64,000 bases of DNA from Hufsiella arboris (GTDB lineage Bacteria; Bacteroidota; Bacteroidia; Sphingobacteriales; Sphingobacteriaceae). A model generated the notes under the pieces. The model was not told the DNA's origin and did not search any database. It was given only the letters and a program-made list of their open reading frames with translations. The stretch lies in NCBI RefSeq assembly GCF_009834875.1, contig NZ_WVHT01000005.1, forward strand, positions 1 through 64,000. Reading direction: 5' to 3'. Below, in pieces: positions 1-64,000 of the stretch. Positions within the stretch are counted from its first letter, which is position 1; each line of letters begins with the position of its first letter. The translations under genes were made by a program, and so were the position numbers.

Positions 1-210
1 ACCAAAGTAATACGTGCCAAACATTTTTGAACTGAAGCCGCTTCCTCGAAATAAGGAATTTTCACTTCCGGAGGAATTAAAGGAGGTGCCGCCGCCAATG
101 CCGAATACCCAATTATCGGCTGTGATCGAACTGGACGGCTTTTGTGCATAGGTATGCATTGAGAGTAAAAGCAGGATCACCAGATACTGCTTTCTGTGAG
201 AGATCGTCAT
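1..210 (-). CDS. Secreted/outer-membrane protein, N-terminal part only
   Basis: The first 70 codons read without a stop from an ATG at 208-210 down to base 1, so the gene runs off the left edge. Residues 1-23 look like a Sec signal peptide: a short basic start (HRK), a hydrophobic stretch VILLLLSM, and a likely cut after TYA. The mature part begins with polar residues, then WVFGIGGGTSF, a glycine/aromatic pattern typical of the first strand of a small outer-membrane beta-barrel (PorT/OmpW-like). The family cannot be fixed from so little sequence. The reading frame and signal peptide are seen; the barrel is inferred. Confidence 0.6.
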   Translation of the reverse strand, partial: MTISHRKQYLVILLLLSMHTYAQKPSSSITADNWVFGIGGGTSFNSSGSENSLFRGSGFSSKMFGTYYFG

Positions 211-350
211 TTTAATAAGGTTTATATCAACAAGTTACGATTGTTTTTTAGATTGTTGTTATAACTCCTTAGAAAAAAGAAATCAGGTTTTAAGTGAATA
301 CCAATTGATCAATTTGCAATCGGGGAGACGCCTTAGCCTTAAAATATGCT

Positions 351-2057
351 CTAATAGTTTAGTTTATATAAGTTATCAATTTCCATATCGCTTAATTTCC
401 TGTTGTATATCCGGATATCATCCAGCTTACCTTTGATAAAATATGCCGGGGTTTGGCCTGACGGATCGTTGTACGTATTCTTGCCTATCTGCAAATTCGC
501 TGTAGTTGCCGGATTCGGGCTTGGTATATTGAAAGTTGCCGAGTCGTATGTACCATTAACATAAAAACTGATCTTTTTGGCAGCCAGGTCATAGCTAACT
601 GTTACCATCTGCCATTTATTTTTTTCAACTGTTTTCGTTCCAAACGCGAAGGGATCGCCGCCACCTGAAACGTTATAAAATGCTTTCCCGGTAGGTGTAT
701 TGGTTGATCCATAACCGGTAATCGATGTATTCCATCCATTTTGATACGGCCCGTTGTTTTTCGACAACACAACGCTGCCGGAGCTGCTGATGTAATCATC
801 CAGGTTAACCCAGTAGTTAATGGTGAAATCACTATTGTTCAACCGGAGTTCTTTTTTGTCGGCTATCGAGATATAAGCGGTGCTGCCATCAAAGTAATAG
901 GCGCTGTTTGACTTTCCAAAGCGATTGGTGGTAAGTGATGCCTTTATTGCAGTGCCATTGTTTAAATGCCCGGACGAATCGGCAGCAGTTCCATTAAAGG
1001 GGTAGTAAGCTATCAATCCATCATTTAGCTTGAACGACCTGGCGACTGTCCTGACCGCTTCGCCGCCGTAATCAGCAATATAAACGACACCTCCCGTCGA
1101 CGCGATGCCATATGCTTCGTAGAATCTGGCCTGATCAGCCGGTCCGTCGACATACGAACAGCAGGCATTCTGACCGGTTATGGTGGTCAAAACATTCGTG
1201 TTACTCAGGTGACTCACTGAATACAATGGACCGCCGCTTGTATTATTTAACAGCATGAAATAGTTTTCGTAAGGTGATACGTCCATTTGAGCGTCTCTCT
1301 TAGCAATGGCGAAATCCAGGATTATGGTGCCAGTTCGGTTAAAGATCGTGCTAACAGTACCATCAAGATTTATTCTCCTGAGGTATTTGCCGCCATCATC
1401 TGTCGCTACTAAAAAACCGTCCGCCGCCAGCCTCAGGCGGTTAGGAAAATTAAACAAAGCATTGTCCCCCTTTCCGTCTGCATAACCTTTTACACCTGTT
1501 TTTCCTGCCAGCACCGTGGTGGCTCCGCTTATGCTGCGTTTAATGATCCGGTGATTTCCCCAATCAGAGATGTAGATTGTGCCATCCGGCGCAAGTGCTA
1601 AATCAGTTGGTCTGTCTAAAGAAATAGCAATCGGAAGAACTGTTTTTTGCTTGTTTGCGTTGATTACAAATAATTGGCCGGAACGCATGATTCCGTAGAT
1701 ATCGCCGTTATCGGCGACTTTTAATCCGCCTACTTCATCTCCCTGGTTGAAGGAAGCCATTATTACCGGTTCTTTGCCTGGAAAAATTTTAAGAATACGC
1801 TGTCCCACCTTGTCGGAGTTCGACAACACTATTAACATATTATTCGGGCCTGTCCAGATTTTATAAGGATGGAATACCTTTTCAAAGCCCCGGACAAGTG
1901 TGTTAACGTAAAAACCGGGAACTTCCGATTTAGCTAAATTGGTAGAAGCAAGCTGGTTGTCTAACTTTTCATTAGGTGTGATTAGTTCTTTTTTGCAGCC
2001 TGCAAGGCATAAGCCTAAAAGTATAGCCGTCGCAGTGATTTGTAATAGGTTTTTCAT
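351..2057 (-). CDS. NHL-repeat / LamG-domain lipoprotein
   Basis: A 568-residue lipoprotein. The start has a charged tip, a hydrophobic run and the lipobox LAGC, with Cys21 as the lipidated residue. Residues ~50-340 form a beta-propeller of NHL type; repeats such as RPTDLALAPDGTIYISDWGNHRI and the later AYGIASTGGVVYIADYGG are clear. Residues ~350-565 match a LamG/concanavalin-A-like (laminin G type 3) domain, starting LIAYYPFNGTAADSSGHLNNG and ending KLDDIRIYNRKLSDMEI. The combination suggests a surface-exposed binding protein for carbohydrate or another polymer. No catalytic residues are evident. It stands alone, 140 bp downstream of the partial gene at the left edge. The ligand is unknown. 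Confidence 0.85.
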   Translation of the reverse strand: MKNLLQITATAILLGLCLAGCKKELITPNEKLDNQLASTNLAKSEVPGFYVNTLVRGFEKVFHPYKIWTGPNNMLIVLSNSDKVGQRILKIFPGKEPVIMASFNQGDEVGGLKVADNGDIYGIMRSGQLFVINANKQKTVLPIAISLDRPTDLALAPDGTIYISDWGNHRIIKRSISGATTVLAGKTGVKGYADGKGDNALFNFPNRLRLAADGFLVATDDGGKYLRRINLDGTVSTIFNRTGTIILDFAIAKRDAQMDVSPYENYFMLLNNTSGGPLYSVSHLSNTNVLTTITGQNACCSYVDGPADQARFYEAYGIASTGGVVYIADYGGEAVRTVARSFKLNDGLIAYYPFNGTAADSSGHLNNGTAIKASLTTNRFGKSNSAYYFDGSTAYISIADKKELRLNNSDFTINYWVNLDDYISSSGSVVLSKNNGPYQNGWNTSITGYGSTNTPTGKAFYNVSGGGDPFAFGTKTVEKNKWQMVTVSYDLAAKKISFYVNGTYDSATFNIPSPNPATTANLQIGKNTYNDPSGQTPAYFIKGKLDDIRIYNRKLSDMEIDNLYKLNY

Positions 2058-2154
2058 GGTTTAATTGAAATATACCCAAAGTTAATTTCCTTGTAGCTTC
2101 TACAAACAGTTTATAAATGTTGTGCTTAAATCGTGCATTACCGAGTTGAATGTC

Positions 2155-3639
2155 TCATGTTCTCGAATGCAAATTTTCCAGGTATTGTCCAGCGGTTTTA
2201 AGATAATCGATTTTCTTATCGGCTGTCATTTTATCGAAGTTTCGAATGAGCATACTCATGCGCTGATTTGTTTCGAATACTTTGCGATGCTTATCGAGGA
2301 AGCGCCAGAAGAGGCTGTCCCAGATGTGCTGCCAGCTGCCATTTTTGTAATCGCTCATTTTCCTGATGTAGTTGCTGCTGCTTACATAGGGTTTAGTACT
2401 CATCAAGCCGCCATCGGCATATTGCGACATTCCATAAACATTTGGAACCATCACCCAATCATAAGCATCGATATACCAGGTCATAAACCATTCATAAACA
2501 TCATCGGGATTAATTTCACATAAGAGCATAAAGTTCCCGAGTATCATTAATCGTTCTATGTGATGGTTGTAGGCATGTTCTTTCACTTTGCTGATCACAT
2601 GGTCTACGGGCATTATTCCGGTTGTACCTTCCCAAAAAGCGTCAGGCATTTTATTTCGAAACCTCCAGAAGTTAGTTGTCCGTTGCCGTGTACCAGACCT
2701 TTCGTACACAAGCATTACGTACTCGCGCCAGCCTATAATTTGTCTTATAAAACCTTCGTAAGAATTTAGCGGGATTTTATTTTTCAAATAAGCTTCGCCC
2801 GATTTTTCAAGCACTTGGACCGGCGTAAGCAAACCAGAATTTAGAAGCGGCGACAGGACTCCGTGGTATAAAATTCTTGAACGTACCGTTATCGAATCCT
2901 GGTACTTGCCGAAGTTTTCAAAGCGCTCGTTTATAAAATCAACTAACCATTTTTCTGCGCTTTGATGGGTAACCGGGTAAAAAGATTTTATATCCGGAAG
3001 TTCACCATAATTATTCGGAAAATGTTTCCTGGTGTAATCAACAGCTTCTTCGAGATACTTGTCTGGAATTGGCCAATCAATTGGCGGTGTTATAGATCCT
3101 TTTGGCAAAGCCGCGCGATTTTCCTCATCATAAGTCCATTTTCCGCCTGCCGGCTTATCGTTGGTTCCGGTTAAAATATGAAGCGTTTTCCGTTGATTAA
3201 TGTAAAAGGACGTTTGATTATAATGATTCGCGGTCTGTTTCAGTTCATCGCTTTCAGGGTTGTTTAAAAACATTGGGTTGGGATGATATTCCCAGTCGAT
3301 CTTAGCTTTTGTGCAGGCTTGTTCAAATTTTTTTTGCAGCCAGTTATCATTTGGATAGACGGCGTGAATCTTTTTAACTTTTCCTGTTAGCGAAGCAATT
3401 AATATACGGACATCAGATTCAGCTTCGGTACTTTCAACATATTTTACCGGGAGGCCCCTGTCCATTAACAACCGTTCATAATGTTTCATGGAGGCCCGGT
3501 GAAACGCAATTTTTTGTTTATGGAATTTATACAGCCTGAAATATAAAAATTCCTCGATGAGGATAATTGTTCTATCGTGTTGTACGGCTGGATGATCTTT
3601 GAAGAGCTGATTTGGGAATATGACTGTCAGTTCAGACAT
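2155..3639 (-). CDS. Photolyase/cryptochrome-related protein (DPRP family), Fe-S ligands missing
   Basis: A 494-residue protein of the deoxyribodipyrimidine photolyase-related (DPRP, FeS-BCP/PhrB-like) family. It opens with a Rossmann-type half (LTVIFPNQLFKDHP, then IILIEEFLYFRLYKFHKQKI) and ends in the helical FAD-binding half (EGFIRQIIGWREYVMLVYE; YIDAYDWVMVPNVYGMSQYADGG). Relatives repair UV photoproducts using FAD and normally carry a [4Fe-4S] cluster. Three of its four cysteines lie just after a conserved MSDY. Here MSDY (428-431) is followed by KNGSWQHIWDSLFW, with no cysteine and a shortened segment. The cluster is therefore almost certainly absent. It may still be a photolyase or a light sensor; activity is not predictable from sequence. 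Confidence 0.88.
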   Translation of the reverse strand: MSELTVIFPNQLFKDHPAVQHDRTIILIEEFLYFRLYKFHKQKIAFHRASMKHYERLLMDRGLPVKYVESTEAESDVRILIASLTGKVKKIHAVYPNDNWLQKKFEQACTKAKIDWEYHPNPMFLNNPESDELKQTANHYNQTSFYINQRKTLHILTGTNDKPAGGKWTYDEENRAALPKGSITPPIDWPIPDKYLEEAVDYTRKHFPNNYGELPDIKSFYPVTHQSAEKWLVDFINERFENFGKYQDSITVRSRILYHGVLSPLLNSGLLTPVQVLEKSGEAYLKNKIPLNSYEGFIRQIIGWREYVMLVYERSGTRQRTTNFWRFRNKMPDAFWEGTTGIMPVDHVISKVKEHAYNHHIERLMILGNFMLLCEINPDDVYEWFMTWYIDAYDWVMVPNVYGMSQYADGGLMSTKPYVSSSNYIRKMSDYKNGSWQHIWDSLFWRFLDKHRKVFETNQRMSMLIRNFDKMTADKKIDYLKTAGQYLENLHSRT

Positions 3640-3656
3640 GCAAGTACGCCAGCTAG

Positions 3657-3806
3657 CTAGTGCTTTTTAAAATACTGGATTTCCTGTTCGTGTTTTTTGG
3701 CGGCAGCCAGTGTGTCGAATGTTCCCAGGTTGCGGCGCTTGTTCGTTTTTTCATCCTTGTTCTTTGAATACAATCTGTATTCGCCGGATTTTAATTTTCG
3801 TATCAT
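3657..3806 (-). CDS. Small basic hypothetical protein (49 aa)
   Basis: A 49-codon frame from ATG at 3804-3806 to TAG at 3657-3659. The product begins MIRKLKSGEYRLYS and continues through a Lys/Arg-rich middle (KRRNLGTF) to an amphipathic end (AAAKKHEQEIQYFKKH). It has no signal peptide. It fills the gap between the photolyase homologue (17 bp away) and the membrane-anchored protein upstream. I recall similar short proteins in other Bacteroidota, which supports it being real, but no function is known to me. Its basic character would suit nucleic-acid contact; that is inference. Confidence 0.65.
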   Translation of the reverse strand: MIRKLKSGEYRLYSKNKDEKTNKRRNLGTFDTLAAAKKHEQEIQYFKKH

Positions 3807-3825
3807 TGGTTAGATTGACTAGTCA

Positions 3826-4233
3826 TCATCGCATAGTGTAGATTGAATCAACCACATATTTTGTGAAGCCCCGCCATGGCAGCGTTCCGTGGTATTCTTT
3901 GTAGTGGAGGTCGAAATCCTTTCCTGAATTTTTCATCAATTCATCGGCAACACGTTCATTTGTTACCGAAAATTCAAATTCATATGATTGTACAGACCCC
4001 GTGCCGCCGCCGCGTAAACCACTCTGAATGAGTTTACCTTCATAGGTTTTAAAAATGTTACCCTTTTTTACCAGGTAATTCAGCTGCCCGGATTTTACGC
4101 CTTCGCCAAAAACATAGTAATAACGAAAGAAAACGACTATTGCCAGAATCAAAATAACTATCAAAGCGAGTATGCCGCCTATTTTCTTGAACACAGACGA
4201 TTTTTTTGCGGGCGCAGAGGTTGAGGTTTGCAT
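3826..4233 (-). CDS. Membrane-anchored hypothetical protein
   Basis: A 135-residue protein with one strongly hydrophobic segment at about 18-40 (GGILALIVILILAIVVFF), a short cytoplasmic tail before it and a soluble C-terminal part after it. The C-terminal part contains YLVKKGNIFKTYEGKLIQSG and ends in a beta-rich stretch around KEYHGTLPWRGFTKYVVDSI. The pattern fits the many small Bacteroidota proteins with an N-terminal anchor and a periplasmic beta domain. I recognise no catalytic motif. It is followed after 19 bp by the 49-residue gene, so the two may be cotranscribed. Confidence 0.75.
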   Translation of the reverse strand: MQTSTSAPAKKSSVFKKIGGILALIVILILAIVVFFRYYYVFGEGVKSGQLNYLVKKGNIFKTYEGKLIQSGLRGGGTGSVQSYEFEFSVTNERVADELMKNSGKDFDLHYKEYHGTLPWRGFTKYVVDSIYTMR

Positions 4234-4303
4234 AGCACAGAGATTTGATAGATAAATAGCAAATCGTTAAAAATGTTTTCAGAGGCTGACATTCAAATAA
4301 TTA

Positions 4304-4317
4304 CAAAATCGATTTTG
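4304..4317. promoter_or_regulatory. 14-bp perfect palindrome upstream of the antiporter gene
   Basis: CAAAATCGATTTTG is a perfect palindrome in the 129-bp gap between the divergent genes at 3826-4233 and 4363. It lies 45 bp before the antiporter ATG. Its symmetry and position would suit a dimeric repressor site, but it is AT-rich and short, so chance is possible. No regulator is assigned. Confidence 0.3.
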
Positions 4318-4362
4318 CAGCTTTAATAAGGATAAGACAGAATTGTTAAATTGGCTGATATT

Positions 4363-5949
4363 ATGATACATGAAAACCTGCTATTAATCATCGCCTTGCT
4401 TTTCGCGGTTTCGCTTTTATCTGTAATTGGAGAAAAACTAAGAATCTCGTACCCTATATTTTTGGTTATCGCGGGTTTAGGAATCAGTTTTATCCCGAAT
4501 GTCCCGCAGGTAAAGCTTGATCCCGATATGGTATTTTTAGTTTTCCTTCCGGTGCTGTTATGTTCGGCAGCATGGAACACTTCGTGGACAGATTTTGTGC
4601 GTTTCAGACGGCCAATAAATATGCTTGCTTTTGGGTTAGTGATTACAACGGCAACCGCCGTAGCTTTTGTTTCCAGTAGTATGATTCCCGGATTTACACT
4701 TGCTCTCGGCTTTGTTTTGGGGGGCATTGTGTCGCCGCCCGACGCAGTTGCCGCTACATCGGTAATGGAGCATATTAAACTGCCTAAACACATTGTCGTC
4801 ATCCTGGAAGGCGAGAGCCTGGTAAACGATGCATCAAGTTTAATCATACTTCGGGTCGCAATGGCGGCCGTTATAACGGGCAATTTTGTTTTCTGGAAGG
4901 CTGGTGCAGATTTTATAGTAGTAACTCTTGGGGGCGTGGTAATTGGATTAGCAATCGCACTTATTATCTATGGCTTATTCCGGTTCTTACCTACGACGTC
5001 AAGCATTGATACCGCAATTACGCTGGTTGCACCTTATCTGATGTACTTAATTGCCGAAGAATTACATGTTTCGGGTGTATTATCGGTTGTTTCCGGCGGC
5101 CTTTTTTTAAGCGCAAAATCACACGAGGTTTTTTCCTATAATTCCAGGCTCCAGGCGAGAAGTGTTTGGGCCACAATAGTGTATTTATTTAACGGCCTCG
5201 TGTTTATTTTAATAGGCTTACAGCTGCATCAAATTGTTGAGGGATTGGGTCAGTATAATCTGAAAGAGGCCATTTTTTATGGACTTATAATCAGCTTAAC
5301 GGCTATTATTGTACGGATTGCCTGGGTTTTTACCTCCGCCTATGTTTTAAGGCTGCTGGGCAGATATTTTACTTTCACAGGGCTAAAGCCTTCTTGGCGA
5401 CAGCTGTTTATAGTATCATGGAGTGGAATGCGCGGCGTAGTTTCTCTTGCGGCAGCATTAGCAATACCTTTTGCGCTAGGCAGCGGTGAGCGTTTCCCTC
5501 ACCGTAACCTGATACTGTTTATAACCTTTACCGTAATTCTTATTACACTGGTAGTGCAGGGAATCAGTCTTCCTTTTATTGTCAGGTTTTTAAAAATTGA
5601 ACCGGAAGAAAATAAGGATGAAGAGCTGAAGCTGCAGATGGCCATCGCTGCTGCAGTTGTTTCATTTGTCGATGAAAATTACGCTGACCATTTATCGGCG
5701 AATGATTCAATACGGCACACAAGAAATCACTATCAAAATATTGTTGACATTGAGCAGAAACGCCTCGAGAAAGACGAGAATGATACTGTTTCTACACGTG
5801 TAACGATCCACCGGAAATTTGTTGCTGATGTATTGCAGGTAAAACGTGAGGAGCTTGAGCATTTCAGAAAACAAAATGCTTTCTCAAGCGCATTGTTAAA
5901 CAAACTCGAAAGGCAGCTGGACCTTGAGGAAGCAAGATTGAAGCGATAA
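4363..5949 (+). CDS. Na+/H+ antiporter, CPA1 family
   Basis: A sodium(potassium)/proton antiporter of the CPA1 (NhaP-like) family, about 528 residues from the ATG at 4363. An upstream in-frame TTG at 4351 is possible but less likely. There are about a dozen hydrophobic segments through residue ~410. Family signatures include the conserved stretch GESLVNDASSLI, with the acidic residue pair expected at the ion site, and SWSGMRGVVSLAAALAIP in a late helix. The soluble C-terminal tail (~110 residues, charged, with a helix LEKDENDTVSTRV) is likely cytoplasmic and regulatory. The role is pH and sodium homeostasis at the inner membrane. The exact ion preference cannot be read from sequence. Confidence 0.92.
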   Translation: MIHENLLLIIALLFAVSLLSVIGEKLRISYPIFLVIAGLGISFIPNVPQVKLDPDMVFLVFLPVLLCSAAWNTSWTDFVRFRRPINMLAFGLVITTATAVAFVSSSMIPGFTLALGFVLGGIVSPPDAVAATSVMEHIKLPKHIVVILEGESLVNDASSLIILRVAMAAVITGNFVFWKAGADFIVVTLGGVVIGLAIALIIYGLFRFLPTTSSIDTAITLVAPYLMYLIAEELHVSGVLSVVSGGLFLSAKSHEVFSYNSRLQARSVWATIVYLFNGLVFILIGLQLHQIVEGLGQYNLKEAIFYGLIISLTAIIVRIAWVFTSAYVLRLLGRYFTFTGLKPSWRQLFIVSWSGMRGVVSLAAALAIPFALGSGERFPHRNLILFITFTVILITLVVQGISLPFIVRFLKIEPEENKDEELKLQMAIAAAVVSFVDENYADHLSANDSIRHTRNHYQNIVDIEQKRLEKDENDTVSTRVTIHRKFVADVLQVKREELEHFRKQNAFSSALLNKLERQLDLEEARLKR

Positions 5950-5996
5950 GCAGTTTAGCATTTTTGAAAACATTTCGGTATTAAGTTTACTTGTAA

Positions 5997-6464
5997 ATGA
6001 AAACATCTGAACTAATGAAGGCATCTTTTTTATATTGCACGTTAGTCGTTACCTGCATCTTTTCAGCATGCAGCAATAGCCCGTCAACCGGATCGCAAAG
6101 TTCAAGCGAGGGTACTGCTGTTGCTGATTCGGGCCAGGAAAATGCAACAATCGAATCAGCAAAAGCAAAATTTGCAAAAGGATATGAACTCTTGAGTAAA
6201 AGTGATTGCAAAGCCTGCCACGATACTGGTAATGAAATTGTCGGTCCGTCTTTCGAGCGCATCGCAGCGAGATACGTTTACTCAGATGCAAATATTACGC
6301 ATCTCGCAGAACGGGTCATTACCGGAGTCAAAACCGGGGAAGGCGTTTGGGGTAAAGCTGAAATGACACCGCATGTAAATATGAGCAAAACCGACGCGGA
6401 AGAAATAATCAAATATGTTCTTTCAATGCCGCCAAAACAAGGTTTAGATACAATCGCCAAATAA
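5997..6464 (+). CDS. Cytochrome c family lipoprotein
   Basis: A 155-residue lipoprotein with a mono-heme class I cytochrome c domain. The N-terminus has a signal sequence ending in FSAC, whose Cys is probably lipidated; a second in-frame ATG seven codons in is a possible alternative start. A Ser/Gly-rich linker follows, then the heme-binding CKACH motif near residue 73. The distal Met ligand is probably in KAEMTPHVNMSK. The fold resembles the small c-type domains used as electron carriers or as the heme part of membrane-bound sorbosone/pyranose dehydrogenases. It ends only 2 bp from the converging trpC, with no hairpin between them. Confidence 0.88.
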   Translation: MKTSELMKASFLYCTLVVTCIFSACSNSPSTGSQSSSEGTAVADSGQENATIESAKAKFAKGYELLSKSDCKACHDTGNEIVGPSFERIAARYVYSDANITHLAERVITGVKTGEGVWGKAEMTPHVNMSKTDAEEIIKYVLSMPPKQGLDTIAK

Positions 6465-6466
6465 CG

Positions 6467-7249
6467 TTACAGCCTGCCGGTGAATTCTTTTACAGCCTGT
6501 GCCGGATCAGACTCTTTCATAAAGTTTTCGCCTATCAGGAAACCGTTGAACCCAGCACTTTTGAGTTCATTTATTGTGTCCGTATTGCTGATGCCGCTTT
6601 CAGATACTTTCAAAAACTCATCCGGAATAAGCGAAACCAATTCATAGGAATGTTCCAGTGAAACGGTAAAGTCGGCAAGGTTACGATTGTTAACACCGAT
6701 GGCCGTGAGATCATCACAAATACTGCGGTCAAGTTCCTCCTGATTGTGTACTTCCAGTAAAATATTTAAGCCAAGATTTTTGGCGAATGCTGCCAGCGTT
6801 TTTATCCTTTCCGGGCTAAGAATCGCTGCGATTAATAAGATAATATCTGCACCCCAGGCCTTTGCTTCGAGTACCTGGTATTCATCCAGCATAAAGTCTT
6901 TTCGAAGCAGTGGAATGTCGACAGCTGTTCTTGCCTGCATCAAATCTTCCCGGAAGCCTTTAAAAAAAACATTGTCAGTTAACACAGAAATTGCCGAAAC
7001 GTTAGATGCGGCGTAAGCTTTTGCCACATCCTGAACCTCCGCTGTATCATTGATAATTCCCTTAGACGGTGAAGCGCGCTTGAATTCCGCAATGACGCCA
7101 TTTCGGCCATCATTCAAAATAAATTCGTTTAGATTATAGCATTCGCGGTTAAAAAAGGTGCTTTGCTGCAGTTCTTCTGTCGAAGTATGTGACTTTGCAA
7201 ATTTAATTTCACGTAATTTCTGTTCAACTATCTTATCAAGTATCGTCAT
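6467..7249 (-). CDS. trpC: Indole-3-glycerol phosphate synthase
   Basis: It catalyses ring closure of carboxyphenylaminodeoxyribulose phosphate to indole-3-glycerol phosphate in tryptophan synthesis. The 260 residues form a single TIM barrel. Motifs visible are EFKRASPSKG with the catalytic Lys near the start of the barrel, LLRKDFMLDEYQV, LLEVHNQEELDR, IGVNNRNLADF, and SESGI followed by GFLIGENFM at the phosphate-binding end. It is monofunctional and not fused to trpF. It lies 9 bp after trpG and is the last gene of the operon here. trpD, which usually sits between trpG and trpC in relatives, is not present. Confidence 0.97.
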   Translation of the reverse strand: MTILDKIVEQKLREIKFAKSHTSTEELQQSTFFNRECYNLNEFILNDGRNGVIAEFKRASPSKGIINDTAEVQDVAKAYAASNVSAISVLTDNVFFKGFREDLMQARTAVDIPLLRKDFMLDEYQVLEAKAWGADIILLIAAILSPERIKTLAAFAKNLGLNILLEVHNQEELDRSICDDLTAIGVNNRNLADFTVSLEHSYELVSLIPDEFLKVSESGISNTDTINELKSAGFNGFLIGENFMKESDPAQAVKEFTGRL

Positions 7250-7258
7250 CTTATCAGC

Positions 7259-7825
7259 TTAATTTTCCAGCCAGTTTTTTATCATTTCTTTTCCATGTTC
7301 GGTCAATACCGATTCGGGATGAAACTGTACGCCTCTTACATCGAAACTGCGATGTTTCAGCGACATCATAACTCCATCGGCATCACGGCTTGTTACCGTT
7401 AATTGTTCCGGTAGATCGTGATCGTTCACCGCCCACGAATGGTAACGGCCTATTTTAAAACTCTCTGGCAGATCCCTGAATAAGTTCTCTGATTTGTCGG
7501 TGACCTGCATAGTTGTTGCGCGCCCGTGAACAGGGCGGGACAAATTATAAAGACTGCCGCCAAACACTTCGCCGATGGCCTGCATACCGAGGCAAATTCC
7601 AAGGATGCTTTTTTGTGGTGCGTAAGTTTTAATCACGTCAAGCAGTAAGCCCGCTTCAGACGGGATACCGGGGCCCGGCGAAAGTAAGATTTTGTCAAAC
7701 CCGGCAACGTCTTCTATTTCGAATTTATCATTCCTCCACACGGTTGCCTCATATCCGCATTCATTTAACAAATGAACCAGGTTAAAAGTGAATGAATCAT
7801 AATTATCGATAACTAAAATTTTCAT
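7259..7825 (-). CDS. trpG: Anthranilate synthase component II (glutamine amidotransferase)
   Basis: A class I glutamine amidotransferase that supplies ammonia to TrpE. I take the start at ATG 7823-7825 (MKILVIDNYDSFTFNL), giving 188 residues; an upstream in-frame ATG at 7900 would overlap trpE and add 25 unrelated residues. The oxyanion strand LLSPGPGIPSEAG, the nucleophile motif ILGICLGMQAIGE with the catalytic Cys, and the HPESVLTEHG segment with the His/Glu of the triad are all present. It starts 10 bp after the trpE stop, so the two subunits are made together. A role in folate synthesis (PabA) is also possible, because this subunit can be shared. Confidence 0.95.
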   Translation of the reverse strand: MKILVIDNYDSFTFNLVHLLNECGYEATVWRNDKFEIEDVAGFDKILLSPGPGIPSEAGLLLDVIKTYAPQKSILGICLGMQAIGEVFGGSLYNLSRPVHGRATTMQVTDKSENLFRDLPESFKIGRYHSWAVNDHDLPEQLTVTSRDADGVMMSLKHRSFDVRGVQFHPESVLTEHGKEMIKNWLEN

Positions 7826-7835
7826 GGCTTGCGGA

Positions 7836-9257
7836 TTAATTAGTGAATGATTTAATTCCGAGTTCGCCGGCGAGTTCCATTGCTTTACGAAGCGCGGCAA
7901 TCTTGTTATTTACTTCATTTAACTCGCTTTCCGGATCAGAATCTGCAACAATCCCTGCACCAGCCTGGTAATGGAGAATATTGTTTTTACTTAAAAATGA
8001 ACGGATCATGATAGCGTGATTAAAATCTCCGTTAAAACTCATATACCCGATAGCGCCGCTGTAAAAGCTCCGAGAAACAGTCTCATAACGGTTAATGAGT
8101 TGCAGTGCCTTGTATTTCGGAGCGCCGCTTAGTGTACCTGCGGGAAATGTGTCGCTAACCACAAAAAACGGTTCTGTGTTTTCTTTTAACTGCCCGGTAA
8201 CCTTAGAGACAAGGTGGATGATGTGAGAATAATATTGAACCTCCTTGAAAGCTTGCACTTTCACGTTGCTGCAATTCCTGCTAAGGTCATTTCGTGCCAG
8301 ATCTACCAGCATCACATGCTCGGCGCTTTCCTTCGGATCGTTTTCCAGTTGTTCGGCTATCTTAGCATCAAGCAAATCATTTCCGGTCCGCTTGAACGTT
8401 CCAGCTATCGGGTAAATGGTAGCCTCCTTGCCCTTTATCGTCAGTTGAGCTTCGGGGGATGAACCGAAAATCCGGAAATCGCCGTAGTCAAAATAGAATA
8501 GATATGGTGAAGGGTTAATGGAACGCAAAGCACGGTAAACGTTGAATTCATCGCCGCTAAATGTTCTGGAAAAGGCCCTTGATGGAACGATCTGGAACAC
8601 GTCTCCCCTGAAGATATGCTGCTTCATTTTATTCACCAGCGCGATAAATTCATCATCTGTTAGATTTGATGACTCTTTATCGTGGCATTCAAAACCATAT
8701 TCCGGGAAGTTTTTATTTTGAATGAGATTTCTAACCTTCTCAAGCTCAGAAGTCTCTCCTTCAGTTAGATTTTCAAAAATAAAAAGTTCGTTTCTGAAGT
8801 GATCAATTGCGATGACATACCGGTAAACATGGTACTGCATCAATGGAATTTGTTTTCCTGTATCGGGTTTCTTTTCCAGTTTGATATCTTCGAAATGCTC
8901 GATGGTTTCGAAAGTAAAATATCCGAACAGGCCGCTTGATATTAGTTTTTGCTCTGGATCTGCATCAGTTTCAAACTTCGCTCTGAACTTCGCCACTTCC
9001 TGTTCAAGATCAATTTCGTTGCTCGGAGCACTTTGCTTTGTGCCATCAGGGAAATAGGATGAAAATTCATGTTCTGTAAGCACAAGGCCGGCAATCGGGT
9101 CGCAGCAGACATAACTCCGGCTGTTTTCGCGGCTGTGGTAATCGGAGCTTTCCAGCAGCAGGCTGTTTGGAAAAACATCCCGCAGGCGCAGATAAATGCT
9201 AACCGGTGTGGTTGTGTCTGCTAAAATTTTAGTGAATGTTGTATTTAATCTATACAT
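7836..9257 (-). CDS. trpE: Anthranilate synthase component I
   Basis: A 473-residue chorismate-utilising enzyme that converts chorismate and ammonia to anthranilate. The N-terminal regulatory region contains LLESSDYHSRENSRSY, which corresponds to the LLES tryptophan-feedback motif. The chorismate-binding domain shows DVFQIVPSRAFSR, FGSSPEAQLTIKG, IAGTFKRTG, HVMLVDLARNDLSR and the C-terminal YQAGAGIVADSDPESE. The LLES motif favours TrpE over the folate enzyme PabB. It is the first structural gene after the leader peptide and terminator at 9319-9448, so its expression is likely set by attenuation and its activity by feedback inhibition. Confidence 0.96.
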   Translation of the reverse strand: MYRLNTTFTKILADTTTPVSIYLRLRDVFPNSLLLESSDYHSRENSRSYVCCDPIAGLVLTEHEFSSYFPDGTKQSAPSNEIDLEQEVAKFRAKFETDADPEQKLISSGLFGYFTFETIEHFEDIKLEKKPDTGKQIPLMQYHVYRYVIAIDHFRNELFIFENLTEGETSELEKVRNLIQNKNFPEYGFECHDKESSNLTDDEFIALVNKMKQHIFRGDVFQIVPSRAFSRTFSGDEFNVYRALRSINPSPYLFYFDYGDFRIFGSSPEAQLTIKGKEATIYPIAGTFKRTGNDLLDAKIAEQLENDPKESAEHVMLVDLARNDLSRNCSNVKVQAFKEVQYYSHIIHLVSKVTGQLKENTEPFFVVSDTFPAGTLSGAPKYKALQLINRYETVSRSFYSGAIGYMSFNGDFNHAIMIRSFLSKNNILHYQAGAGIVADSDPESELNEVNNKIAALRKAMELAGELGIKSFTN

Positions 9258-9318
9258 ATCCTTAGTTTTTAAAGCATTTTAATTATGCGCTGCCTGGTTG
9301 CTCTGATGCTTTTTAAAC

Positions 9319-9350
9319 ACAAAAAAACCCGGCGTTTTGCGCCGGGTTGT
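9319..9350 (-). terminator. trp attenuator (intrinsic terminator in the trp leader)
   Basis: Read on the minus strand, AACCCGGC-(7 nt)-GCCGGGTT is a GC-rich stem followed at once by a run of T (the A run at 9319-9325). It lies between the leader peptide and trpE, 69 bp before the trpE start, so it would end most transcripts before the structural genes. The CCGGC in its first arm is complementary to GCCGG inside the leader-peptide coding sequence (9392-9397), giving an alternative antiterminator pairing. This is the standard arrangement for ribosome-mediated attenuation. The stems are seen; their switching is inferred. Confidence 0.88.
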
Positions 9351-9379
9351 GATTTAATGTCTTTAGATTGAACAACAAA

Positions 9380-9448
9380 TTAACAAGCAAAGCCGGCAGC
9401 ATTATTTTTATGCCACCACCAGTTGTTTGTATGTAATGCGTTCATCAT
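9380..9448 (-). CDS. trpL: trp operon leader peptide, three tandem Trp codons
   Basis: A 22-codon frame from ATG 9446-9448 (followed by a second ATG) to TAA 9380-9382. Codons 10-12 are TGG TGG TGG, preceded by Asn-Asn and followed by His-Lys. Three Trp in 22 residues, just ahead of an intrinsic terminator and trpE, is diagnostic of an attenuation leader peptide. The GCCGGC that can pair with the terminator's first arm lies 16-21 nt past the last Trp codon. A ribosome stalled for lack of Trp-tRNA would leave it free to form an antiterminator; one that reaches the stop would cover it. The promoter is so close that the peptide's mRNA may have almost no 5' leader. Confidence 0.85.
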   Translation of the reverse strand: MMNALHTNNWWWHKNNAAGFAC

Positions 9449-9453
9449 TAAGA

Positions 9454-9483
9454 CAAATCTAAAAAGAAAATCTGTTGATCAAA
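9454..9483 (-). promoter_or_regulatory. Promoter of the trp operon
   Basis: On the minus strand TTTG, an 18-nt spacer and TAGATTTG match the Bacteroidota -33/-7 consensus (TTTG, ~19 nt, TAnnTTTG). By the usual spacing, transcription would begin about 4-5 nt past the last G, at or next to base 9449. That is immediately before the leader-peptide ATG at 9448. Confidence 0.7.
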
Positions 9484-9498
9484 TTTTTTTATCAAATT

Positions 9499-9948
9499 TT
9501 AAGCGGAAGGCATTCCGATCAACGGCCGTTTGCTTAGCACGATAGCTACAACGATCACGATAAATGCAAGGCTGTAAAAAATCGCTATTGAACGATGTTT
9601 TTCCTGGTTGCTTTCCGCCTTTTTTGAACGTGAATGACCGATAGTTATCAATACAATTGCAAAAAGCATCATGACGATGTGCTCAACTGTCCAGTAACGG
9701 GTAGTGTCGTCCTTCATCGCGCTGCCCATATTGTTTAGTTGAACAAATGGACTTACAAAGTATAAAATCAACCCGAATAGAAATTGGGTGTGAGCCGATA
9801 TCATGGCAAAGAGATTTATCCGCTTGTTGTTTTTCGTGTAATTGCGATCTCCCAACCAGCCGGAAAACGCCTGAACAAGGGCTACAATCACAAGGATAAA
9901 AACGATATAACGAAATCCGGAATGAAGTTCTAGCAAGAATTTATACAT
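9499..9948 (-). CDS. Four-helix integral membrane protein, function unknown
   Basis: A 149-residue protein with four hydrophobic segments, at about 12-32 (YIVFILVIVALVQAF), 46-66, 86-106 and 124-142. Histidines lie in or beside the helices (LHSGFRYI, SAHTQF, VEHIVMMLFA, IGHSRSK), which is why homologues are sometimes labelled 'cytochrome b'. Heme binding is not demonstrated. The gene stands alone; its stop lies upstream of the trp promoter, so the trp operon is transcribed separately. I have no functional assignment. Confidence 0.8.
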   Translation of the reverse strand: MYKFLLELHSGFRYIVFILVIVALVQAFSGWLGDRNYTKNNKRINLFAMISAHTQFLFGLILYFVSPFVQLNNMGSAMKDDTTRYWTVEHIVMMLFAIVLITIGHSRSKKAESNQEKHRSIAIFYSLAFIVIVVAIVLSKRPLIGMPSA

Positions 9949-10020
9949 ATCAGTTAGTTTTAGAACAAAGTAAATAAAAATATTAATTGATTGAAGTTTA
10001 GAAAATTCGCTGATATTTCA

Positions 10021-10566
10021 CTATTCGGTTTTACCGGCCAGAAAATCGTCAACAGCTTTTGCTGCGTTTTGATAACGTTCTTCACCGACGCCGGAAATTA
10101 CCCTGTATTTTGCATCTAGAGCCTTCAGTTCCTTATGCCATACCTGCATGAAATGTTCGCGCAGATGAGGGAAATCACGTAACGGATCATCTTCCCAAGG
10201 TAAGTCGATGTCCAGCAGCAGGTAAAAATTGTAAACTCGTTTAGGCAGCTCGTCCAGCACTTCAACCGGAGATTTGCCAAATAGTTGGTCACTCCAGATT
10301 TTTACGGTAATAAACGTTGTGTCGCAGATCAGCAATCGATTTGCTTTCGTAATCAGCTCATCTTCAAGCCTGATCTGTCCAAAAAACATATTCAGCTCAT
10401 CTTGCCAGGTGTAATCCCTGTTAAGTGTTTCACAATATTCACGGGCATATTCGGGCACATATATCGTGTTGTAATGAGTGGCAAGAAATTTGGACATAGT
10501 TGATTTTCCTGTCGATTCTGGCCCAACTACCGCGATCTTGATAATCCCGTTCTGTGTTTCCGGCAT
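10021..10566 (-). CDS. NadR/Ttd14-type P-loop ATPase (probable nicotinamide riboside kinase)
   Basis: A 181-residue AAA/NadR-like kinase. A P-loop GPESTGKST sits at residues 15-23, followed by VPEYAREYCE, a conserved stretch of the ribosylnicotinamide kinase domain of NadR, and LLICDTTFITVKIW as the Walker-B-like strand. The late LLLDIDLPWEDDPLRDFP also matches that family. It would phosphorylate nicotinamide riboside to NMN in NAD salvage. The NR transporter gene pnuC lies 1.5 kb away (12097), which supports this role, although an oxidoreductase gene on the other strand separates them. It lacks the N-terminal HTH and adenylyltransferase domains of full NadR. Confidence 0.85.
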   Translation of the reverse strand: MPETQNGIIKIAVVGPESTGKSTMSKFLATHYNTIYVPEYAREYCETLNRDYTWQDELNMFFGQIRLEDELITKANRLLICDTTFITVKIWSDQLFGKSPVEVLDELPKRVYNFYLLLDIDLPWEDDPLRDFPHLREHFMQVWHKELKALDAKYRVISGVGEERYQNAAKAVDDFLAGKTE

Positions 10567-10630
10567 AAAGAGTACGTTATAAAATAGTTACAGGTTATTC
10601 TATGTAACCTTCGGTATTCTTTCTAAATTC

Positions 10631-10645
10631 GGTTAAACGTTAACC
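10631..10645. promoter_or_regulatory. 15-bp inverted repeat in the divergent intergenic region
   Basis: GGTTAAACGTTAACC consists of perfect 6-bp arms (GGTTAA/TTAACC) around ACG. It lies 42 bp upstream of the oxidoreductase ATG (10687) and 65 bp upstream of the divergent kinase gene. The symmetry and location fit a repressor operator acting on one or both genes. The regulator is not identifiable here. Confidence 0.4.
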
Positions 10646-10686
10646 AATTTTCCTGCGCAAAGGAAATCTAAAATCTGAATATCTAA

Positions 10687-12009
10687 ATGAAAAGAAGAGA
10701 TTTTTTACAATCGTCAACCAAAATTGCCATTGGAGCAGGCATTGCTTCGATGCTGCCACTTGATCTTTTAGCCCTGAAGAAACGAATCGGCGCGAATGAT
10801 AAAATTAATATCGGTGCGATTGGAATCAATGGCATGGGCTGGGCCGATCTCACGGCCTTGTTGAAAGTTCCCGAAACGCAGTTGGTTGCTCTTTGCGATG
10901 TGGACAAGAATGTTTTGAATAAACGAGTGGCAGAGCTGGCTAAAAGGAATGTCCAGGTAAAAAATGTTTATACAGATTACCGGAAGGTTTTGGATAACAA
11001 GGATGTGGATGTCGTGATCATCGGTACACCAGATCACTGGCATTGCCTCATAATGACCGACGCCTGTGCCGCCGGGAAAGATGTTTATTGTGAAAAGCCC
11101 GCCGGTAACTCAATTATCGAATGCAGGTCGATGGTAGATGCGCAGCAAAAATATAACAGGGTGGTTCAGGTGGGTCAATGGCAGCGAAGTAATAAGCACT
11201 ACAGGGATGCAATAGACTTTGTAAAAACAGGAAAACTTGGCCAGGTGAGATTGGTAAAAGCCTGGGCGTACCAGGGATGGATGAAATCGGTACCCAAAAA
11301 GCCAGACACCGCCGCGCCGGAAGGCGTTGATTACAAAATGTGGTTGGGGCCAGCCGAAACACGTCCGTTTAACGAAAATCGTTTTCATTTCAATTTTCGC
11401 TGGTACTGGGATTATGCCGGCGGATTAATGACTGATTGGGGCGTTCACATGATCGATTATGCCTTGCTAGGTATGGATTCGCCAGTTCCGAAAAGTATTA
11501 TGGCCAGCGGAGGAAAATTTGCCTACCCGGACGATGCTGAAGAAACGCCGGACACGTTAACCACCGTTTACGAATTCAACGGATTCAATATGCTTTGGGA
11601 GCACGCAACAGGTATTAACGATGGCCCTTACAGCCGCGATCATGGCGTGGCATTTATTGGCAACAACGGGACGCTGGTTGTCGATCGCGGCGGCTGGGAA
11701 GTTATTCCCGAAAAAATAAACGGCCAACTAAAAATGGAAGCTGTGAGCAGGCAAAAAGCTGTTGATAATGGCCTTGACCTTCACGCTGTAAATTTTATAG
11801 ATGTTGTAAAAAGTCGGAAAGTATCTGATTTGCATTGCCCGATACAAGCCGGCGCGCATGTTGCAACAGTTTGTCAAATGGGAAATATAGCATACCGTAC
11901 AGGCAAGAAAATTTTCTGGGATGATTCGGCCCGTTCATTTACAGATTCTGACGCAAATAAGTTACTTGCTGCAGAGTATCACAATGGATACAAGCTTCCT
12001 ACGGTTTAA
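10687..12009 (+). CDS. Gfo/Idh/MocA family oxidoreductase, exported
   Basis: A 440-residue NAD(P)-dependent sugar or polyol dehydrogenase-like protein. The N-terminus (MKRRDFLQSSTKIAIGAGIA) resembles a Tat signal, RRDFLQ, as is common for the Bacteroidota secreted members of this family. A Rossmann domain follows: INIGAIGINGMGW in place of the usual GxGxxG, then VALCDVD, VDVVIIGTPDHWH and the family signature YCEKPAG with the catalytic Lys. The C-terminal half (WYWDYAGGLMTDWGVHMIDYALLGM) is the substrate-binding alpha/beta domain with a conserved His. The substrate is unknown; relatives act on glycosides and inositols, and some in glycan breakdown. A terminator follows. Confidence 0.93.
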   Translation: MKRRDFLQSSTKIAIGAGIASMLPLDLLALKKRIGANDKINIGAIGINGMGWADLTALLKVPETQLVALCDVDKNVLNKRVAELAKRNVQVKNVYTDYRKVLDNKDVDVVIIGTPDHWHCLIMTDACAAGKDVYCEKPAGNSIIECRSMVDAQQKYNRVVQVGQWQRSNKHYRDAIDFVKTGKLGQVRLVKAWAYQGWMKSVPKKPDTAAPEGVDYKMWLGPAETRPFNENRFHFNFRWYWDYAGGLMTDWGVHMIDYALLGMDSPVPKSIMASGGKFAYPDDAEETPDTLTTVYEFNGFNMLWEHATGINDGPYSRDHGVAFIGNNGTLVVDRGGWEVIPEKINGQLKMEAVSRQKAVDNGLDLHAVNFIDVVKSRKVSDLHCPIQAGAHVATVCQMGNIAYRTGKKIFWDDSARSFTDSDANKLLAAEYHNGYKLPTV

Positions 12010-12026
12010 TGTCTTTTAAATAAGAG

Positions 12027-12057
12027 TAAAAAACCAGACTTATTAAGTTTGGTTTTT
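12027..12057 (+). terminator. Intrinsic terminator after the oxidoreductase gene
   Basis: AAAAACCAGACTT, three bases, then AAGTTTGGTTTTTT forms a hairpin 18 bp past the stop codon and ends in a T run. A-rich on one side and T-rich on the other, it can act on both strands, so it could also stop pnuC transcripts, which end at 12097. Confidence 0.75.
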
Positions 12058-12096
12058 TACTTAGTGGCGGTTACTAAACTTAGTGGCCGGCACTCT

Positions 12097-12696
12097 TCAT
12101 TTGACGATGAGCGTCTTCTTCCAATCTATGTAGCCTAGCAGTGCGATGACAATGTATACGGCGTACATTCCTGCAGTTAAATGCAACCCTTTTAACAAAT
12201 ACACCACTGTATAAATCACGTCGACGAAAACCCAGATCAGCCAATTCTCTAAAACTTTTCTGGCTAGAAATAATTGAGCAATCAGGCTGCAGGCTGTGCA
12301 AAAGCTATCAATAAACGGAAACGATGCGTCGGTTTCTTTATGCAAAATAAAGCCAAGTATTCCGGTGAATATTACTACTCCAATGGCAGATAGTATTATT
12401 TCAGTTGAAGAAATACGAACCACCGGTTTTTTATCACCTATACCTCTGTCTCTACTCCAGTAATACCAGCCATAAATATTCATGGCAAGAAAATAGACCT
12501 GGAGTCCCATGTCTGCGTATAGCTTTGCTTCAAAGAAAATAATGATGTAAATGCAAACGCTGATAATTGCCAGGGGCCAGTTCCATATTATATTGAGCGC
12601 GGCCAGTAATACGCAAAGTAAACCCGTAATTACACCGATAACTTCGAGCAGACTTTGCGAATGAAACCAATTACTGATTTCCTGTATAAAAAGCAT
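12097..12696 (-). CDS. pnuC: Nicotinamide riboside transporter PnuC
   Basis: A 199-residue inner-membrane protein of the PnuC family with seven hydrophobic segments (for example VIGVITGLLCVLLAALNIIWNWP and AGMYAVYIVIALLGYIDW). Conserved family residues are present in NIIWNWPLAIISVCIYI, the central MNIYGWYYW, and the terminal DVIYTVVYLLKGL. It moves nicotinamide riboside by facilitated diffusion, with trapping by a cytoplasmic kinase; the NadR-like kinase at 10021 is the obvious partner. The ATG overlaps the stop of the upstream M13 peptidase gene by one base (TAATG), indicating translational coupling to it. Confidence 0.93.
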   Translation of the reverse strand: MLFIQEISNWFHSQSLLEVIGVITGLLCVLLAALNIIWNWPLAIISVCIYIIIFFEAKLYADMGLQVYFLAMNIYGWYYWSRDRGIGDKKPVVRISSTEIILSAIGVVIFTGILGFILHKETDASFPFIDSFCTACSLIAQLFLARKVLENWLIWVFVDVIYTVVYLLKGLHLTAGMYAVYIVIALLGYIDWKKTLIVK

Positions 12697-14756
12697 TACC
12701 AGATCTTTACCCGCTTTTCAGGTGCCAGATACATTTTATCGCCTTTCTTAATTCCAAAAGCTTCATAAAATTCCGGAACGTCCTGAAAAGGTCCGTTTAC
12801 TCTCATAAAGCCCGGTGAATGAACGTCTGTAAGCAATTGATTAGCGAGTGACTCATCACGCTCATGTCCGAGCCAACCCAAAGCGTAACCCATAAAGTAA
12901 CGCTGAACCGGAGTAAGACCATTGATCTTCCTGCCTTCTTTGTATTGCTCTGTTTTTTTGAACGCGTCTAAACCAAGCACAATTCCACCTAAATCTGCGA
13001 TATTCTCACCCAGTGTTGCTTTCCCATTTATGTGCAAACTGTCGAGCAGCTTGTAGCCATTGAATTGTTTTACAAGCATATCGGCACGGCCTGCAAATTT
13101 CGCCGAATCGGTGTTGGTCCACCATGCTTTCAGATTTCCCTGTTCATCGTACTGGCGTCCTTGATCGTCAAAGCCGTGTGTTATCTCATGGCCGATAGTT
13201 GAAGCCGCGGCATAACCGTACACAACCGCATCATCTACCTGGTCGTCCTTAACTCCGGGAATGGTAAAAATGGCCGCCGGAAGAACGATTTCATTATTAG
13301 ACGGATTGTAATAAGCGTTATACGTTTGAGGCGACATCGACCATTCCGTGCGATCAACCGGTTTGCCAAGTTTTGCAATAGAGTTCGTGTAATTCCAGCG
13401 GTTGCAATTAATAACGTTTCTAACGTAAGAGTCCTTGCTGATCTTAAGAGACGAATAATCTTTCCACTTATCAGGATAGCCAACTTTAGCATTTACCTTG
13501 CTGAGTTTATAGATAGCTTTTTCTTTGGTGGCTTGGCTCATCCAGTCAAGTTTTTGAATGTGATCCTGGAGTTCGTCCTTAATCGCTTTTACCAGTTTCG
13601 TATATCGTTCTTTGGCTTCTTCCGGGAAATATTCTTTGACGAATAGCTGACCAAGAATTTCGCTCATCAATGAATTTTCAGCATCGATAACCCGTTTCCA
13701 GCGCGGCAGTTGCTCAGTTCGTCCGGAAATAACTGTTCCGTAAAAACGGAAATGCTCGTTGTCAATATCTTTTTTCAGGAACGATGACAAGTCAGACACC
13801 AGTTTCCATTGCAGATATGCCTTCCAGTCATCAATTGGAAATTTCACGAGGGCAGCAGAAACCGCTGTATAATATTCAGGCTGGCCAACAATAACCGTAT
13901 CGATACCCTTTATGCCCATACCGTCTAACAGCGGCCCCCAACTAATACCAGGAGTGACTTTGTTAAACTGAGCAATTGTGTACTTATGATAGTTGGCGTA
14001 AGGGTCGCGCAGATCTTCCAGTTTACGGGAACTGTCGGCAAGGAACTTTTCGATAGCATAAACTTTTTTTGCAGCTTCTCCAGCATCACCAGCGGTATAT
14101 CCCGAAAGTTCGAGCATCTTCGGAAGATGTTTATTTTTATAATCTTCGCGAATTTTTGATGTGCGTGCGTCTGTGTTAAAGTAGTAATCGCGGTTCGGTA
14201 AGCCCAATCCCGACTGATAGAACTGAAGCATCATCTTCGAGCTGTTCTTATCGTCCTGTGCTACATAAGGCCCGAAAATGTTGTCGATCCCAATTGTAGT
14301 TAGATACGCGGCAGTATTTATTACATCAGCCGGTGTTTTTAGATTTTTGATCCTGTTAAAATCGTTCTGCAATTCCTTAAGCCCGGCTTTTTCTATGCCG
14401 ACAGTATCCATGCCGCTGGCGTAAAAATCACCGATCTTCTGTGAACTCCTGCTTTTAGAAGGATCCTTTTGTGCCTCTTCGCTGATCTTTCTCAGGTTAT
14501 TCCTGATTTCTTCTACAACCACATTGCCTATGCTCCAGCTTGAATAAGCACCCGGTATCGGGTTTTTCTTGATCCAGGTGCCGTTTGCGTATCTGAAGAA
14601 ATCTTCTCCAGGGCTAATGGTCGAATCAATATTTTTAATCAATGGATCATGTTCGGCGTAAACTTTGTATTTCTCCTCTTTATTCCGGGTGCAGGAATGA
14701 AAAATAAACGTTCCGGCAAGACATGTCAGAACCAGTTTTGTTAAAGTTGATCTCAT
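12696..14756 (-). CDS. M13 family zinc metallopeptidase (neprilysin/PepO-like) lipoprotein
   Basis: A secreted zinc endopeptidase of the M13 family, 686 residues from the start I choose at ATG 14754-14756, which gives a lipoprotein signal ending FHSC. An upstream ATG at 14813 would add 19 residues and spoil the signal. The N-terminal domain holds PGEDFFRYANGTWIKKNPIP, typical of the family. The zinc site HEITH lies at ~523-527 and the third ligand Glu is in GENIADLGG downstream. NAYYNPSNNEIVLPAAIF is the conserved substrate-cleft strand. It probably degrades oligopeptides in the periplasm or at the outer membrane. It is coupled to pnuC by a one-base overlap. Confidence 0.95.
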   Translation of the reverse strand: MRSTLTKLVLTCLAGTFIFHSCTRNKEEKYKVYAEHDPLIKNIDSTISPGEDFFRYANGTWIKKNPIPGAYSSWSIGNVVVEEIRNNLRKISEEAQKDPSKSRSSQKIGDFYASGMDTVGIEKAGLKELQNDFNRIKNLKTPADVINTAAYLTTIGIDNIFGPYVAQDDKNSSKMMLQFYQSGLGLPNRDYYFNTDARTSKIREDYKNKHLPKMLELSGYTAGDAGEAAKKVYAIEKFLADSSRKLEDLRDPYANYHKYTIAQFNKVTPGISWGPLLDGMGIKGIDTVIVGQPEYYTAVSAALVKFPIDDWKAYLQWKLVSDLSSFLKKDIDNEHFRFYGTVISGRTEQLPRWKRVIDAENSLMSEILGQLFVKEYFPEEAKERYTKLVKAIKDELQDHIQKLDWMSQATKEKAIYKLSKVNAKVGYPDKWKDYSSLKISKDSYVRNVINCNRWNYTNSIAKLGKPVDRTEWSMSPQTYNAYYNPSNNEIVLPAAIFTIPGVKDDQVDDAVVYGYAAASTIGHEITHGFDDQGRQYDEQGNLKAWWTNTDSAKFAGRADMLVKQFNGYKLLDSLHINGKATLGENIADLGGIVLGLDAFKKTEQYKEGRKINGLTPVQRYFMGYALGWLGHERDESLANQLLTDVHSPGFMRVNGPFQDVPEFYEAFGIKKGDKMYLAPEKRVKIW

Positions 14757-14825
14757 GTTGTTAAGGCTGTAAAAATCAAACTTATGAAATTGAAACAACT
14801 CGCGGTAGTACAATTAAAAATAAGC

Positions 14826-14856
14826 TTCGAGCACATTACTTAAAACACTATCTTTG
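14826..14856 (+). promoter_or_regulatory. Probable carB promoter
   Basis: TTCG at 14826-14829, a 19-nt spacer and TATCTTTG at 14849-14856 fit the Bacteroidota consensus (TTTG, ~19 nt, TAnnTTTG) with one mismatch in the first box. Transcription would start near 14860, leaving a leader of about 75 nt. That leader begins with a small hairpin, CCCGA-(8 nt)-TCGGG at 14860-14877, whose role is unknown. Confidence 0.6.
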
Positions 14857-14936
14857 CATCCCGATAACAGAGTCGGGATTCTTCTCGGCATTGTAAGTCA
14901 GCATCAAATAATTACACCTTTTGACTTGTAACAAAC

Positions 14937-17753
14937 ATGCCAAAAAACACATCCATCAATTCAGTTCTTATTATCGGTTCTGGTCCAATTATTATCGGAC
15001 AAGCTTGTGAATTTGACTATTCAGGCTCGCAGGCAGCATTGTCTTTGAAAGAGGAAGGAATCGCCGTTTCAATTATTAACTCGAATCCGGCCACAATTAT
15101 GACGGATAAGGTTATTGCCGATCATGTCTACCTGTTGCCTTTAAATTGCGAAAGCATTGAGCAAATTTTGCAGGAGCAGAAGATCGATGCGGTACTGCCT
15201 ACAATGGGTGGACAAACAGCTTTAAACCTTTGTAAGGAAGCTGAGGAGCGCGGAATTTGGGAGAAATATAGCGTTAAAGTTATCGGCGTTGACGTTGCAG
15301 CGATTGAAAAGACAGAAAATCGTGAAGAGTTTCGTCAACTGATGGTTGACATCGGAGTAGGTGTTGCGCCGTCAAAAATTGCCAATTCGTTTCTGGAAGG
15401 AAAGGAAGCAGCGCAGGAAATCGGATTTCCTCTGGTAATCCGCCCCTCATACACTCTTGGTGGAACCGGCGGGGGCTTTGTTCACAAAAAAGAAGAATTT
15501 GATGCTGCGCTGAGCCGTGGTTTGCAAGCTTCGCCAACCCATGAAGTATTGGTTGAAAAAGCGGTGTTGGGCTGGAAAGAATACGAGCTTGAGTTGCTGC
15601 GCGATAACAAGGACAACGTGATCATTATTTGCTCGATAGAGAATTTTGATCCGATGGGAATTCACACAGGTGACTCTATCACAGTTGCGCCAGCGATGAC
15701 TTTAAGCGACCGCTGTTACCAGGATATGCGAAATCAGGCAATTAAGATGATGCGAGCGATTGGAAATTTTGCGGGCGGTTGTAACGTTCAGTTTTCGGTT
15801 AATCCGGCAGACGAAAGCATCATCGCCATCGAAATTAATCCGCGTGTTTCACGGTCGTCGGCACTGGCATCCAAAGCCACGGGTTATCCGATCGCAAAAA
15901 TAGCTGCAAAGCTTGCAATCGGCTATAACTTAGATGAGATAGAAAACCAAATCACTAAAACGACGTCTGCATATTTTGAGCCAACGCTGGATTATGTGAT
16001 CGTGAAGATTCCTCGCTGGAACTTTGATAAGTTCAAGGGTGCCAATAAAGAGCTCGGCTTGCAAATGAAATCCGTTGGCGAAGTAATGGCCATCGGCCGT
16101 ACTTTCATTGAGGCGCTACAAAAAGCCTGTCAAAGTTTAGAAACCAACCGGCTTGGCTTAGGCGGGGATGGTAAAGGCAGCCGCAACCTCGATGAAATTA
16201 TGCATAGCCTGGAACATCCGAGCTGGGACAGATTGTTCCACATCAAGGATGCGATGGTGCTTGGAGTACCAATCGAATCAATCCGCAAAATCACTAAAAT
16301 TGATAAATGGTTCCTCATTCAAATCCAGGAGCTCGTTAATCTTGAGATAGAACTTAAGCGTTACTCGCTAAATAATATTCCGAAAGACTTCTTCATGACG
16401 TTGAAACAAAAAGGTTTCTCCGACGCGCAGATCGCCTGGCTGCTTAGCAATGTTACCGAAGATGAAGTCTATGCCCGCCGGAAAGAACTTGGAATCAACC
16501 GCGTTTACAAAATGGTTGATACCTGCGCGGCAGAGTTTCCGGCAAAAACTCCTTACTACTACTCGACATTTGAAGAGGAAAATGAGTCGATCGTAAGCGA
16601 TAAAAGGAAAATTATTGTGCTTGGTTCAGGTCCTAACCGTATCGGGCAAGGTATCGAGTTCGATTACTCGTGCGTTCATGGCTTACTTGCAGCTAAGGAA
16701 TCGGGTTTTGAAGCTATCATGATTAACTGTAATCCTGAAACCGTATCCACCGACTTTAATATGGCGGATAAGCTTTATTTCGAACCGGTTTTCTGGGAGC
16801 ACGTTCGTGAAATCATAGAGCTTGAAAAACCAGAAGGCGTTATCGTTCAACTCGGCGGTCAAACAGCGCTTAAAATGGCCGAAAAGCTTAGCCAGCACGG
16901 AACTAAAATTATCGGAACCTCTTTCGAGAATATGGATATTGCTGAAGACCGTGGCCGTTTCTCCGACCTGTTGAAAGAACTGGGTATCCCTTATCCAAAA
17001 TATGGTGTTGCAGAAAGTGCTGAGGAAGCGATTGAAGTAGCGCATGAAGTTGGCTATCCTGTACTGGTTCGCCCTAGTTACGTATTAGGCGGCCAGGGAA
17101 TGAGCATCGTCATCAACGATGAAGATCTCGAAAAAGCCGTTGTAAACTTGTTAAAAAATCTTCCGGGAAACCGCGTGCTTATTGATCACTTTCTTGACAG
17201 AGCCGAAGAAGCTGAATCTGATTCGATCTGTGATGGAGAAGATGTTCATATCATTGGCTTAATGGAACATATCGAGCCTGCGGGTATTCACTCGGGAGAT
17301 TCGAGTGCCGTTCTTCCGCCGTTTAATTTATCTGAAAATGTTATCAGGCAAATGGAAGAGTACAGCATAAAGCTGGCAAAATCGCTGGATGTGCGGGGCT
17401 TATTGAATATCCAGTTCGCAATTAAGGATGAAAAGGTTTATGTGATCGAGGCAAATCCGCGTGCTTCACGTACGGTACCATTCATCGCTAAAGCCTATGA
17501 TGTGCCTTATATTAATATTGCCGCTAAAATCATGCTGGGTGTTAATAAGCTGAAGGATTTCAAAATCGAAAGAAAGTTGATAGGTTACGCGATAAAAGAG
17601 CCGGTATTTTCGTTCGATAAATTCCCCGAAGTAGAAAAACAACTCGGACCGGAAATGAAATCAACAGGTGAAGCGATCCGTTTTATAAAAGACCTGGAGG
17701 ATCCTTACTTCAGACATTTATACAAAGAGAAATCAATGTATCTAAGTAAATAA
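14937..17753 (+). CDS. carB: Carbamoyl-phosphate synthase large subunit, without the C-terminal regulatory domain
   Basis: It makes carbamoyl phosphate from bicarbonate, ammonia (from the small subunit) and two ATP, for pyrimidine and arginine synthesis. The 938 residues contain two homologous ATP-grasp halves: the first begins SVLIIGSGPIIIGQACEFDYSG, the second IIVLGSGPNRIGQGIEFDYS. ATP-binding motifs recur in both (VIRPSYTLGGTGGG and VLVRPSYVLGGQGMS; IEINPRVSRSSALASKATGYPIA and IEANPRASRTVPF). The protein stops after GPEMKSTGEAIRF, exactly where the ~130-residue MGS-like allosteric domain (UMP/ornithine site) begins in enterobacterial CarB. No carA is adjacent. Terminator and promoter lie at the expected ends, so this looks like a complete gene of a shorter type. 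Confidence 0.96.
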   Translation: MPKNTSINSVLIIGSGPIIIGQACEFDYSGSQAALSLKEEGIAVSIINSNPATIMTDKVIADHVYLLPLNCESIEQILQEQKIDAVLPTMGGQTALNLCKEAEERGIWEKYSVKVIGVDVAAIEKTENREEFRQLMVDIGVGVAPSKIANSFLEGKEAAQEIGFPLVIRPSYTLGGTGGGFVHKKEEFDAALSRGLQASPTHEVLVEKAVLGWKEYELELLRDNKDNVIIICSIENFDPMGIHTGDSITVAPAMTLSDRCYQDMRNQAIKMMRAIGNFAGGCNVQFSVNPADESIIAIEINPRVSRSSALASKATGYPIAKIAAKLAIGYNLDEIENQITKTTSAYFEPTLDYVIVKIPRWNFDKFKGANKELGLQMKSVGEVMAIGRTFIEALQKACQSLETNRLGLGGDGKGSRNLDEIMHSLEHPSWDRLFHIKDAMVLGVPIESIRKITKIDKWFLIQIQELVNLEIELKRYSLNNIPKDFFMTLKQKGFSDAQIAWLLSNVTEDEVYARRKELGINRVYKMVDTCAAEFPAKTPYYYSTFEEENESIVSDKRKIIVLGSGPNRIGQGIEFDYSCVHGLLAAKESGFEAIMINCNPETVSTDFNMADKLYFEPVFWEHVREIIELEKPEGVIVQLGGQTALKMAEKLSQHGTKIIGTSFENMDIAEDRGRFSDLLKELGIPYPKYGVAESAEEAIEVAHEVGYPVLVRPSYVLGGQGMSIVINDEDLEKAVVNLLKNLPGNRVLIDHFLDRAEEAESDSICDGEDVHIIGLMEHIEPAGIHSGDSSAVLPPFNLSENVIRQMEEYSIKLAKSLDVRGLLNIQFAIKDEKVYVIEANPRASRTVPFIAKAYDVPYINIAAKIMLGVNKLKDFKIERKLIGYAIKEPVFSFDKFPEVEKQLGPEMKSTGEAIRFIKDLEDPYFRHLYKEKSMYLSK

Positions 17754-17756
17754 CAA

Positions 17757-17790
17757 AAAAGACCGGCTGAACTTTCAGCCGGTCTTTTTG
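17757..17790 (+). terminator. Intrinsic terminator after carB
   Basis: GACCGGCTGA, four bases, TCAGCCGGTC is a perfect 10-bp stem (17761-17784) with an A run before it and a T run after it, a few bases past the carB stop. It could work in both directions and lies 34 bp past the end of the converging lipoprotein gene. Confidence 0.9.
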
Positions 17791-17823
17791 TTTCGGTAAA
17801 TCAGCAAGCTGATAAAGATCCCT

Positions 17824-18258
17824 TTATTCCAGGACTGCCAGGCCGCTTGCATTATATGCCAGGCGAGTTTTAGTATTTCCTTTAATGTTATCGGCGTCTT
17901 TAATCGAATCAATAAAAGCATAGCCATCCAGAACAATCTGTTTCCCTTTAAGCTCTTTCGGAATACTTAGCGTAGTGTCTCGTAGAACGACAGGCAGATA
18001 CGCACCATCGTTAAGTTTTAATCGAAGTTCACTTTTGGCCGGATCAACCTCAAGCACTTCACCCTTTATCCTGGTGTCGAGCTTGTCTTTTTTGTTCATT
18101 GCGGTAGCGAGGGCATCAGCGTCGATAATGCCGCTGTTTTTAACTGAATCGCCAAAAGCCTGTTCGCTGTGAATGTTTCCAACGGCTGATAGCCTGGTTT
18201 TTTCAGATGTACAAGCGTAAAAAAAGACTGGTAATATTAAAAGTATTAATTTTTTCAT
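17824..18258 (-). CDS. DUF4920-like OB-fold lipoprotein
   Basis: A roughly 144-residue lipoprotein. I take the start at the ATG at 18256-18258 (MKKLILLILPVFFYAC), which gives a compact signal peptide and lipobox; an ATG three codons upstream is equally open. The mature protein has an OB-like beta pattern: TRIKGEVLEVDPAKSELRLKLNDGAYLPVVLRD, then KGKQIVLDGYAFID. This resembles DUF4920/tRNA_anti-like domains of unknown function in Bacteroidota. It is a single gene converging on carB. Its role is unknown. Confidence 0.75.
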   Translation of the reverse strand: MKKLILLILPVFFYACTSEKTRLSAVGNIHSEQAFGDSVKNSGIIDADALATAMNKKDKLDTRIKGEVLEVDPAKSELRLKLNDGAYLPVVLRDTTLSIPKELKGKQIVLDGYAFIDSIKDADNIKGNTKTRLAYNASGLAVLE

Positions 18259-18364
18259 ACTGAGCATTTTGTCGTTCTACGCAATAAACCAGTTTTAGTT
18301 TATTGCGATAACGAGATGCAAAGATGCGGCAATACGATAAAATTATTTTCAGGCTATTGTAATA

Positions 18365-19753
18365 TCAGCCAAACAGCAGGGAAAAAACTTCTTCAACCTT
18401 GGCTACGGTAATTATCGAGATGCGGTAACGACTAGTATCCAAGCCTTTACTATTATACTTGGATATGTAAATTTGCTCGAAACCGAGCTTGTCAGCTTCC
18501 GCGATTCGCTGCTCGATACGGTTTACGGCACGAATCTCGCCCGAAAGGCCAACCTCGGCGGCAAAGCATGTCTTAGAAGAAACCGCAATGTCTTCATGCG
18601 ATGAAATGATAGAAACAATGACGCTTAGGTCGATAGCCGGATCTTCCACACGCAAACCGCCGGCAATATTTAAAAACACATCATGTGTGCTGAGGCGAAA
18701 TCCGCAACGTTTCTCCAATACAGCAAGTAGCATGTTCATCCTTTTGGTATCGAAGCCGGTAGCTGAACGCTGAGGCGTTCCATATGCTGAAGAGCTGACC
18801 AGTGCCTGGGTTTCGATCAGCATCGGGCGCATTCCTTCCAGCATTGCTGACACAGTTATACCGCTGAGAGACTCATCCCGTTGAGAGAGCAAAATTTCCG
18901 ACGGGTTTGAAACCTCACGTAAGCCATCTCCCTGCATCTCGTAAATCCCAAGTTCCGAGGCTGAACCAAAACGGTTTTTTATTGCCCGGAGAATACGATA
19001 TACGTGATGGCGGTCGCCTTCAAACTGTAACACAGTGTCAACCATGTGTTCAAGGATTTTTGGTCCGGCGATCATTCCATCTTTAGTGATGTGGCCAATT
19101 AGAAAAACGGGTGTTGAACTTTCCTTTGCGAAACGTAAAAGTTCTGCTGTACACTCGCGAACCTGCGACACGCTTCCGGGAGTTGATTCAATGTGCGCTG
19201 AATACAACGTTTGAATGGAATCGATAATTACCAGATCTGGCTCGAGCGCTTCAATCTGCTTAAAAATGTTCTGCGTGGATGTTTCAGTTAAGATGTAGCA
19301 GTCATTCGCCGCATTTTCGGATACCGAACTTAATCTCTCGGCGCGCATTTTTATTTGCCGGTCGCTTTCTTCACCGGATACATAAAGCACTTTTAAGCCT
19401 GGCAATGTGAGTGCCAGCTGCAACATCAGTGTTGATTTTCCGATGCCTGGTTCGCCTCCGATCAATACCAGCGATCCGCCAACTATCCCACCTCCTAAAA
19501 CCCTGTTCAGCTCATTATCTGAGGTAATTAACCGATGATCCTCCGTAAATATTATATCCTTTACATGTGATGGCTTTGTGGCACGCTGAAGAGAGGTTGA
19601 GGCGGGTTTCCAGTCGGGCACTGAAGCGACAGACTTTTCCAGAACCTCTTCCACAAAAGTGTTCCATTGATTACATGAAGGACATTTGCCGAGCCACTTC
19701 GGCGATTCATAGCCGCAGCTCTGGCAAAAATATGCTGTTTTAGTTTTAGCCAA
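18365..19753 (-). CDS. radA: DNA repair protein RadA
   Basis: A RecA-related ATPase that drives branch migration in recombinational repair. All parts of the 462-residue family are visible: an N-terminal zinc finger CQSCGYESPKWLGKCPSC (residues 9-26), Walker A GGEPGIGKST, Walker B LVIIDSIQTLY, the RadA-specific KNRFG motif, and a C-terminal Lon-protease-like domain (DVFLNIAGGLRVEDPAIDL, CFAAEVGLSGEIRAV). It lies 7 bp after the DUF4249 lipoprotein gene's start region and points the same way, but their roles differ. The length is normal and no defect is seen. Confidence 0.97.
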   Translation of the reverse strand: MAKTKTAYFCQSCGYESPKWLGKCPSCNQWNTFVEEVLEKSVASVPDWKPASTSLQRATKPSHVKDIIFTEDHRLITSDNELNRVLGGGIVGGSLVLIGGEPGIGKSTLMLQLALTLPGLKVLYVSGEESDRQIKMRAERLSSVSENAANDCYILTETSTQNIFKQIEALEPDLVIIDSIQTLYSAHIESTPGSVSQVRECTAELLRFAKESSTPVFLIGHITKDGMIAGPKILEHMVDTVLQFEGDRHHVYRILRAIKNRFGSASELGIYEMQGDGLREVSNPSEILLSQRDESLSGITVSAMLEGMRPMLIETQALVSSSAYGTPQRSATGFDTKRMNMLLAVLEKRCGFRLSTHDVFLNIAGGLRVEDPAIDLSVIVSIISSHEDIAVSSKTCFAAEVGLSGEIRAVNRIEQRIAEADKLGFEQIYISKYNSKGLDTSRYRISIITVAKVEEVFSLLFG

Positions 19754-19760
19754 TTTGAGT

Positions 19761-20606
19761 TTATTGAGTAATGAATTCTTTAACGCGGTATTTGCGAAAG
19801 TCTATATCCGTTACGTAGAAAAATCCTTGCGCATTCCCAGAAATATTCCCGGTAATTTTACCTGGTACGCTAGAGAAAATCCCTTTCCAATCCGTTTCGA
19901 GAAAGATAGAGTATAAATATCGTGAATACGTTTCTGAAAGGGAAAACTTATAAATCGAAATCAGGTCATCCGGACCTAATATGACTTCCCGGTCGTCTTT
20001 AATCAGCGGATAAAGGGCATTTGGTGTTCCGAGAGTGTGAGTGTAGTTGTAATATTGCGGTCCACCGATCTTACCGGGGTTCCATTCAGGAACACCTGTG
20101 TACGCAATGAGCCATTTGCCGGAGTTCATATATCCGAACGAGTGTTTAGGAATGGTTATTTTAACGGCTCCATCCACTTGTTTTTTGGCAGTGAATGGTA
20201 AATAATCATCCGTTATATCAACAACCTGTTTCAAAGTGTCGGTTGCGCTGTAAGTGACATTTTTGTATTTCACCGTAAGCTTGTAAGCTTTGTTGTAGTT
20301 AGCATTGCCGGACATATACGCAGAATATAAACCTGGCGTCGATGTCATTTTAAAGGAAATTTCTTTGTATCCGTCGTTCACTGAAACCTGGGCCTCGGTT
20401 ACGGGCAAGGGAGCCTCTTCAGCTTTAAGCGATGGCAAGCTTATCTGTATATATTGCTGTTTTACCAGTGTGTTTATTCCTCCTTCTATAACAATATTAT
20501 AACTGTTTTCTGGTGTCTGAAAGTCCAGTTCTGACTGACTGTTTTTGTCGCAGCCAGCCAGTAGGAACAAGCTTAAAATTAATATGGTGATTCGTGTTCC
20601 TACCAT
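19761..20606 (-). CDS. DUF4249 family lipoprotein
   Basis: A 281-residue lipoprotein with signal sequence and lipobox LAGC at residues 16-19. The mature part is beta-rich, with VTEAQVSVNDGYKEISFKMTSTPGLYSAY and the KLTVKYKNVTYSATDTLKQVV strand typical of DUF4249. Members are encoded next to TonB-dependent receptors in Bacteroidota and probably form the outer-membrane lid or accessory partner. Here it starts 3 bp after the stop of the receptor gene, so the two are surely cotranscribed. The substrate is unknown. Confidence 0.88.
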   Translation of the reverse strand: MVGTRITILILSLFLLAGCDKNSQSELDFQTPENSYNIVIEGGINTLVKQQYIQISLPSLKAEEAPLPVTEAQVSVNDGYKEISFKMTSTPGLYSAYMSGNANYNKAYKLTVKYKNVTYSATDTLKQVVDITDDYLPFTAKKQVDGAVKITIPKHSFGYMNSGKWLIAYTGVPEWNPGKIGGPQYYNYTHTLGTPNALYPLIKDDREVILGPDDLISIYKFSLSETYSRYLYSIFLETDWKGIFSSVPGKITGNISGNAQGFFYVTDIDFRKYRVKEFITQ

Positions 20607-20609
20607 GAG

Positions 20610-23135
20610 CTATATCTGAAAGCCGTATGTTATCCAGGGAATAATACCGGTTGAGGTTTGAACAAGTCCAAAGTTGCTGGCGGGAGAAGCTTGCCTGACA
20701 CTGTAAAACAAAGGGTTCTTCCGGTTATAAACATTGTTCACGCCAACGGACAAGGTACTTTTAAACCGACTTTTCCCGGAGAGGAGCCATTGGGCGGATA
20801 GGTCAAGCCGGTTATAATCCGGGAACCTCGAAGCGTTTCGCCCTTCAAAAATTGGCACCTGAATTCCGTCCTGCATATAATACCCTATCGGAAGGGTTGC
20901 GGGCCTGCCATCTGAATAGATAAAAAAGCTGTTCAACGAAATTTTGTCAGTCAAAAAGTAGCTGAGTGTAAGCTTTACTGTATTTGGGAAGTCATAATTC
21001 GCCGGAAAACGGATGTTCCCATTTACGCCATCAAACTGCCTGAAAACCCGGCTATAGACGTAGCTTAGTGTTCCTCTGAAATTTTCCGCTGTTTGCGAGG
21101 CAGAAAATTCTGCTCCCCATGCTTGCGACTCCCCTGTTTTTAGATGACTCCGAATATCCGGATTTAATATTACCTGCGTATGTTCACTCATTTCTAATTG
21201 GTTCCGCATATTTTTGTAATAAGCGCTTGCGCTAAAGTTTATGCGGTTGTCAGAGTAACGGTACCCGCTGGAGATGAAATCTGAAATTTGCGGCTTGGTG
21301 CTGCCTGAAGCTGGCATCCAGGTTTCCAGTGAAGAAAATGCCAGCTCGGAATTTTGGATAAGCTGCAGATACTGCCGTGTATGGTTGTACGACGCAAAAA
21401 TATTGTGATGGCGCGCCACTTGATAACCGATATGAAAACGCGGTTCAATACCCCAGTAAGTTTTATAGTTTCTTTTTATTATTTCATTTCCTTCCTCGTT
21501 AAAAAGATTTTTCGCCTGCTCCCCGTTTTTAAAAGCAGTTGCTCTAAAGCCATACGATAACTGAAGTCGCTCAGTCGGTTTGAATTGGTGAGAGAAATAC
21601 AACGCGTACTCCTGTGAATGATCATCGGGAATATCATAATCCGAGAAAAATGTACCGGAGCTTTGGCCTGGCTTGAACTGGTGGTATGTACCTTGCACGC
21701 CGAACTTGACTTCGGTATTCAGATTTCCGTAAAACGTGAAGTCTGCTTTAAGCCCGGCATCTCTGATTCCTGTTTGCCACAGGCCTTTTTCAGACAGCGT
21801 ATCAGCATTAATATCAAGCTTATTTCTATAATTGCTATATATGGCCGATAAATTTAAAAATAACCTGTTACTGAAAATATGATTCCATCGCAATGTAGAT
21901 GTCAGGTTTCCCCAGTTATTTACGTAAGAATTTTTTGAGTAAATATGATCGTCTCCCAAATAAAAGGAGTAGAGAAGACGATTGTTGTCGTTTATTCGGT
22001 AATTGGCTTTGGCGTTAATGTCATAATAGGAAGAGTTAGGATTAACAAGCCCGAAGTTTTGATTTAAAAGATCAATGATACTTCGTCTGAAAGTTATCAG
22101 GTACGATCCGGTTTCTTTTTTAATTGGGCCCTCGGCTGCAATACGGACAGATAAAGGACTCACGCCGCCCTTTAATTGAAACTCATGGTTGTTTCCTTCG
22201 GCCATGCGCCCGTCAACTACAGAAGATAATCGTCCGCCATAGTTTGCAGGCATGTAATCGGTATAATATTGTACATTTTTAATCGCGTCGGGATTAAAAA
22301 CTGAAACCAGTCCGAATAAATGCGATGGGTTGTAGATCATAGCCTCGTCGAGCATGATCAGATTTTGATCGATATTTCCTCCACGTACAAATAAACCGGA
22401 ACTGCTTTCGGTCATCGCTTTTATTCCCGGCTGCATTTGCAGGGCCTTAACCACGTCAAGCTCACCAGCAAAATAAGGCAAACCTTTTAGTTCAGCTGGT
22501 GCAAGGTTTTTTAAGGAATTTAGCGTGCCGAGAGAATCTTTTGACCGGATGCCAACCACCGTTTCAAGCAGCCTGTTTTCTGATGGACTTAGCTGAATTG
22601 ATTCCGACCGGCTTGCGTTCGCCGAAAACTCCATTTCACGTACTAAGTAAGAAATATGGGTAATTTGAAGATGATAAATTCCCTCAGGAACTGTAAAAGA
22701 ATAATATCCGTATTGATTGGTGCTTATCGTTGTTTTTAACTCACGGATCAGGATGTTTGCGCCGATAATATCCTCGCCGGAACTTGCATCGGTTAAATGG
22801 CCATTTATTGTGACAGTTTGCTTCTTGTGGCGGGTTAAAATAACCTGGTTGCCGGAAACCTGGAAGTCAATCCCTGTGCCATCTAAAATATTATCGAGGA
22901 CTTGTTTAAATGGCGTTTCAACAAAATTGACTTTAATTATTCTTGAAGGAATAATATCGGGATCGAAGGAGAAATTAAGGTGTGTTTTGCTTTGTATCTG
23001 CAGGATCGCCCGCGACAGCTCCTCGTTTTCAAAATTGATGGAAATTTTAATGTTGTCGGTTTTATTGGCCTGAGCGAATACGAACAATAAATTAAGGCAA
23101 AAAATAACTATTAAGCCAACCGACTTCTTTAACAT
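20610..23135 (-). CDS. TonB-dependent outer-membrane receptor with STN signalling domain
   Basis: An 841-residue receptor. After a signal peptide (cut near VFAQA) comes an STN/secretin-N domain (~28-105), ISINFENEELSRAILQIQSKTHL to the repeat VNFVETPFKQVLDNIL. This domain contacts FecR to signal cargo binding. Next is a carboxypeptidase-regulatory-like beta-sandwich (GHLTDASSGEDIIGANILI), then the plug (LPYFAGELDVVKALQMQPGIKAMTESSSGLFVRGGNIDQNLIMLDEAMIYN) and a 22-strand barrel ending in GIIPWITYGFQI with a terminal hydrophobic residue. With the FecR and ECF sigma genes just upstream it forms a cell-surface signalling system. The cargo is unknown. Confidence 0.95.
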   Translation of the reverse strand: MLKKSVGLIVIFCLNLLFVFAQANKTDNIKISINFENEELSRAILQIQSKTHLNFSFDPDIIPSRIIKVNFVETPFKQVLDNILDGTGIDFQVSGNQVILTRHKKQTVTINGHLTDASSGEDIIGANILIRELKTTISTNQYGYYSFTVPEGIYHLQITHISYLVREMEFSANASRSESIQLSPSENRLLETVVGIRSKDSLGTLNSLKNLAPAELKGLPYFAGELDVVKALQMQPGIKAMTESSSGLFVRGGNIDQNLIMLDEAMIYNPSHLFGLVSVFNPDAIKNVQYYTDYMPANYGGRLSSVVDGRMAEGNNHEFQLKGGVSPLSVRIAAEGPIKKETGSYLITFRRSIIDLLNQNFGLVNPNSSYYDINAKANYRINDNNRLLYSFYLGDDHIYSKNSYVNNWGNLTSTLRWNHIFSNRLFLNLSAIYSNYRNKLDINADTLSEKGLWQTGIRDAGLKADFTFYGNLNTEVKFGVQGTYHQFKPGQSSGTFFSDYDIPDDHSQEYALYFSHQFKPTERLQLSYGFRATAFKNGEQAKNLFNEEGNEIIKRNYKTYWGIEPRFHIGYQVARHHNIFASYNHTRQYLQLIQNSELAFSSLETWMPASGSTKPQISDFISSGYRYSDNRINFSASAYYKNMRNQLEMSEHTQVILNPDIRSHLKTGESQAWGAEFSASQTAENFRGTLSYVYSRVFRQFDGVNGNIRFPANYDFPNTVKLTLSYFLTDKISLNSFFIYSDGRPATLPIGYYMQDGIQVPIFEGRNASRFPDYNRLDLSAQWLLSGKSRFKSTLSVGVNNVYNRKNPLFYSVRQASPASNFGLVQTSTGIIPWITYGFQI

Positions 23136-23207
23136 ATAACCCCTGTGTGTTTTGAGAGCTTTGGGGGCGCAATTATATCATATTAAATTGAAAATCACAA
23201 GATTCGG

Positions 23208-24179
23208 CTATTCAATCAGTAAGTATCCTGTTGTGTTTTTTTTCACTTTTATCTGAAGAGTTGTTGTGATTACATTGAGTGCACTGTCAAGGTCTTTATA
23301 TTGAAGAGTGGCAGTAAGCTTGCGATTTGTCAAGCTGGCTGATCTAAGCGTAACAGTCTCATGATACGTTTCTGAGAGTTTTTGAGCCACTTCTTTTAAA
23401 GGTGTTTTGTCAAAAATCAGCTTTTTGTCTATCCAGGATTTGAAGTTTTTGTCTGTGTTAGAAGCTGTTGAAATTTGCCCGGTTTGGTAGCTAACAACCG
23501 CTTTATTTCCGGGAGTTACCATTTCCGACGTCTTAGCTGTGCTATTTTCAATGCTAACCAGGCCGCTTGCAACAGCTACCTGAACCTGTTGTTTATTTCT
23601 GAGAAGATTAAAGCTCGTTCCAAGATCGTTTATTTTAATATTGCCGGCATCGATCACGAAGTGGTTTGATGGATCGTGTATCACATCGAAGAAAGCTTCT
23701 CCGTAGTTCAGTGTTAGTCCACGGCTGCTTGTATATGTATTTTTATTAAAGCTGATGCTGGCGTTTTGGTTAAGGTCCACGGTTGATCCATCGGGCAATA
23801 TAATATGGCGAATTTCCTTGCTAGCCGTAGTGTAGGTTAGTGTTGAGCCCGGATAAAATAAGAAAGAGACTACAAATATCAGTGAGGCAGCAATGCTTAG
23901 CCATGCAGCCCATTTCACGACAGACGCAGAAGTTTTCGGCTTTTCTCTGTCTTCTAATTTCGACGAAAGTATTTTCCACGAATTTTCTTCATCGGCACGG
24001 TCGCTCAATAACAATATATCCAGATTGTTTTGCACCAGCTGAAATTCGCGATATGTCTTTTCGTTCTCCGCGTTAAGGTTACGCCAATCGTCAAGCTTCC
24101 GCTTATTGTCAGGAGCAATCGCATCATCGAGTTCATCGATGATCCATTCCAATGCTTCTTCGTTTTTAAAATCTTCCAT
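23208..24179 (-). CDS. FecR family anti-sigma factor
   Basis: A 323-residue transmembrane signal relay. A cytoplasmic N-terminus of ~90 residues would bind the sigma factor. One membrane helix lies at ~91-110 (WAAWLSIAASLIFVVSFLF). The periplasmic FecR domain contains ASKEIRHIILPDGSTVDLNQNASISF and LNYGEAFFDVIHD, and a C-terminal DUF4974 domain begins KLIFDKTPLKEVAQKLSETY. It meets the STN domain of the receptor encoded next. Its ATG lies inside the sigma gene (14-nt overlap), so it is translationally coupled to its sigma partner. Confidence 0.95.
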   Translation of the reverse strand: MEDFKNEEALEWIIDELDDAIAPDNKRKLDDWRNLNAENEKTYREFQLVQNNLDILLLSDRADEENSWKILSSKLEDREKPKTSASVVKWAAWLSIAASLIFVVSFLFYPGSTLTYTTASKEIRHIILPDGSTVDLNQNASISFNKNTYTSSRGLTLNYGEAFFDVIHDPSNHFVIDAGNIKINDLGTSFNLLRNKQQVQVAVASGLVSIENSTAKTSEMVTPGNKAVVSYQTGQISTASNTDKNFKSWIDKKLIFDKTPLKEVAQKLSETYHETVTLRSASLTNRKLTATLQYKDLDSALNVITTTLQIKVKKNTTGYLLIE

Positions 24180-24765
24180 AGTTTGTTAGATGTTCGTTTT
24201 CAATGTATTGCTCCGCCAGTTGCTCGCGCAATTTTTTGAAACCGTATGTTAGATGGTTTTTTACCGTTTTAACCGATATATTAAGCTGGGCGGCAATATC
24301 TTTTTGCTGTAATTTTTGAAAACGACTCATCATCATCACTTTTTTGCATTGCGGCGGAAGGGTTTCCAACACTTGTTCCAGCTTTTGTAAAATCAACTCT
24401 TGATGGTCTGCTTCATTCTCCGACGCCAAATTCTCAACTTCTTGGCTCTCGTAGGGCGCCAGGCTTTCAGCCTTCCGCTTTTCGCGCCTGATTTCACTTA
24501 TCGACCGGTTGACAACCGCGCGACTCAAATAATTGTTTAATGATTGAGTTATTTCCAATTTTTCTGATTTGTTCCAAACGTTGAGAAAAACGTCATGCAC
24601 GATTTCCTCGGCGCTTTGAGCACTTCCTGTGTAAGAACAGGCAATACGGAACAATTTTTTATAGTTCATTTTATAAACCGCTTCAAAAACTTTTTTATTT
24701 CCTCTGCGGATCTCCTCAATAATTTCCCGGTCATTGTCCGGGATTTTTAGAAACAGTGATTCCAT
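24166..24765 (-). CDS. ECF RNA polymerase sigma factor
   Basis: A 199-residue sigma-70 family ECF factor of the FecI-like Bacteroidetes type. Region 2 spans ~25-95, with FEAVYKMNYKKLFRIACSYTGSAQSAEEIVHDVFLNVWNK containing the core-binding and -10 recognition helices. Region 4 spans ~128-185 (LETLPPQCKKVMMMSRFQKLQQKDIAAQLNISVKTVKNHLT) with the -35 helix-turn-helix. It would transcribe the receptor operon when FecR is triggered by the receptor. It comes first of the four genes (sigma, fecR, receptor, DUF4249), a classic order. Confidence 0.95.
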   Translation of the reverse strand: MESLFLKIPDNDREIIEEIRRGNKKVFEAVYKMNYKKLFRIACSYTGSAQSAEEIVHDVFLNVWNKSEKLEITQSLNNYLSRAVVNRSISEIRREKRKAESLAPYESQEVENLASENEADHQELILQKLEQVLETLPPQCKKVMMMSRFQKLQQKDIAAQLNISVKTVKNHLTYGFKKLREQLAEQYIENEHLTNYGRF

Positions 24766-24768
24766 ATC

Positions 24769-25242
24769 TTACTGTTTCTGTTTTAAAGTTATCTGACCCC
24801 TGATTTCGCCCGCTTTATATTCTTTCGACGTCAGTAAAATATACCATAGTCCTTTAACTAAATCGCGTTGTTGCAAAGCTGTAGCCGTAAATTTTCCTTT
24901 CAACGGGGATTTATATAGTTCGCCGTCGTTTGGTGAAAATTTGATAACCCGGCTGCCATTAACCCCACGCGCACCTTTACACAATTCAACTGTTTGCGCT
25001 GTTACACTGTCAAAAGTTATAGCATACGAAAACTCTTTCGATGACTCCGAGTAGCTGCCTTTTAAAATCCCTGTCGCTGTTGATGTGGTTCCTGCATCTT
25101 TATTGTTAAGTCTTGCAGATATCCAGTAATCATGCAGCGGTGCCTTGCTTTTTACCGACTCTTCATCGCCTTTTTCGCACGCTATCCAAAAAAACGCGAT
25201 GAGGCAAATGCAACTTGTCCTAAAAATAACTGATAACTTCAA
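24769..25242 (-). CDS. CHRD-domain lipoprotein
   Basis: A 157-residue lipoprotein whose signal ends in WIAC (Cys22). The mature part is a CHRD (chordin-type) beta domain: a strand around YWISARLNNKDAG, FSYAITFDSVTAQTVELC, and the characteristic closing GEIRGQITLK. CHRD domains occur in secreted bacterial proteins of unclear role. The gene ends 3 bp before the sigma factor start, so it could be the first gene of that transcript, though the function need not be linked. Confidence 0.85.
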   Translation of the reverse strand: MKLSVIFRTSCICLIAFFWIACEKGDEESVKSKAPLHDYWISARLNNKDAGTTSTATGILKGSYSESSKEFSYAITFDSVTAQTVELCKGARGVNGSRVIKFSPNDGELYKSPLKGKFTATALQQRDLVKGLWYILLTSKEYKAGEIRGQITLKQKQ

Positions 25243-25290
25243 GCGAATTAATTTAGCCGCTAAAGATATGACAGTCAGGAATTAAAATTC

Positions 25291-26094
25291 CTATATGGCA
25301 AATATTTTTTCGCTCACTTTTTCCTTTATTTTAAGCATTTCGCTAATGGTTCCAAATTCGTAACCTTTACTTTTAAAATCGGTGATCAGGTTATCCATGC
25401 GCTCCAGCATGCCTGAGCCGCTGTTTCTGCTTACATATCCCGGGAAACCGAATTTTTCCTTATCGTTCAAATCCGTAAATTCCCAAGGATGAAAATAGAT
25501 GTTCAGGTATCTATCTTTAAAATAAGTAAGCTCACAAAGTATCTTATAAAGCCATAAAGGGAAATTATGGAACGACAGCCAAAACAATGGAATACGAAAG
25601 AGAGGCGTAACAGAAGCCGGCAGTTGAAATAATTTGCCGGTTTGGTGTATCGTTCTCTTTAATCCCAGGTTGTTATATCTTCCCGGCAACCATGTTGGGT
25701 TTGTTGAGCTGTTATATTCATAACCTGCTTTTTGTAATTCATCATTGTTTACAGCCATCATGCGCGGCATCCGGAAACCGAAAATTTGCTGACCTGAAAT
25801 CTTTTCAAGCGTAATCTTTGAACTTAACAGATGATCGTTGGAAAATCTCGAATGAAAATAGCCGTGAGAGGCGAGCTCATGTCCTTCGTCAACAATCTGG
25901 TAAATAATTTCCGGGGCACTTAAGGCAAATTTGGCAGTACAAAAAAAAGTTGCTTTTACGTGGTGATCTGCCAACATGCGCAAGATTTTACGGGTGCCAT
26001 CAACCGAAATACGTATCTGCTCTTCAAAAGCGATCGCCCGGTCATACTCCATAGGCATATCAAATTCTTCTATATCAAAACTCAACAGTATCAT
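25291..26094 (-). CDS. Polysaccharide deacetylase (NodB-type)
   Basis: A 267-residue carbohydrate esterase family 4-like protein. It starts ILLSFDIEEFDMPMEYD, giving the first Asp cluster of the NodB domain; then KATFFCTAKFAL, and EGHELASHGYFHSRF, where H-G-x-x-H supplies the metal-binding His. A later strand YLNIYFHPWEFTDL carries the second catalytic His. It would remove N-acetyl groups from an amino sugar of a glycan or lipid-linked sugar. It has no signal peptide. The first 20 nt overlap the glycosyltransferase gene upstream, showing one operon with the next two genes. Confidence 0.88.
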   Translation of the reverse strand: MILLSFDIEEFDMPMEYDRAIAFEEQIRISVDGTRKILRMLADHHVKATFFCTAKFALSAPEIIYQIVDEGHELASHGYFHSRFSNDHLLSSKITLEKISGQQIFGFRMPRMMAVNNDELQKAGYEYNSSTNPTWLPGRYNNLGLKRTIHQTGKLFQLPASVTPLFRIPLFWLSFHNFPLWLYKILCELTYFKDRYLNIYFHPWEFTDLNDKEKFGFPGYVSRNSGSGMLERMDNLITDFKSKGYEFGTISEMLKIKEKVSEKIFAI

Positions 26095-27040
26095 GGACCT
26101 TGGATTTTAAACTTGTATGTTGTACGATATAATTGGGGCGAAGCTTTGTTTGCAGGAAAACCTTACCGACATAAATGCCAATAATTCCCAATATTATCAG
26201 CTGAATTCCGCCAAGAAAAACAATCGTCATTATCAACGAAGACCAACCAGCAATAGCGTGTCCGTTAAAATAGCTGTACATAACGTATGGAAAGTATAAA
26301 ACCGATATCCCGGATAACGTAAAGCCCAGATAAATGGCCGTATAAAGCGGACGAATGCTGAATGAGGTAGCTCCCTGAACGGCAAGTTTTATCATCTTCT
26401 TGATCGAGTACTTGCTCTTGCCGGCGTACCGGTTTTCCGGCATATAATCAATAGCATATTGTTTGAAACCAAGCCATTTGACGATGCCTCGCAGAAATGG
26501 ATCTATCTCTCTGAATTGTTTTAGTGCATCAGCTACCTTTCGGTCGATTAAGCGGAAATCTGCAGTGCCCGGCTCTAGTTTAGTATCAGATAAACTGTTT
26601 ACAATCGAATAAAAAAGATTGGATGTTGAGTTTTTAAATAAACCGCTATCTGCGGAGAATTTTCTTCGTGTATAAACTATTTCGTAGCCTTCCTCCCATT
26701 TCGAAATGAAATGTGGCAAAAGTTCCGGAGGATGCTGCATGTCGCTGTCCATCATAATTACGCAGTCACCATCGGCATGGTCCAAACCTGCTTTCAGAGC
26801 ATTTTGGTGTCCAAAATTTCGTGATAAATTGATGTAATGAATTCTGTCGTCGAGATCATGAAATTCATCCATTACGGTAACCGTCAGGTCGCTGCTGCCA
26901 TCATTTACAACAATGATTTCGAAATTATAACCGGCTTCAGCTAACGACGCAGTAAGCTTCTCGAGTAATCTTGGAAGATTGGCGGCTTCGTTAAATGCTG
27001 GAATAACTACTGAAATCTTTTTTCCGTTGCTAATTCTCAT
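26075..27040 (-). CDS. Family 2 glycosyltransferase with two membrane helices (DPM1/ArnC/GtrB-like)
   Basis: A 321-residue polyprenyl-phosphate glycosyltransferase. The GT-A domain (1-~215) carries ISVVIPAFNEAANLPRLLEKL, IIVVNDGSSDLT, and the DXD-type metal motif in CVIMMDSDMQHPPELLP. Two hydrophobic hairpin helices follow (~228-255, ~265-290: LYTAIYLGFTLSGISVLYFPYVM; LIMTIVFLGGIQLIILGIIGIYVG). The architecture matches enzymes that transfer a sugar to undecaprenyl phosphate. It overlaps the upstream membrane protein by 4 nt and the deacetylase downstream by 20 nt. An undecaprenyl-linked sugar that is then flipped, transferred and deacetylated is the simplest reading, not proven. Confidence 0.92.
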   Translation of the reverse strand: MRISNGKKISVVIPAFNEAANLPRLLEKLTASLAEAGYNFEIIVVNDGSSDLTVTVMDEFHDLDDRIHYINLSRNFGHQNALKAGLDHADGDCVIMMDSDMQHPPELLPHFISKWEEGYEIVYTRRKFSADSGLFKNSTSNLFYSIVNSLSDTKLEPGTADFRLIDRKVADALKQFREIDPFLRGIVKWLGFKQYAIDYMPENRYAGKSKYSIKKMIKLAVQGATSFSIRPLYTAIYLGFTLSGISVLYFPYVMYSYFNGHAIAGWSSLIMTIVFLGGIQLIILGIIGIYVGKVFLQTKLRPNYIVQHTSLKSKVHDTVEF

Positions 27041-28305
27041 ACTAAAGCCGGTTGGGTTAAGGGGTGTATTTTATTTGTATCGTTTGACGTAGTTTGCTCA
27101 GTTCGCTTGACAGGAAAAACCAGCTCATATATAATCGTTAACCAAACCATTAAAGTTGGAAGCGCTTTAAGGGCGTATGGAATCATGTAGTGTTTTTTTA
27201 TATAGTGCGGACATAAATCTGTTTCAAATAATGAACCAAGATAAATAGCAATAACCATCAGGATAATTTGCCAGGCTGTATACGGCATTTGTCGGGTAAC
27301 AAACCAAATACCTATTCCTGCATAGGCAATGATATAAGTAACCGTTTCTGATCCTGTACTAAACAATACCGGAAAGATTAATGCCGAGGCCAGCAATGAA
27401 AATTTGGCTTCCATACTGCTCAAACTATTTTTTCGGAGAATGGGAAGCATGAATATGACTGCCGCTGGTAGCAGAAATGGTAAAAGCGGCAGGTTCTCTG
27501 TTTTGAAAATCCTCTTAACCATTCCCATAACCGAGACATCCTGGTAAGTTGTTGATGCCAACAGATTTATTTCATTTTTATGTTGTAAGGAATGAACCCA
27601 GTCGATATATGACTGGGTTATAAATGCCGGTTTGAAAATCACCATTGGCAAAATGAAGAGTATTACGCTGGCGGGCACCAGAGCGTAAATAAACATCTTC
27701 TTTTTACTTGAAATGAAGAAAAATACTAATCCGACAATACTGTAAAGCTTGATAAAAAAGCCAGTCATCATCCAAAAAACGCCCCAAAAATCTTTTCGGT
27801 TTACGATGCATACCCAGCCGAGAATAATGAAGGCGGCAATAGCGCCGTTGGTTTGATATGTTTGAAGCGTCATGTTCAGCTCCTGTGTACAGATCAGGCA
27901 AATAGCGTTCTTTTTTAACTGATTAAGTGGTAATTTATCAATGGCGTACCAAACAAGCAGCGCGTTCGCGATTTGGAAAATATAGGAAGCAGTCTGAACA
28001 CCAACGAATGAAAGCGGCGCCATGATCAGGCTAAATATAGGTCCGTAATGATTAGTATCCTGGCAACAGGAAGGATCGAAATCGTATAGGTTTACGCCAT
28101 TCAACGCGTGCACATAAGTTCCTCTGAAGATAAGGAAGTTGTTAATCAGGTTAACTTTAAGCTGGTAGTGTGTAACAACCACGGCTAGCAGCGTCCAGAT
28201 TGGTATAAAAAGATACCGCCAGGAACAAAGTGAGAACAGCGCGCTATATATGGAGCGCAAAAAACTGTTCCTTTGAGAAAAGGTTGGTTGAAAGCGTGAT
28301 AACAT
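27037..28305 (-). CDS. GT87/DUF2029-like polytopic membrane protein
   Basis: A 422-residue protein with about ten hydrophobic segments. An Asp in YDFDPSCCQDTNHYGPIFSLI lies in the first periplasmic loop, as in GT-C fold glycosyltransferases, and the pattern resembles GT87 (mannosyltransferase-like, DUF2029). Such enzymes take a sugar from a polyprenyl phosphate donor. It is the first gene of the three-gene operon with the GtrB-like glycosyltransferase and the deacetylase, which fits donor synthesis, sugar transfer and modification. The acceptor is unknown. Confidence 0.8.
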   Translation of the reverse strand: MLSRFQPTFSQRNSFLRSIYSALFSLCSWRYLFIPIWTLLAVVVTHYQLKVNLINNFLIFRGTYVHALNGVNLYDFDPSCCQDTNHYGPIFSLIMAPLSFVGVQTASYIFQIANALLVWYAIDKLPLNQLKKNAICLICTQELNMTLQTYQTNGAIAAFIILGWVCIVNRKDFWGVFWMMTGFFIKLYSIVGLVFFFISSKKKMFIYALVPASVILFILPMVIFKPAFITQSYIDWVHSLQHKNEINLLASTTYQDVSVMGMVKRIFKTENLPLLPFLLPAAVIFMLPILRKNSLSSMEAKFSLLASALIFPVLFSTGSETVTYIIAYAGIGIWFVTRQMPYTAWQIILMVIAIYLGSLFETDLCPHYIKKHYMIPYALKALPTLMVWLTIIYELVFPVKRTEQTTSNDTNKIHPLTQPALV

Positions 28306-28375
28306 GAAATTTTTCTAAACTCATGTACATGACGCTCGGTTGGGTAAAAAGTCCTATAAGAAACTGAACTTTTAA

Positions 28376-28404
28376 AAAAAAAGCCTCTCAAATCTGAGAG
28401 GCTT
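28376..28404 (-). terminator. Intrinsic terminator after rng
   Basis: On the minus strand AAGCCTCTCA, four bases, TGAGAGGCTT is a perfect 10-bp stem followed by a T run (A run at 28374-28380). It begins 5 bp past the rng stop. It also separates rng from the glycosyltransferase operon. Confidence 0.9.
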
Positions 28405-28408
28405 CTTC

Positions 28409-29959
28409 TTAAAGTTTTATCTGCTCTTCCTTCGCATCAAGGAAATGAAATTCGGTCAGATAGTAAGAGGATATACTTTTAACCTTTATCCATTTACCAT
28501 ATTTAAAAAACCATTTCCACTGGCAGCTAATAAATCCTTTTTTGATATACGCTTCGATGTACGGATGCACACAGAGCGTAATATCTTTTTCATTTTGTTC
28601 ATTCAGGATGTAATTGAGATTATTTTCAATGTCATCCATCAGAACAATACTTGCTTTAATTTCGCCGGTACCATTACAAGCCGGGCATTTTTCGTTGGTA
28701 ATGATATTCATTTCCGGACGAACCCGCTGGCGGGTAATCTGAACCAAACCGAATTTACTTGGCGGCAAAATTGTATGTTTTGCGCGATCCAATGCCATTT
28801 GCTGCTTCAGGTAATCGAACAGATCTTTACGATTTTGTGGCTTGTGCATATCAATAAAATCGATCACAACAATTCCACCCATATCACGTAAACGTAACTG
28901 ACGCGCTATTTCCCGCGCAGCTTCCTTGTTTACCTGCAAAGCATTTTCATCCTGGTTTTCAGGATTAGCCGTGCGGTTTCCACTGTTTACGTCAATTACA
29001 TGCAGCGCTTCAGTATGTTCAATTACCAGGTAAGCTCCGCCAGCCAGATTTACTGTTTTGCCAAAGGCAACTTTAATCTGCTTTTCGATGCCAAAGTGTT
29101 CGAAAATTGGCTCCTTATGCTTATATAGTTTAACGATCTTTTCCAGTTCAGGAGATATTTCGTGAACATAGGATCTGATCTCTTCATAAATTCCCGGATC
29201 GTTTACATGAATATTTGCGAAATCGGGATTTAAAATATCACGCAAAATGGTCGATGTACGGCCCATCTCGCCTAAAATCTTTTTAGAAGGTTCAGTAAGA
29301 GGCAGCTTTTTAGAAAAAGTTTCCCATTTTGCTACCAGGTCGAGCAGGTCTTTTTGTAGCTCTGCAACGCCTTTTCCTTCTGATACCGTGCGGATTATCA
29401 CCCCAAAATGCTTTGGCTTGATACTCTCTACAATCTTTTTTAAACGGTTCCGCTCGTTATTGCTGCGTATCTTTTTTGAAATAGATATCGCATCCGAAAA
29501 CGGAACTAATACGACAAATCTTCCTGCAATAGAAAGATCCGAACTGAGCCTTGGCCCTTTCGTTGAAATGGGCTCTTTGGCTATCTGAACAGGCAACAAC
29601 ATATTCCGGCTTAGAATCTCAGAGATTTTTCCGGATTTATTAATGTCTTGCTCTTGTTTAAAACTATTCAGCAGTTTTTCTTTATAACTGCCGTTCTTTA
29701 CAATCTTGGTTAATTTTATGAGCGACTGTACTTGCGGCCCTAAATCAAGATAGTGCAAAAAAGCGTCTTTTTCATAACCAACATCCACAAAGGCTGCATT
29801 TAAGCCGGGCATGATTTTTTTTATCTTGCCAAGATAAATGTCACCAACAGCGTAATTGTTGTTAATGTGCTCTGTGTGAAGTTCTACGAGTTGCTTGTCT
29901 TGCAGTAAAGCGATAGTCACCCCGTTTTGGGATGAATTGATAATTAATTCCTTTACCAA
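28409..29959 (-). CDS. rng: Ribonuclease G
   Basis: A 516-residue endoribonuclease of the RNase E/G family, used in 16S rRNA maturation and mRNA decay. An S1-like domain lies near the start (VGDIYLGKIKKIMPGLNAAFVDVGYEKDAFLHYLDLG). The catalytic core follows: INVIDVNSGNRT-like HVIDVNSGNRT, and GGIVVIDFIDMH with the metal-binding Asp residues. The zinc-link CPAC (EKCPACNGTG) is near the end. It lacks the long C-terminal scaffold of RNase E. The start is a TTG at 29957-29959, supported by a strong AAAGGAG six bases upstream, unusual for this phylum, where such sites are rarely needed. Confidence 0.95.
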   Translation of the reverse strand: MVKELIINSSQNGVTIALLQDKQLVELHTEHINNNYAVGDIYLGKIKKIMPGLNAAFVDVGYEKDAFLHYLDLGPQVQSLIKLTKIVKNGSYKEKLLNSFKQEQDINKSGKISEILSRNMLLPVQIAKEPISTKGPRLSSDLSIAGRFVVLVPFSDAISISKKIRSNNERNRLKKIVESIKPKHFGVIIRTVSEGKGVAELQKDLLDLVAKWETFSKKLPLTEPSKKILGEMGRTSTILRDILNPDFANIHVNDPGIYEEIRSYVHEISPELEKIVKLYKHKEPIFEHFGIEKQIKVAFGKTVNLAGGAYLVIEHTEALHVIDVNSGNRTANPENQDENALQVNKEAAREIARQLRLRDMGGIVVIDFIDMHKPQNRKDLFDYLKQQMALDRAKHTILPPSKFGLVQITRQRVRPEMNIITNEKCPACNGTGEIKASIVLMDDIENNLNYILNEQNEKDITLCVHPYIEAYIKKGFISCQWKWFFKYGKWIKVKSISSYYLTEFHFLDAKEEQIKL

Positions 29960-30026
29960 TAGCTACTCCTTTAGTGACGGCATGTGATGCCATCGTTGTT
30001 CAACACTAAGATGAGTTAAATAATAA

Positions 30027-30080
30027 CACAACAACCTCCATCGCTTTCTTTGCGGGAGGTTATTGCTGTGTTTGAGTGAT
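30027..30080 (-). terminator. Long hairpin after the bS22-like gene
   Basis: Read on the minus strand, AACACAGCAATAACCTCC and GGAGGTTGTTGTGTT pair through a long, slightly bulged stem (loop about 18 nt). It is followed by an A/T-rich run. It lies about 60 bp past the stop of the 29-residue gene and separates that operon from rng, whose leader begins just beyond. Confidence 0.65.
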
Positions 30081-30138
30081 GGATCCGAGCGCGTTTGACA
30101 AAGCTTAACCAGTCTGACTCGGAGATACTCAGAACGTA

Positions 30139-30228
30139 TTATTTCTTTTTGTGACGATTTTTTCTTAAACGTTTTTTGCGTTTGTGGGTAGCCATTTTAT
30201 GTCTTTTTCTTTTTTTTCCGCTTGGCAT
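30139..30228 (-). CDS. Short ribosomal-type protein, bS22/mS38 (AURKAIP1/COX24-like)
   Basis: A 29-codon frame from ATG 30226-30228 to TAA 30139-30141, encoding an almost purely basic peptide: MPSGKKRKRHKMATHKRKKR, then more Lys/Arg. The pattern, with its KRHKMATHKRKKRLRKNRHKK core, matches the AURKAIP1/COX24 C-terminal domain, whose mitochondrial form is small-subunit protein mS38 and whose mycobacterial form is bS22. It is therefore probably a ribosomal small-subunit protein. It follows the TPR gene by 31 bp and is likely cotranscribed with it and HU. It is too short for most gene callers. Confidence 0.8.
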   Translation of the reverse strand: MPSGKKRKRHKMATHKRKKRLRKNRHKKK

Positions 30229-30259
30229 AATTAATTTTTTAAATGTTTTATAATTCTGT

Positions 30260-31105
30260 TTATTTCTTTAATTCTGCAATTTTCTTTTCTACAAATTGCG
30301 TTAATCCCGGATCGGCGGCCAGCTCTTTGCTTTTTAAATAGGCTGCAATAGCTTCGTCTTTCAAGCCCATGTTTTCATAGCTTGATGCAAGGTAAAACCA
30401 CGATTCCGGACTTGGTTTAATATCATTAACAGTTTTGAAGCGGTTAACGGCTTTATCAAACTGTCCTGAACGCATGGAAAATAACCCGAGGTTCATATTA
30501 GCTTTTACGTTCCTGGGTTCTTCTTTAACCACCTCAAGTAAAAGCTGTATTCCCTGCATCGGATTTGGTGTGCCACTTACGTAAGCTACTCCTAACCCCG
30601 TTTTTGCATCCAGGCTTTTAGGTTGTAGCTGCTGCGCGTTTTTATAAGCATTAATAGCTTTTTGAACCAGTCCGGGTTGTACGAGTGTGTCCTGCGTATT
30701 TTGATACGCATCTGTAAACTCATCACCGGCTTTTAGCCAGGTTGGATAATCGTTAACTTGCTGGGCAACCATTTCATGATAAAATGAGGCCGGCGCCGGC
30801 TGATTAACGTCGTCCCACTTTTGGGCTAACTGCTGCTGTAATTTTAATTTATCAGATCCTGAAGCTTGCTTTAGCGAAGCCTCAAGATCTGTAATTTGTT
30901 GTGCCAGATTTGCACTTAAACTGTTTTTTGCAGTTGTCGAGATGCTTTCAAGGCTTATGGAAACCGGCTGCGACGCTGTTTCGGTAGTCATACCGGCGCC
31001 ACGGGTTTCTTTAGGTTTTACAAGGCCTTTAATGTCCATAAAAAATAGTACCGCCATCAATGCAGCAACTGTTGATATAACTACTATTTGTTTGGTATTT
31101 AACAT
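30260..31105 (-). CDS. Tetratricopeptide repeat protein, membrane-anchored
   Basis: A 281-residue protein. The N-terminus holds a single hydrophobic segment (~7-23, IVVISTVAALMAVLFFMDI), a signal anchor. The C-terminal half consists of tandem TPRs: QKAINAYKNAQQLQPKSLDAKTGLGVAYV, then VKANMNLGLFSMRSGQFDKAVNRFKTVNDIKPSPESWFYLASSYENMGLKDEAIAAYLKSKELA. Such proteins serve as scaffolds. It sits 15 bp after HU and before the bS22-like gene in one operon, a recurring arrangement as I remember it. No specific partner is known to me. Confidence 0.88.
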   Translation of the reverse strand: MLNTKQIVVISTVAALMAVLFFMDIKGLVKPKETRGAGMTTETASQPVSISLESISTTAKNSLSANLAQQITDLEASLKQASGSDKLKLQQQLAQKWDDVNQPAPASFYHEMVAQQVNDYPTWLKAGDEFTDAYQNTQDTLVQPGLVQKAINAYKNAQQLQPKSLDAKTGLGVAYVSGTPNPMQGIQLLLEVVKEEPRNVKANMNLGLFSMRSGQFDKAVNRFKTVNDIKPSPESWFYLASSYENMGLKDEAIAAYLKSKELAADPGLTQFVEKKIAELKK

Positions 31106-31120
31106 GCCTATGAGTGGAAA

Positions 31121-31420
31121 TTAAGCCTCCGCTTTTTTCTTGTTTCCTGTTTTTACTTTTTCTACAAAAACCTTAGCAGGCTTAAAGCTTGGTACGAAAT
31201 GTTCCGGGATAATGATTGCGGTATTCTTTGAAATATTACGGGCCGTTTTTTTAGCGCGTTTTTTAACTACGAAACTTCCGAAACCTCTTACATATACATT
31301 CTCGCCGGCAACCATAGAAGTTTTTACCACTTTAAAGAATGCCTCAACAGCCTCCTGAACATCTACTTTTTCGATACCTGTTTTGTTGGAAATCTCCGTA
31401 ATAATTTCTGCTTTAGTCAT
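31121..31420 (-). CDS. HU/IHF family DNA-binding protein
   Basis: A histone-like DNA-bending protein, 99 residues from the ATG at 31418-31420 (MTKAEIITEI); an ATG 17 codons upstream lies in what is better read as the 5' leader. The HU fold is clear: the N-terminal helices ITEISNKTGIEKVDVQEAVEAFFKVV, the beta saddle VYVRGFGSFVVKKRAKKTARNISKNTAIIIPEH, and the PSFKPAKVF C-terminus after the DNA-binding arms. It starts a short operon with the TPR gene and the bS22-like gene and is divergent from mutY. Confidence 0.95.
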   Translation of the reverse strand: MTKAEIITEISNKTGIEKVDVQEAVEAFFKVVKTSMVAGENVYVRGFGSFVVKKRAKKTARNISKNTAIIIPEHFVPSFKPAKVFVEKVKTGNKKKAEA

Positions 31421-31468
31421 GTTTATATGTGTAATAAAATTTGTTGTTCTATCCCTGTTTTGGGGTTG

Positions 31469-31476
31469 CAAAAGTA
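31469..31476 (-). promoter_or_regulatory. -7 element of the HU operon promoter
   Basis: On the minus strand TACTTTTG matches TAnnTTTG exactly, with TTTC about 20 nt upstream as a weak -33 box. Transcription would start about 45 nt before the HU ATG at 31420, which supports the shorter HU start. Confidence 0.55.
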
Positions 31477-31550
31477 TAGCTTTAAATTGAATTGCTGAAA
31501 TAAAATCCTCTTTTTTTTGTTACCAACTCGCTATAAAACAAATAGTAAGA

Positions 31551-31558
31551 TATTTTTG
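31551..31558 (+). promoter_or_regulatory. -7 element of the mutY promoter
   Basis: TATTTTTG matches TAnnTTTG, 30 bp before the mutY ATG at 31588. No good TTTG lies at the expected distance upstream, so this is a weaker call than for the HU promoter on the other strand. Confidence 0.45.
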
Positions 31559-31587
31559 CAAATCATATAAACGACGCTAATTATTAA

Positions 31588-32634
31588 ATGATTTTTTCCG
31601 AAGAAGTAATTAACTGGTACTTAAAAAATAAACGCGATCTGCCGTGGCGAGATACAAATGACGCTTATATTATATGGCTGTCGGAGATAATTATGCAGCA
31701 AACGCGTGTAGAGCAGGGTATGCCTTATTTCAACAGATTCCTTGAAAACTATCCGACCGTATCCCATTTTGCTTCTGCAACGGAAGACGAAATTTTGAAA
31801 CTTTGGCAGGGGCTGGGTTACTATTCGCGTGGACGGAATATGCACTATACGGCAAATCTGGTTATGGATGAGCATGGAGGTTACTTTCCTACTTCCTACG
31901 ATAAGCTTATTAAACTGAAAGGTGTTGGCGAGTATACAGCAGCTGCAATTGCATCTTTTTCGGTAGGAGAAGCGAAGGCGGTGGTTGACGGAAATGTTTT
32001 CCGTTTGCTGTCGCGATATTTCGGTGTGGATATTCCCATTAACTCAACCAAAGGAAAAAAGACATTTGGCGAGCTAGCCGATGAGATTATGGACCGTGAA
32101 CAACCAGGAATTTACAATCAGGCTGTAATGGAATTCGGCGCTTTGCAGTGCAAACCGTTTAATCCGGATTGCCCGACATGTCCGTTACGACCCGGATGTT
32201 ATGCTTTTCGAAATAGAAAGGTTAAAGAACTACCGGTTAAGCTTAAACAGGTGGCAAGTAAGGACCGGTATTTTTATTATTTCGTTGTGTCGAAAAATAA
32301 CAGGCTTTTAGTTAATAAACGCGGAGCAAATGACATCTGGCAAAATCTGTATGAACTACCATTGTTTGAAACTTCGCAAGCCGTATCAATTGAAGAATTG
32401 CTTGCTTCGCCAGAGGTAAGATCTAATTTCGGGGATGTTTTAGCGAAAAAAATAACTGGTCCCATCAAGCATGTTTTAAGCCATCAAAACTTGCATGCCA
32501 CATTTATTGAAATCCAGGATTTTGAAGAACGTTTCGCTTCGAAAATGAACTGGCAATATGTAGATTATGAAGAAGTTAGAAACCTCGCACAGCCCAAATT
32601 AATTTTTTCTTTTCTAAATAAATTTCTAAATTGA
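31588..32634 (+). CDS. mutY: A/G-specific adenine DNA glycosylase
   Basis: It removes adenine mispaired with 8-oxoguanine. The 348 residues show the catalytic helix region SEIIMQQTRVEQGMPYF, the helix-hairpin-helix LKGVGEYTAAAIASFSVGEAKAVVDGNVFRLLSRYF with the catalytic Asp, and the iron-sulphur loop CKPFNPDCPTCPLRPGC with four cysteines in the C-x6-C-x2-C-x5-C spacing. A C-terminal NUDIX-like domain (~230-345) for 8-oxoG recognition follows. ssb lies 25 bp downstream, so the two repair genes probably share a transcript. Confidence 0.97.
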   Translation: MIFSEEVINWYLKNKRDLPWRDTNDAYIIWLSEIIMQQTRVEQGMPYFNRFLENYPTVSHFASATEDEILKLWQGLGYYSRGRNMHYTANLVMDEHGGYFPTSYDKLIKLKGVGEYTAAAIASFSVGEAKAVVDGNVFRLLSRYFGVDIPINSTKGKKTFGELADEIMDREQPGIYNQAVMEFGALQCKPFNPDCPTCPLRPGCYAFRNRKVKELPVKLKQVASKDRYFYYFVVSKNNRLLVNKRGANDIWQNLYELPLFETSQAVSIEELLASPEVRSNFGDVLAKKITGPIKHVLSHQNLHATFIEIQDFEERFASKMNWQYVDYEEVRNLAQPKLIFSFLNKFLN

Positions 32635-32659
32635 ATTAAATTAATCAGTTATAAACTTC

Positions 32660-33094
32660 ATGTCGGGAATTAACAAAGTTATCTTGGTGGGGCATTTGGG
32701 CAAGGACCCTGAAGTGCGGCACCTAGAGGGAGGCGTTACCGTGGCCAGCTTTCCGTTGGCAACATCAGAAACATTCAATAAAGACGGAAAGAAGGTTGAG
32801 CAAACCGAATGGCATAACATTGTAATGTGGCGCGGCCTTGCAGATGTTGCTTCCAAATATTTGCAGAAAGGAAAGCTCGTTTACATCGAAGGGAAATTAC
32901 GAACAAGATCCTTCGAGGATAAAGAAGGACATAAAAAATATACTACTGAAGTTGTTGCCGAAAATTTTACCATGCTTGGTCGTAAAAGCGATTTTGAAAA
33001 TGGCAATGGTCATGGGATACCGGTAAATACACATAAAACAGAAGAACCCGTGAACTTCGCGGAGGAAGATGCAGGAGATGATTTGCCTTTTTAA
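32660..33094 (+). CDS. ssb: Single-stranded DNA-binding protein
   Basis: A 144-residue SSB. The OB-fold begins GINKVILVGHLGKDPEVRHLEGG and contains VASFPLATSETF and TEWHNIVMWRGLADVASKYLQKGKLVYIEGKL. The C-terminus ends DAGDDLPF, the acidic tip with Asp-Asp and terminal Phe that recruits repair and replication partners. It follows mutY by 25 bp and is closed by a strong terminator. The normal length and intact tip indicate the housekeeping SSB or a close paralogue. Confidence 0.96.
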   Translation: MSGINKVILVGHLGKDPEVRHLEGGVTVASFPLATSETFNKDGKKVEQTEWHNIVMWRGLADVASKYLQKGKLVYIEGKLRTRSFEDKEGHKKYTTEVVAENFTMLGRKSDFENGNGHGIPVNTHKTEEPVNFAEEDAGDDLPF

Positions 33095-33105
33095 AAAATG
33101 TATTT

Positions 33106-33147
33106 AAAAAGAAAGGCCCTCCTCATACCGGAGGGCCTTTCTTTTTT
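33106..33147 (+). terminator. Bidirectional terminator between ssb and the DPP4 gene
   Basis: GAAAGGCCCTCC, seven bases, GGAGGGCCTTTC is a perfect 12-bp stem at 33111-33141, with an A run before it and a T run after it. It serves ssb on one strand and the converging peptidase gene (ends 33152) on the other. Confidence 0.92.
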
Positions 33148-33151
33148 GTTA

Positions 33152-35332
33152 TTACTTCGCCCCCGGCGGACAATTATCTTTTAAGAATTTAGTAAATACT
33201 GTTGCCAGATGCTTACTGGTTCCTTCACCTTCCGAAATGCTGTGCGTGCGGTTAGGGTAGGCTATCATTTGAAATGGCTTATTGTATTTAATAAGCTGAT
33301 TGATCATCTGCTCGGCGTTGTTGTAGTGAACGTTGTCATCGCCGGTTCCATGAATCAGCAGCAAGTTTCCTTTAAGGCCCTGTACATGTGATAGCGGCGA
33401 ACCTTTTACGAAATATTCACGGTCCTCAGGAAGAAGACCCATATAACGCTCCTGGTAAATATTATCGTAATTCAGTTGATTGTCAACGGCGGCCACAGAA
33501 ATTCCTGTTTTATATATCTCAGGATACTGAAATAGCAGGTTTAGCGTGGATGAACCACCGCCACTCCATCCCCAAACAGCAACCCTGCTTGTGTCAATAA
33601 AATTAAATTGTTTAAACATCGCCTTTGCACCCATTGCCTGGTCGCGGATGTTTATTATTCCAATATTGCGGTAAATAGATTTACGCCATTCGCGGCCTTT
33701 TGGTGCAGGTGATCCGCGTCCATCAAGCGACGCATAAATATATCCGTCATCAGCCATACTTCCATTGTAAAGGCGATTGTAACCAACTCCATAACGGTCA
33801 GTAACAGTTTGTGATGCTGGCTCTCCGTAAACTGTATAAACGATCGGATACTTTTTTGAAGGATCAAAGTTGTTTGGTTTTACCATCCAGCCGTCCATTT
33901 GAATGCCGTCTTCTGTGGTAACTTTAAAAAATTCGACTTTAGGTAACGCTCTTGTCCCGTTAAGCCTCTGTTCACCCTTTCCTATCACTTTGTGATCCGG
34001 GAGGCTCACAACCTCAGATACAGGGAAACTTACAGCGTTTGAGTAATCATGAAAAGCGAGTTTTCCATTCGGCGAGATATCATAACTATGGGTTCCCGAT
34101 TGCTCAGCTGGAGTGACCCGCGTAGCCGCGCCGCTTCCGTTGAGCTTAACTTTGTACAAATAAGATTGTGTTGCATTCGCCGGTGAAGCCATAAAATAAA
34201 TCAGGCCATTTTTTTCATCAACAAGGTTCAGGCTGATTACGTCAAAGTCACCCTTTGTAATCAGCTTTTCCTTTCCGTCGCGGCTGATTGAATAAATATG
34301 TTTCCAGCCGTCCTTCTCACTCAGCCAAATAAAACTTTTACCGCTGGTTGTCCAGGTCCAACCGATGGCTTCCGCTTTCGCATCAACCCAGGCTTTGTCG
34401 GTTTCAGTATAAATTGCTTTAGTTGTACCGGTTAAAGCATTACATAAAATTATTTTGCTTTCATTTTGCCGGCGATTCAACTGTTGAATAATTAGTTCAG
34501 TAGAGTTTGCTGCCCATTCCATCCTTGGAATATAGTGTTGAACGGCATCGCCGGGAACATTCATCCACTTAGTAGGCCCGCCATTCGCTGAAACAACGCC
34601 TACACGACAAAGGCTTGGATCTTCACCAACAACCGGATATTCAACCGGAACCGTATATGGATAAAGTGAATCCGTAGTATTGAGCATTAAATAATTTTTG
34701 GTTTTCGTTGCATCAAGCTGCCAGTAAGCTATAGACTTGCTATCTGGCGACCAGCGAAAGCCATCGCGGCAATCAAGTTCTTCTTCGTAAACCCAGTCAA
34801 ATGTTCCGTTAATGAATTTCAGGGAGCCATCAGTTGTTAAAGCCTTTATTGCACCCGAAACAAGATCCTCCACATAAATATTGTGTCCGCTAACATACGC
34901 AGCCTTTTTTCCGTCGGGGGAAAATTTAGCGAACATCAGCGATGACGATGGTTTACCGTTACCCAGTTGTCTTAATGTTTGATTTTGCAGGTCGTATACC
35001 CAAAAATCGCCGCGGGTATTATAACGCCAAACCTTTTTAGTATTTGTGAAAATGATAACTTTTTTGCGGTCGTCCGAAAATGAAAATAAACTTACATTCA
35101 ATGGAGTTGTTGATCCGGCCGGCGTCAATTTTTCACGCGGAATTAGTACATGGGTGTTTGATGGGTTCACCGGATCTGTTTCCACCATACCTTCAGAGGT
35201 AATTTGCATTACTTTGCTTCCGTCTGCAGACCAATAGGTGTCCTGGCCAAACTGAGCTAATGCCGGTAATGACAATAGCGAAAGAAATAAAAAGCTTAGA
35301 ACACTAAGCTTCTTTAAAATAACTTTTATCAT
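33152..35332 (-). CDS. S9B family dipeptidyl peptidase IV-like protein
   Basis: A secreted prolyl peptidase of 726 residues with a signal peptide (~1-26, ending ALAQ). The N-terminal ~480 residues form a DPP4-type beta-propeller (FSPDGKKAAYVSGHNIYVED; FDWVYEEELDCRDGFRWSPDSKSIAYWQ, where the EE pair binds the substrate amino terminus). The C-terminal alpha/beta-hydrolase domain has the nucleophile in GWSGGGSS (Ser590), the acid in GTGDDNVH and the His in NRTHSISEG. It removes X-Pro or X-Ala dipeptides in the periplasm. It stands alone, between two terminator-type gaps. Confidence 0.95.
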   Translation of the reverse strand: MIKVILKKLSVLSFLFLSLLSLPALAQFGQDTYWSADGSKVMQITSEGMVETDPVNPSNTHVLIPREKLTPAGSTTPLNVSLFSFSDDRKKVIIFTNTKKVWRYNTRGDFWVYDLQNQTLRQLGNGKPSSSLMFAKFSPDGKKAAYVSGHNIYVEDLVSGAIKALTTDGSLKFINGTFDWVYEEELDCRDGFRWSPDSKSIAYWQLDATKTKNYLMLNTTDSLYPYTVPVEYPVVGEDPSLCRVGVVSANGGPTKWMNVPGDAVQHYIPRMEWAANSTELIIQQLNRRQNESKIILCNALTGTTKAIYTETDKAWVDAKAEAIGWTWTTSGKSFIWLSEKDGWKHIYSISRDGKEKLITKGDFDVISLNLVDEKNGLIYFMASPANATQSYLYKVKLNGSGAATRVTPAEQSGTHSYDISPNGKLAFHDYSNAVSFPVSEVVSLPDHKVIGKGEQRLNGTRALPKVEFFKVTTEDGIQMDGWMVKPNNFDPSKKYPIVYTVYGEPASQTVTDRYGVGYNRLYNGSMADDGYIYASLDGRGSPAPKGREWRKSIYRNIGIINIRDQAMGAKAMFKQFNFIDTSRVAVWGWSGGGSSTLNLLFQYPEIYKTGISVAAVDNQLNYDNIYQERYMGLLPEDREYFVKGSPLSHVQGLKGNLLLIHGTGDDNVHYNNAEQMINQLIKYNKPFQMIAYPNRTHSISEGEGTSKHLATVFTKFLKDNCPPGAK

Positions 35333-35402
35333 GAAATAAGATAATTAAAATGCGATGAAAATACGGTTTTTACTTAAATCGTGAAATTAGCTATCTGCTT
35401 TG

Positions 35403-36713
35403 TTACTTTTTCATCGCCATGTAGTTGACAACCAGGTTGCAAAACGTTTTGACGCCAAGCTTAAATCCGCTTTCATCAATGAAAAAGTCTGGTGTATGAT
35501 GTGATGCGGCTTTTAATGGATCCTGGCCTTTCGGCATTCCGCCTAAAAAGAAAAATAATCCCGGAACTTTTTCCTGGTAAAACGAAAAATCTTCTGCCCC
35601 TGTTACCGGTGGTTTTAACGAAACATTGTTTGCACCTGCGCTTTCAATTAAAGTCGGCAACATTTTTTCCGTTAAAGCCGGATTGTTATAAGTAACCGGA
35701 TAGTGAACGCTAAAGGGGATTTTAACCTCGGCTGTTGCTCCTGCGCTCTCCGCGGTTTTAGTGGCAACCTGCTTAATCCGTTCGATGACCATTTTCTCGT
35801 CAGATTTGCTCATCGCCCGGATCGTACCCATCATCTCGGCCTGTTCAGGAATGATGTTGGATCTGTTGCCGGCATGAATCGATCCGATAGTAACAACAGC
35901 GGGATTCTCTGTGACATTTAAATTTCGGCTAATAATCGGCTGAAGGTTATTGATAATTTGTGCAGAAGCAACAATCGGATCAACAGAAGACCAGGGATAG
36001 GCACCATGCGCGGACTTTCCTTTTACGATTATTTGCATATCGTTAACCGCTGCCATGGTTCCGCCCGGACGGTAAGTTATTTTTCCAACTTCGGTTTGTG
36101 AATTAATGTGGAGGCCAAAAATTACCTCAACTTTCGGGTTTTCCAGCACGCCTTCTTTTACCATTAACTCTGCACCTCCCTCTTCTCCAAATGGCGGTCC
36201 CTCTTCTGCCGGTTGAAAAATAAACTTCACGGTCCCCTTCAAATCATTTTTTATATCAGATAAGACTTTGGCTGTTCCCATTAAAATAGCCATGTGCGAG
36301 TCATGGCCGCAAGCATGCATGGCGCCAACTTCCTGGCCATTGAACGTTGTTTTAACTTTTGAAGCAAACGGAACAGGTGTTCTTTCCACAACCGGCAAGC
36401 CATCCATATCGGCACGCAATGCTATAACCGGCCCGGGCTTTGTGCCTTTTAAAATGCCGACCACGCCGGTTTTTGCCACACCAGTTTTGACTTCAAGACC
36501 AAGTGATCTGAGATAATCTGCAATAATTTTAGAGGTACGTACTTCGTGATTTCCGAGTTCGGGATGTTCATGAAAATCACGCCGCCAGGCAATTACCTGT
36601 TTTTCAATTTTGTCGGTTTCCTGATTGATTTTGATTTTAAGCGGACTGTTTTGCGCAAATGTGTGAGCCGTAATGGTACTAAGTGTAATCAGAGAGATTA
36701 GTATTTTTTTCAT
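35403..36713 (-). CDS. M20 family amidohydrolase, secreted
   Basis: A 436-residue metal-dependent amidohydrolase (M20D: hippurate/IAA-amino-acid hydrolase type). The signal peptide ends AHTFAQ. The metal site is formed by MHACGHDSHMA and FIFQPAEEGPPFGEEGGA. A central dimerisation or lid domain (~205-320: GGTMAAVNDMQIIVKGKSAHGAYPW) and the last metal His (ASHHTPDFFID) follow. It would hydrolyse N-acyl amino acids or short peptides in the periplasm. The substrate is unknown. The gene is single, 65 bp downstream of cutC. Confidence 0.93.
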   Translation of the reverse strand: MKKILISLITLSTITAHTFAQNSPLKIKINQETDKIEKQVIAWRRDFHEHPELGNHEVRTSKIIADYLRSLGLEVKTGVAKTGVVGILKGTKPGPVIALRADMDGLPVVERTPVPFASKVKTTFNGQEVGAMHACGHDSHMAILMGTAKVLSDIKNDLKGTVKFIFQPAEEGPPFGEEGGAELMVKEGVLENPKVEVIFGLHINSQTEVGKITYRPGGTMAAVNDMQIIVKGKSAHGAYPWSSVDPIVASAQIINNLQPIISRNLNVTENPAVVTIGSIHAGNRSNIIPEQAEMMGTIRAMSKSDEKMVIERIKQVATKTAESAGATAEVKIPFSVHYPVTYNNPALTEKMLPTLIESAGANNVSLKPPVTGAEDFSFYQEKVPGLFFFLGGMPKGQDPLKAASHHTPDFFIDESGFKLGVKTFCNLVVNYMAMKK

Positions 36714-36777
36714 ACGCTGGTTTTGATCCTTAAATATAGCGTATTGCTCCTAACTCCTTCAATTCAAAAGATATGGT

Positions 36778-37503
36778 TTAAACTAAACTGTCCAATGAAT
36801 TCAAAATCTTGCTGATTGCCCTTACTTTTTCTGTGTCTGTTTGGACGATCGTTTCATCATTGAACATTGAATAATGAACGCCTTGCCTGAGTGTTTTTGC
36901 TGTCGTATGAAATTCTTCGGCACCTGTTGCAGTTGCGATATCAATGATGTTTGTTTCGGTAATACCTGAACCCGGTACAATTTTAATTCGGTTATCCGCT
37001 TTTTTTACTAACTCTGACAAAGTCGAAATAGCTTCAAATGCAGTTGGTTTGCCTCCGGAAGTAAGAATTCGATCAAATCCAAGTTGAATGATATCTTCCA
37101 GCGATTGATCCATATTTACACAATCATCGAAAGCCCGATGGAATGTCAGTTGTAGTGGTTTGGCAAGTTCTACAAGTTTTGTGGTACGTTGAACATCGAC
37201 GGTTCCGTCTGCTTTTAGTATACCTGTAACAATACCTCGACAGCCGATTTCTTTGCAAAATTGAATGTCGTCTTTCATTGCAGCGAATTCTTCATCACTG
37301 TACACGAAGTCGCCACCTCTCGGTCTGATCAATACAAAGACAGGAATAGTGAGATGCTCCACTACCTGTTTTATTGCACCGTAAGATGGCGTCGTTCCGC
37401 CCTCCAGAATATTATCGCAAAACTCTATTCGTGAAGCGCCACCGGTTTGTGCGTTTAATGCCGATTGAATAGAATTCGCACATATCTCCAGGCTATAACT
37501 CAT
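36778..37503 (-). CDS. cutC: CutC family protein
   Basis: A 241-residue TIM-barrel protein of the CutC family. The N-terminus LEICANSIQSALNAQTGGASRIEFCDN, IPVFVLIRPRGGDFVYSDEEFAAM and LTFHRAFDDC match the family closely. CutC was first described as a copper-homeostasis protein, but that role is poorly supported in many organisms. Its first codon lies 11 nt inside the glycosylasparaginase gene, a coupling that points to glycoprotein or glycan breakdown rather than copper. That functional link is inference from context. Confidence 0.9.
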   Translation of the reverse strand: MSYSLEICANSIQSALNAQTGGASRIEFCDNILEGGTTPSYGAIKQVVEHLTIPVFVLIRPRGGDFVYSDEEFAAMKDDIQFCKEIGCRGIVTGILKADGTVDVQRTTKLVELAKPLQLTFHRAFDDCVNMDQSLEDIIQLGFDRILTSGGKPTAFEAISTLSELVKKADNRIKIVPGSGITETNIIDIATATGAEEFHTTAKTLRQGVHYSMFNDETIVQTDTEKVRAISKILNSLDSLV

Positions 37504-38518
37504 TGTCGAAATAGCTGGAAGTTTTTAAGAGTTGTTTCTGATTGTTTTTATCGCAGACAGAGTATGTAAATCCTTTTTGGAGGGCATACGCGCCATGCTC
37601 GCCATTTTTATTCAGCGCTATGAAGGCCACCTGGATGTCTTTTGCTTTAGCACCTTTAATTTTTGCAACACGCTCCACGACTTTTTTACAGGCTTCCCTG
37701 GGAGACAGGCCTTGACGCATAAATTCGACTACGCTGTGTGAGCCGGCGACACGAATAACGTCTTCGCCCTGCCCGGTGGCGGTTACCGCCCCGACTTCAT
37801 TATCGACATATAAACCAGCCCCGATAATTGGCGAATCTCCCAAGCGGCCGCGCATTTTAAAGGCCATTCCACTTGTGGTACAGCTACCGCTTAGATTGCC
37901 ATTCGCATCAAGCGCCACCATGCCGATGGTGTCGTGATTGTATTTGTCGCCTAATTTTGCCGGTGCTGCCTTCTGGTTTTCAATATTGACGATCGGTTTA
38001 TATTCACTAGTCTTTAACCAGTTTTTGTAAGTTTTTTCAGCGTCGTCACTCAGTTTCAGCGGCTCGAGCTTGAAGCCCTGAGATACGGCAAATTGCTGCG
38101 CTCCCTGCCCAACGAGCATAACATGCGGAGTTTTTTCCATCACCTTACGTGCTACGCTGATAGGGTGCTTTATACGCTCAATGGCAGCGACGCTTCCGCA
38201 GTTAAAATTTTCGTCCATAATACTCGCATCCAGGGTGACGAATCCGTCGCGGTCTGGGTTTGCACCTAAGCCTACACAGCAGTTTTGGGAATTTTCAGTT
38301 ACCATTACACCGGCTTCAACGGCATCGAGTGCCCGGCCACCTTTGTTTAAGATTTCCCAGGCGCCCTGGTTGGCGTTCAGGCCTTCATCCCAGGTTGATA
38401 TAACGATAGGCTTAATACCGGCGGGAAGTTTTTCTGCAGCGATGAGTCGCTTGAAACCAGTAGACAATGCGGCAGCGGCCACAGTTGTTGATGCAATAAA
38501 TTTTCTTCGGCTGTACAT
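37493..38518 (-). CDS. N4-(beta-N-acetylglucosaminyl)-L-asparaginase (glycosylasparaginase)
   Basis: An Ntn-hydrolase of 341 residues that cleaves the GlcNAc-Asn bond of N-glycopeptides. The N-terminus (SRRKFIASTTVAAAALSTGF) resembles a Tat signal, so the product is probably exported folded. The enzyme autocleaves before the nucleophilic Thr in HDTIGMVALD. Other family features are STWDEGLNANQGAWEIL, the CCVGLGANPDRDG segment, and GDSPIIGAGLYVDNEVGAVTATGQGED around the substrate loop. It overlaps cutC by 11 nt. It would let the cell use asparagine-linked sugars. Confidence 0.94.
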   Translation of the reverse strand: MYSRRKFIASTTVAAAALSTGFKRLIAAEKLPAGIKPIVISTWDEGLNANQGAWEILNKGGRALDAVEAGVMVTENSQNCCVGLGANPDRDGFVTLDASIMDENFNCGSVAAIERIKHPISVARKVMEKTPHVMLVGQGAQQFAVSQGFKLEPLKLSDDAEKTYKNWLKTSEYKPIVNIENQKAAPAKLGDKYNHDTIGMVALDANGNLSGSCTTSGMAFKMRGRLGDSPIIGAGLYVDNEVGAVTATGQGEDVIRVAGSHSVVEFMRQGLSPREACKKVVERVAKIKGAKAKDIQVAFIALNKNGEHGAYALQKGFTYSVCDKNNQKQLLKTSSYFDNEL

Positions 38519-38573
38519 AGAAAAAGTGTAATTCCGAAGATAGTTATTTATAGCCTAAACATGCAACAGCTCG

Positions 38574-39053
38574 CTATTCCTTACAGTCGACGGTGGAAAA
38601 TGTACGACTGTAAGCGGCCGTATCACTTATGAATTGTCTTCCTGTTTTAGAGTCAAAACTGTAATCCTTTGCCAGCAGTTTATCGCCCTGTATCTTAAAC
38701 GCTACCGGTAGCGAGTCAGTCATGCCTTCCTGCATAAACTTCCAGCTTCCGATAATTTCGTCGTTTTGTTTTGTGCCGACCAACGTTCCTTTCCGGGAAT
38801 CTTTCTCCCAGATCATATTATTATAAGTGCCTCCAACTTCATTGCCAGTAACCGTTAGGCTGATGTTTGCAGTATCCCGTTTGGTATTACCGCTTACGAG
38901 CTGATAACAGGTTTTTGAAGTAGTGACAGTAACGCTATCGGTAATTGTTTTTGTAGTAGTAACAGAACTGTCTGTTGTTTCGCTCTTTTTTGTCGCCGAG
39001 TTACATGCGAAAAGTGTTAGCGGCAACAAGTAAAGCAAGCTTGATTTTTTCAT
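38574..39053 (-). CDS. Hypothetical lipoprotein
   Basis: A 159-residue lipoprotein: MKKSSLLYLLPLTLFAC is a typical signal ending in the lipobox LFAC. A Ser/Thr-rich linker (ATKKSETTDSSVTTTKTITD) follows, then a compact beta domain with two cysteines near the two ends (KTCYQLV and VDCKE) that could form a disulphide. The middle contains TGNEVGGTYNNMIWEKDSRKG and IIGSWKFMQEGMTDSLPVAFKI, reminiscent of lipocalin-like barrels of small Bacteroidota lipoproteins. The function is unknown. Confidence 0.75.
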   Translation of the reverse strand: MKKSSLLYLLPLTLFACNSATKKSETTDSSVTTTKTITDSVTVTTSKTCYQLVSGNTKRDTANISLTVTGNEVGGTYNNMIWEKDSRKGTLVGTKQNDEIIGSWKFMQEGMTDSLPVAFKIQGDKLLAKDYSFDSKTGRQFISDTAAYSRTFSTVDCKE

Positions 39054-39121
39054 CTGCTTTTAACAGCGATAACACAATATTGTTTAATTGATATAATTGA
39101 GGGGGCCTTCTAAACTGATTC

Positions 39122-39709
39122 TTATTCGGTGATGATAGTTTTGCAGTTTACTCCCAACTGTTTAAGGCGTGCATCTAGTGTGCTTAGTTTTTCCGCTAAC
39201 TTAAGGTTTTGATAAATGGTTTTAATGTAAGAGACTGTCTGGGTATCATCGGGATCGCAGGCCACAGCTCTTTCCAGATGCGCAACAGCCTTCAATGCGA
39301 CATTTTTGTATTGCGCCTGGAAAGTTTTATGCGCGGCGGGATCACCTTTTGAGGAATTCACTTTTATTGAAATAGGCTTTAATTCGTTCAGATAAATAAA
39401 GCCAAGTGCCCGGTGGGCGACATAATAATCAGGCTCAAGCGAAGAGACTTTCAAATACAGCGGCTTGGCTTTTTCGATCTGGTTATTGTCTTCGTAAAGT
39501 TTTGCCATGCGGTCATAAATCGCGGTTCGCATACCAGGAGAAAGTTCGCTGGAATCTTGTAACAGCTGCTCGCCTATTTCGATCGCTGTTGACACTTTAT
39601 TACTGGTTCTGGCGATATTGAAGTCGTCATAACGATCTTCGATAGAATGCTGAGCAAGGCAAGGAATTGATAAAAGGGCGAAGAGTGGAAGGAGTAGAAA
39701 TTTAATCAT
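39122..39709 (-). CDS. Secreted TPR-containing hypothetical protein
   Basis: A 195-residue protein with a signal peptide (cut near CLAQ, about residue 20). Residues ~35-110 hold two or three TPR-like helical hairpins (STAIEIGEQLLQDSSELSPGMRTAIYDRMAKLYEDNNQIEKAKPLYLKVSSLEPDYYVAHRALGFIYL). A further one spans ~130-160 (AVAHLERAVACDPDDTQTVSYIKTIYQNLK). No enzymatic motif. It lies 61 bp downstream of aspS and its terminator, and reads as a single gene. It is probably a scaffold in the periplasm. Confidence 0.75.
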   Translation of the reverse strand: MIKFLLLPLFALLSIPCLAQHSIEDRYDDFNIARTSNKVSTAIEIGEQLLQDSSELSPGMRTAIYDRMAKLYEDNNQIEKAKPLYLKVSSLEPDYYVAHRALGFIYLNELKPISIKVNSSKGDPAAHKTFQAQYKNVALKAVAHLERAVACDPDDTQTVSYIKTIYQNLKLAEKLSTLDARLKQLGVNCKTIITE

Positions 39710-39740
39710 CCGTGAAATAACTAAATTTTCTGAAAAACAA

Positions 39741-39766
39741 AAAAGCCGGAGAAAACTCCGGCTCGA
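39741..39766 (-). terminator. Intrinsic terminator after aspS
   Basis: AGCCGGAG, four bases, CTCCGGCT is a perfect 8-bp stem at 39744-39763. On the minus strand it is followed by a T run (A run at 39734-39743), 5-10 bp past the aspS stop. Confidence 0.88.
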
Positions 39767-39770
39767 TAAA

Positions 39771-41513
39771 TTATATCGTTGATTTGATCTTCAGCTCATT
39801 CAATTGTTTGTCGTCAATCGTCGATGGTGAATCGATCATCACGTCACGGCCTGAATTGTTTTTTGGGAAAGCGATCACATCGCGGATTGTATCTAACCCC
39901 GCAAACAGTGAACACAGACGGTCAAATCCGAAAGCAATTCCACCATGCGGCGGAGCGCCATATTCGAAGGCGTCCAGCAGGAAGCCAAATTGTTTTTGTG
40001 CTTCGTCCGGACTAAATCCTAAGTGCTTAAACATTAAAGATTGTAAGGCTCGATCATGGATACGAATTGATCCGCCGCCAATTTCAGTTCCATTAAGTAC
40101 CATGTCGTAAGCGTTGGCACGCACTTCTCCCGGTTTTGAATCAAGTAAAGCGATGTCTTCCGGCTTCGGCGATGTGAACGGATGGTGCATCGCATGGTAG
40201 CGTTCTGTTTCTTCATCCCATTCCAGTAAAGGGAAATCCAATACCCAAAGCGGCGCGAAAGTGTTTTTATCGCGTAAACCTAGTCTTGTCCCCATTTCCA
40301 GGCGAAGCTCGTTCAACTGTTTACGAACTTTGTCGGCCGGACCGGCCAGGATCAGCATCAAATCACCGACTTCAGAGTTAAACGCAGCCGACCATTTTTT
40401 CAGTTCGTCTTCGTTAAAAAATTTATCAACCGACGATTTTAATCCGTCCGCATTATGGCGGCAATAGATCATTCCTGTGGCGCCGATTTGCGGACGCTTT
40501 ACGAAGTCGGTAAGTTCATCTAATTGCTTGCGTGTATATTCCGCCGAGCCTTTCGCATTGATACCGACAACTAGCTCCGCATTGTCAAATACAGGGAAAC
40601 CAACGCCTTTCACTACATCGTTCAACTCAACGAACTGCATTCCAAACCGGATATCCGGTTTGTCGGAACCGTATAAACGCATCGCATCTGCATAGCTCAT
40701 ACGCGGAACTTCAGCCAGGTCAATTCCTTTTACAGCTTTGAAAAGGTGGCGGATCAATCCTTCGAACACATTTAATATATCTTCCTGCTCGATGTATGAC
40801 ATTTCACAGTCGATCTGCGTAAACTCCGGCTGGCGATCAGCGCGCAAATCTTCATCACGGAAACACTTTACGATTTGAAAATAACGGTCCACCCCCGAAA
40901 CCATCAACAATTGCTTAAACGTTTGCGGCGACTGCGGTAAAGCGTAAAATTCACCAGGATTCATGCGGCTTGGCACCACGAAATCACGCGCTCCTTCCGG
41001 CGTTGATTTAATCAGAACAGGTGTTTCAACCTCGATAAAGTTTAAACCGTCTAAATATTTACGCACTTCCTGCGCCATTTTATGACGAAGTACCAGGTTA
41101 TTGCGAACCGGGTTACGGCGCAAATCCAGGTAACGGTATTTCATGCGAAGATCGTCTCCGCCATCAGTTTCATCCTCAATTAAAAACGGAGGCAGCTTTG
41201 CTGAGTTTAAAACTTCAAGTGACGAAACTTTGATTTCAACTTCTCCGGTAGGGATTTTTAGGTTTTTGCTCGAACGCTCAATTACCTTTCCATTCACTTT
41301 GATCACGTACTCGCGCCCCAGTTCGCGGGCGTTAGCGCGAAGCGTCGCATCATCGTCGGCATTAAAGGTAAGCTGCGTAATTCCGTACCGATCACGTACA
41401 TCGATAAATGTCATTCCGCCCAGGTCGCGTGATTTTTGTACCCAACCTGCAAGGGTTACTTCTTTCCCCAGATCTGATAAGCTTAGCTCACCGCAAGTAT
41501 GTGTTCTGTGCAT
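39771..41513 (-). CDS. aspS: Aspartate-tRNA ligase
   Basis: A class II aminoacyl-tRNA synthetase of 580 residues that charges tRNA-Asp. An N-terminal OB-fold anticodon-binding domain ([34 protein letters not shown]) precedes the catalytic core, with motif 1 around [28 protein letters not shown], motif 2 [18 protein letters not shown] and motif 3 [17 protein letters not shown] insertion domain lies between, as usual in bacterial AspRS. This is the bacterial type without a C-terminal extension. A promoter-like TACTTTTG lies 20-27 bp upstream of the ATG. Confidence 0.97.
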
Positions 41514-41532
41514 GGTGTAATAATTATGAGGG

Positions 41533-41540
41533 GCAAAAGT
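41533..41540 (-). promoter_or_regulatory. -7 element of the aspS promoter
   Basis: On the minus strand TACTTTTG matches TAnnTTTG exactly, 20 bp before the aspS start. I cannot find a clear TTTG at the proper distance upstream, so only this half of the promoter is supported. Confidence 0.5.
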
Positions 41541-41689
41541 AAGGTTTTTAAGGATTTATGCGTAGGGAAATTAATAGGGCTGTTTGCGGGGTAATTTATA
41601 AAGTGATGAATTTGTAAAATAGCCGTCGTTAGCTAGTAATTGTTTTCAATCAATATTTTCAGATAGTTATTTGGAAGTGGAAGAAAGTG

Positions 41690-41865
41690 ATTTGTAGGAT
41701 TGGATGACGTATTCGGAAAATGGTATAAACTCAATTTGAAGGAAAATGATGTCATTCAATTTGTTAAGTTTTGATCAGGTGAAATGATTTGAAGAATGTG
41801 GGGCTAGATATTTTAAGTTGATCAGAGAAGATGAGATAGATGTGTTATGTGAAAATTATATTTAA
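41690..41865 (+). pseudogene. Broken gene remnant, origin unknown
   Basis: Two short coding-like stretches lie in different frames. The first reads GLDDVFGKWYKLNLKENDVI. The second, overlapping and frameshifted, reads MMSFNLLSFDQVK, a TGA stop at 41785-41787, then FEECGARYFKLIREDEIDVL and a proper TAA at 41863-41865. Codon choice and amino acid balance look like real protein, but frameshift and stop break it. It looks like the 3' end of a decayed gene. The family is not recognised. Chance cannot be excluded for so short a stretch. Confidence 0.4.
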
Positions 41866-42310
41866 TTGGTTTAAGGTTTGGAAAGCAAAGGAAGATTTTC
41901 ATCGGATCAGATATTCCCGTGCTTCGCTCATACTGCACGGGCCTTAGCCACCTGGCCGGTATCCGCTTTGCCCGGGTTTAAAATGCAAGGATATTGCTAC
42001 TGTAAAAGATCATGTGCGGTGACCGCAAACGATCATAGTAAGTATTGCCGAAGTGCAATAAACGGGATGGAAGCGGCATCCTTTTTTGAGCGGAGGATAT
42101 AAGCTTGGAAAAAAAAGATACAGCGGACAGCCCGACTAATGTTAATTGAAACACGGAAACTGCTTTCTAAAATGAATATATAAGATTTATCCCTTAGTAT
42201 CAGGTTCCTTTAAACAATTCAACCCTCAGCATAAACTGCTTCAAAACAGAATTTGATTAAATATGCCATTGAGTGTCTTAATCTTCGACGACAATTAGAA
42301 CTCGAAATCG
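41866..42310. repeat. GC-rich intergenic segment with hairpins, possible dispersed repeat
   Basis: This stretch has no convincing gene. It contains a hairpin CCCGTGC-(12)-GCACGGG at 41916-41941, a near-palindrome TGCGGT-G-ACCGCA at 42015-42027 flanked by direct GATCAT copies (42008, 42031), and three AGCGG blocks (42072, 42089, 42122) in a purine-rich run ending CAGCGGACAGCCCG. Composition is markedly more GC-rich than the flanks. A 74-codon open frame (41878-42102) crosses it but has Cys/Arg/Ser-rich, non-protein-like content. From memory, similar strings recur between genes in related genomes, which suggests a dispersed repeat or decayed mobile element; this needs a genome search. The last ~170 bp before dapF hold nothing recognisable. 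Confidence 0.4.
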
Positions 42311-43099
42311 CTAATTTGCCTCTATCTCGCCTTCAAACACCAACTCCGCCGGTCCTTCTAAAAATATATCGGTAAACTTCGAACCATCGTAGTTAAAGCG
42401 AATATTCAACTTGCCGCCAAGTACCCGGACCGGACTGCTGATATTTCCTGTTAGATTTTTCTTTTTAGCCATTGCCAATGCCACAGCAGTAACACCCGTT
42501 CCGCAAGCATAGGTTTCATCTTCAACTCCCCGTTCGAACGTGCGGATAAAGTAATGATCTTCAAAATCCTCTACAAAATTTACGTTAATGCCATTGAGTA
42601 CATAAGTTTCATTATTTCTGATGGCTTTTCCGTCGTGGTAAACATTTTTTGCCTGCAGATTTTCAACCTGCTGCACGTAATGCGGCGATCCGGTATTTAA
42701 AACGAAAGCGTCCTGATCGGTCTTAACCCTGTCAACGTCAATCATCTGCAAACTCACCCAATCTCCATTTTCGGAAATTTTGGCATAATGCGGCCCGTCG
42801 ACTGCCAAGAAATTTGTTTCTGAGTCGATGATTGCTAAATGCTTCGCAAACGCCACAATGCAACGTCCGCCATTACCACACATGCTGCCCTCTTTGCCGT
42901 CGGCATTATAGTAAACCATTTCAAAATCAAATCCTTCCTTGTGTTGAAGCAGCATCAATCCATCGGCTCCGATACCGAAACGGCGATCACAAAGTCCTGC
43001 AACAGTCTCAATTGATGGATTTCGTAATAATTTTTCACGATTGTCCACTAAAATAAAATCGTTGCCCGCACCCTGATATTTGTAGAAATGTATTTTCAT
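42311..43099 (-). CDS. dapF: Diaminopimelate epimerase
   Basis: It converts LL- to meso-diaminopimelate for lysine and peptidoglycan synthesis. I take the start at ATG 43097-43099 (MKIHFYKYQGAGNDFILVDN), giving 262 residues; an ATG five codons upstream is possible. The catalytic cysteine pair is present in MCGNGGRCIVAFAK and in YACGTGVTAVALAMA. The two mirror-image halves of the fold are of normal length. It stands alone, divergent from the DegP-type gene. Confidence 0.96.
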   Translation of the reverse strand: MKIHFYKYQGAGNDFILVDNREKLLRNPSIETVAGLCDRRFGIGADGLMLLQHKEGFDFEMVYYNADGKEGSMCGNGGRCIVAFAKHLAIIDSETNFLAVDGPHYAKISENGDWVSLQMIDVDRVKTDQDAFVLNTGSPHYVQQVENLQAKNVYHDGKAIRNNETYVLNGINVNFVEDFEDHYFIRTFERGVEDETYACGTGVTAVALAMAKKKNLTGNISSPVRVLGGKLNIRFNYDGSKFTDIFLEGPAELVFEGEIEAN

Positions 43100-43150
43100 A
43101 AAATCTTCATGCAAGATTACAAAATTTACTCAATGCATTCATTTAAAGGC

Positions 43151-43174
43151 ACACATAATGACGCCTTTATGTGT
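43151..43174. promoter_or_regulatory. Inverted repeat between dapF and the DegP-type gene
   Basis: ACACATAA, eight bases, TTATGTGT is a perfect 8-bp inverted repeat about 100 bp upstream of the protease ATG and 52 bp upstream of dapF. It could be a regulator site for either divergent gene. A poorer AT repeat (TTAACATTTTTTAACA) follows at 43176-43191. Confidence 0.35.
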
Positions 43175-43233
43175 TTAACATTTTTTAACAAAATATCAAA
43201 CGACGAAAGTTGCAAGAACCTCATAAGTGGTAT

Positions 43234-43241
43234 TAACTTTG
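43234..43241 (+). promoter_or_regulatory. -7 element of the DegP-type protease promoter
   Basis: TAACTTTG matches TAnnTTTG, 34 bp upstream of the ATG at 43276. A GTTG lies about 21 nt further up as a weak -33 box. Confidence 0.5.
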
Positions 43242-43275
43242 AAGTTGAAGGTAGAGATCTTAGAAATTTAACAAC

Positions 43276-44799
43276 ATGAAAAAAATAGCAATTACACTTC
43301 TAACCGCTTTTGTTGGTGGGGCGTTGGCGTTGGGCACTTATAAATTAATTGAAAATAAGTACGCAGACAGCAGAAGCTTGGAGGACAAACAAAAACTTTA
43401 TTTCACAAATAATCCGCTAAACGTAAATTCATCAACAGGTGATCTGGATTTTACTCAGGCTGCAGCAGCAGTTTCACCGGCTGTTGTGCATATAAAAACA
43501 ACCTATAAAGGACAAACTCGTGGCGGCGGTGGCGCTGATCCATTTGATGATATGTTCAACGATTTTTTCGGTGGACGTCAGCGTCAGTCAGCTCCGGTGA
43601 TGGCTTCGGGTTCGGGCGTAATTATTTCGGATGACGGTTATATCGTTACAAATAATCACGTGGTAGAAAACGCTACTGACATCAGCGTAATTTTAACCGA
43701 CAAGCGTTCGTTAAAAGCCAAAGTCATTGGTCGCGATCCTAATACAGATTTAGCATTGATCAAAGTTTCTGCAACCAAATTACCGCTCGTAAAAATGGGC
43801 AATTCAGACAATGTTCGTGTTGGCGAATGGGTTTTGGCAGTAGGTTATCCCTTTACTTTGAATACCACTGTAACCGCAGGTATTGTAAGTGCAAAAGGCA
43901 GAAGCATTGGAATTTTAAGCCAGGGTGATGATGATAACCCATATCAACGCAGAAATGCTGCACCTGCCGCGAGTTCTGCAATCGAGTCGTTTATCCAAAC
44001 AGATGCTGCCATTAATCGTGGAAACAGTGGCGGAGCTTTAGTCAATACAAACGGTGAATTGATAGGTATCAACGCCGCTATCGCGTCGCAAAGCGGAAAT
44101 TATGAAGGTTATGGATTCGCGATCCCGATTAATCTTGCGAAAAAAGTTCTGGATGACTTTATGAAGTACGGAACGGTAAAACGTGGATATATTGGCGTTA
44201 ACTTCCTTGATCTGGATGCGGATAAAGCGAAAGAAGTTGGTACTACGCAAATCAACGGACTATATGTTAGCGCGGTAGTTCCAAATAGCGGAGCTGAAGC
44301 TGTAGGTTTAAAGAAAGGAGATGTTATCACGAAAGTAGAAGGTAACACGATCAATTCATCAGCTGATTTGCAGGAACGTGTTGGCCGTCTCCGTCCGGGC
44401 GATAAGATTAACATTTCTTATATCCGTGATAGCAAAGAACGCCAGGCAACTATCACGTTGAAGGGAGACGACGAAGTGAAACTTGCTGGAAATAGCGGCA
44501 GGTCAAACGAAGAGATCTACAATAAATTAGGTGCAAGCTTTGCTCCATTGTCATCAACGGTAAAACAACGCTACCATATCAACTCAGGCCTTGTTGTTTC
44601 GGAAGTGCGTTCAGGTGGAATATTTGACCAGCAGGAAGTTCCGAAAGGAACAGTTATCACTTCTGTGAATGGTAAAGCTGTTAACAGTGTGGATGATATC
44701 GATGCAGCGCTTTCGGCTGGTAAAGGTGATATGCTGCAATTAAGCGGCATCACCCCTGATGGTGCCCAGTTCAGGTACTCGTTTCCTATCGGAGGATAA
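43276..44799 (+). CDS. DegP/HtrA (Do-type) periplasmic serine protease
   Basis: A 507-residue protease-chaperone of the periplasm. A single N-terminal hydrophobic segment (ITLLTAFVGGALALGTYKLI) serves as signal or anchor. The trypsin-like domain carries the triad His128 (TNNHVVENATD), Asp158 (DPNTDLALIKV) and Ser251 (RGNSGGALV). Two PDZ domains follow: PDZ1 ~300-395 (GYIGVNFLDL, GLKKGDVITKVEG) and PDZ2 ~410-505 (GLVVSEVRSGGIFD, GTVITSVNGKAVNSVDDIDAAL). The role is quality control of misfolded envelope proteins. A terminator follows closely. Confidence 0.96.
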   Translation: MKKIAITLLTAFVGGALALGTYKLIENKYADSRSLEDKQKLYFTNNPLNVNSSTGDLDFTQAAAAVSPAVVHIKTTYKGQTRGGGGADPFDDMFNDFFGGRQRQSAPVMASGSGVIISDDGYIVTNNHVVENATDISVILTDKRSLKAKVIGRDPNTDLALIKVSATKLPLVKMGNSDNVRVGEWVLAVGYPFTLNTTVTAGIVSAKGRSIGILSQGDDDNPYQRRNAAPAASSAIESFIQTDAAINRGNSGGALVNTNGELIGINAAIASQSGNYEGYGFAIPINLAKKVLDDFMKYGTVKRGYIGVNFLDLDADKAKEVGTTQINGLYVSAVVPNSGAEAVGLKKGDVITKVEGNTINSSADLQERVGRLRPGDKINISYIRDSKERQATITLKGDDEVKLAGNSGRSNEEIYNKLGASFAPLSSTVKQRYHINSGLVVSEVRSGGIFDQQEVPKGTVITSVNGKAVNSVDDIDAALSAGKGDMLQLSGITPDGAQFRYSFPIGG

Positions 44800-44818
44800 T
44801 TAATAAGTTTTATATATC

Positions 44819-44852
44819 AAAAGCCTTTCGTTTAATAAGCGAAAGGCTTTCT
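44819..44852 (+). terminator. Intrinsic terminator after the DegP-type gene
   Basis: AAGCCTTTCG, ten bases, CGAAAGGCTTT forms a strong stem at 44821-44850 followed by T-rich sequence, 20 bp past the stop codon and just before pdeM. Confidence 0.88.
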
Positions 44853-44865
44853 TATTTTAGCGCCA

Positions 44866-45519
44866 ATGAATGTGCATAATGGGTTGGACTGGCAATTTTT
44901 GGGGCAGCAATTGTGTTTACTTCCCCAAAAAGCGCTTTACTGGAAAGATAAAAACATGCTGATCGTTGCCGATGTCCACATGGGAAAGGTCGGCCATTTC
45001 CGTAAAGCAGGTATTGCAATTCCTAAATTGATGGAGCAGGAAGATCTTGCTGTCTTGTCCGATTTAATCCATGATCTCAAACCAAAAACTTTGTTGTTTT
45101 TAGGCGACCTGTTTCACAGCGATATGAACAATGACTGGGAATGGCTTATGCTTTGGCGCGATCTGTTCCCTGATTTGGAGATGATACTGGTACGTGGAAA
45201 TCACGATATTTTGCACGATAAGTATTATCATGCTGCTCGTTTTAAAGTAGTTGCCGAACTTGAGTTAGAGCCTTTTCTCTTTACTCATGAACCGGTTAAA
45301 GAAGTACATGACTTATATCCCGTTTCCGGCCATATTCACCCCGGCGTTTTATTAAGAGGCAAAGGGCGCCAGTTTGTAACGCTGCCATCGTTCAGCTTCT
45401 GTAAAGATCAGGCGATACTGCCGGCTTTTGGAAAATTTACAGGAAACGTTTCGTTGAAATATTGCGATGAAGATTCAGTATTCGGGGTACTGAAAAATAA
45501 GGTGATCAAATTGTCATAA
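44866..45519 (+). CDS. pdeM: Ligase-associated DNA-damage-response endonuclease PdeM
   Basis: A 217-residue calcineurin-like metallophosphoesterase. Metal-binding motifs are in order: ADVHMGKVGHFRKAG, FLGDLFHSDMNNDW, VRGNHDILHDKYY, LFTHEPV and GHIHPGVLLRG. The LxxPxxAL..-start and the KAGIAIP segment mark the PdeM subgroup. In many genomes it is encoded with a ligase and a Lhr-type helicase, but neither is adjacent here. DNA-end processing is the presumed role. Confidence 0.88.
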   Translation: MNVHNGLDWQFLGQQLCLLPQKALYWKDKNMLIVADVHMGKVGHFRKAGIAIPKLMEQEDLAVLSDLIHDLKPKTLLFLGDLFHSDMNNDWEWLMLWRDLFPDLEMILVRGNHDILHDKYYHAARFKVVAELELEPFLFTHEPVKEVHDLYPVSGHIHPGVLLRGKGRQFVTLPSFSFCKDQAILPAFGKFTGNVSLKYCDEDSVFGVLKNKVIKLS

Positions 45520-45578
45520 AACAGTTAATATTTTAGATTAATTCTAAATAGTTAAAAAGTCTTGCATGAGTTGATTGA

Positions 45579-45612
45579 TTTGCTGTTTTTACGCATTTAT
45601 TAAATAATTTTG
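45579..45612 (+). promoter_or_regulatory. Promoter of the sdhCAB operon
   Basis: TTTG at 45579-45582, a 22-nt spacer and TAATTTTG at 45605-45612 fit the Bacteroidota consensus with a slightly long spacer. It lies 30 bp before the sdhC ATG at 45642. Confidence 0.6.
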
Positions 45613-45641
45613 TTCGCCAAAATAAAATTTAAACCAAAGTA

Positions 45642-46415
45642 ATGGGCAATTTTAAATCTACATTTTCATCAACTCTGGGAAAAAAACTGATCATGGCCTT
45701 GACTGGCTTGTTTTTATGTACATTTCTCATCGTCCACCTGGTTGGTAACCTCCAGATCTTCTCTCACGATGGCGGAAAAGCATTTAACGAGTACTCCTAT
45801 TTTATGACTCATTTTCCACCGATCAAGATCATTTCATACCTGCTTTATGCATCGATCATTATACATGCTGTTTACGCTTTGATTCTGACATTGCATAATC
45901 AAAAAGCAAGGCCGGTGAAGTATGCTGTTTATGAAGGAGGTAAAAATGCCAGCTGGAGTTCACGAAATATGGGAATACTTGGAACGGTATTATTGATTTT
46001 TATCGTTACTCACATGGCTAATTTTTGGTTCAAATATCATAATGATATGGTGCCGTTTGTTGAGTACAGAACAAGTCTGCAGACTGGTGAAACAACGGTG
46101 AAAGAAATTCCTGCTTCTGAATTCCGTGATTTTGTAAAATATGTCGATAACGGGGTTGAGATCGTAAGAGCTAAGGATCTGTATCAGCAGGTAAGTTATG
46201 CTTTTCAAAATGTCTGGCTTGTTATTTTATATGTTGTGGCTATGGCCGCTATGGGTTTCCACTTGTACCACGGTTTTTGGAGCGCGTTTCAAACCTTCGG
46301 TTGGGACCACAAAAAATACATGCCTATCGTAAGCTTTTTAGGTGTTTGGGTTTTCGCGGTGCTGATTCCACTCGGCTTTGCAGCGATGCCTCTTTACGTT
46401 TACTTTACTAAATAG
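45642..46415 (+). CDS. sdhC: Succinate dehydrogenase, cytochrome b subunit
   Basis: The membrane anchor of the three-subunit succinate:quinone oxidoreductase (B. subtilis/Bacteroidota type), 257 residues. Five hydrophobic helices are visible (LIMALTGLFLCTFLIVHLVGN; IISYLLYASIIIHAVYALILTL; MGILGTVLLIFIVTHMANFWF; VWLVILYVVAMAAMGFHLYHGFW; SFLGVWVFAVLIPLGFAAM). Histidines for two b hemes are in VHLVGNLQ, IIHAVYA, THMANFW and GFHLYHG. A ~60-residue hydrophilic segment (RTSLQTGETTVKEIPASEF) sits between helices 3 and 4. It starts the sdhCAB operon. Confidence 0.94.
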   Translation: MGNFKSTFSSTLGKKLIMALTGLFLCTFLIVHLVGNLQIFSHDGGKAFNEYSYFMTHFPPIKIISYLLYASIIIHAVYALILTLHNQKARPVKYAVYEGGKNASWSSRNMGILGTVLLIFIVTHMANFWFKYHNDMVPFVEYRTSLQTGETTVKEIPASEFRDFVKYVDNGVEIVRAKDLYQQVSYAFQNVWLVILYVVAMAAMGFHLYHGFWSAFQTFGWDHKKYMPIVSFLGVWVFAVLIPLGFAAMPLYVYFTK

Positions 46416-46452
46416 ATATTCATTCCCTCAAGGAAAAAAAATATAACAACTG

Positions 46453-48387
46453 ATGATATTAGATGCTAAAATTCCTGAAGGCCCTTTAGCCGAAAAATGG
46501 TCTAAGCACAAGTTTAATCTTAAGCTTGTTAACCCTGCCAATAAAAGGAAATATACAGTAATAGTTGTCGGAACCGGACTTGCGGGTTCGTCAGCAGCAG
46601 CTTCTTTAGCCGAATTAGGTTATAATGTTAAAGCGTTTTGTTTTCAGGATAGCCCGCGTCGTGCACACTCTATTGCGGCACAAGGAGGTATAAATGCTGC
46701 AAAAAATTACCGTAATGACGGCGACAGCGTTTATCGCCTATTTTATGACACCATTAAAGGCGGCGACTACCGTGCCCGCGAAGCTAACGTTTACCGCTTG
46801 GCAGAAGTTTCGGTAGATATTATTGATCAGTGTGTGGCACAAGGCGTGCCCTTCGCCCGAGAATACGGTGGTTTACTTGACAATCGTTCATTTGGTGGCG
46901 CACAGGTATCGCGTACTTTTTATGCCCGCGGTCAAACCGGACAGCAATTGTTACTTGGTGCTTACTCGGCGTTAAACCGCCAGATTCACGAAGGCAAAGT
47001 AAAGATGTACAACCGCCATGAAATGCTGGATGTTGTTGTAGCTGATGGAAAAGCGCAGGGAATTGTTACCCGCGACCTTATCGATGGTACGATCGAAACT
47101 CATGCAGCTCATGCAGTTCTGCTTTGTACCGGCGGTTACGGAAACGTGTTCTATCTTTCTACCAATGCAATGGGCTGTAATGTTACGGCTGCCTGGAAAG
47201 CGCATAAACGTGGTGCATATTTCGCAAATCCATGTTTTACACAGATTCACCCGACTTGTATTCCGGTAACGGGAGATCATCAGTCAAAGCTTACGCTGAT
47301 GTCTGAATCGTTACGGAATGATGGACGTGTTTGGGCGCCTAAAACGCCTGAAATGGCCGAGAGGTTAAGAAAGGGTGAGATTAAAGTCGCTGATATCAAA
47401 GAGGAGGACAGAGATTACTTCCTTGAAAGAAAATATCCATCATTTGGTAACCTGGTTCCCCGTGACGTTGCATCGCGTAATGCTAAGGAGGCGGTTGATG
47501 AAGGAAAAGGTGTTGGATCTTCAGGAAAAGCGGTTTTCCTTGATTTCGCCGATGCAATTAAGCGTTTAGGAGAAGACACGGTACGTGAAAAATATGGTAA
47601 CCTGTTTGACATGTATTACCAGATCACTGATGAGAATCCATATAAGCAGCCGATGCGTATTTATCCGGCAGTTCACTATACTATGGGTGGGCTTTGGGTT
47701 GATTATAATTTACAGACCACTGTTCAGGGCTTATACTGTCTAGGGGAAGCGAATTTCTCGGATCATGGTGCAAACCGCCTGGGAGCTTCAGCTCTTATGC
47801 AGGGATTAGCCGACGGTTACTTTGTGATTCCTTATACAGTTGGCGATTATCTAGCTACCATTGGTCCAAAACCAATCGATGATAAACATCCGGCATTTGC
47901 TGAAGCAAAGAAATCCGTAGAAGAAAAGATTGCCAAATTATTGTCGCTAAAAGGTACCAAAACGGTTGATGACTATCACCGGGAACTCGGTATCATAATG
48001 TGGGAATATTGCGGCATGGCCCGGAATGAAGCCGGCTTAACTAAGGCGAAAGGATTGATACGCGAACTGCGTGAGGATTTCTGGAAAAATGTTATCGTTC
48101 TCGGAAAAAATGAAGAATTCAACCAATCGCTTGAAAAGGCAATAAGAGTTGCGGACTTCCTTGAACTCGGCGAACTGATGGTTGATGACGCTTTACAACG
48201 CCGCGAATCCTGTGGAGGCCACTTCCGTGAAGAGAGCCAGACCGAAGAAGGCGAAGCAAAGCGCGATGACGAGAACTTCGCATTTGCCGCTGCCTGGGAA
48301 TACAAAGGCTATGGTGAACAAGAAGAACTTCACAAGGAAGAGCTGGTATTTGAAAACGTTAAATTGACACAAAGAAGCTATAAATAG
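46453..48387 (+). CDS. sdhA: Succinate dehydrogenase flavoprotein subunit
   Basis: It oxidises succinate to fumarate on covalently bound FAD. The 644 residues begin with the dinucleotide motif [20 protein letters not shown]; the FAD-attachment region is [23 protein letters not shown]. Substrate-site residues are in the [11 protein letters not shown] loop and [18 protein letters not shown]. The C-terminal helical domain is of usual length. It is 37 bp after sdhC. An imperfect inverted repeat begins at its stop codon and separates it from sdhB. Confidence 0.97.
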
Positions 48388-48449
48388 TATTGAGTACTGC
48401 GTACTGAATGAAGTTACTCTCATTTACGCAAATCACAATACACAATACT
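48386..48449. repeat. Imperfect inverted repeat between sdhA and sdhB
   Basis: AGTATTGAGTACTGCG at 48386-48401 and CACAATACACAATACT at 48434-48449 pair over 16 positions with 3 mismatches, around a 32-nt loop. The left arm overlaps the sdhA stop codon. In RNA it would make a long stem between the two coding regions, which could act as a processing site or differential-expression element. The TATTGxGTAxTG phrasing resembles small dispersed intergenic repeats known in this family; that similarity is from memory. Confidence 0.55.
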
Positions 48450-48456
48450 TACTGAT

Positions 48457-49227
48457 ATGAGCAAACACATGAATCTAACCATTAAAGTCTGGAGACAAAA
48501 AAATGTTCAGGACAAAGGTGGTTTTAAAACATACAAAGCAGATAATATCGCAGATGACATGTCCTTTTTGGAGATGTTAGATGTAGTTAACGAAGGTTTG
48601 ACCAAGAAAGGCGAGGACCCGATCCATTTCGATCATGACTGCCGCGAAGGTATATGCGGTATGTGTTCGTTATACATTAACGGTCGACCGCACGGGCCAA
48701 AAACAGCTATTACTACTTGCCAGTTGCATATGCGTAGCTTCAACGATGGTGAAACAATTACCATCGAGCCATGGAGATCAGGCGCGTTTCCTGTGATTAA
48801 GGACTTAGCAGTTGATCGTACTGCTTTCGATCGTATTCAGCAGGCTGGTGGTTATGTATCAGTGAACACTGGTGGTATTCCGGATGCTAACGAAATACCG
48901 GTACCAAAGCCAATCGCTGACGAAGCTTTCAATTCGGCGACGTGTATTGGTTGCGGAGCGTGTGTAGCGGCTTGTAAAAATGGATCTGCTATGCTGTTCG
49001 TTTCTGCTAAGATCTCACAAATGGCCTTGTTGCCTCAGGGACAACAGGAACGCTATCAGCGTGCGCAGGCAATGGTCAATCAAATGGATACCGAAGGATT
49101 TGGAAGTTGTACCAATACCGGTGCTTGTGAAGTGGAATGTCCTAAAGAGATTTCGCTTACAAATATTGCCAGGATGAACCGGGAATATTTTACAGCAAAA
49201 TTTTTTAAAGAAGAAGAAATGCATTAA
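48457..49227 (+). CDS. sdhB: Succinate dehydrogenase iron-sulphur subunit
   Basis: It relays electrons from FAD to quinone. In the 256 residues the [2Fe-2S] ligands are in [28 protein letters not shown]. The [4Fe-4S] and [3Fe-4S] clusters use [17 protein letters not shown] and [18 protein letters not shown]. Length and cysteine spacing are those of the Bacteroidota type. It is the last gene of the operon and is followed by a bidirectional terminator. Confidence 0.97.
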
Positions 49228-49259
49228 CTTTGCCTCACGAGGCAAGGAGGAGAATAACA

Positions 49260-49292
49260 CAAAAAGCCTGGATTTATTCCAGGCTTTTGTGC
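49260..49292 (+). terminator. Bidirectional terminator between sdhB and the M56 gene
   Basis: AAAAGCCTGG, seven bases, CCAGGCTTTT is a perfect 10-bp stem at 49262-49288 with an A-rich left flank. It can end sdhB transcripts and those of the converging M56 gene (ends 49303). Confidence 0.88.
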
Positions 49293-49302
49293 GTTTAGGA
49301 GT

Positions 49303-51078
49303 TTATTTCTTCATTTTTATTTCAATCACCCCATTTTTTCCTTTGTCGCCGTATTTTGCCGTTGCATTCTCTACGTTTAAAATCAACATTGATTCAATCT
49401 TTTCAGGATCAAGATTTTTAAAATTGAATGAAGGGTCCTTTCGTTCACCGTCAACAATAACAAGACCGTTAAATTGCTCGGCTTTACCTAACTTCAAAAT
49501 TGCTCCGTTTTCGCTGTAGACAGTTTTTGTGCTGTCAGTTGACAGGGCATTTTCAACTTTTATGTTTTTTACCCTAACAGCATTAGCATCTTTTGGCGGT
49601 TCCTGGTTTATGTAGATTTGTACTACGCCATTTTTGCCTTTTTCTCCATACCTGGCAACTTCATCGGCGTTTTTCAAAACATTCAATGATTTAATAGTTT
49701 GCGGATTTATGGATTTTATTTCGTCAGATGTTCTCTCAATGCCGTCGACTATGTAAAGAGGCTCTGAATCCTTTTGAATGTTACCTCCTGCTTTCGCCTC
49801 AACATTTAACATAATCGGGATAGCGTAAGCAACCCGAACGGCTTGTCCATTTTGTATGCCCGGTTTCCATTTAGGTGATTTTTTTAGCATTTCAATTGCA
49901 GCGTCACCAGTGCCGTAGCCCATATCATGAAGCACCTTCAAATCTGTAAGCTCTCCGTCCTCCTCGACGACAAAGGAAATAGTGACACGACCCTTAACGT
50001 GGTTTTTAATCGCTTCTTGCGGATATTTGTAAGTTTTGCCGATAAATTCATAAAACTTTTGCATTCCTCCCGGATATTCCGGTAATACATCTACAGTGCC
50101 GAAGTTGTGGATTGATTTATCCGGCAATGTATCCGTCAAGTATACTTGGTCGTTTCTTTTTATATGTGTAATGGTTTTATCAAACATTGCCGAAGTAATC
50201 TCTGACAGATCATCGGATGGAACATTTAAATTTGTTTTTTCGATAGCACGTTCTGCTTTTTTGCTGATTGTAGCAGAGGAAAATATGAGCATCGCTGCAA
50301 ACAACGGCGCCGATAAGCCATATTTTAACAGGGCCGCCTTTCTGGATTTTGTTTTTTGTAACATTGTAATTCTTTTTTTTAACATGGATTGATTATAAAA
50401 ACTGTTGGTTAATTGGTCCGGCTTTATGTTCAGCGTATTACAAAGTAAAAGCATCGCATATCCGGCTTTATCCGCGTGGCTGGCCAGCTCATCAGCGATA
50501 AATTCGTGAATATTTTTAATGTCTTTCCGGTATAGGTAAATAACCGGATTGAACCAGAATATGATCGTTAGTAGTTCGAAGAAAATCACATCAGCAGAAT
50601 GCAGCTGTTTTGAATGAACCTGTTCATGAGCATAGATAGTGTCATAAGCGTTTAATTCTTTCGAAACCACAATTTTATTGAAGAACGAAAACGCAGGAAT
50701 TTTATCATTATATTTTCCGAAGAACAACTTTAAAAGACGTATGGTAAAACGTGCCGATACGGCGATAAACCCTGTGGCATAAACCAAAAACAGGATGTTT
50801 GAAGGCGAAAGTGGATTGCTTTGAGCTTCGTAAAATCCGCCAACCTCACTGATAATCAAATTAAAGGATTCTTTGGATTGGGCGATCTTGGTGGTGTTAA
50901 ACAACGAGTTTACCCAGGTAGAATGTAAGATTGGAATAGCACATGACAATAAAGCCGCCGACAACAGGTACATCCTGTTGAGGCTGAAAAATGTTTCTGT
51001 CCTCAATAGAATGATGTAAAAGCAGTAAAATAGAATGAGGTAAATATTTGCCTGCAAAAAAAAGTTGATCGTATTCAT
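49303..51078 (-). CDS. BlaR1-like M56 metallopeptidase with C-terminal TonB and plug-like modules
   Basis: A 591-residue membrane sensor-protease. Four hydrophobic segments surround the M56 zinc site HEQVH (in YAHEQVHSKQL), with a later ENxx-type helix IHEFIADELAS. After the last helix (~260-278) comes a periplasmic part: a TonB C-terminal-like domain (~320-430: PEYPGGMQKFYEFI; VKGRVTISFVVEEDGEL) and then two repeats. Each repeat has the VDG...KYGxKGKNGVVxIxx pattern of TonB-receptor plug linkers (IVDGIERTSDEIKSINP and IVDGERKDPSFNFKNLDP). The gene begins 2 bp after a BlaI-type repressor gene, so it should sense an envelope signal and cleave or inactivate that repressor. The ligand is unknown; beta-lactams are only one possibility. 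Confidence 0.9.
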   Translation of the reverse strand: MNTINFFLQANIYLILFYCFYIILLRTETFFSLNRMYLLSAALLSCAIPILHSTWVNSLFNTTKIAQSKESFNLIISEVGGFYEAQSNPLSPSNILFLVYATGFIAVSARFTIRLLKLFFGKYNDKIPAFSFFNKIVVSKELNAYDTIYAHEQVHSKQLHSADVIFFELLTIIFWFNPVIYLYRKDIKNIHEFIADELASHADKAGYAMLLLCNTLNIKPDQLTNSFYNQSMLKKRITMLQKTKSRKAALLKYGLSAPLFAAMLIFSSATISKKAERAIEKTNLNVPSDDLSEITSAMFDKTITHIKRNDQVYLTDTLPDKSIHNFGTVDVLPEYPGGMQKFYEFIGKTYKYPQEAIKNHVKGRVTISFVVEEDGELTDLKVLHDMGYGTGDAAIEMLKKSPKWKPGIQNGQAVRVAYAIPIMLNVEAKAGGNIQKDSEPLYIVDGIERTSDEIKSINPQTIKSLNVLKNADEVARYGEKGKNGVVQIYINQEPPKDANAVRVKNIKVENALSTDSTKTVYSENGAILKLGKAEQFNGLVIVDGERKDPSFNFKNLDPEKIESMLILNVENATAKYGDKGKNGVIEIKMKK

Positions 51079-51080
51079 GA

Positions 51081-51452
51081 TTACTTCTTCTTAAGTTTTT
51101 CAATCAGTTTTAAAATTTCGTCCGCCTCTTTCAGGTCAATTTTCTTTTCGTTTACAAAAAATGAAAACATACTTTCAACCGAGCTGCCGAAATAGTTACT
51201 AAGCAGCTTTTCGGTGGCGAAGCTTTTATAAGTTTCTTTGCTGATCAGCGGAAAATACCGGTGACTTTTACCGAAGGCTTCATGGTCGATAAAGCCCTTG
51301 GTTTCGAGAATTCTTATAATCGTTGAAACGGTATTATAAGCTGGTTTAGGCTCTGGTAATTGGTCAATTACATCTTTCACAAACCCTTTTTCTAAATCCC
51401 ATAGGACTTGCATTACCTGTTCTTCCGCCTTTGTAAGATCTTTTAGTTCCAT
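51081..51452 (-). CDS. BlaI/MecI family transcriptional repressor
   Basis: A 123-residue winged-helix repressor. The DNA-binding domain reads LTKAEEQVMQVLWDLEKGFVKDVIDQL then PAYNTVSTIIRILETKGFIDHEAFGKSHRYFPLI, the recognition-helix and wing signature of BlaI. The C-terminal dimerisation helix (KLLSNYFGSSVESMFSFFVNEKKI) is of normal length. It ends 2 bp before the M56 gene and starts 4 bp after the lipoprotein gene. Tandem AACTA-N6-TAGTT dyads (51943-51978) just upstream of the operon are its likely operators. Confidence 0.95.
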   Translation of the reverse strand: MELKDLTKAEEQVMQVLWDLEKGFVKDVIDQLPEPKPAYNTVSTIIRILETKGFIDHEAFGKSHRYFPLISKETYKSFATEKLLSNYFGSSVESMFSFFVNEKKIDLKEADEILKLIEKLKKK

Positions 51453-51456
51453 AGTG

Positions 51457-51930
51457 TTAATTGGTTTGGTAATAGGTCTCGTTTACGATTATACCCTTGT
51501 CATATTTTCTAGTCACCGCCAGCCGGCCATCTTCATCGTACCAACTCCAGCTTCCGATATAGTACCATTCGGGAATTTTGCCTGAAGTGTCGAAGAACGT
51601 TTTGCCCTTACAATCAACTTTTCCGTTGAAATGGTAAAATTCAACGTCCGCGGTATAGCCTTTATAGCGTTCTTTCCGAACCAGGCTCTTTCCGAGATAA
51701 TACCGCCATGTGCCTTTTTCTTGTCCGTGTTTGTATCTTCCTTTATAATGATAATTGTCGGCAATGGCATCCTCAGGGATTGAATAACCGGCTTTTTTCA
51801 GTTTTTTTGCCGTTGCCTGCATTTCGCTGGGGCCATAAATCCATTTTCCTTCCTTATAGCCGTTTACCGTTTGATTTAATTTGCATGACGCGAATAAAAA
51901 CAGAAAGACTACAACAATTATAATTCGCAT
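51457..51930 (-). CDS. MORN/YwqK-like repeat lipoprotein
   Basis: A 157-residue lipoprotein: signal and lipobox FASC near residue 16. The mature part is a string of short beta motifs (GYKEGKWIYGP; YHYKGRYKHGQEKGTWRYYLGKSLVRKERYKG; FNGKVDCKGKTFF; YDEDGRLAVTRKYDKGI), typical of MORN/YwqK-type repeat proteins. It is the first gene of the operon with the BlaI-type repressor (4-bp gap) and M56 sensor, so it is probably the regulated output or a partner of the sensor. No enzyme motif is visible. Confidence 0.82.
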   Translation of the reverse strand: MRIIIVVVFLFLFASCKLNQTVNGYKEGKWIYGPSEMQATAKKLKKAGYSIPEDAIADNYHYKGRYKHGQEKGTWRYYLGKSLVRKERYKGYTADVEFYHFNGKVDCKGKTFFDTSGKIPEWYYIGSWSWYDEDGRLAVTRKYDKGIIVNETYYQTN

Positions 51931-51938
51931 ACACTAAT

Positions 51939-51978
51939 GTATAACTAAAAAATTAGTTATACAACTATTTGTTTAGTT
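51939..51978. promoter_or_regulatory. Two tandem BlaI-type operator dyads
   Basis: The first dyad (AACTA-AAAAAT-TAGTT, 51943-51958) lies inside a 24-bp palindrome at 51939-51962 with arms GTATAACTAA/TTAGTTATAC. The second (AACTA-TTTGTT-TAGTT, 51963-51978) has identical half-sites and spacing. Their centres are 20 bp apart, about two helical turns, so two repressor dimers could sit on the same face. They lie 9-48 bp upstream of the lipoprotein ATG and about 93 bp before the divergent beta-CASP gene. The operators fit autoregulation by the BlaI-type repressor encoded in the operon. Symmetry is seen; binding is inferred. Confidence 0.78.
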
Positions 51979-52070
51979 TAATGTAAAAAAAAACTTTATT
52001 CCGGTATTCATGTTGACTTTTTGCTTTGGCGATGGCGGCTTACACCGCATCAAACATTTAATAAATATTC

Positions 52071-53501
52071 ATGAAAATTACCTTCCACGGCGCTGCTCAA
52101 AATGTTACCGGCAGCAAGCATTTGATAACACTAAATAATGGCACGCAGATACTGCTTGATTGCGGGATGTTTCAGGGAATGGGTGAAGAAACCGATGAAT
52201 TAAACGGTTACTTTGGCTTTAATCCTAAAAAAGTTGATCATCTTGTTTTATCTCACGCTCATATAGATCATTGCGGCCTTATCCCACGCCTTGTGGCCGA
52301 AGGTTTTGAAGGTAATATCTATTGCACTTCCGCGACGATGGATCTGGCGAGGATCTTATTGATGGATTCGGCAAAAATTCAGGAACAGGATGCTGAATAT
52401 AGCAACAGGCATCGGCAACCTAAGGGAATGAAACTTATCGAACCGATGTACAAAGAGGAAGATGTTATCGCTTCACTGCGCTTGTTTAAAATAGTAGAGT
52501 ATAATGAGGAACATCAGATTGATCCGCGTGTTACACTAAAATTTACCGATGCCGGTCATATAGTTGGAAGTGCCGCTGTTCATTTATCGATCATCGAGGA
52601 TGCAAAATCATATCAGATAACTTTTAGCGGGGATGTTGGCAGGTACGGCGATATGCTTCTTAAAAGCCCTCAACCGTTCGCTCAGGCAGATTATATAATT
52701 ATGGAATCAACTTATGGCGATTCGTTGCACAAAGATTTGGAACCGATTACTGATGCGCTGTATAACGTTATCAATCAAACCTGTAATATAAAGGGAGGAA
52801 AAGTTATTATCCCGGCTTTTAGCGTTGGCCGTACACAGGAAGTTTTATATGCATTAAATTCGATGGAACTGAAAGGCATATTGCCTGATGTAAGTTATTA
52901 TGTAGATAGTCCTTTATCTGAAAAGGCCACACAGGTGATTAAATCACACCCGGAAGTATATAATAATGACGTAAATGAGGTACTGAAGGTAGATGCTGAT
53001 CCGTTTGCTTTTAAAGGACTCAAATTCATTGAAAATGTTCAGGAATCGATCGCTTTGAACACCGATCCGCGGCCATGTGTTATCATCTCTGCTTCTGGAA
53101 TGGCAGAGTCCGGCAGAGTGAAACACCATATAAAGAACAGCATCGGTAGTGAAAAAAACACGATTCTTCTTGTTGGTTATTGTGAGCCGTCATCGCTTGG
53201 AGGCCGACTTATGTCAGGTGCCCGGGTGGTTGATATTTTTGGTGAGGATTATGATGTGCGTGCAGAAGTACAGGCGATCAAATCTATGAGCGCGCATGGC
53301 GACTATGAGGATCTTCTTCGGTTTGTATCATGTCAGGATCCTGCCGAGGTTAAAATAGTATTCTTGGTACACGGTGAGTATCCGGTGCAGGAACATTTTA
53401 AAAGCAAGCTTAAAGAAAAGGGATTCGGAAAAGTTGAAATACCATCAAGGCATGAGGCATTTGAAATAAATCACTCACCCGACCTTAAATTGACCGAGTG
53501 A
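52071..53501 (+). CDS. Beta-CASP metallo-beta-lactamase-fold RNA hydrolase
   Basis: A 476-residue protein of the CPSF73/RNase J-like MBL family. Motif 1-4 residues are present: LSHAHIDHCGLIPRL, then the His/Asp motifs in FTDAGHIVGSAAVHLSI and FSGDVGRYGDMLLKSPQPF. The beta-CASP insertion (~200-400) has VIIPAFSVGRTQEVLYALN, and the terminal VFLVHGEYPVQEHFKSKL supplies motif C. It has no signal peptide. It would cleave RNA endonucleolytically or in the 5'-to-3' direction. It is divergent from the BlaI operon, and the operator dyads lie between them. Confidence 0.92.
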   Translation: MKITFHGAAQNVTGSKHLITLNNGTQILLDCGMFQGMGEETDELNGYFGFNPKKVDHLVLSHAHIDHCGLIPRLVAEGFEGNIYCTSATMDLARILLMDSAKIQEQDAEYSNRHRQPKGMKLIEPMYKEEDVIASLRLFKIVEYNEEHQIDPRVTLKFTDAGHIVGSAAVHLSIIEDAKSYQITFSGDVGRYGDMLLKSPQPFAQADYIIMESTYGDSLHKDLEPITDALYNVINQTCNIKGGKVIIPAFSVGRTQEVLYALNSMELKGILPDVSYYVDSPLSEKATQVIKSHPEVYNNDVNEVLKVDADPFAFKGLKFIENVQESIALNTDPRPCVIISASGMAESGRVKHHIKNSIGSEKNTILLVGYCEPSSLGGRLMSGARVVDIFGEDYDVRAEVQAIKSMSAHGDYEDLLRFVSCQDPAEVKIVFLVHGEYPVQEHFKSKLKEKGFGKVEIPSRHEAFEINHSPDLKLTE

Positions 53502-53509
53502 GCGCTCAT

Positions 53510-53683
53510 TCAGAACATGGTTTTAATCAGTTCATTTATCGCGGGTAAATGAAACGTCAGTTTCGCATTGTATCCCTCAGCCGGAATACTGGTATGATCA
53601 TTCAATAACACAAGCCCAACGCACACAAATACCGGTATCAAAAGCATGATGAATGGCGAAAGTGTTGATATTGCTTTTTTCAT
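53510..53683 (-). CDS. Small membrane protein (57 aa)
   Basis: A 57-residue product from ATG 53681-53683; an ATG twelve codons upstream is less likely. One hydrophobic helix at ~10-27 (FIMLLIPVFVCVGLVLL) is preceded by MKKAISTLS, giving a signal-anchor layout, and followed by a short polar tail (NDHTSIPAEGYNAKLTFH). The function is unknown. It converges on the beta-CASP gene (8 bp apart; a small palindrome TGAGCGCTCA lies at their junction). A 7+7 inverted repeat lies just upstream (53693-53712). Confidence 0.5.
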   Translation of the reverse strand: MKKAISTLSPFIMLLIPVFVCVGLVLLNDHTSIPAEGYNAKLTFHLPAINELIKTMF

Positions 53684-53692
53684 GATTGTCAA

Positions 53693-53712
53693 TGATTTGA
53701 TAATCCAAATCA
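53693..53712. promoter_or_regulatory. Inverted repeat upstream of the small membrane protein gene
   Basis: TGATTTG, six bases, CAAATCA is a perfect 7-bp inverted repeat 10 bp before the ATG (53683) of the small membrane gene. Its position overlaps where RNA polymerase or ribosomes would bind, so an operator is plausible. AT-rich content means chance is possible. Confidence 0.3.
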
Positions 53713-53875
53713 ACACCATATCTTTCAGCTGCTAAAATTAATTAGACTAAGCGCCAGTATTAATAGATGAACGGCAATTTTTAAGACCCTGTGAAAAGTA
53801 CAGAGTTGGCAGATAAATTTTGCCCGTTCGTCTAATCGGGGAGGTTAACTGTTCAGCTACAGGTAAATTTAAGGA

Positions 53876-54883
53876 ATGAATAAAATCCGCCAGATTATTC
53901 TGCATACAGCCGTTTGGGCGGCAATCTTACTCTTTTTTGTTTTTGTTGGAAGTGATCATGGCAATGTTACGATGAAAACAGTCGTAATATACGTTTACTT
54001 CGGGCTGATCAATATTGGAATATTTTATGTTAACTACTTATTTCTTCTTCCGCGATATCTTACAAATCAAAAGTACTGGGCGTTCGTAGTCAGCGTCTTA
54101 TTCCTCATAATAGCCTCGGCGTTCATTAAATATGGTTTGGCCGAATATTTTAAAGAATATGTTCTGATCAGAGAAAATGAACACCTGAGTTTTTATAAAT
54201 ATTTTTTAGCCGCGATATTTACCAGCACGTTTGTCATTGTGCTTAGTTCGGGTTTGAAGTTCGGATCGGACTGGTTTGTAAACGAAAAAGTTAAAAAAAG
54301 TCTTGAAAAAGAGAAATTAACAGCTGAACTGGCTTTCTTAAAATCACAGATCAATCCGCATTTTTTACTTAACTCGTTAAATAACATTTACTCGTTAGCT
54401 TATCAGCAGTCTGCCAAAACTCCGGAGGCAGTTTTAAAACTTTCGGAAATCTTGCGTTACATGTTATATGAAAGCAATGATGAAAAGGTCGATCTGGCCA
54501 AAGAGGTACGATATTTGGAAAATTTTATCGAGCTCCAGCGGATAAGGTTAAAAGACAAGGCTTTCGTGAATTTTGAAGTTATTTGCGGGGATTCCCATCA
54601 GATGATTGTTCCTATGATGCTTATTCCTTTTGTGGAGAATGCTTTCAAACATGGAATAGCGAACGATGAAGCTCATCCGATCAATATTCGCCTGGAAATT
54701 AAAGACGGAAAATTGATTTTCCAGGTAAAAAACAGGAAGAACAAACAGAACAAAGACATCACCGGTGGAATAGGACTGCATAATATACAACGGCGACTTG
54801 ATCTGCTTTACAAAGGAAAATACATGTTAGATATTCGCGATGATGACGAAGTTTATTATTGCAAATTATATTTAGATTTATAA
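53876..54883 (+). CDS. LytS/YesM-type sensor histidine kinase
   Basis: A 335-residue kinase of the His_kinase (PF06580) group. Four hydrophobic helices form the input region (TAVWAAILLFFVFVGSD; TVVIYVYFGLINIGIFYVNYLF; YWAFVVSVLFLIIASAFI; FLAAIFTSTFVIVLSSG). The phosphoacceptor is in AFLKSQINPHFLLNSLNNIYSLAY, and the ATPase half has MMLIPFVENAFKHGI as N-box and GGIGLHNIQRRLDLLY as G-box. There is no separate sensor domain, so the membrane part itself probably senses. It is coupled to the LytTR regulator 2 bp downstream. Confidence 0.95.
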   Translation: MNKIRQIILHTAVWAAILLFFVFVGSDHGNVTMKTVVIYVYFGLINIGIFYVNYLFLLPRYLTNQKYWAFVVSVLFLIIASAFIKYGLAEYFKEYVLIRENEHLSFYKYFLAAIFTSTFVIVLSSGLKFGSDWFVNEKVKKSLEKEKLTAELAFLKSQINPHFLLNSLNNIYSLAYQQSAKTPEAVLKLSEILRYMLYESNDEKVDLAKEVRYLENFIELQRIRLKDKAFVNFEVICGDSHQMIVPMMLIPFVENAFKHGIANDEAHPINIRLEIKDGKLIFQVKNRKNKQNKDITGGIGLHNIQRRLDLLYKGKYMLDIRDDDEVYYCKLYLDL

Positions 54884-54885
54884 TT

Positions 54886-55602
54886 ATGATACGTTGCCTG
54901 GTTGTTGATGACGAACCCTTAGCCCTGGATATTTTAACTGATTATATTGCAAAAGTACCGCAGCTAGAACTGGTATTGGCAACTACAAGCGCTTTCGAAG
55001 CACTTGAACTTGTACAGAACGATAAGGCCGATTTAGTCTTCCTTGATGTTCAAATGCCGGAGCTGACAGGTATTCAGTTTTTAAAAATAATTAACGGCAA
55101 ATGCGACGTGATACTGACTACCGCTTATCCGCAATATGCCTTGGATGGTTACGATCTCGACGTTGTTGATTACTTATTAAAGCCAATTGCTTTTGACCGG
55201 TTTTATAAAGCGGTTCAGAAAGTACAGCAAGCTGCGGCAGCCGCTCCTCAGGGTGCAGCCGAACCGCTCATAATCCAGAATTCGAACGATTTTATTTTTG
55301 TTAAAACAGAACATAAAATTCAGAAGATATATTTGAACGATATTCTTTACATCGAAGGATTAAAGGATTACATCTCCATTTTTACTGCCGACGAACGGAT
55401 AATTACTTTACAAAACATGAAGAAAATGGAAGAGGTATTGCCTTCCGGCAGATTTATTCGTGTGCACAAATCTTATATTATTGCATTAGACAAGATCGAA
55501 AGCATTGAACGCAGTCGTATTATTATTGGAGAAAAGGTTATTCCTATCGGCGATACTTACCGCGACTACTTCTTTAAACTGATCGAGAACAAAAACATTT
55601 GA
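54886..55602 (+). CDS. LytTR-family response regulator
   Basis: A 238-residue regulator from ATG 54886 (MIRCLVVDDEPLALDILTDY); an earlier ATG at 54859 overlaps the kinase gene and is less likely. The receiver domain has the acidic pair DDE, the phosphoacceptor Asp in DLVFLDVQMPELTG, and TTAYPQYALDGYDLDVVDYLLKPI with the conserved Lys. A linker of Ala/Gln (QQAAAAAPQGAA) leads to a LytTR DNA-binding domain (IYLNDILYIEGLKDYISIFTADERIITLQNMKKMEEVL; FIRVHKSYIIALDKI). It forms a two-component pair with the kinase. Its targets are unknown. Confidence 0.95.
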   Translation: MIRCLVVDDEPLALDILTDYIAKVPQLELVLATTSAFEALELVQNDKADLVFLDVQMPELTGIQFLKIINGKCDVILTTAYPQYALDGYDLDVVDYLLKPIAFDRFYKAVQKVQQAAAAAPQGAAEPLIIQNSNDFIFVKTEHKIQKIYLNDILYIEGLKDYISIFTADERIITLQNMKKMEEVLPSGRFIRVHKSYIIALDKIESIERSRIIIGEKVIPIGDTYRDYFFKLIENKNI

Positions 55603-56358
55603 TCAAATACTAGTTTTTTGACCAGCAGGCAATGCGGCTCTGACAGCTTCCTCTGCTTCGGCGATTACTTCTTCGATTGCCTTTCCCGACGGCTCGATCG
55701 GATTTAAAACCGTCCAGGTCATTTTTTCAAAAACACCCAATGGGAAGGAGCTCGAATAACGATGAAATTTCCATGAACCGTTAATAGCAATAGGAACAAT
55801 AAGTGCTTCGGGAACCTTTTTTAAGATCGTCGCAATCCCTCCTACGGCAAATGTTTTAAGTTCGCCGGTGCGTGATCGGGTACCTTCAGGAAAAATAACG
55901 GTCGACCAGCAATTGTCCTTCATCCTTTTGGCAAGTTTTAAAATCTCAGCAATCGATTGTTTACTGTCCTTCCGGTCGATATTTGCGCCGCCGCCATATT
56001 TCAGGTTAAATGAGATGCTGGGGATTCCTTTGGTGAGTTCGATCTTTGATATAAATTTCGCGTGGTATTTTCTTAAAAACCAGATCAGTGGTGGAATATC
56101 GTACATCGCCTGGTGGTTGGCAATAAAAATAATCGGTCGATCAATCGGCAATGGCTGGTTGTTGATAAAGTCAATCCTGTCTCCCAAAACGTAATAGGTG
56201 GTAACAAGAAAAAAATTTAAAATATCTACTGATTTTTTGTGTGCGCTGTAACCTCCGATTTTTAAAGCCAGCCATTGGATGGGATGAAAAATAATTAAAA
56301 GTAATCCGAAGTACAGGTAATGGATCGGGGTTAATATATAAGCAGCGATTTTTTTCAT
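55603..56358 (-). CDS. 1-acyl-glycerol-3-phosphate acyltransferase (PlsC family)
   Basis: A 251-residue membrane acyltransferase, from ATG 56356-56358 (MKKIAAYILTPIHYLYFG). Family motifs are NHQAMYDIP (HxxxxD box, NH(x)4D form), FPEGTRSRTGELKTF and a central LIVPIAINGSW. The first ~50 residues are hydrophobic, consistent with membrane insertion. It adds the second acyl chain in phospholipid synthesis. It converges on the response regulator gene with no gap. Confidence 0.93.
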   Translation of the reverse strand: MKKIAAYILTPIHYLYFGLLLIIFHPIQWLALKIGGYSAHKKSVDILNFFLVTTYYVLGDRIDFINNQPLPIDRPIIFIANHQAMYDIPPLIWFLRKYHAKFISKIELTKGIPSISFNLKYGGGANIDRKDSKQSIAEILKLAKRMKDNCWSTVIFPEGTRSRTGELKTFAVGGIATILKKVPEALIVPIAINGSWKFHRYSSSFPLGVFEKMTWTVLNPIEPSGKAIEEVIAEAEEAVRAALPAGQKTSI

Positions 56359-56396
56359 AAACACGGACAAAGTTAAAATTCTTAAGGAATTGCCTG

Positions 56397-56957
56397 TTAT
56401 AGAGAGCCATCTAAAAGCATAAGCTTAACTTTTAGTATCGCTGCCACGCTCATTGAATCCGTGATTTTCCCCGATTTCACCCATTGATAAACTTCCTCGA
56501 ACGGCATTTTCTTTATTTCCAGTTGTTCCGTTTCTTCAGGTTCTGCATCGTGCTGAGTAAGGTTTTGAGCGAGATACAGAATGGAATATTCGTTACTTAC
56601 AGAATTTGAAAGGTGCATCGTTTGAATTACCCTCCAGCTGCTGGCCACGAGACCTGTCTCCTCCAGTAACTCGCGTTTGGCAGATTCAAGTGGATCCACC
56701 CCCAGCAGTCCGCCGCCTTCCGGGATTTCCCAGCTATACTGATCTATTGCATAACGATATTGACCAACGAGATAGGTATTTAACTTATCGTCGAGAACGA
56801 CAATCCCGATAGCAATGTTCTTAAAATGAACTTTTCCGTATATGCCATTGCCCCCGTTGGGATTAATTACCTGGTATTCGGTCAAATTAATCCAGGGGTT
56901 GTCATAAATCTCTTTTGATGATAGCGTTTGCCAGGGATTTGTTTCTTCGTCTGCCAT
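56397..56957 (-). CDS. NUDIX hydrolase
   Basis: A 186-residue nucleoside-diphosphate-type pyrophosphatase. The 23-residue NUDIX box reads as GGGLLGVDPLESAKRELLEETG, with the metal-binding Glu residues. The region ~38-90 (GIYGKVHFKNIAIGIVVLDDKLNTYLVGQYRYAIDQYSWEIPEGG) is close to ADP-ribose pyrophosphatases, so ADP-ribose or a related sugar nucleotide is the likely substrate. It is a single gene between metK and the acyltransferase, 38 bp from the latter. Confidence 0.9.
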   Translation of the reverse strand: MADEETNPWQTLSSKEIYDNPWINLTEYQVINPNGGNGIYGKVHFKNIAIGIVVLDDKLNTYLVGQYRYAIDQYSWEIPEGGGLLGVDPLESAKRELLEETGLVASSWRVIQTMHLSNSVSNEYSILYLAQNLTQHDAEPEETEQLEIKKMPFEEVYQWVKSGKITDSMSVAAILKVKLMLLDGSL

Positions 56958-56969
56958 GCCGCAAAATAA

Positions 56970-56996
56970 AGAAGCCTTTCGGTATTCCGAAAGGCT
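56970..56996 (-). terminator. Intrinsic terminator after metK
   Basis: AGCCTTTCGG, four bases, CCGAAAGGCT is a perfect 10-bp stem at about 56973-56995, with a T-rich left flank on the plus strand (i.e. weak T run for minus-strand transcripts). It lies between the metK stop (57031) and the NUDIX gene start (56957). Confidence 0.7.
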
Positions 56997-57030
56997 GTGA
57001 GATTATAAATAAGATTGCTTCGAATTACTG

Positions 57031-58287
57031 TTAAGCAATATTAAAAGCAGCTTTCACTTTATCAGTATAATCGAGTTTTTCCCAGGTGAAAAGTTCAACT
57101 TCAACGGTTTTTTTCTCGCCGCCGGCTCCTTCAAAACTTTTTGTTACCGTTTGCGGTTCGCGTCCCATGTGTCCATACGCTGCGGTTTCAGCATAAATAG
57201 GGTTACGCAGCTTTAAGCGCGTCTCGATTCCGTAAGGCGTCATGTCAAATATTTCAGATACTTTCTGAGCAATTTCGCCATCAGATAAACCTGTTTTAGA
57301 TGATCCGTACGTGTTGACGTAAATTCCCATCGGATATTTTACGCCGATCGCATAAGATACCTGAACTAAAATTTCGTCGCAAACGCCGGCAGCAACAAGA
57401 TTTTTGGCAATATGACGTGTTGCATATGCAGCGGACCGGTCAACTTTAGATGGGTCTTTTCCCGAGAAAGCTCCTCCACCATGCGCTCCCTTACCACCGT
57501 ATGTATCAACGATGATTTTACGGCCTGTCAAACCGGTGTCGCCATGAGGGCCGCCGATAACAAATTTGCCGGTAGGGTTAATATGATATTTGATATCGCC
57601 GGTAAACAATCCCTGTAATTCGGGTTTCAACTGGCTTTTTACCCGTGGAATAAGAATATTGATAATATCATCCTGGATTTTTTTCTGCATGACGTCTTCA
57701 GCTCCGAAGTCATCATGTTGAGTTGAAACCACGATAGCATCAATCCGAACTGGAAGATGGTCATCGCTGTATTCGATTGTTACCTGTGATTTTGCATCCG
57801 GGCGTAAGTAGGTAATATCTTTATTCTCACGACGAAGCGCTGCAAGTTCAATAAGGATTTTGTGTGCAAGATCTAAAGCCAGAGGCATATAATTTGAGGT
57901 CTCAACAGTAGCGTATCCAAACATCATTCCCTGGTCGCCAGCACCTTGCTCCTGTTTTTCTTTACGGTCAACACCCTGGTTAATATCAGCAGATTGTTCG
58001 TGAATTGCTGATAAAATTCCGCAGGAATTTGCTTCGAACATATATTCCGACTTGGTATACCCGATTTTACGGATTACTTCCCGTGCAATTTTTTGAACAT
58101 CAAGATAGGTTGATGATTTTACTTCACCAGCCAAAACTACCTGGCCAGTGGTAACTAAAGTTTCGCAGGCAACTTTTGAATCAGCATCCCAGGCTAAAAA
58201 GTTGTCAATTAAAGCATCAGAAATCTGGTCGGCAACTTTATCTGGATGCCCTTCAGATACTGATTCAGACGTGAATAAGTATGACAT
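57031..58287 (-). CDS. metK: S-adenosylmethionine synthetase
   Basis: It makes SAM from methionine and ATP. The 418 residues carry the family signatures: [69 protein letters not shown], and the phosphate-loop [20 protein letters not shown]. Length and motifs are normal for the Bacteroidota enzyme. It is preceded by a probable SAM-II riboswitch, so its expression should fall as SAM accumulates. Confidence 0.97.
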
Positions 58288-58353
58288 AAATAAACTGATA
58301 ATTTAATGATACAAACAGGGGGCTACACGAGAAAAAACCGGGCGGTAAAAAAG

Positions 58354-58409
58354 CTGATTGTTTTTTAGCATTTTTTAACGTGGTTGCAATCAACGCAAAT
58401 CGATCCACT
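58354..58409 (-). promoter_or_regulatory. SAM-II riboswitch upstream of metK
   Basis: On the minus strand P1 is formed by GTGG (58405-58408) and CCAC (58380-58383). The loop between them holds GATTTGCG and GATTG (58387-58391). After P1 come the class-typical TTAAAAAATGCTAAA and CAATC (58356-58360), which pairs with GATTG to make the H-type pseudoknot. GATTTG, GCAACCACG and ATGCTAAA match the SAM-II consensus as I remember it, and placement before metK fits SAM feedback. It lies about 70 bp upstream of the ATG. The structure was drawn by eye, without a covariance model. Confidence 0.8.
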
Positions 58410-58422
58410 GCGCTGCGAAAGT

Positions 58423-58430
58423 ACAACTAA
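58423..58430 (-). promoter_or_regulatory. -7 element of the metK promoter
   Basis: On the minus strand TACTTTCG is one base from TAnnTTTG (G/C change in the third T of TTTG), immediately before the riboswitch at 58409. TTTC lies about 20 nt upstream as a weak -33 box. The divergent gene's -7 element (58455-58462) is close by, so the two promoters probably overlap. Confidence 0.45.
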
Positions 58431-58454
58431 TTTTAAATTCATTGAAATTAAAAA

Positions 58455-58462
58455 TAACTTTG
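58455..58462 (+). promoter_or_regulatory. -7 element of the YegS-like kinase promoter
   Basis: TAACTTTG matches TAnnTTTG, 16 bp before the TTG start at 58479. TTTA lies 19 nt upstream as a weak -33 box. This would give a very short leader of roughly 12 nt. Confidence 0.5.
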
Positions 58463-58478
58463 AGCCAGCATAAATCCA

Positions 58479-59348
58479 TTGAAAAAGAGAGTCCTTTTCA
58501 TTATAAATCCTATTTCCGGTGGAAATAATAAAAGCGGTTTTCTCAAAAAACTCAATCGTCACCTCGATTTAAATAAATTTGACGCGCACTGCGTTTTTAC
58601 AGAATATAAAAATCACGCATATAAAGTCGCTAAAGATCATGTTGCTTCGTCCGACATCATTGTTGCGGTAGGCGGCGATGGAACAGTGAATGAGGTGGCG
58701 TCCGCGTTAAAGGATACTGACGTTTTATTGGGAATTATTCCATCCGGCTCGGGCAATGGTTTGGCCCGTACATTAAATATCCCCCTTGATCATAAGAAAG
58801 CGATTGAAAGAATCAATACGGGCAGGTCTCTTAAAATAGACTGTGGCGAATTAAATGGACGCAGTTTTTTCAATATGGCCGGATTGGGATTTGACGCACA
58901 TATTAGTGCGTTATTTGACAGGGGCGGAAAGAGAGGGTTTTTTGGGTATGCTAAGTCAATAATTAACGAGATAAGCAGTTACAAATCCAAAGAGTATTTT
59001 CTTCGAATCAACGATAGGGAATATTGTAAAAAAGCTTTCATGCTGAGTATTGCCAACTCATCTCAGTATGGAAATAATGCGCACGTTGCGCCGGAAGCGT
59101 CTGTAAACGATGGTTTGCTGGATGTATGTATCATAAAACCATTTTCAGTATGGTGGTTTCCTGTGATGATCTGGCATCTTTTTTCTAAAACAGCCAACCG
59201 CTCCCGTTATGTTGAAATTATCCAGGGTAAGGATATTTTAATTAAGCGCGAACAAATGGCGCCTGTGCATTTGGACGGTGAGCCGCTTTATGAAGGATTG
59301 CAAATTAATATTTTGGTAAAACCCTTGTGTTTAAGTATTTTAGTGTAA
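58479..59348 (+). CDS. Diacylglycerol kinase / YegS-like lipid kinase
   Basis: A 289-residue lipid kinase of the DAGK catalytic family. The N-terminus RVLFIINPISGGNNKSGFLKKL and the nucleotide-binding IIVAVGGDGTVNEVASAL are classic. LGIIPSGSGNGLARTLNIP and GLGFDAHISALFD are also diagnostic. It would phosphorylate diacylglycerol or a related lipid at the membrane. No ATG fits; the start is a TTG at 58479, with the promoter just before it. The C-terminal half (VAPEASVNDGLLDVCIIKPF, VHLDGEPL) is the beta-sandwich typical of these enzymes. Confidence 0.93.
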   Translation: MKKRVLFIINPISGGNNKSGFLKKLNRHLDLNKFDAHCVFTEYKNHAYKVAKDHVASSDIIVAVGGDGTVNEVASALKDTDVLLGIIPSGSGNGLARTLNIPLDHKKAIERINTGRSLKIDCGELNGRSFFNMAGLGFDAHISALFDRGGKRGFFGYAKSIINEISSYKSKEYFLRINDREYCKKAFMLSIANSSQYGNNAHVAPEASVNDGLLDVCIIKPFSVWWFPVMIWHLFSKTANRSRYVEIIQGKDILIKREQMAPVHLDGEPLYEGLQINILVKPLCLSILV

Positions 59349-59386
59349 GCACCGTTGCTAACCAATTGTTAATCTGAAAATATCTT

Positions 59387-60763
59387 ATGAAGCGTGTTTT
59401 ACTCACACTCGTGTGCTGTCTTTTTTTGTCGGCAGGCATTTCCCAGATACGTATAAGTTCAGTAGATCCGGACGAATGGCTAAAGAAAAATTTTAGCGGT
59501 CAGGGGATTGTAATCGGAAACATAAAGCATCACGGCAATCGCATTTCCATGGCGTCATTTACAGGTTTTGGTAAGGTTTTAGAGTTGCCAAAGGGGTTGA
59601 TCTTGTCTTCCGGAAATGCGTTTAGTGCGTCCGGGGCAAACACGGTTCCTAATATATCTACTACGTTTAACGGTATGGACGAACCTGAAACGGATGCGGA
59701 TCTGTCTCCGTTATTGAAGGAAAAATTATATGACATCAGTTCTGTAGAATTTGATTTTGTCCCTTACAATAACAGTTTGAAATTTAACTACCAGTTCGGA
59801 TCAGACGAATATCCTGAATACGTGGGAACACCGTTTAATGATATTTTTGCGTTTTTCATTTCCGATGGGGTAACCACTAAAAACATCGCACTTGTTCCCG
59901 AAAAGAATATCCCGGTAAGCATCAATAACATCAACGCAAAATCGGAAGCCAAATATTTTATCGACAACAATATTTTCAGCCAGGAGGAAAAAAGAGAGCA
60001 GCCAAAAAAAGTTAAGGTTCAGCGCTCATTTTTCGCGTCTATCTGGTATGGAATCAAGAGCATTTTTGCATCCTCTGATGAAGAAGATTATGAAGTCGCA
60101 TATGTGAAAACAGACCCAGAATTACAAAAAAAGGTTGGCCCTGATTTATACCGTAATCTTCAATATGACGGTATTACAAAAAAACTTACAGCACAGACAT
60201 ACGTTGAGCCGTTAAAAAAATACCACCTTAAAATTATTATTGCTGATGCTTCAGACAATATTTTTGATTCGGGAGTGTTTATTGAGGATAAAAGTTTGAC
60301 ATCCGTGCGCGATTCACTGCAACCCGGATATATTAATTATGCAGATTTAAGCGGCATCATCGATGCAAAACAAATACTGCAGGGAAAAAAGATGGAAGAT
60401 CTTTTACCCGACACATTATTAATTAACAACGGCCTGATTTATTTCGATTTTGATCACGCTGACATTAAGCCCTCGGAGGAGAGTAAATTGCAGGGCTTAG
60501 CTCAAATGTATAAGGAGGTAAGAGATAAATATGACTTGAGAGTTATAGGCCATACGGACAGCATCGGTAATATGGATTATAATATGGATCTTTCAAAAAG
60601 AAGAAATGAGTCTGTAATCGGATATTTAACAAAAATTGTTGATCCCGCTCCCCAAATTGCTATGTTAGACAAGGCGTTTTTAGAACCAGCGGCAACAAAT
60701 AGTACGACTGAAGGCCGCAGTTTAAATCGCCGTGTAAAAGTTGTATTTGTAAAAAGAAAATGA
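59387..60763 (+). CDS. Choice-of-anchor-L / OmpA-domain outer-membrane protein
   Basis: A 458-residue protein joining two modules. After a signal peptide (cut near SAGIS) a choice-of-anchor-L domain spans ~25-330: PKGLILSSGNAFSASGAN, VEFDFVPYNNSLKFNYQFGSDEYPEYVGTPFNDIFAFFISDG and the closing KKYHLKIIIADASDNIFDSGVFIED. The C-terminal ~100 residues are an OmpA-like peptidoglycan-binding domain (YFDFDHADIKPSEESKLQGLAQM; LRVIGHTDSIGNMDYNMDLSKRRNESV; RSLNRRVKVVF). The first domain is seen in secreted or gliding-associated proteins of Bacteroidota. The product probably sits in the outer membrane, tethered to peptidoglycan. Its last base pairs overlap the next gene by 4 nt. Confidence 0.9.
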   Translation: MKRVLLTLVCCLFLSAGISQIRISSVDPDEWLKKNFSGQGIVIGNIKHHGNRISMASFTGFGKVLELPKGLILSSGNAFSASGANTVPNISTTFNGMDEPETDADLSPLLKEKLYDISSVEFDFVPYNNSLKFNYQFGSDEYPEYVGTPFNDIFAFFISDGVTTKNIALVPEKNIPVSINNINAKSEAKYFIDNNIFSQEEKREQPKKVKVQRSFFASIWYGIKSIFASSDEEDYEVAYVKTDPELQKKVGPDLYRNLQYDGITKKLTAQTYVEPLKKYHLKIIIADASDNIFDSGVFIEDKSLTSVRDSLQPGYINYADLSGIIDAKQILQGKKMEDLLPDTLLINNGLIYFDFDHADIKPSEESKLQGLAQMYKEVRDKYDLRVIGHTDSIGNMDYNMDLSKRRNESVIGYLTKIVDPAPQIAMLDKAFLEPAATNSTTEGRSLNRRVKVVFVKRK

Positions 60764-61119
60764 ATAACGATAAGCGATCAAAGAAATTTAACAGTTTCGA
60801 TGGGATTGTATTTTCAACAGATCCGGAACATGAATACCGGTACGCTGAAACGGAAGTACAGGAAACCCTAAAGCCTCTCCAGCAGAATTTGAAAGTTATG
60901 CTCGACAAAAAACAACGCGCCGGAAAAGCCGTAACTCTTGTAACCGGATTTGTTGGCGCTGACGAAGATTTGCAGATGCTTGGAAAAACACTGAAACAAA
61001 AATGCGGTGTTGGAGGTTCGGTAAAGAATGGAGAGATATTAATTCAGGGTGATTTCCGGGACAAGATTTTAACTACACTTGTGTCATTGGGTTATAAAGC
61101 AAAAAAGGCAGGCGGTTAA
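60760..61119 (+). CDS. SUI1/eIF1-like translation initiation protein (YciH family)
   Basis: A 119-residue protein with a C-terminal SUI1 domain (~42-115: KAVTLVTGFVGADEDLQMLGKTLKQKCGVGGSVKNGEILIQGDFRDKILTTLVSLGYK). YciH-type proteins bind the small ribosomal subunit and can proofread initiation. The start ATG overlaps the OmpA-gene stop (ATGA), so translation is coupled. The pairing of an envelope protein with an initiation factor is presumably coincidental. Confidence 0.93.
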   Translation: MNNDKRSKKFNSFDGIVFSTDPEHEYRYAETEVQETLKPLQQNLKVMLDKKQRAGKAVTLVTGFVGADEDLQMLGKTLKQKCGVGGSVKNGEILIQGDFRDKILTTLVSLGYKAKKAGG

Positions 61120-61426
61120 TCTAAAAGCATTTTTAATCAAATGAAAAATAAAATCAAGTTGATATTTGCATTTCAAGGAAAAAATACTTTTCATTGCAAA
61201 ACGATTGTCTCTGACGGGGCAATTTTTTTTTAAAATGCGTTATAGTAAACTTATTTAGTGGAGACTGCTGGAGATTAGTAACGTAAATGTTATGTTAACG
61301 TGCAAATAATTTTTTATTAATTCGGAATCTTCAAATTTGTTTCACGGGTAAGTACTCTGTAATAAAAGCTAAAAAACAATTAAACACTTTATCAAATCAA
61401 AAAACTAAAAACTAAAATTTAAAAAA
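61120..61426. other. 307-bp AT-rich intergenic gap before exbB
   Basis: No open frame of note, no tRNA and no clear terminator or promoter match is visible. The gap is A/T-rich with runs of A and T. It includes direct TAACGT copies around 61279 and 61294. Presumably the promoter of the exb operon lies here, but I cannot pinpoint a TAnnTTTG with a suitable partner. Confidence 0.5.
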
Positions 61427-62254
61427 ATGGCAAACGCACCAAAACCAACAACAGCGAAGAAAGAAAGCTCTGGTTCAAGCATTTTTGCAAGCTTAACAAT
61501 TGTTATCTGTATCATCGTAGGGGTACTTTTATGGAAATTCGTAATGGGTAATCCTTCAAACTTCGAAGGTGGCGACCCTGAAGCTCACCCACTTCCAGGG
61601 AATTACTTTGGAATGGTTTACAAAGGCGGAGTTATTGTACCTATCCTGATCGGGATGTTATTAATGGTAATTGTATTCTCTTTCGAACGTTATTTTGTTA
61701 TCAATAAAGCAGCAGGAACAGGAAATGTTGATGCCTTTGTTAAGAAAATCCAAGGGTTGTTAAGTGCAGGCAGCATTGATGCAGCTATCTCTGAGTGTGA
61801 CAAGCAAAAAGGTTCTGTAGCAAACGTGATCAAATCAGGTTTGAAAAAATACAAAGAGATGGAAGTAGAGCCAAAAATGGACACAGAGCAAAAATGTCTT
61901 GCTATCCAGAAAGATATCGAAGAAGCTACAGCGCTTGAAATGCCAATGTTAGAGCAAAATTTAACAGTTATTGCAACATTAGTTTCAGTTGGTACATTGA
62001 TGGGTCTGTTAGGTACTGTAACTGGTATGATTAAATCATTCGCCGCTCTTGCAACTTCAGGTGCTCCGGATCAGGCAGCTCTTGCAAACGGTATTTCTGA
62101 GGCCTTGATTAACACTGCAACTGGTATCTTGACGTCAACGCTTGCTATTATTATGTACAATGTGTTCACTTCAAAAATCGATAAATTAACTTATTCGATC
62201 GATGAGGCTGGATTCTCAATTGTACAAACTTACGCGAGTACACACGAAGATTAA
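61427..62254 (+). CDS. exbB: MotA/TolQ/ExbB proton channel family protein
   Basis: A 275-residue inner-membrane proton channel. Three hydrophobic segments are visible: ~19-40 (IFASLTIVICIIVGVLLWKFV), ~67-90 (GVIVPILIGMLLMVIVFSFE) and the paired helices ~180-245 (LEQNLTVIATLVSVGTLMGLLGTVTGMIKSFAAL; LINTATGILTSTLAIIMYNVF). The LLGTVTGMI motif is the ExbB/TolQ signature. With the two ExbD and TonB genes downstream it powers TonB-dependent import. The extra hydrophobic segment and hydrophilic start are usual in Bacteroidota. Confidence 0.92.
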   Translation: MANAPKPTTAKKESSGSSIFASLTIVICIIVGVLLWKFVMGNPSNFEGGDPEAHPLPGNYFGMVYKGGVIVPILIGMLLMVIVFSFERYFVINKAAGTGNVDAFVKKIQGLLSAGSIDAAISECDKQKGSVANVIKSGLKKYKEMEVEPKMDTEQKCLAIQKDIEEATALEMPMLEQNLTVIATLVSVGTLMGLLGTVTGMIKSFAALATSGAPDQAALANGISEALINTATGILTSTLAIIMYNVFTSKIDKLTYSIDEAGFSIVQTYASTHED

Positions 62255-62347
62255 TTTTAGTGAATTTTTCAATACCGGGTTTGTGGAAAATCCGGTGTTT
62301 TAGCATCACTAAATAAACAGAGTTAAAAAGGATCAATAAAATTAAAG

Positions 62348-62971
62348 ATGCCTAAAGTAAAAGTTCCAAGAAAGAGCACAGTAATTGACATGACGGCGAT
62401 GTGCGACGTGGCTTCTCTGTTGCTAACTTTCTTTATATTAACAGCAACAGCCCGCCAGCCTGAGCCACTTCCGGTTGATACCCCTGCTTCTGTTGTAAAC
62501 ATCCCTCAGCCTGATACCCAGATAGGTACATTGACTGTAGGACATGGAAAAGTGTTTTTTGGAGTAAAAGAACAACCGGTGCGTGTTAAGATGCTCGAAA
62601 AAATGAGTGCCATTTACAATGTTCAGTTTACACCTCAGGAAAAACAGCGTTTTGCCACTATGGAATCTTTTGGGGTTCCAATTAATCAGTTAAAGCAGGT
62701 AATCGCGATGAATAGTACCGATAGAAATAAGGAAGGATTGCAACCAGGTATTCCGGCCGATTCTGTAGGCACGCAACCATCAGAGCTGCACAACTGGATA
62801 TTACAAGCACGTTATGCCACTAAAGAGTTGAGTAATAACGACATGCGGGTAAGTATCAAAGGCGATTCTAAAGAGGAGTATCCAGCGATTAAAAAGGTTA
62901 TCGACATCTTACAGGCTCAACGGCTTAACAAGTTCAGTTTAATAACTTCGTTACGGGTAGCGGATAAATAA
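62348..62971 (+). CDS. exbD: Biopolymer transport protein ExbD, first copy
   Basis: A 207-residue ExbD/TolR family protein. One N-terminal helix (STVIDMTAMCDVASLLLTFFILTATAR) carries the conserved Asp (MCDVASLL). A long periplasmic part follows, ~180 residues, ending in a ferredoxin-like fold (YATKELSNNDMRVSIKGDSKEEYPAIKKVIDILQAQRL). It is longer than classical ExbD. It forms a proton-channel complex with ExbB and the second ExbD. It lies 93 bp after exbB. Confidence 0.9.
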   Translation: MPKVKVPRKSTVIDMTAMCDVASLLLTFFILTATARQPEPLPVDTPASVVNIPQPDTQIGTLTVGHGKVFFGVKEQPVRVKMLEKMSAIYNVQFTPQEKQRFATMESFGVPINQLKQVIAMNSTDRNKEGLQPGIPADSVGTQPSELHNWILQARYATKELSNNDMRVSIKGDSKEEYPAIKKVIDILQAQRLNKFSLITSLRVADK

Positions 62972-62989
62972 ATATTAAAATTCTAAAAC

Positions 62990-63544
62990 ATGGCAGAATT
63001 AAATAGCGGCGGTGGCGGCGGTGGCCATAAAGGCGGGAAAATAAGAAGCAAAAAGCAGAATGCACGTGTGGATATGACTCCCATGGTGGATTTGATGTTC
63101 CTTCTTATCACCTTCTTTATGTTAACCACTACGTTGGCCAAGCCTAAGGCAATGGACATGGCAATGCCTGACAAGAGTGAAAAGCCGGAAGACGATCTTA
63201 AAATAGCCGACTTCCGTTCATTGAATATTTTGTTAGGAGCCAACAACCGTATTGAATGGTATATTGGTCAGGCGGACAATCCGTTGGCCCCACCAACAGT
63301 TACCAATTATGGTAAAAACGGCATCCGGGAAGTGCTTATCGAGCAAAATAAAAAGGTAATAGCGCAAACCGGAGATCCTAAGAAAGGTGTCATCGTATTG
63401 ATAAAACCAAGTAAACAATCGGTGTACCGTAATTTGGTTGATATCCTTGATGAAATCAAGATTACCAATTTACAGCAGTATGCGATTGTCGATATAGCGG
63501 ATCCGGAAATAGACCTGCTTAAACGCGATGGTTTGTATAAATAA
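62990..63544 (+). CDS. exbD: Biopolymer transport protein ExbD, second copy
   Basis: A 184-residue ExbD family protein. The N-terminus is Gly-rich (SGGGGGGHKGGKIRSK) and is followed by the helix with the conserved Asp (VDMTPMVDLMFLLITFFMLTTT). The periplasmic domain includes YGKNGIREVLIEQNKKVI and VYRNLVDILDEIKITNLQQYAIVDI. It differs clearly from the first copy, so the two are not a recent duplication. It sits 18 bp downstream of the first and 23 bp before the TonB gene. Confidence 0.92.
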   Translation: MAELNSGGGGGGHKGGKIRSKKQNARVDMTPMVDLMFLLITFFMLTTTLAKPKAMDMAMPDKSEKPEDDLKIADFRSLNILLGANNRIEWYIGQADNPLAPPTVTNYGKNGIREVLIEQNKKVIAQTGDPKKGVIVLIKPSKQSVYRNLVDILDEIKITNLQQYAIVDIADPEIDLLKRDGLYK

Positions 63545-63567
63545 GTAAACCATTAAAACGAACTAAG

Positions 63568-64000
63568 ATGGCTAAATTAGATATTTTCAAACTCGATTGG
63601 ATCGACGTCGTTTTTGCTGACAGGAATAAAGCTTATGGAGCTTATGAACTGAGAAAGGAAAATGCAAAAACAACTAATAAGGCGTTGGTAATCGGCAGTA
63701 TATTGTTTATACTGGCGGTTTCAGCTCCAATCATTATCAAATACATTTCAGGTTTTGTTCCTGATTCAAAGGAAAAAACTATTGAAACGGAAGTGGTACT
63801 GGCTCCGCCGCCACCGGTGGATAAAAATCAGCCACCTCCCCCTCCACCTGCAGAGCCTCCGAAACCGAAGGTTAACCAGGTTAAATTTCCACCTCCGGTA
63901 GTAGTACCAAAGGAACAGGTTCGTGACGAAGAGCCACCAACCGTAGAGGAATTAAAAACAGCTGATCCTGGTCAGAAAACTATCCAAGGTGATCCAAATG
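63568..64000 (+). CDS. tonB: TonB-type energy transducer, N-terminal part
   Basis: The start codon is ATG at 63568 and the frame runs to the window end without a stop (144 codons). The sequence starts MAKLDIFKLDWIDVVFADRN and continues with AYGAYELRKENAKTTNKAL, a motif common in Bacteroidota TonB proteins. A membrane helix follows (VIGSILFILAVSAPIIIKYI), then a proline-rich spacer (APPPPVDKNQPPPPPPAEPP, KFPPPVVVPK). This layout is that of an inner-membrane TonB with a periplasm-spanning Pro-rich linker. The C-terminal receptor-binding domain lies outside the window. Confidence 0.9.
   Translation, partial: MAKLDIFKLDWIDVVFADRNKAYGAYELRKENAKTTNKALVIGSILFILAVSAPIIIKYISGFVPDSKEKTIETEVVLAPPPPVDKNQPPPPPPAEPPKPKVNQVKFPPPVVVPKEQVRDEEPPTVEELKTADPGQKTIQGDPN

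Follow-up and report, generated by a model that had tools for sequence, protein, structure and literature searches.

A putative ribosome-mediated trp attenuator upstream of trpEGC in Hufsiella arboris and related leaders in the Sphingobacteriaceae

The question raised by this locus is whether transcription into the trpEGC genes of Hufsiella arboris is controlled by a translated leader. The window, the 64,000-nucleotide stretch of DNA that was analysed, carries on its minus strand trpE for anthranilate synthase component I (7836–9257; PF04715 and PF00425), trpG for the glutamine amidotransferase component (7259–7900; PF00117) and trpC for indole-3-glycerol phosphate synthase (6467–7249; PF00218), which is the last gene of the operon; the ORF that follows trpC (5997–6464) lies on the opposite strand. 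The arrangement of the upstream region and its conservation in relatives argue that it is very probably a ribosome-mediated transcriptional attenuator, in which read-through into trpEGC would depend on charged tRNA-Trp. Such a reading widens the range of a textbook mechanism by a large family, the scanned loci of which escape the Rfam model for Bacteroidota.

All parts of the element lie on the minus strand. Directly upstream of the trp structural genes, the ORF list contains a frame of 22 codons (9380–9448) encoding the leader peptide MMNALHTNNWWWHKNNAAGFAC, in which three tandem Trp (UGG) codons, the putative regulatory codons, occupy 9413–9421 and the stop codon 9380–9382. Ahead of this frame, TTTG at 9483–9480 and TAGATTTG at 9461–9454 are spaced by 18 nt and match the −33 and −7 elements of Bacteroidota promoters, the latter fitting the consensus TAnnTTTG, and TAGATTTG ends 5 nt before the leader ATG. 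A sigma-70-type scan of the minus strand found no promoter, as expected for Bacteroidota. Between the leader ORF and trpE, an intrinsic terminator was found by the terminator scan at 9348–9326, consisting of AACCCGGCG–CAAAA–CGCCGGGTT with 9 pairs, 7 of them G-C, and a loop of 5 nt. Its 5′ arm (region 3, 9340–9348), which also appears in the fold, and its 3′ arm (region 4, 9326–9334) are followed by a T run at 9325–9321, and the stem lies 68 nt from the trpE start. Two terminator-like sites occur in 9200–9600 against 0.3 expected, the other one (9418–9394) being the stem around the Trp codons.

The pairing tests and the fold assign the 5′ half of the antiterminator, region 2, to UGCCGG at 9398–9393. 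Within it, GCCGG (9397–9393) can pair with CCGGC (9345–9341), and the pairing is extendable to UGCCGG:CCGGCG, where the alternative partner CCGGCG (9345–9340) lies inside region 3. Region 2 starts 14 nt past the last Trp codon, inside the leader ORF, and ends 10 nt before the stop codon. A preliminary description of this DNA had listed the promoter, the 22-codon peptide with its Trp triplet, the terminator with its T run and the GCCGG–CCGGC pairing, and had judged their spacing fit for ribosome stalling; each of these parts was recovered here, in the right order and spacing. Three features go beyond that description, namely a stem enclosing the Trp codons (9430–9410 with 9402–9383), the closeness of the promoter to the leader start, and a second attenuator elsewhere in the genome.

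Of 200 shuffles of the RNA at 9450–9260, 198 fold less well than the native sequence (z = −2.51). In the fold, the Trp codons lie within a 9-pair helix (9418–9410 with 9402–9394), which belongs to a longer stem of −16.3 kcal/mol. The 5′ strand of this protecting 1:2 stem, region 1 (9410–9430), runs across the Trp codons, and its 3′ strand (9383–9402) contains region 2. By placement, region 2 is free when a ribosome stands at the Trp codons and covered when it stands at the stop codon. Modelling of the alternative pairings, which had been suggested as a check, used ribosome footprints that are rounded textbook values. When the RNA was covered up to 9403 and the polymerase stood just past the first arm, the antiterminator was the best fold, at −12.3 kcal/mol. 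When the second arm was present and the Trp codons were masked, the terminator reached −20.4 kcal/mol against −14.2 kcal/mol for an enforced antiterminator; because the terminator wins at equilibrium, the switch must be kinetic, the choice being made while the RNA is still being transcribed. A ribosome placed at the stop codon left the terminator alone in the fold (−16.7 kcal/mol).

These folds suggest the following course of events. With ample tryptophan, a ribosome that has reached the stop codon would cover region 2 and leave the 3:4 terminator free to form. A shortage of charged tRNA-Trp would instead make the ribosome stall on the UGG triplet and open the 1:2 stem; the freed UGCCGG would pair with CCGGCG of the first arm while the second arm is still missing, and the polymerase would read on. 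Where translation fails altogether, the 1:2 stem would form and hide region 2, and termination would be the default.

Conservation of the tandem Trp codons had been set beforehand as a test of the attenuator. In one search (E ≤ 1e-100), trpE was found in 144 of 161 genomes of Sphingobacteriaceae, the family in which the NCBI taxonomy places both Hufsiella and Mucilaginibacter, and one genome with two copies brought the sample to 145 loci. A leader was scored as an ORF with W.?W before trpE, and the terminator rule was then applied after the leader. As a result, a Trp-cluster leader ORF was found at 140 of the 145 loci, with a terminator following in all 140, and the test thus came out in favour of conservation. 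On shuffled regions, which keep neighbour composition only approximately, the two rules combined gave 0/435 and the leader rule alone 16/435. The clusters were WW in 59 leaders, WWW in 57, WLW in 12, WQW in 6, WHW in 3, and WCW, WYW and WRW in one each. A looser count of 142/149, in which four loci of other families are mixed in, was set aside. The five misses (L021, L026 and L098 of genus g2, L029, and L143) were scored as such because the W.?W rule excludes loci with a single Trp codon. The three trpE loci of genus g2 keep a leader with just one Trp codon where the cluster normally stands, followed by a terminator in 3/3 cases.

The pairing between regions 2 and 3 is conserved as well. Across 127 distinct pairs from Sphingobacteriaceae trpE loci, region 2 scored a mean of 14.40 against its own terminator arm, a value that none of 500 permutations of the arms reached (maximum 13.63) and that exceeded the maximum for shuffled segments (10.32), where the permutations, here and for the outer stem below, ignore shared ancestry. 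The GCCGG/CCGGC pairing, whose conservation in relatives was to be checked, is therefore kept in the sense that region 2 fits its own arm better than permuted arms. The terminator arms differ between lineages and region 2 differs in step, as seen in the matched changes GCGACAAG/CTTGTCGC (L032), ACAGGCTTT/AAAGCCTGT (L030), GCATCGGGT/GCCCGATGT (L060) and GCGCAGG/CCTGCGT (L131). In 129 of 137 distinct loci, the distance from the last Trp codon to the start of region 2 is 12–23 nt. At 57 of these 137 loci, the best uninterrupted 2:3 helix has just 3–4 pairs, and one has to suppose bulges or a weak switch at these loci. In 20/140 loci, the stop codon precedes region 2, and a ribosome at the stop would then cover region 2 by its front only.

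For the 1:2 stem, a contiguous helix between the Trp codons and region 2 was rejected as the conserved form, since its score of 11.63 compares with maxima of 11.64 for shuffled and 12.02 for permuted segments; this helix is strong in the window and not above chance across Sphingobacteriaceae. An outer stem was then scored between the RNA just before the Trp codons and the RNA 20–60 nt after them, with segment limits picked after the test of the inner helix had failed. The 137 distinct trpE loci gave 15.42, against maxima of 13.35 for permuted (0/200) and 12.28 for shuffled segments. With the limits unchanged, 65 distinct trpD loci gave 15.55 (permuted maximum 13.66, 0/200) and 30 distinct trpE loci of other families gave 15.23 (permuted maximum 13.80, 0/200). 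The protecting stem of the window consists of the 9-pair helix and outer pairs, of which the outer stem is conserved. We infer that this stem would explain the likeness of some codons before the Trp run.

The same results bear on other ways to account for the region. The terminator might be a constitutive one, for instance that of the upstream gene at 9499–9948, and the Trp-rich ORF a chance frame. The upstream ORF does lie on the strand of the leader and its stop is 50 nt before the leader AUG, with no terminator-like site between. In addition, TGGTGGTGG occurs once in the window and at least once in 19 of 100 window shuffles, so the triplet by itself is weak evidence and the context carries the case. 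That context makes a constitutive terminator very improbable. A Trp-cluster ORF with a terminator recurs at 140/145 trpE and 65/70 trpD loci against 0/435 and 1/210 in shuffled regions, a promoter-like element separates the upstream gene from the leader, and the 2:3 and outer-stem pairings survive permutation.

Sensing of tryptophan without a ribosome, with the terminator controlled by a T-box, a TRAP-type Trp-binding protein or a riboswitch, is slightly less probable still, although such systems also use a terminator before a trp gene. No Rfam family matched at the leader at gathering level, and the 28 matches of a laxer scan included no T-box or Trp riboswitch. Ribosome-free systems need no Trp-rich ORF, yet this ORF is the most constant feature of the element. 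An equally slight chance is given to the possibility that the leader peptide is the main product, acting in trans like peTrpL of Sinorhizobium, and that attenuation is secondary. With short 5′ ends, the terminated RNA would indeed be a small leaderless mRNA, like that reported for S. meliloti (PMC7298713). However, both the length and the sequence of the peptides differ widely within Sphingobacteriaceae once the Trp cluster is left aside, and it is the RNA pairings that are kept.

The putative promoter of the trpE leaders lies close to the start codon. When distances of 3–12 nt were searched, a TTTG ended 4–12 nt before an in-frame start in 138 of the 140 Sphingobacteriaceae trpE leaders (134 ATG and 4 GTG starts), the distance being 5–8 nt in 104/138, and 118 of these leaders had the full TAnnTTTG. 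As a control, other ATGs of the same upstream regions had TTTG at that distance in 83/1115 cases and the full motif in 9/1115. Among 126 distinct promoters, the −33 place showed T in 98%, T in 87%, T in 67% and G in 64%, and the −7 element T in 93% and A in 92% at its first two places, its TTTG being imposed by the selection. In promoters of Flavobacterium johnsoniae deemed probable, transcription is reported to start 4 or 5 nt past the element (PMC6847099). Applied to the window, this spacing places the predicted transcription start at 9449, 0–1 nt before the leader AUG. With TTTG so near the start codon, the trpE leader mRNA should be almost leaderless, if the predicted starts hold.

Leaderless mRNAs are reported at 5.5% in F. 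psychrophilum (PMC9723704), and in B. thetaiotaomicron about 3.7% of 5′ UTRs are given as shorter than 10 nt (PMC7366714). The idea that near-leaderless starts are rare in the own genome was dropped. There, by a crude measure, a sample of 321 ORFs over 464 kb contained 45 with TAnnTTTG within 100 nt of the first ATG, and 16/45 had it at 3–11 nt, where the choice of the first ATG biases the count upward. The idea that such starts are special to Sphingobacteriaceae was likewise dropped; among 24 trpE loci of other families (L251–L274), 19 leaders had the strict motif, with 8 at 4–10 nt, 10 at 16–20 nt and 1 at 32 nt. The trpD leaders described below have a spacing of 5–15 nt, most commonly 10 nt (22/61, with 3–15 nt searched), and a CATATTTG box before the start in 47/61, while the spacing at the pheA leader of H. 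arboris is 18 nt. As these spacings are longer, the trpE leader stands at the short end of the range.

The upstream ORF of the window (9499–9948, minus strand) encodes 149 aa and matched no Pfam family within an E limit of 0.001. A reading frame resembling it precedes the leader in many relatives, as judged by eye. Because it lies on the strand of the leader, some transcripts may read through from it into the leader and carry a longer 5′ end.

If short 5′ ends are real, leader peptides without an upstream ribosome-binding site would occur throughout Sphingobacteriaceae and would be usable for studies of initiation in bacteria without Shine-Dalgarno sequences. We lean towards a picture of two unlinked operons, each with its own Trp attenuator, in which the trpE leader is truly leaderless and initiation takes place on a 5′-terminal AUG. 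Such an arrangement would provide an almost immediate stalling sensor that is free of an initiation site, in a phylum without Shine-Dalgarno sequences, and each termination event would release a tiny leaderless mRNA.

The second attenuator lies before the other half of the pathway. The trpD, trpF, trpB and trpA genes of H. arboris, confirmed by Pfam, stand together on another contig (C54), and are preceded by the leader MITTNAHKNWWWHNENSLGNPL with a terminator of its own (L295, 1151–1273). Region 2 and the arm of this element, GGCAATCC/GGGTTGTC, form 8 pairs, two of them G-U. A Trp-cluster leader and terminator were found before trpD at 65 of 70 Sphingobacteriaceae loci, 51 of the 65 being WWW, against 1/210 in shuffled regions. 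The misses were L326 and L334, which are short and at a contig end, and L347, L350 and L355 of genus g2, where no Trp leader was seen and a terminator was visible in 2/3. Region 2 of the trpD leaders scored 13.48 against a shuffled maximum of 11.61, but permuted arms reached this value in 176/500 cases because the trpD arms are much alike. The tandem Trp codons are lost from both the trpE and the trpD loci of genus g2, and this joint loss points to common selection on the two switches.

Gene order was read at 153 loci, a set in which some genomes are counted again through named records, and was EGC at 120, EGD at 22, EG at 8 and E at 3. In Sphingobacteriaceae, trpD followed trpG at none of the loci and the readable next gene was trpC, while outside the family the readable next gene was trpD in 22/22. 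In seven single-contig genomes with both genes, trpE and trpD were more than 1 Mb apart. No WW run was found at the trpG–trpD junction of the 22 loci outside Sphingobacteriaceae. In this sample, a second attenuator thus accompanies the split. The result is a natural experiment, where one pathway in two attenuated halves can be set against relatives with trpE-G-D and one leader.

The preliminary description had also called such leaders unfamiliar in Bacteroidota, which is half right. The trpE leader is an element of an already known kind, and that kind is known in Bacteroidota too: Rfam RF01692, Bacteroid-trp, derives from Weinberg et al. 2010 (PMC2864571) and is likewise a Trp-rich leader peptide before trpE. 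This model matched 9 of 20 scanned trpE loci of other families (L252–L271; 24 loci newly fetched), all preceding trpE-trpG and, where the next gene was readable, trpD. RF01692 (gathering score 49) had no match in the window; within Sphingobacteriaceae it matched 0/20 trpE and 0/20 trpD loci at gathering level and, with the limit relaxed to E 1, 0/12 trpE loci, L009 being common to this set and that of 20 trpE loci. The matched loci have a different layout, in which region 2 pairs best not with the first arm of the terminator but with its loop and second arm (9/9). For trpE loci of other families, the permutation test was marginal against the first arm (6/500) and clear against the loop and second arm (0/500). 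Region 2 of the matched loci lies around the leader stop codon with the core UCGUGA, extended to GUCGUGA in six, and the distance from the promoter element to AUG is 16–20 nt in 6/9 and 4–5 nt in 3/9. For F. psychrophilum, Bacteroid-Trp is reported as conserved before the trp operon (PMC6414381), and attenuation by leader peptides is described as strongly indicated upstream of amino-acid operons (PMC9723704).

The trpE leader element was not named by Rfam, either at gathering level or with the limit relaxed to E 10. The best sub-threshold matches, namely two enterobacterial sRNAs, a Pseudomonas leader and GadY, were discarded as chance, since they share little beyond the terminator. Attenuators in Bacteroidetes/Chlorobi were reportedly treated by Vitreschak et al. 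in 2004. The trp attenuator of E. coli follows the same logic, with tandem Trp codons, four pairing regions and an intrinsic terminator. It differs from the present element, which would leave no room for a Shine-Dalgarno sequence if the predicted start is right, and which has a Bacteroidota promoter and another operon content. The window scores 21.0 bits (E 0.044) with the Trp_leader model RF00513, below its gathering score of 41.

The trpLE(G) system of S. meliloti (rnTrpL/peTrpL) is described as similar in that the RNA 5′ end coincides with the trpL ATG and trpE(G) and trpDC are separate, and as different in that the RNA released by termination targets trpDC mRNA in trans (PMC7298713). In H. 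arboris, by contrast, trpDFBA has its own attenuator, and phylum, promoter and sequence are other. Leaderless initiation is also discussed for the ilvBNC attenuator of Corynebacterium glutamicum (PMC11857589), which concerns branched-chain amino acids in another phylum. Titles and the opening parts of abstracts in the literature searched mentioned no split trp operons with two attenuators and no leaderless Trp leaders in Sphingobacteriaceae. The division of the Sphingobacteriaceae pathway into unlinked trpEGC and trpDFBA operons with a Trp attenuator each, and a promoter 4–12 nt before the trpE leader start, look new.

Other leaders and RNAs were noted in the genome. No convincing leader was found before hisG and two ilvD-type genes of H. 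arboris. A Phe/Tyr-rich leader, MITTNAYFYGYFYFWSKSRD, and a terminator precede pheA, encoding prephenate dehydratase (L242, about 1598–1725, contig C53), and Phe/Tyr-rich leaders were seen by eye close upstream of pheA at 28 of 30 Sphingobacteriaceae loci including this one, with spurious frames only at L367 and L389. The residues MITTNA open both this pheA leader and the trpD leader (L295) of H. arboris, and the two may share an origin. At about 1915–2050 of L238 (reverse complement, contig C23), a terminator follows the Thr-rich leader MILISSTTITTTTTTRNHGEEG, which lies by position just upstream of a long ORF with a homoserine dehydrogenase domain, the start of which is approximate. In the window itself, a SAM-II riboswitch (RF01726, 55 bits) was found at 58355–58414 on the minus strand, and a Flavo-1 RNA (RF01705, 57.9 bits) at 42056–42141 on the plus strand.
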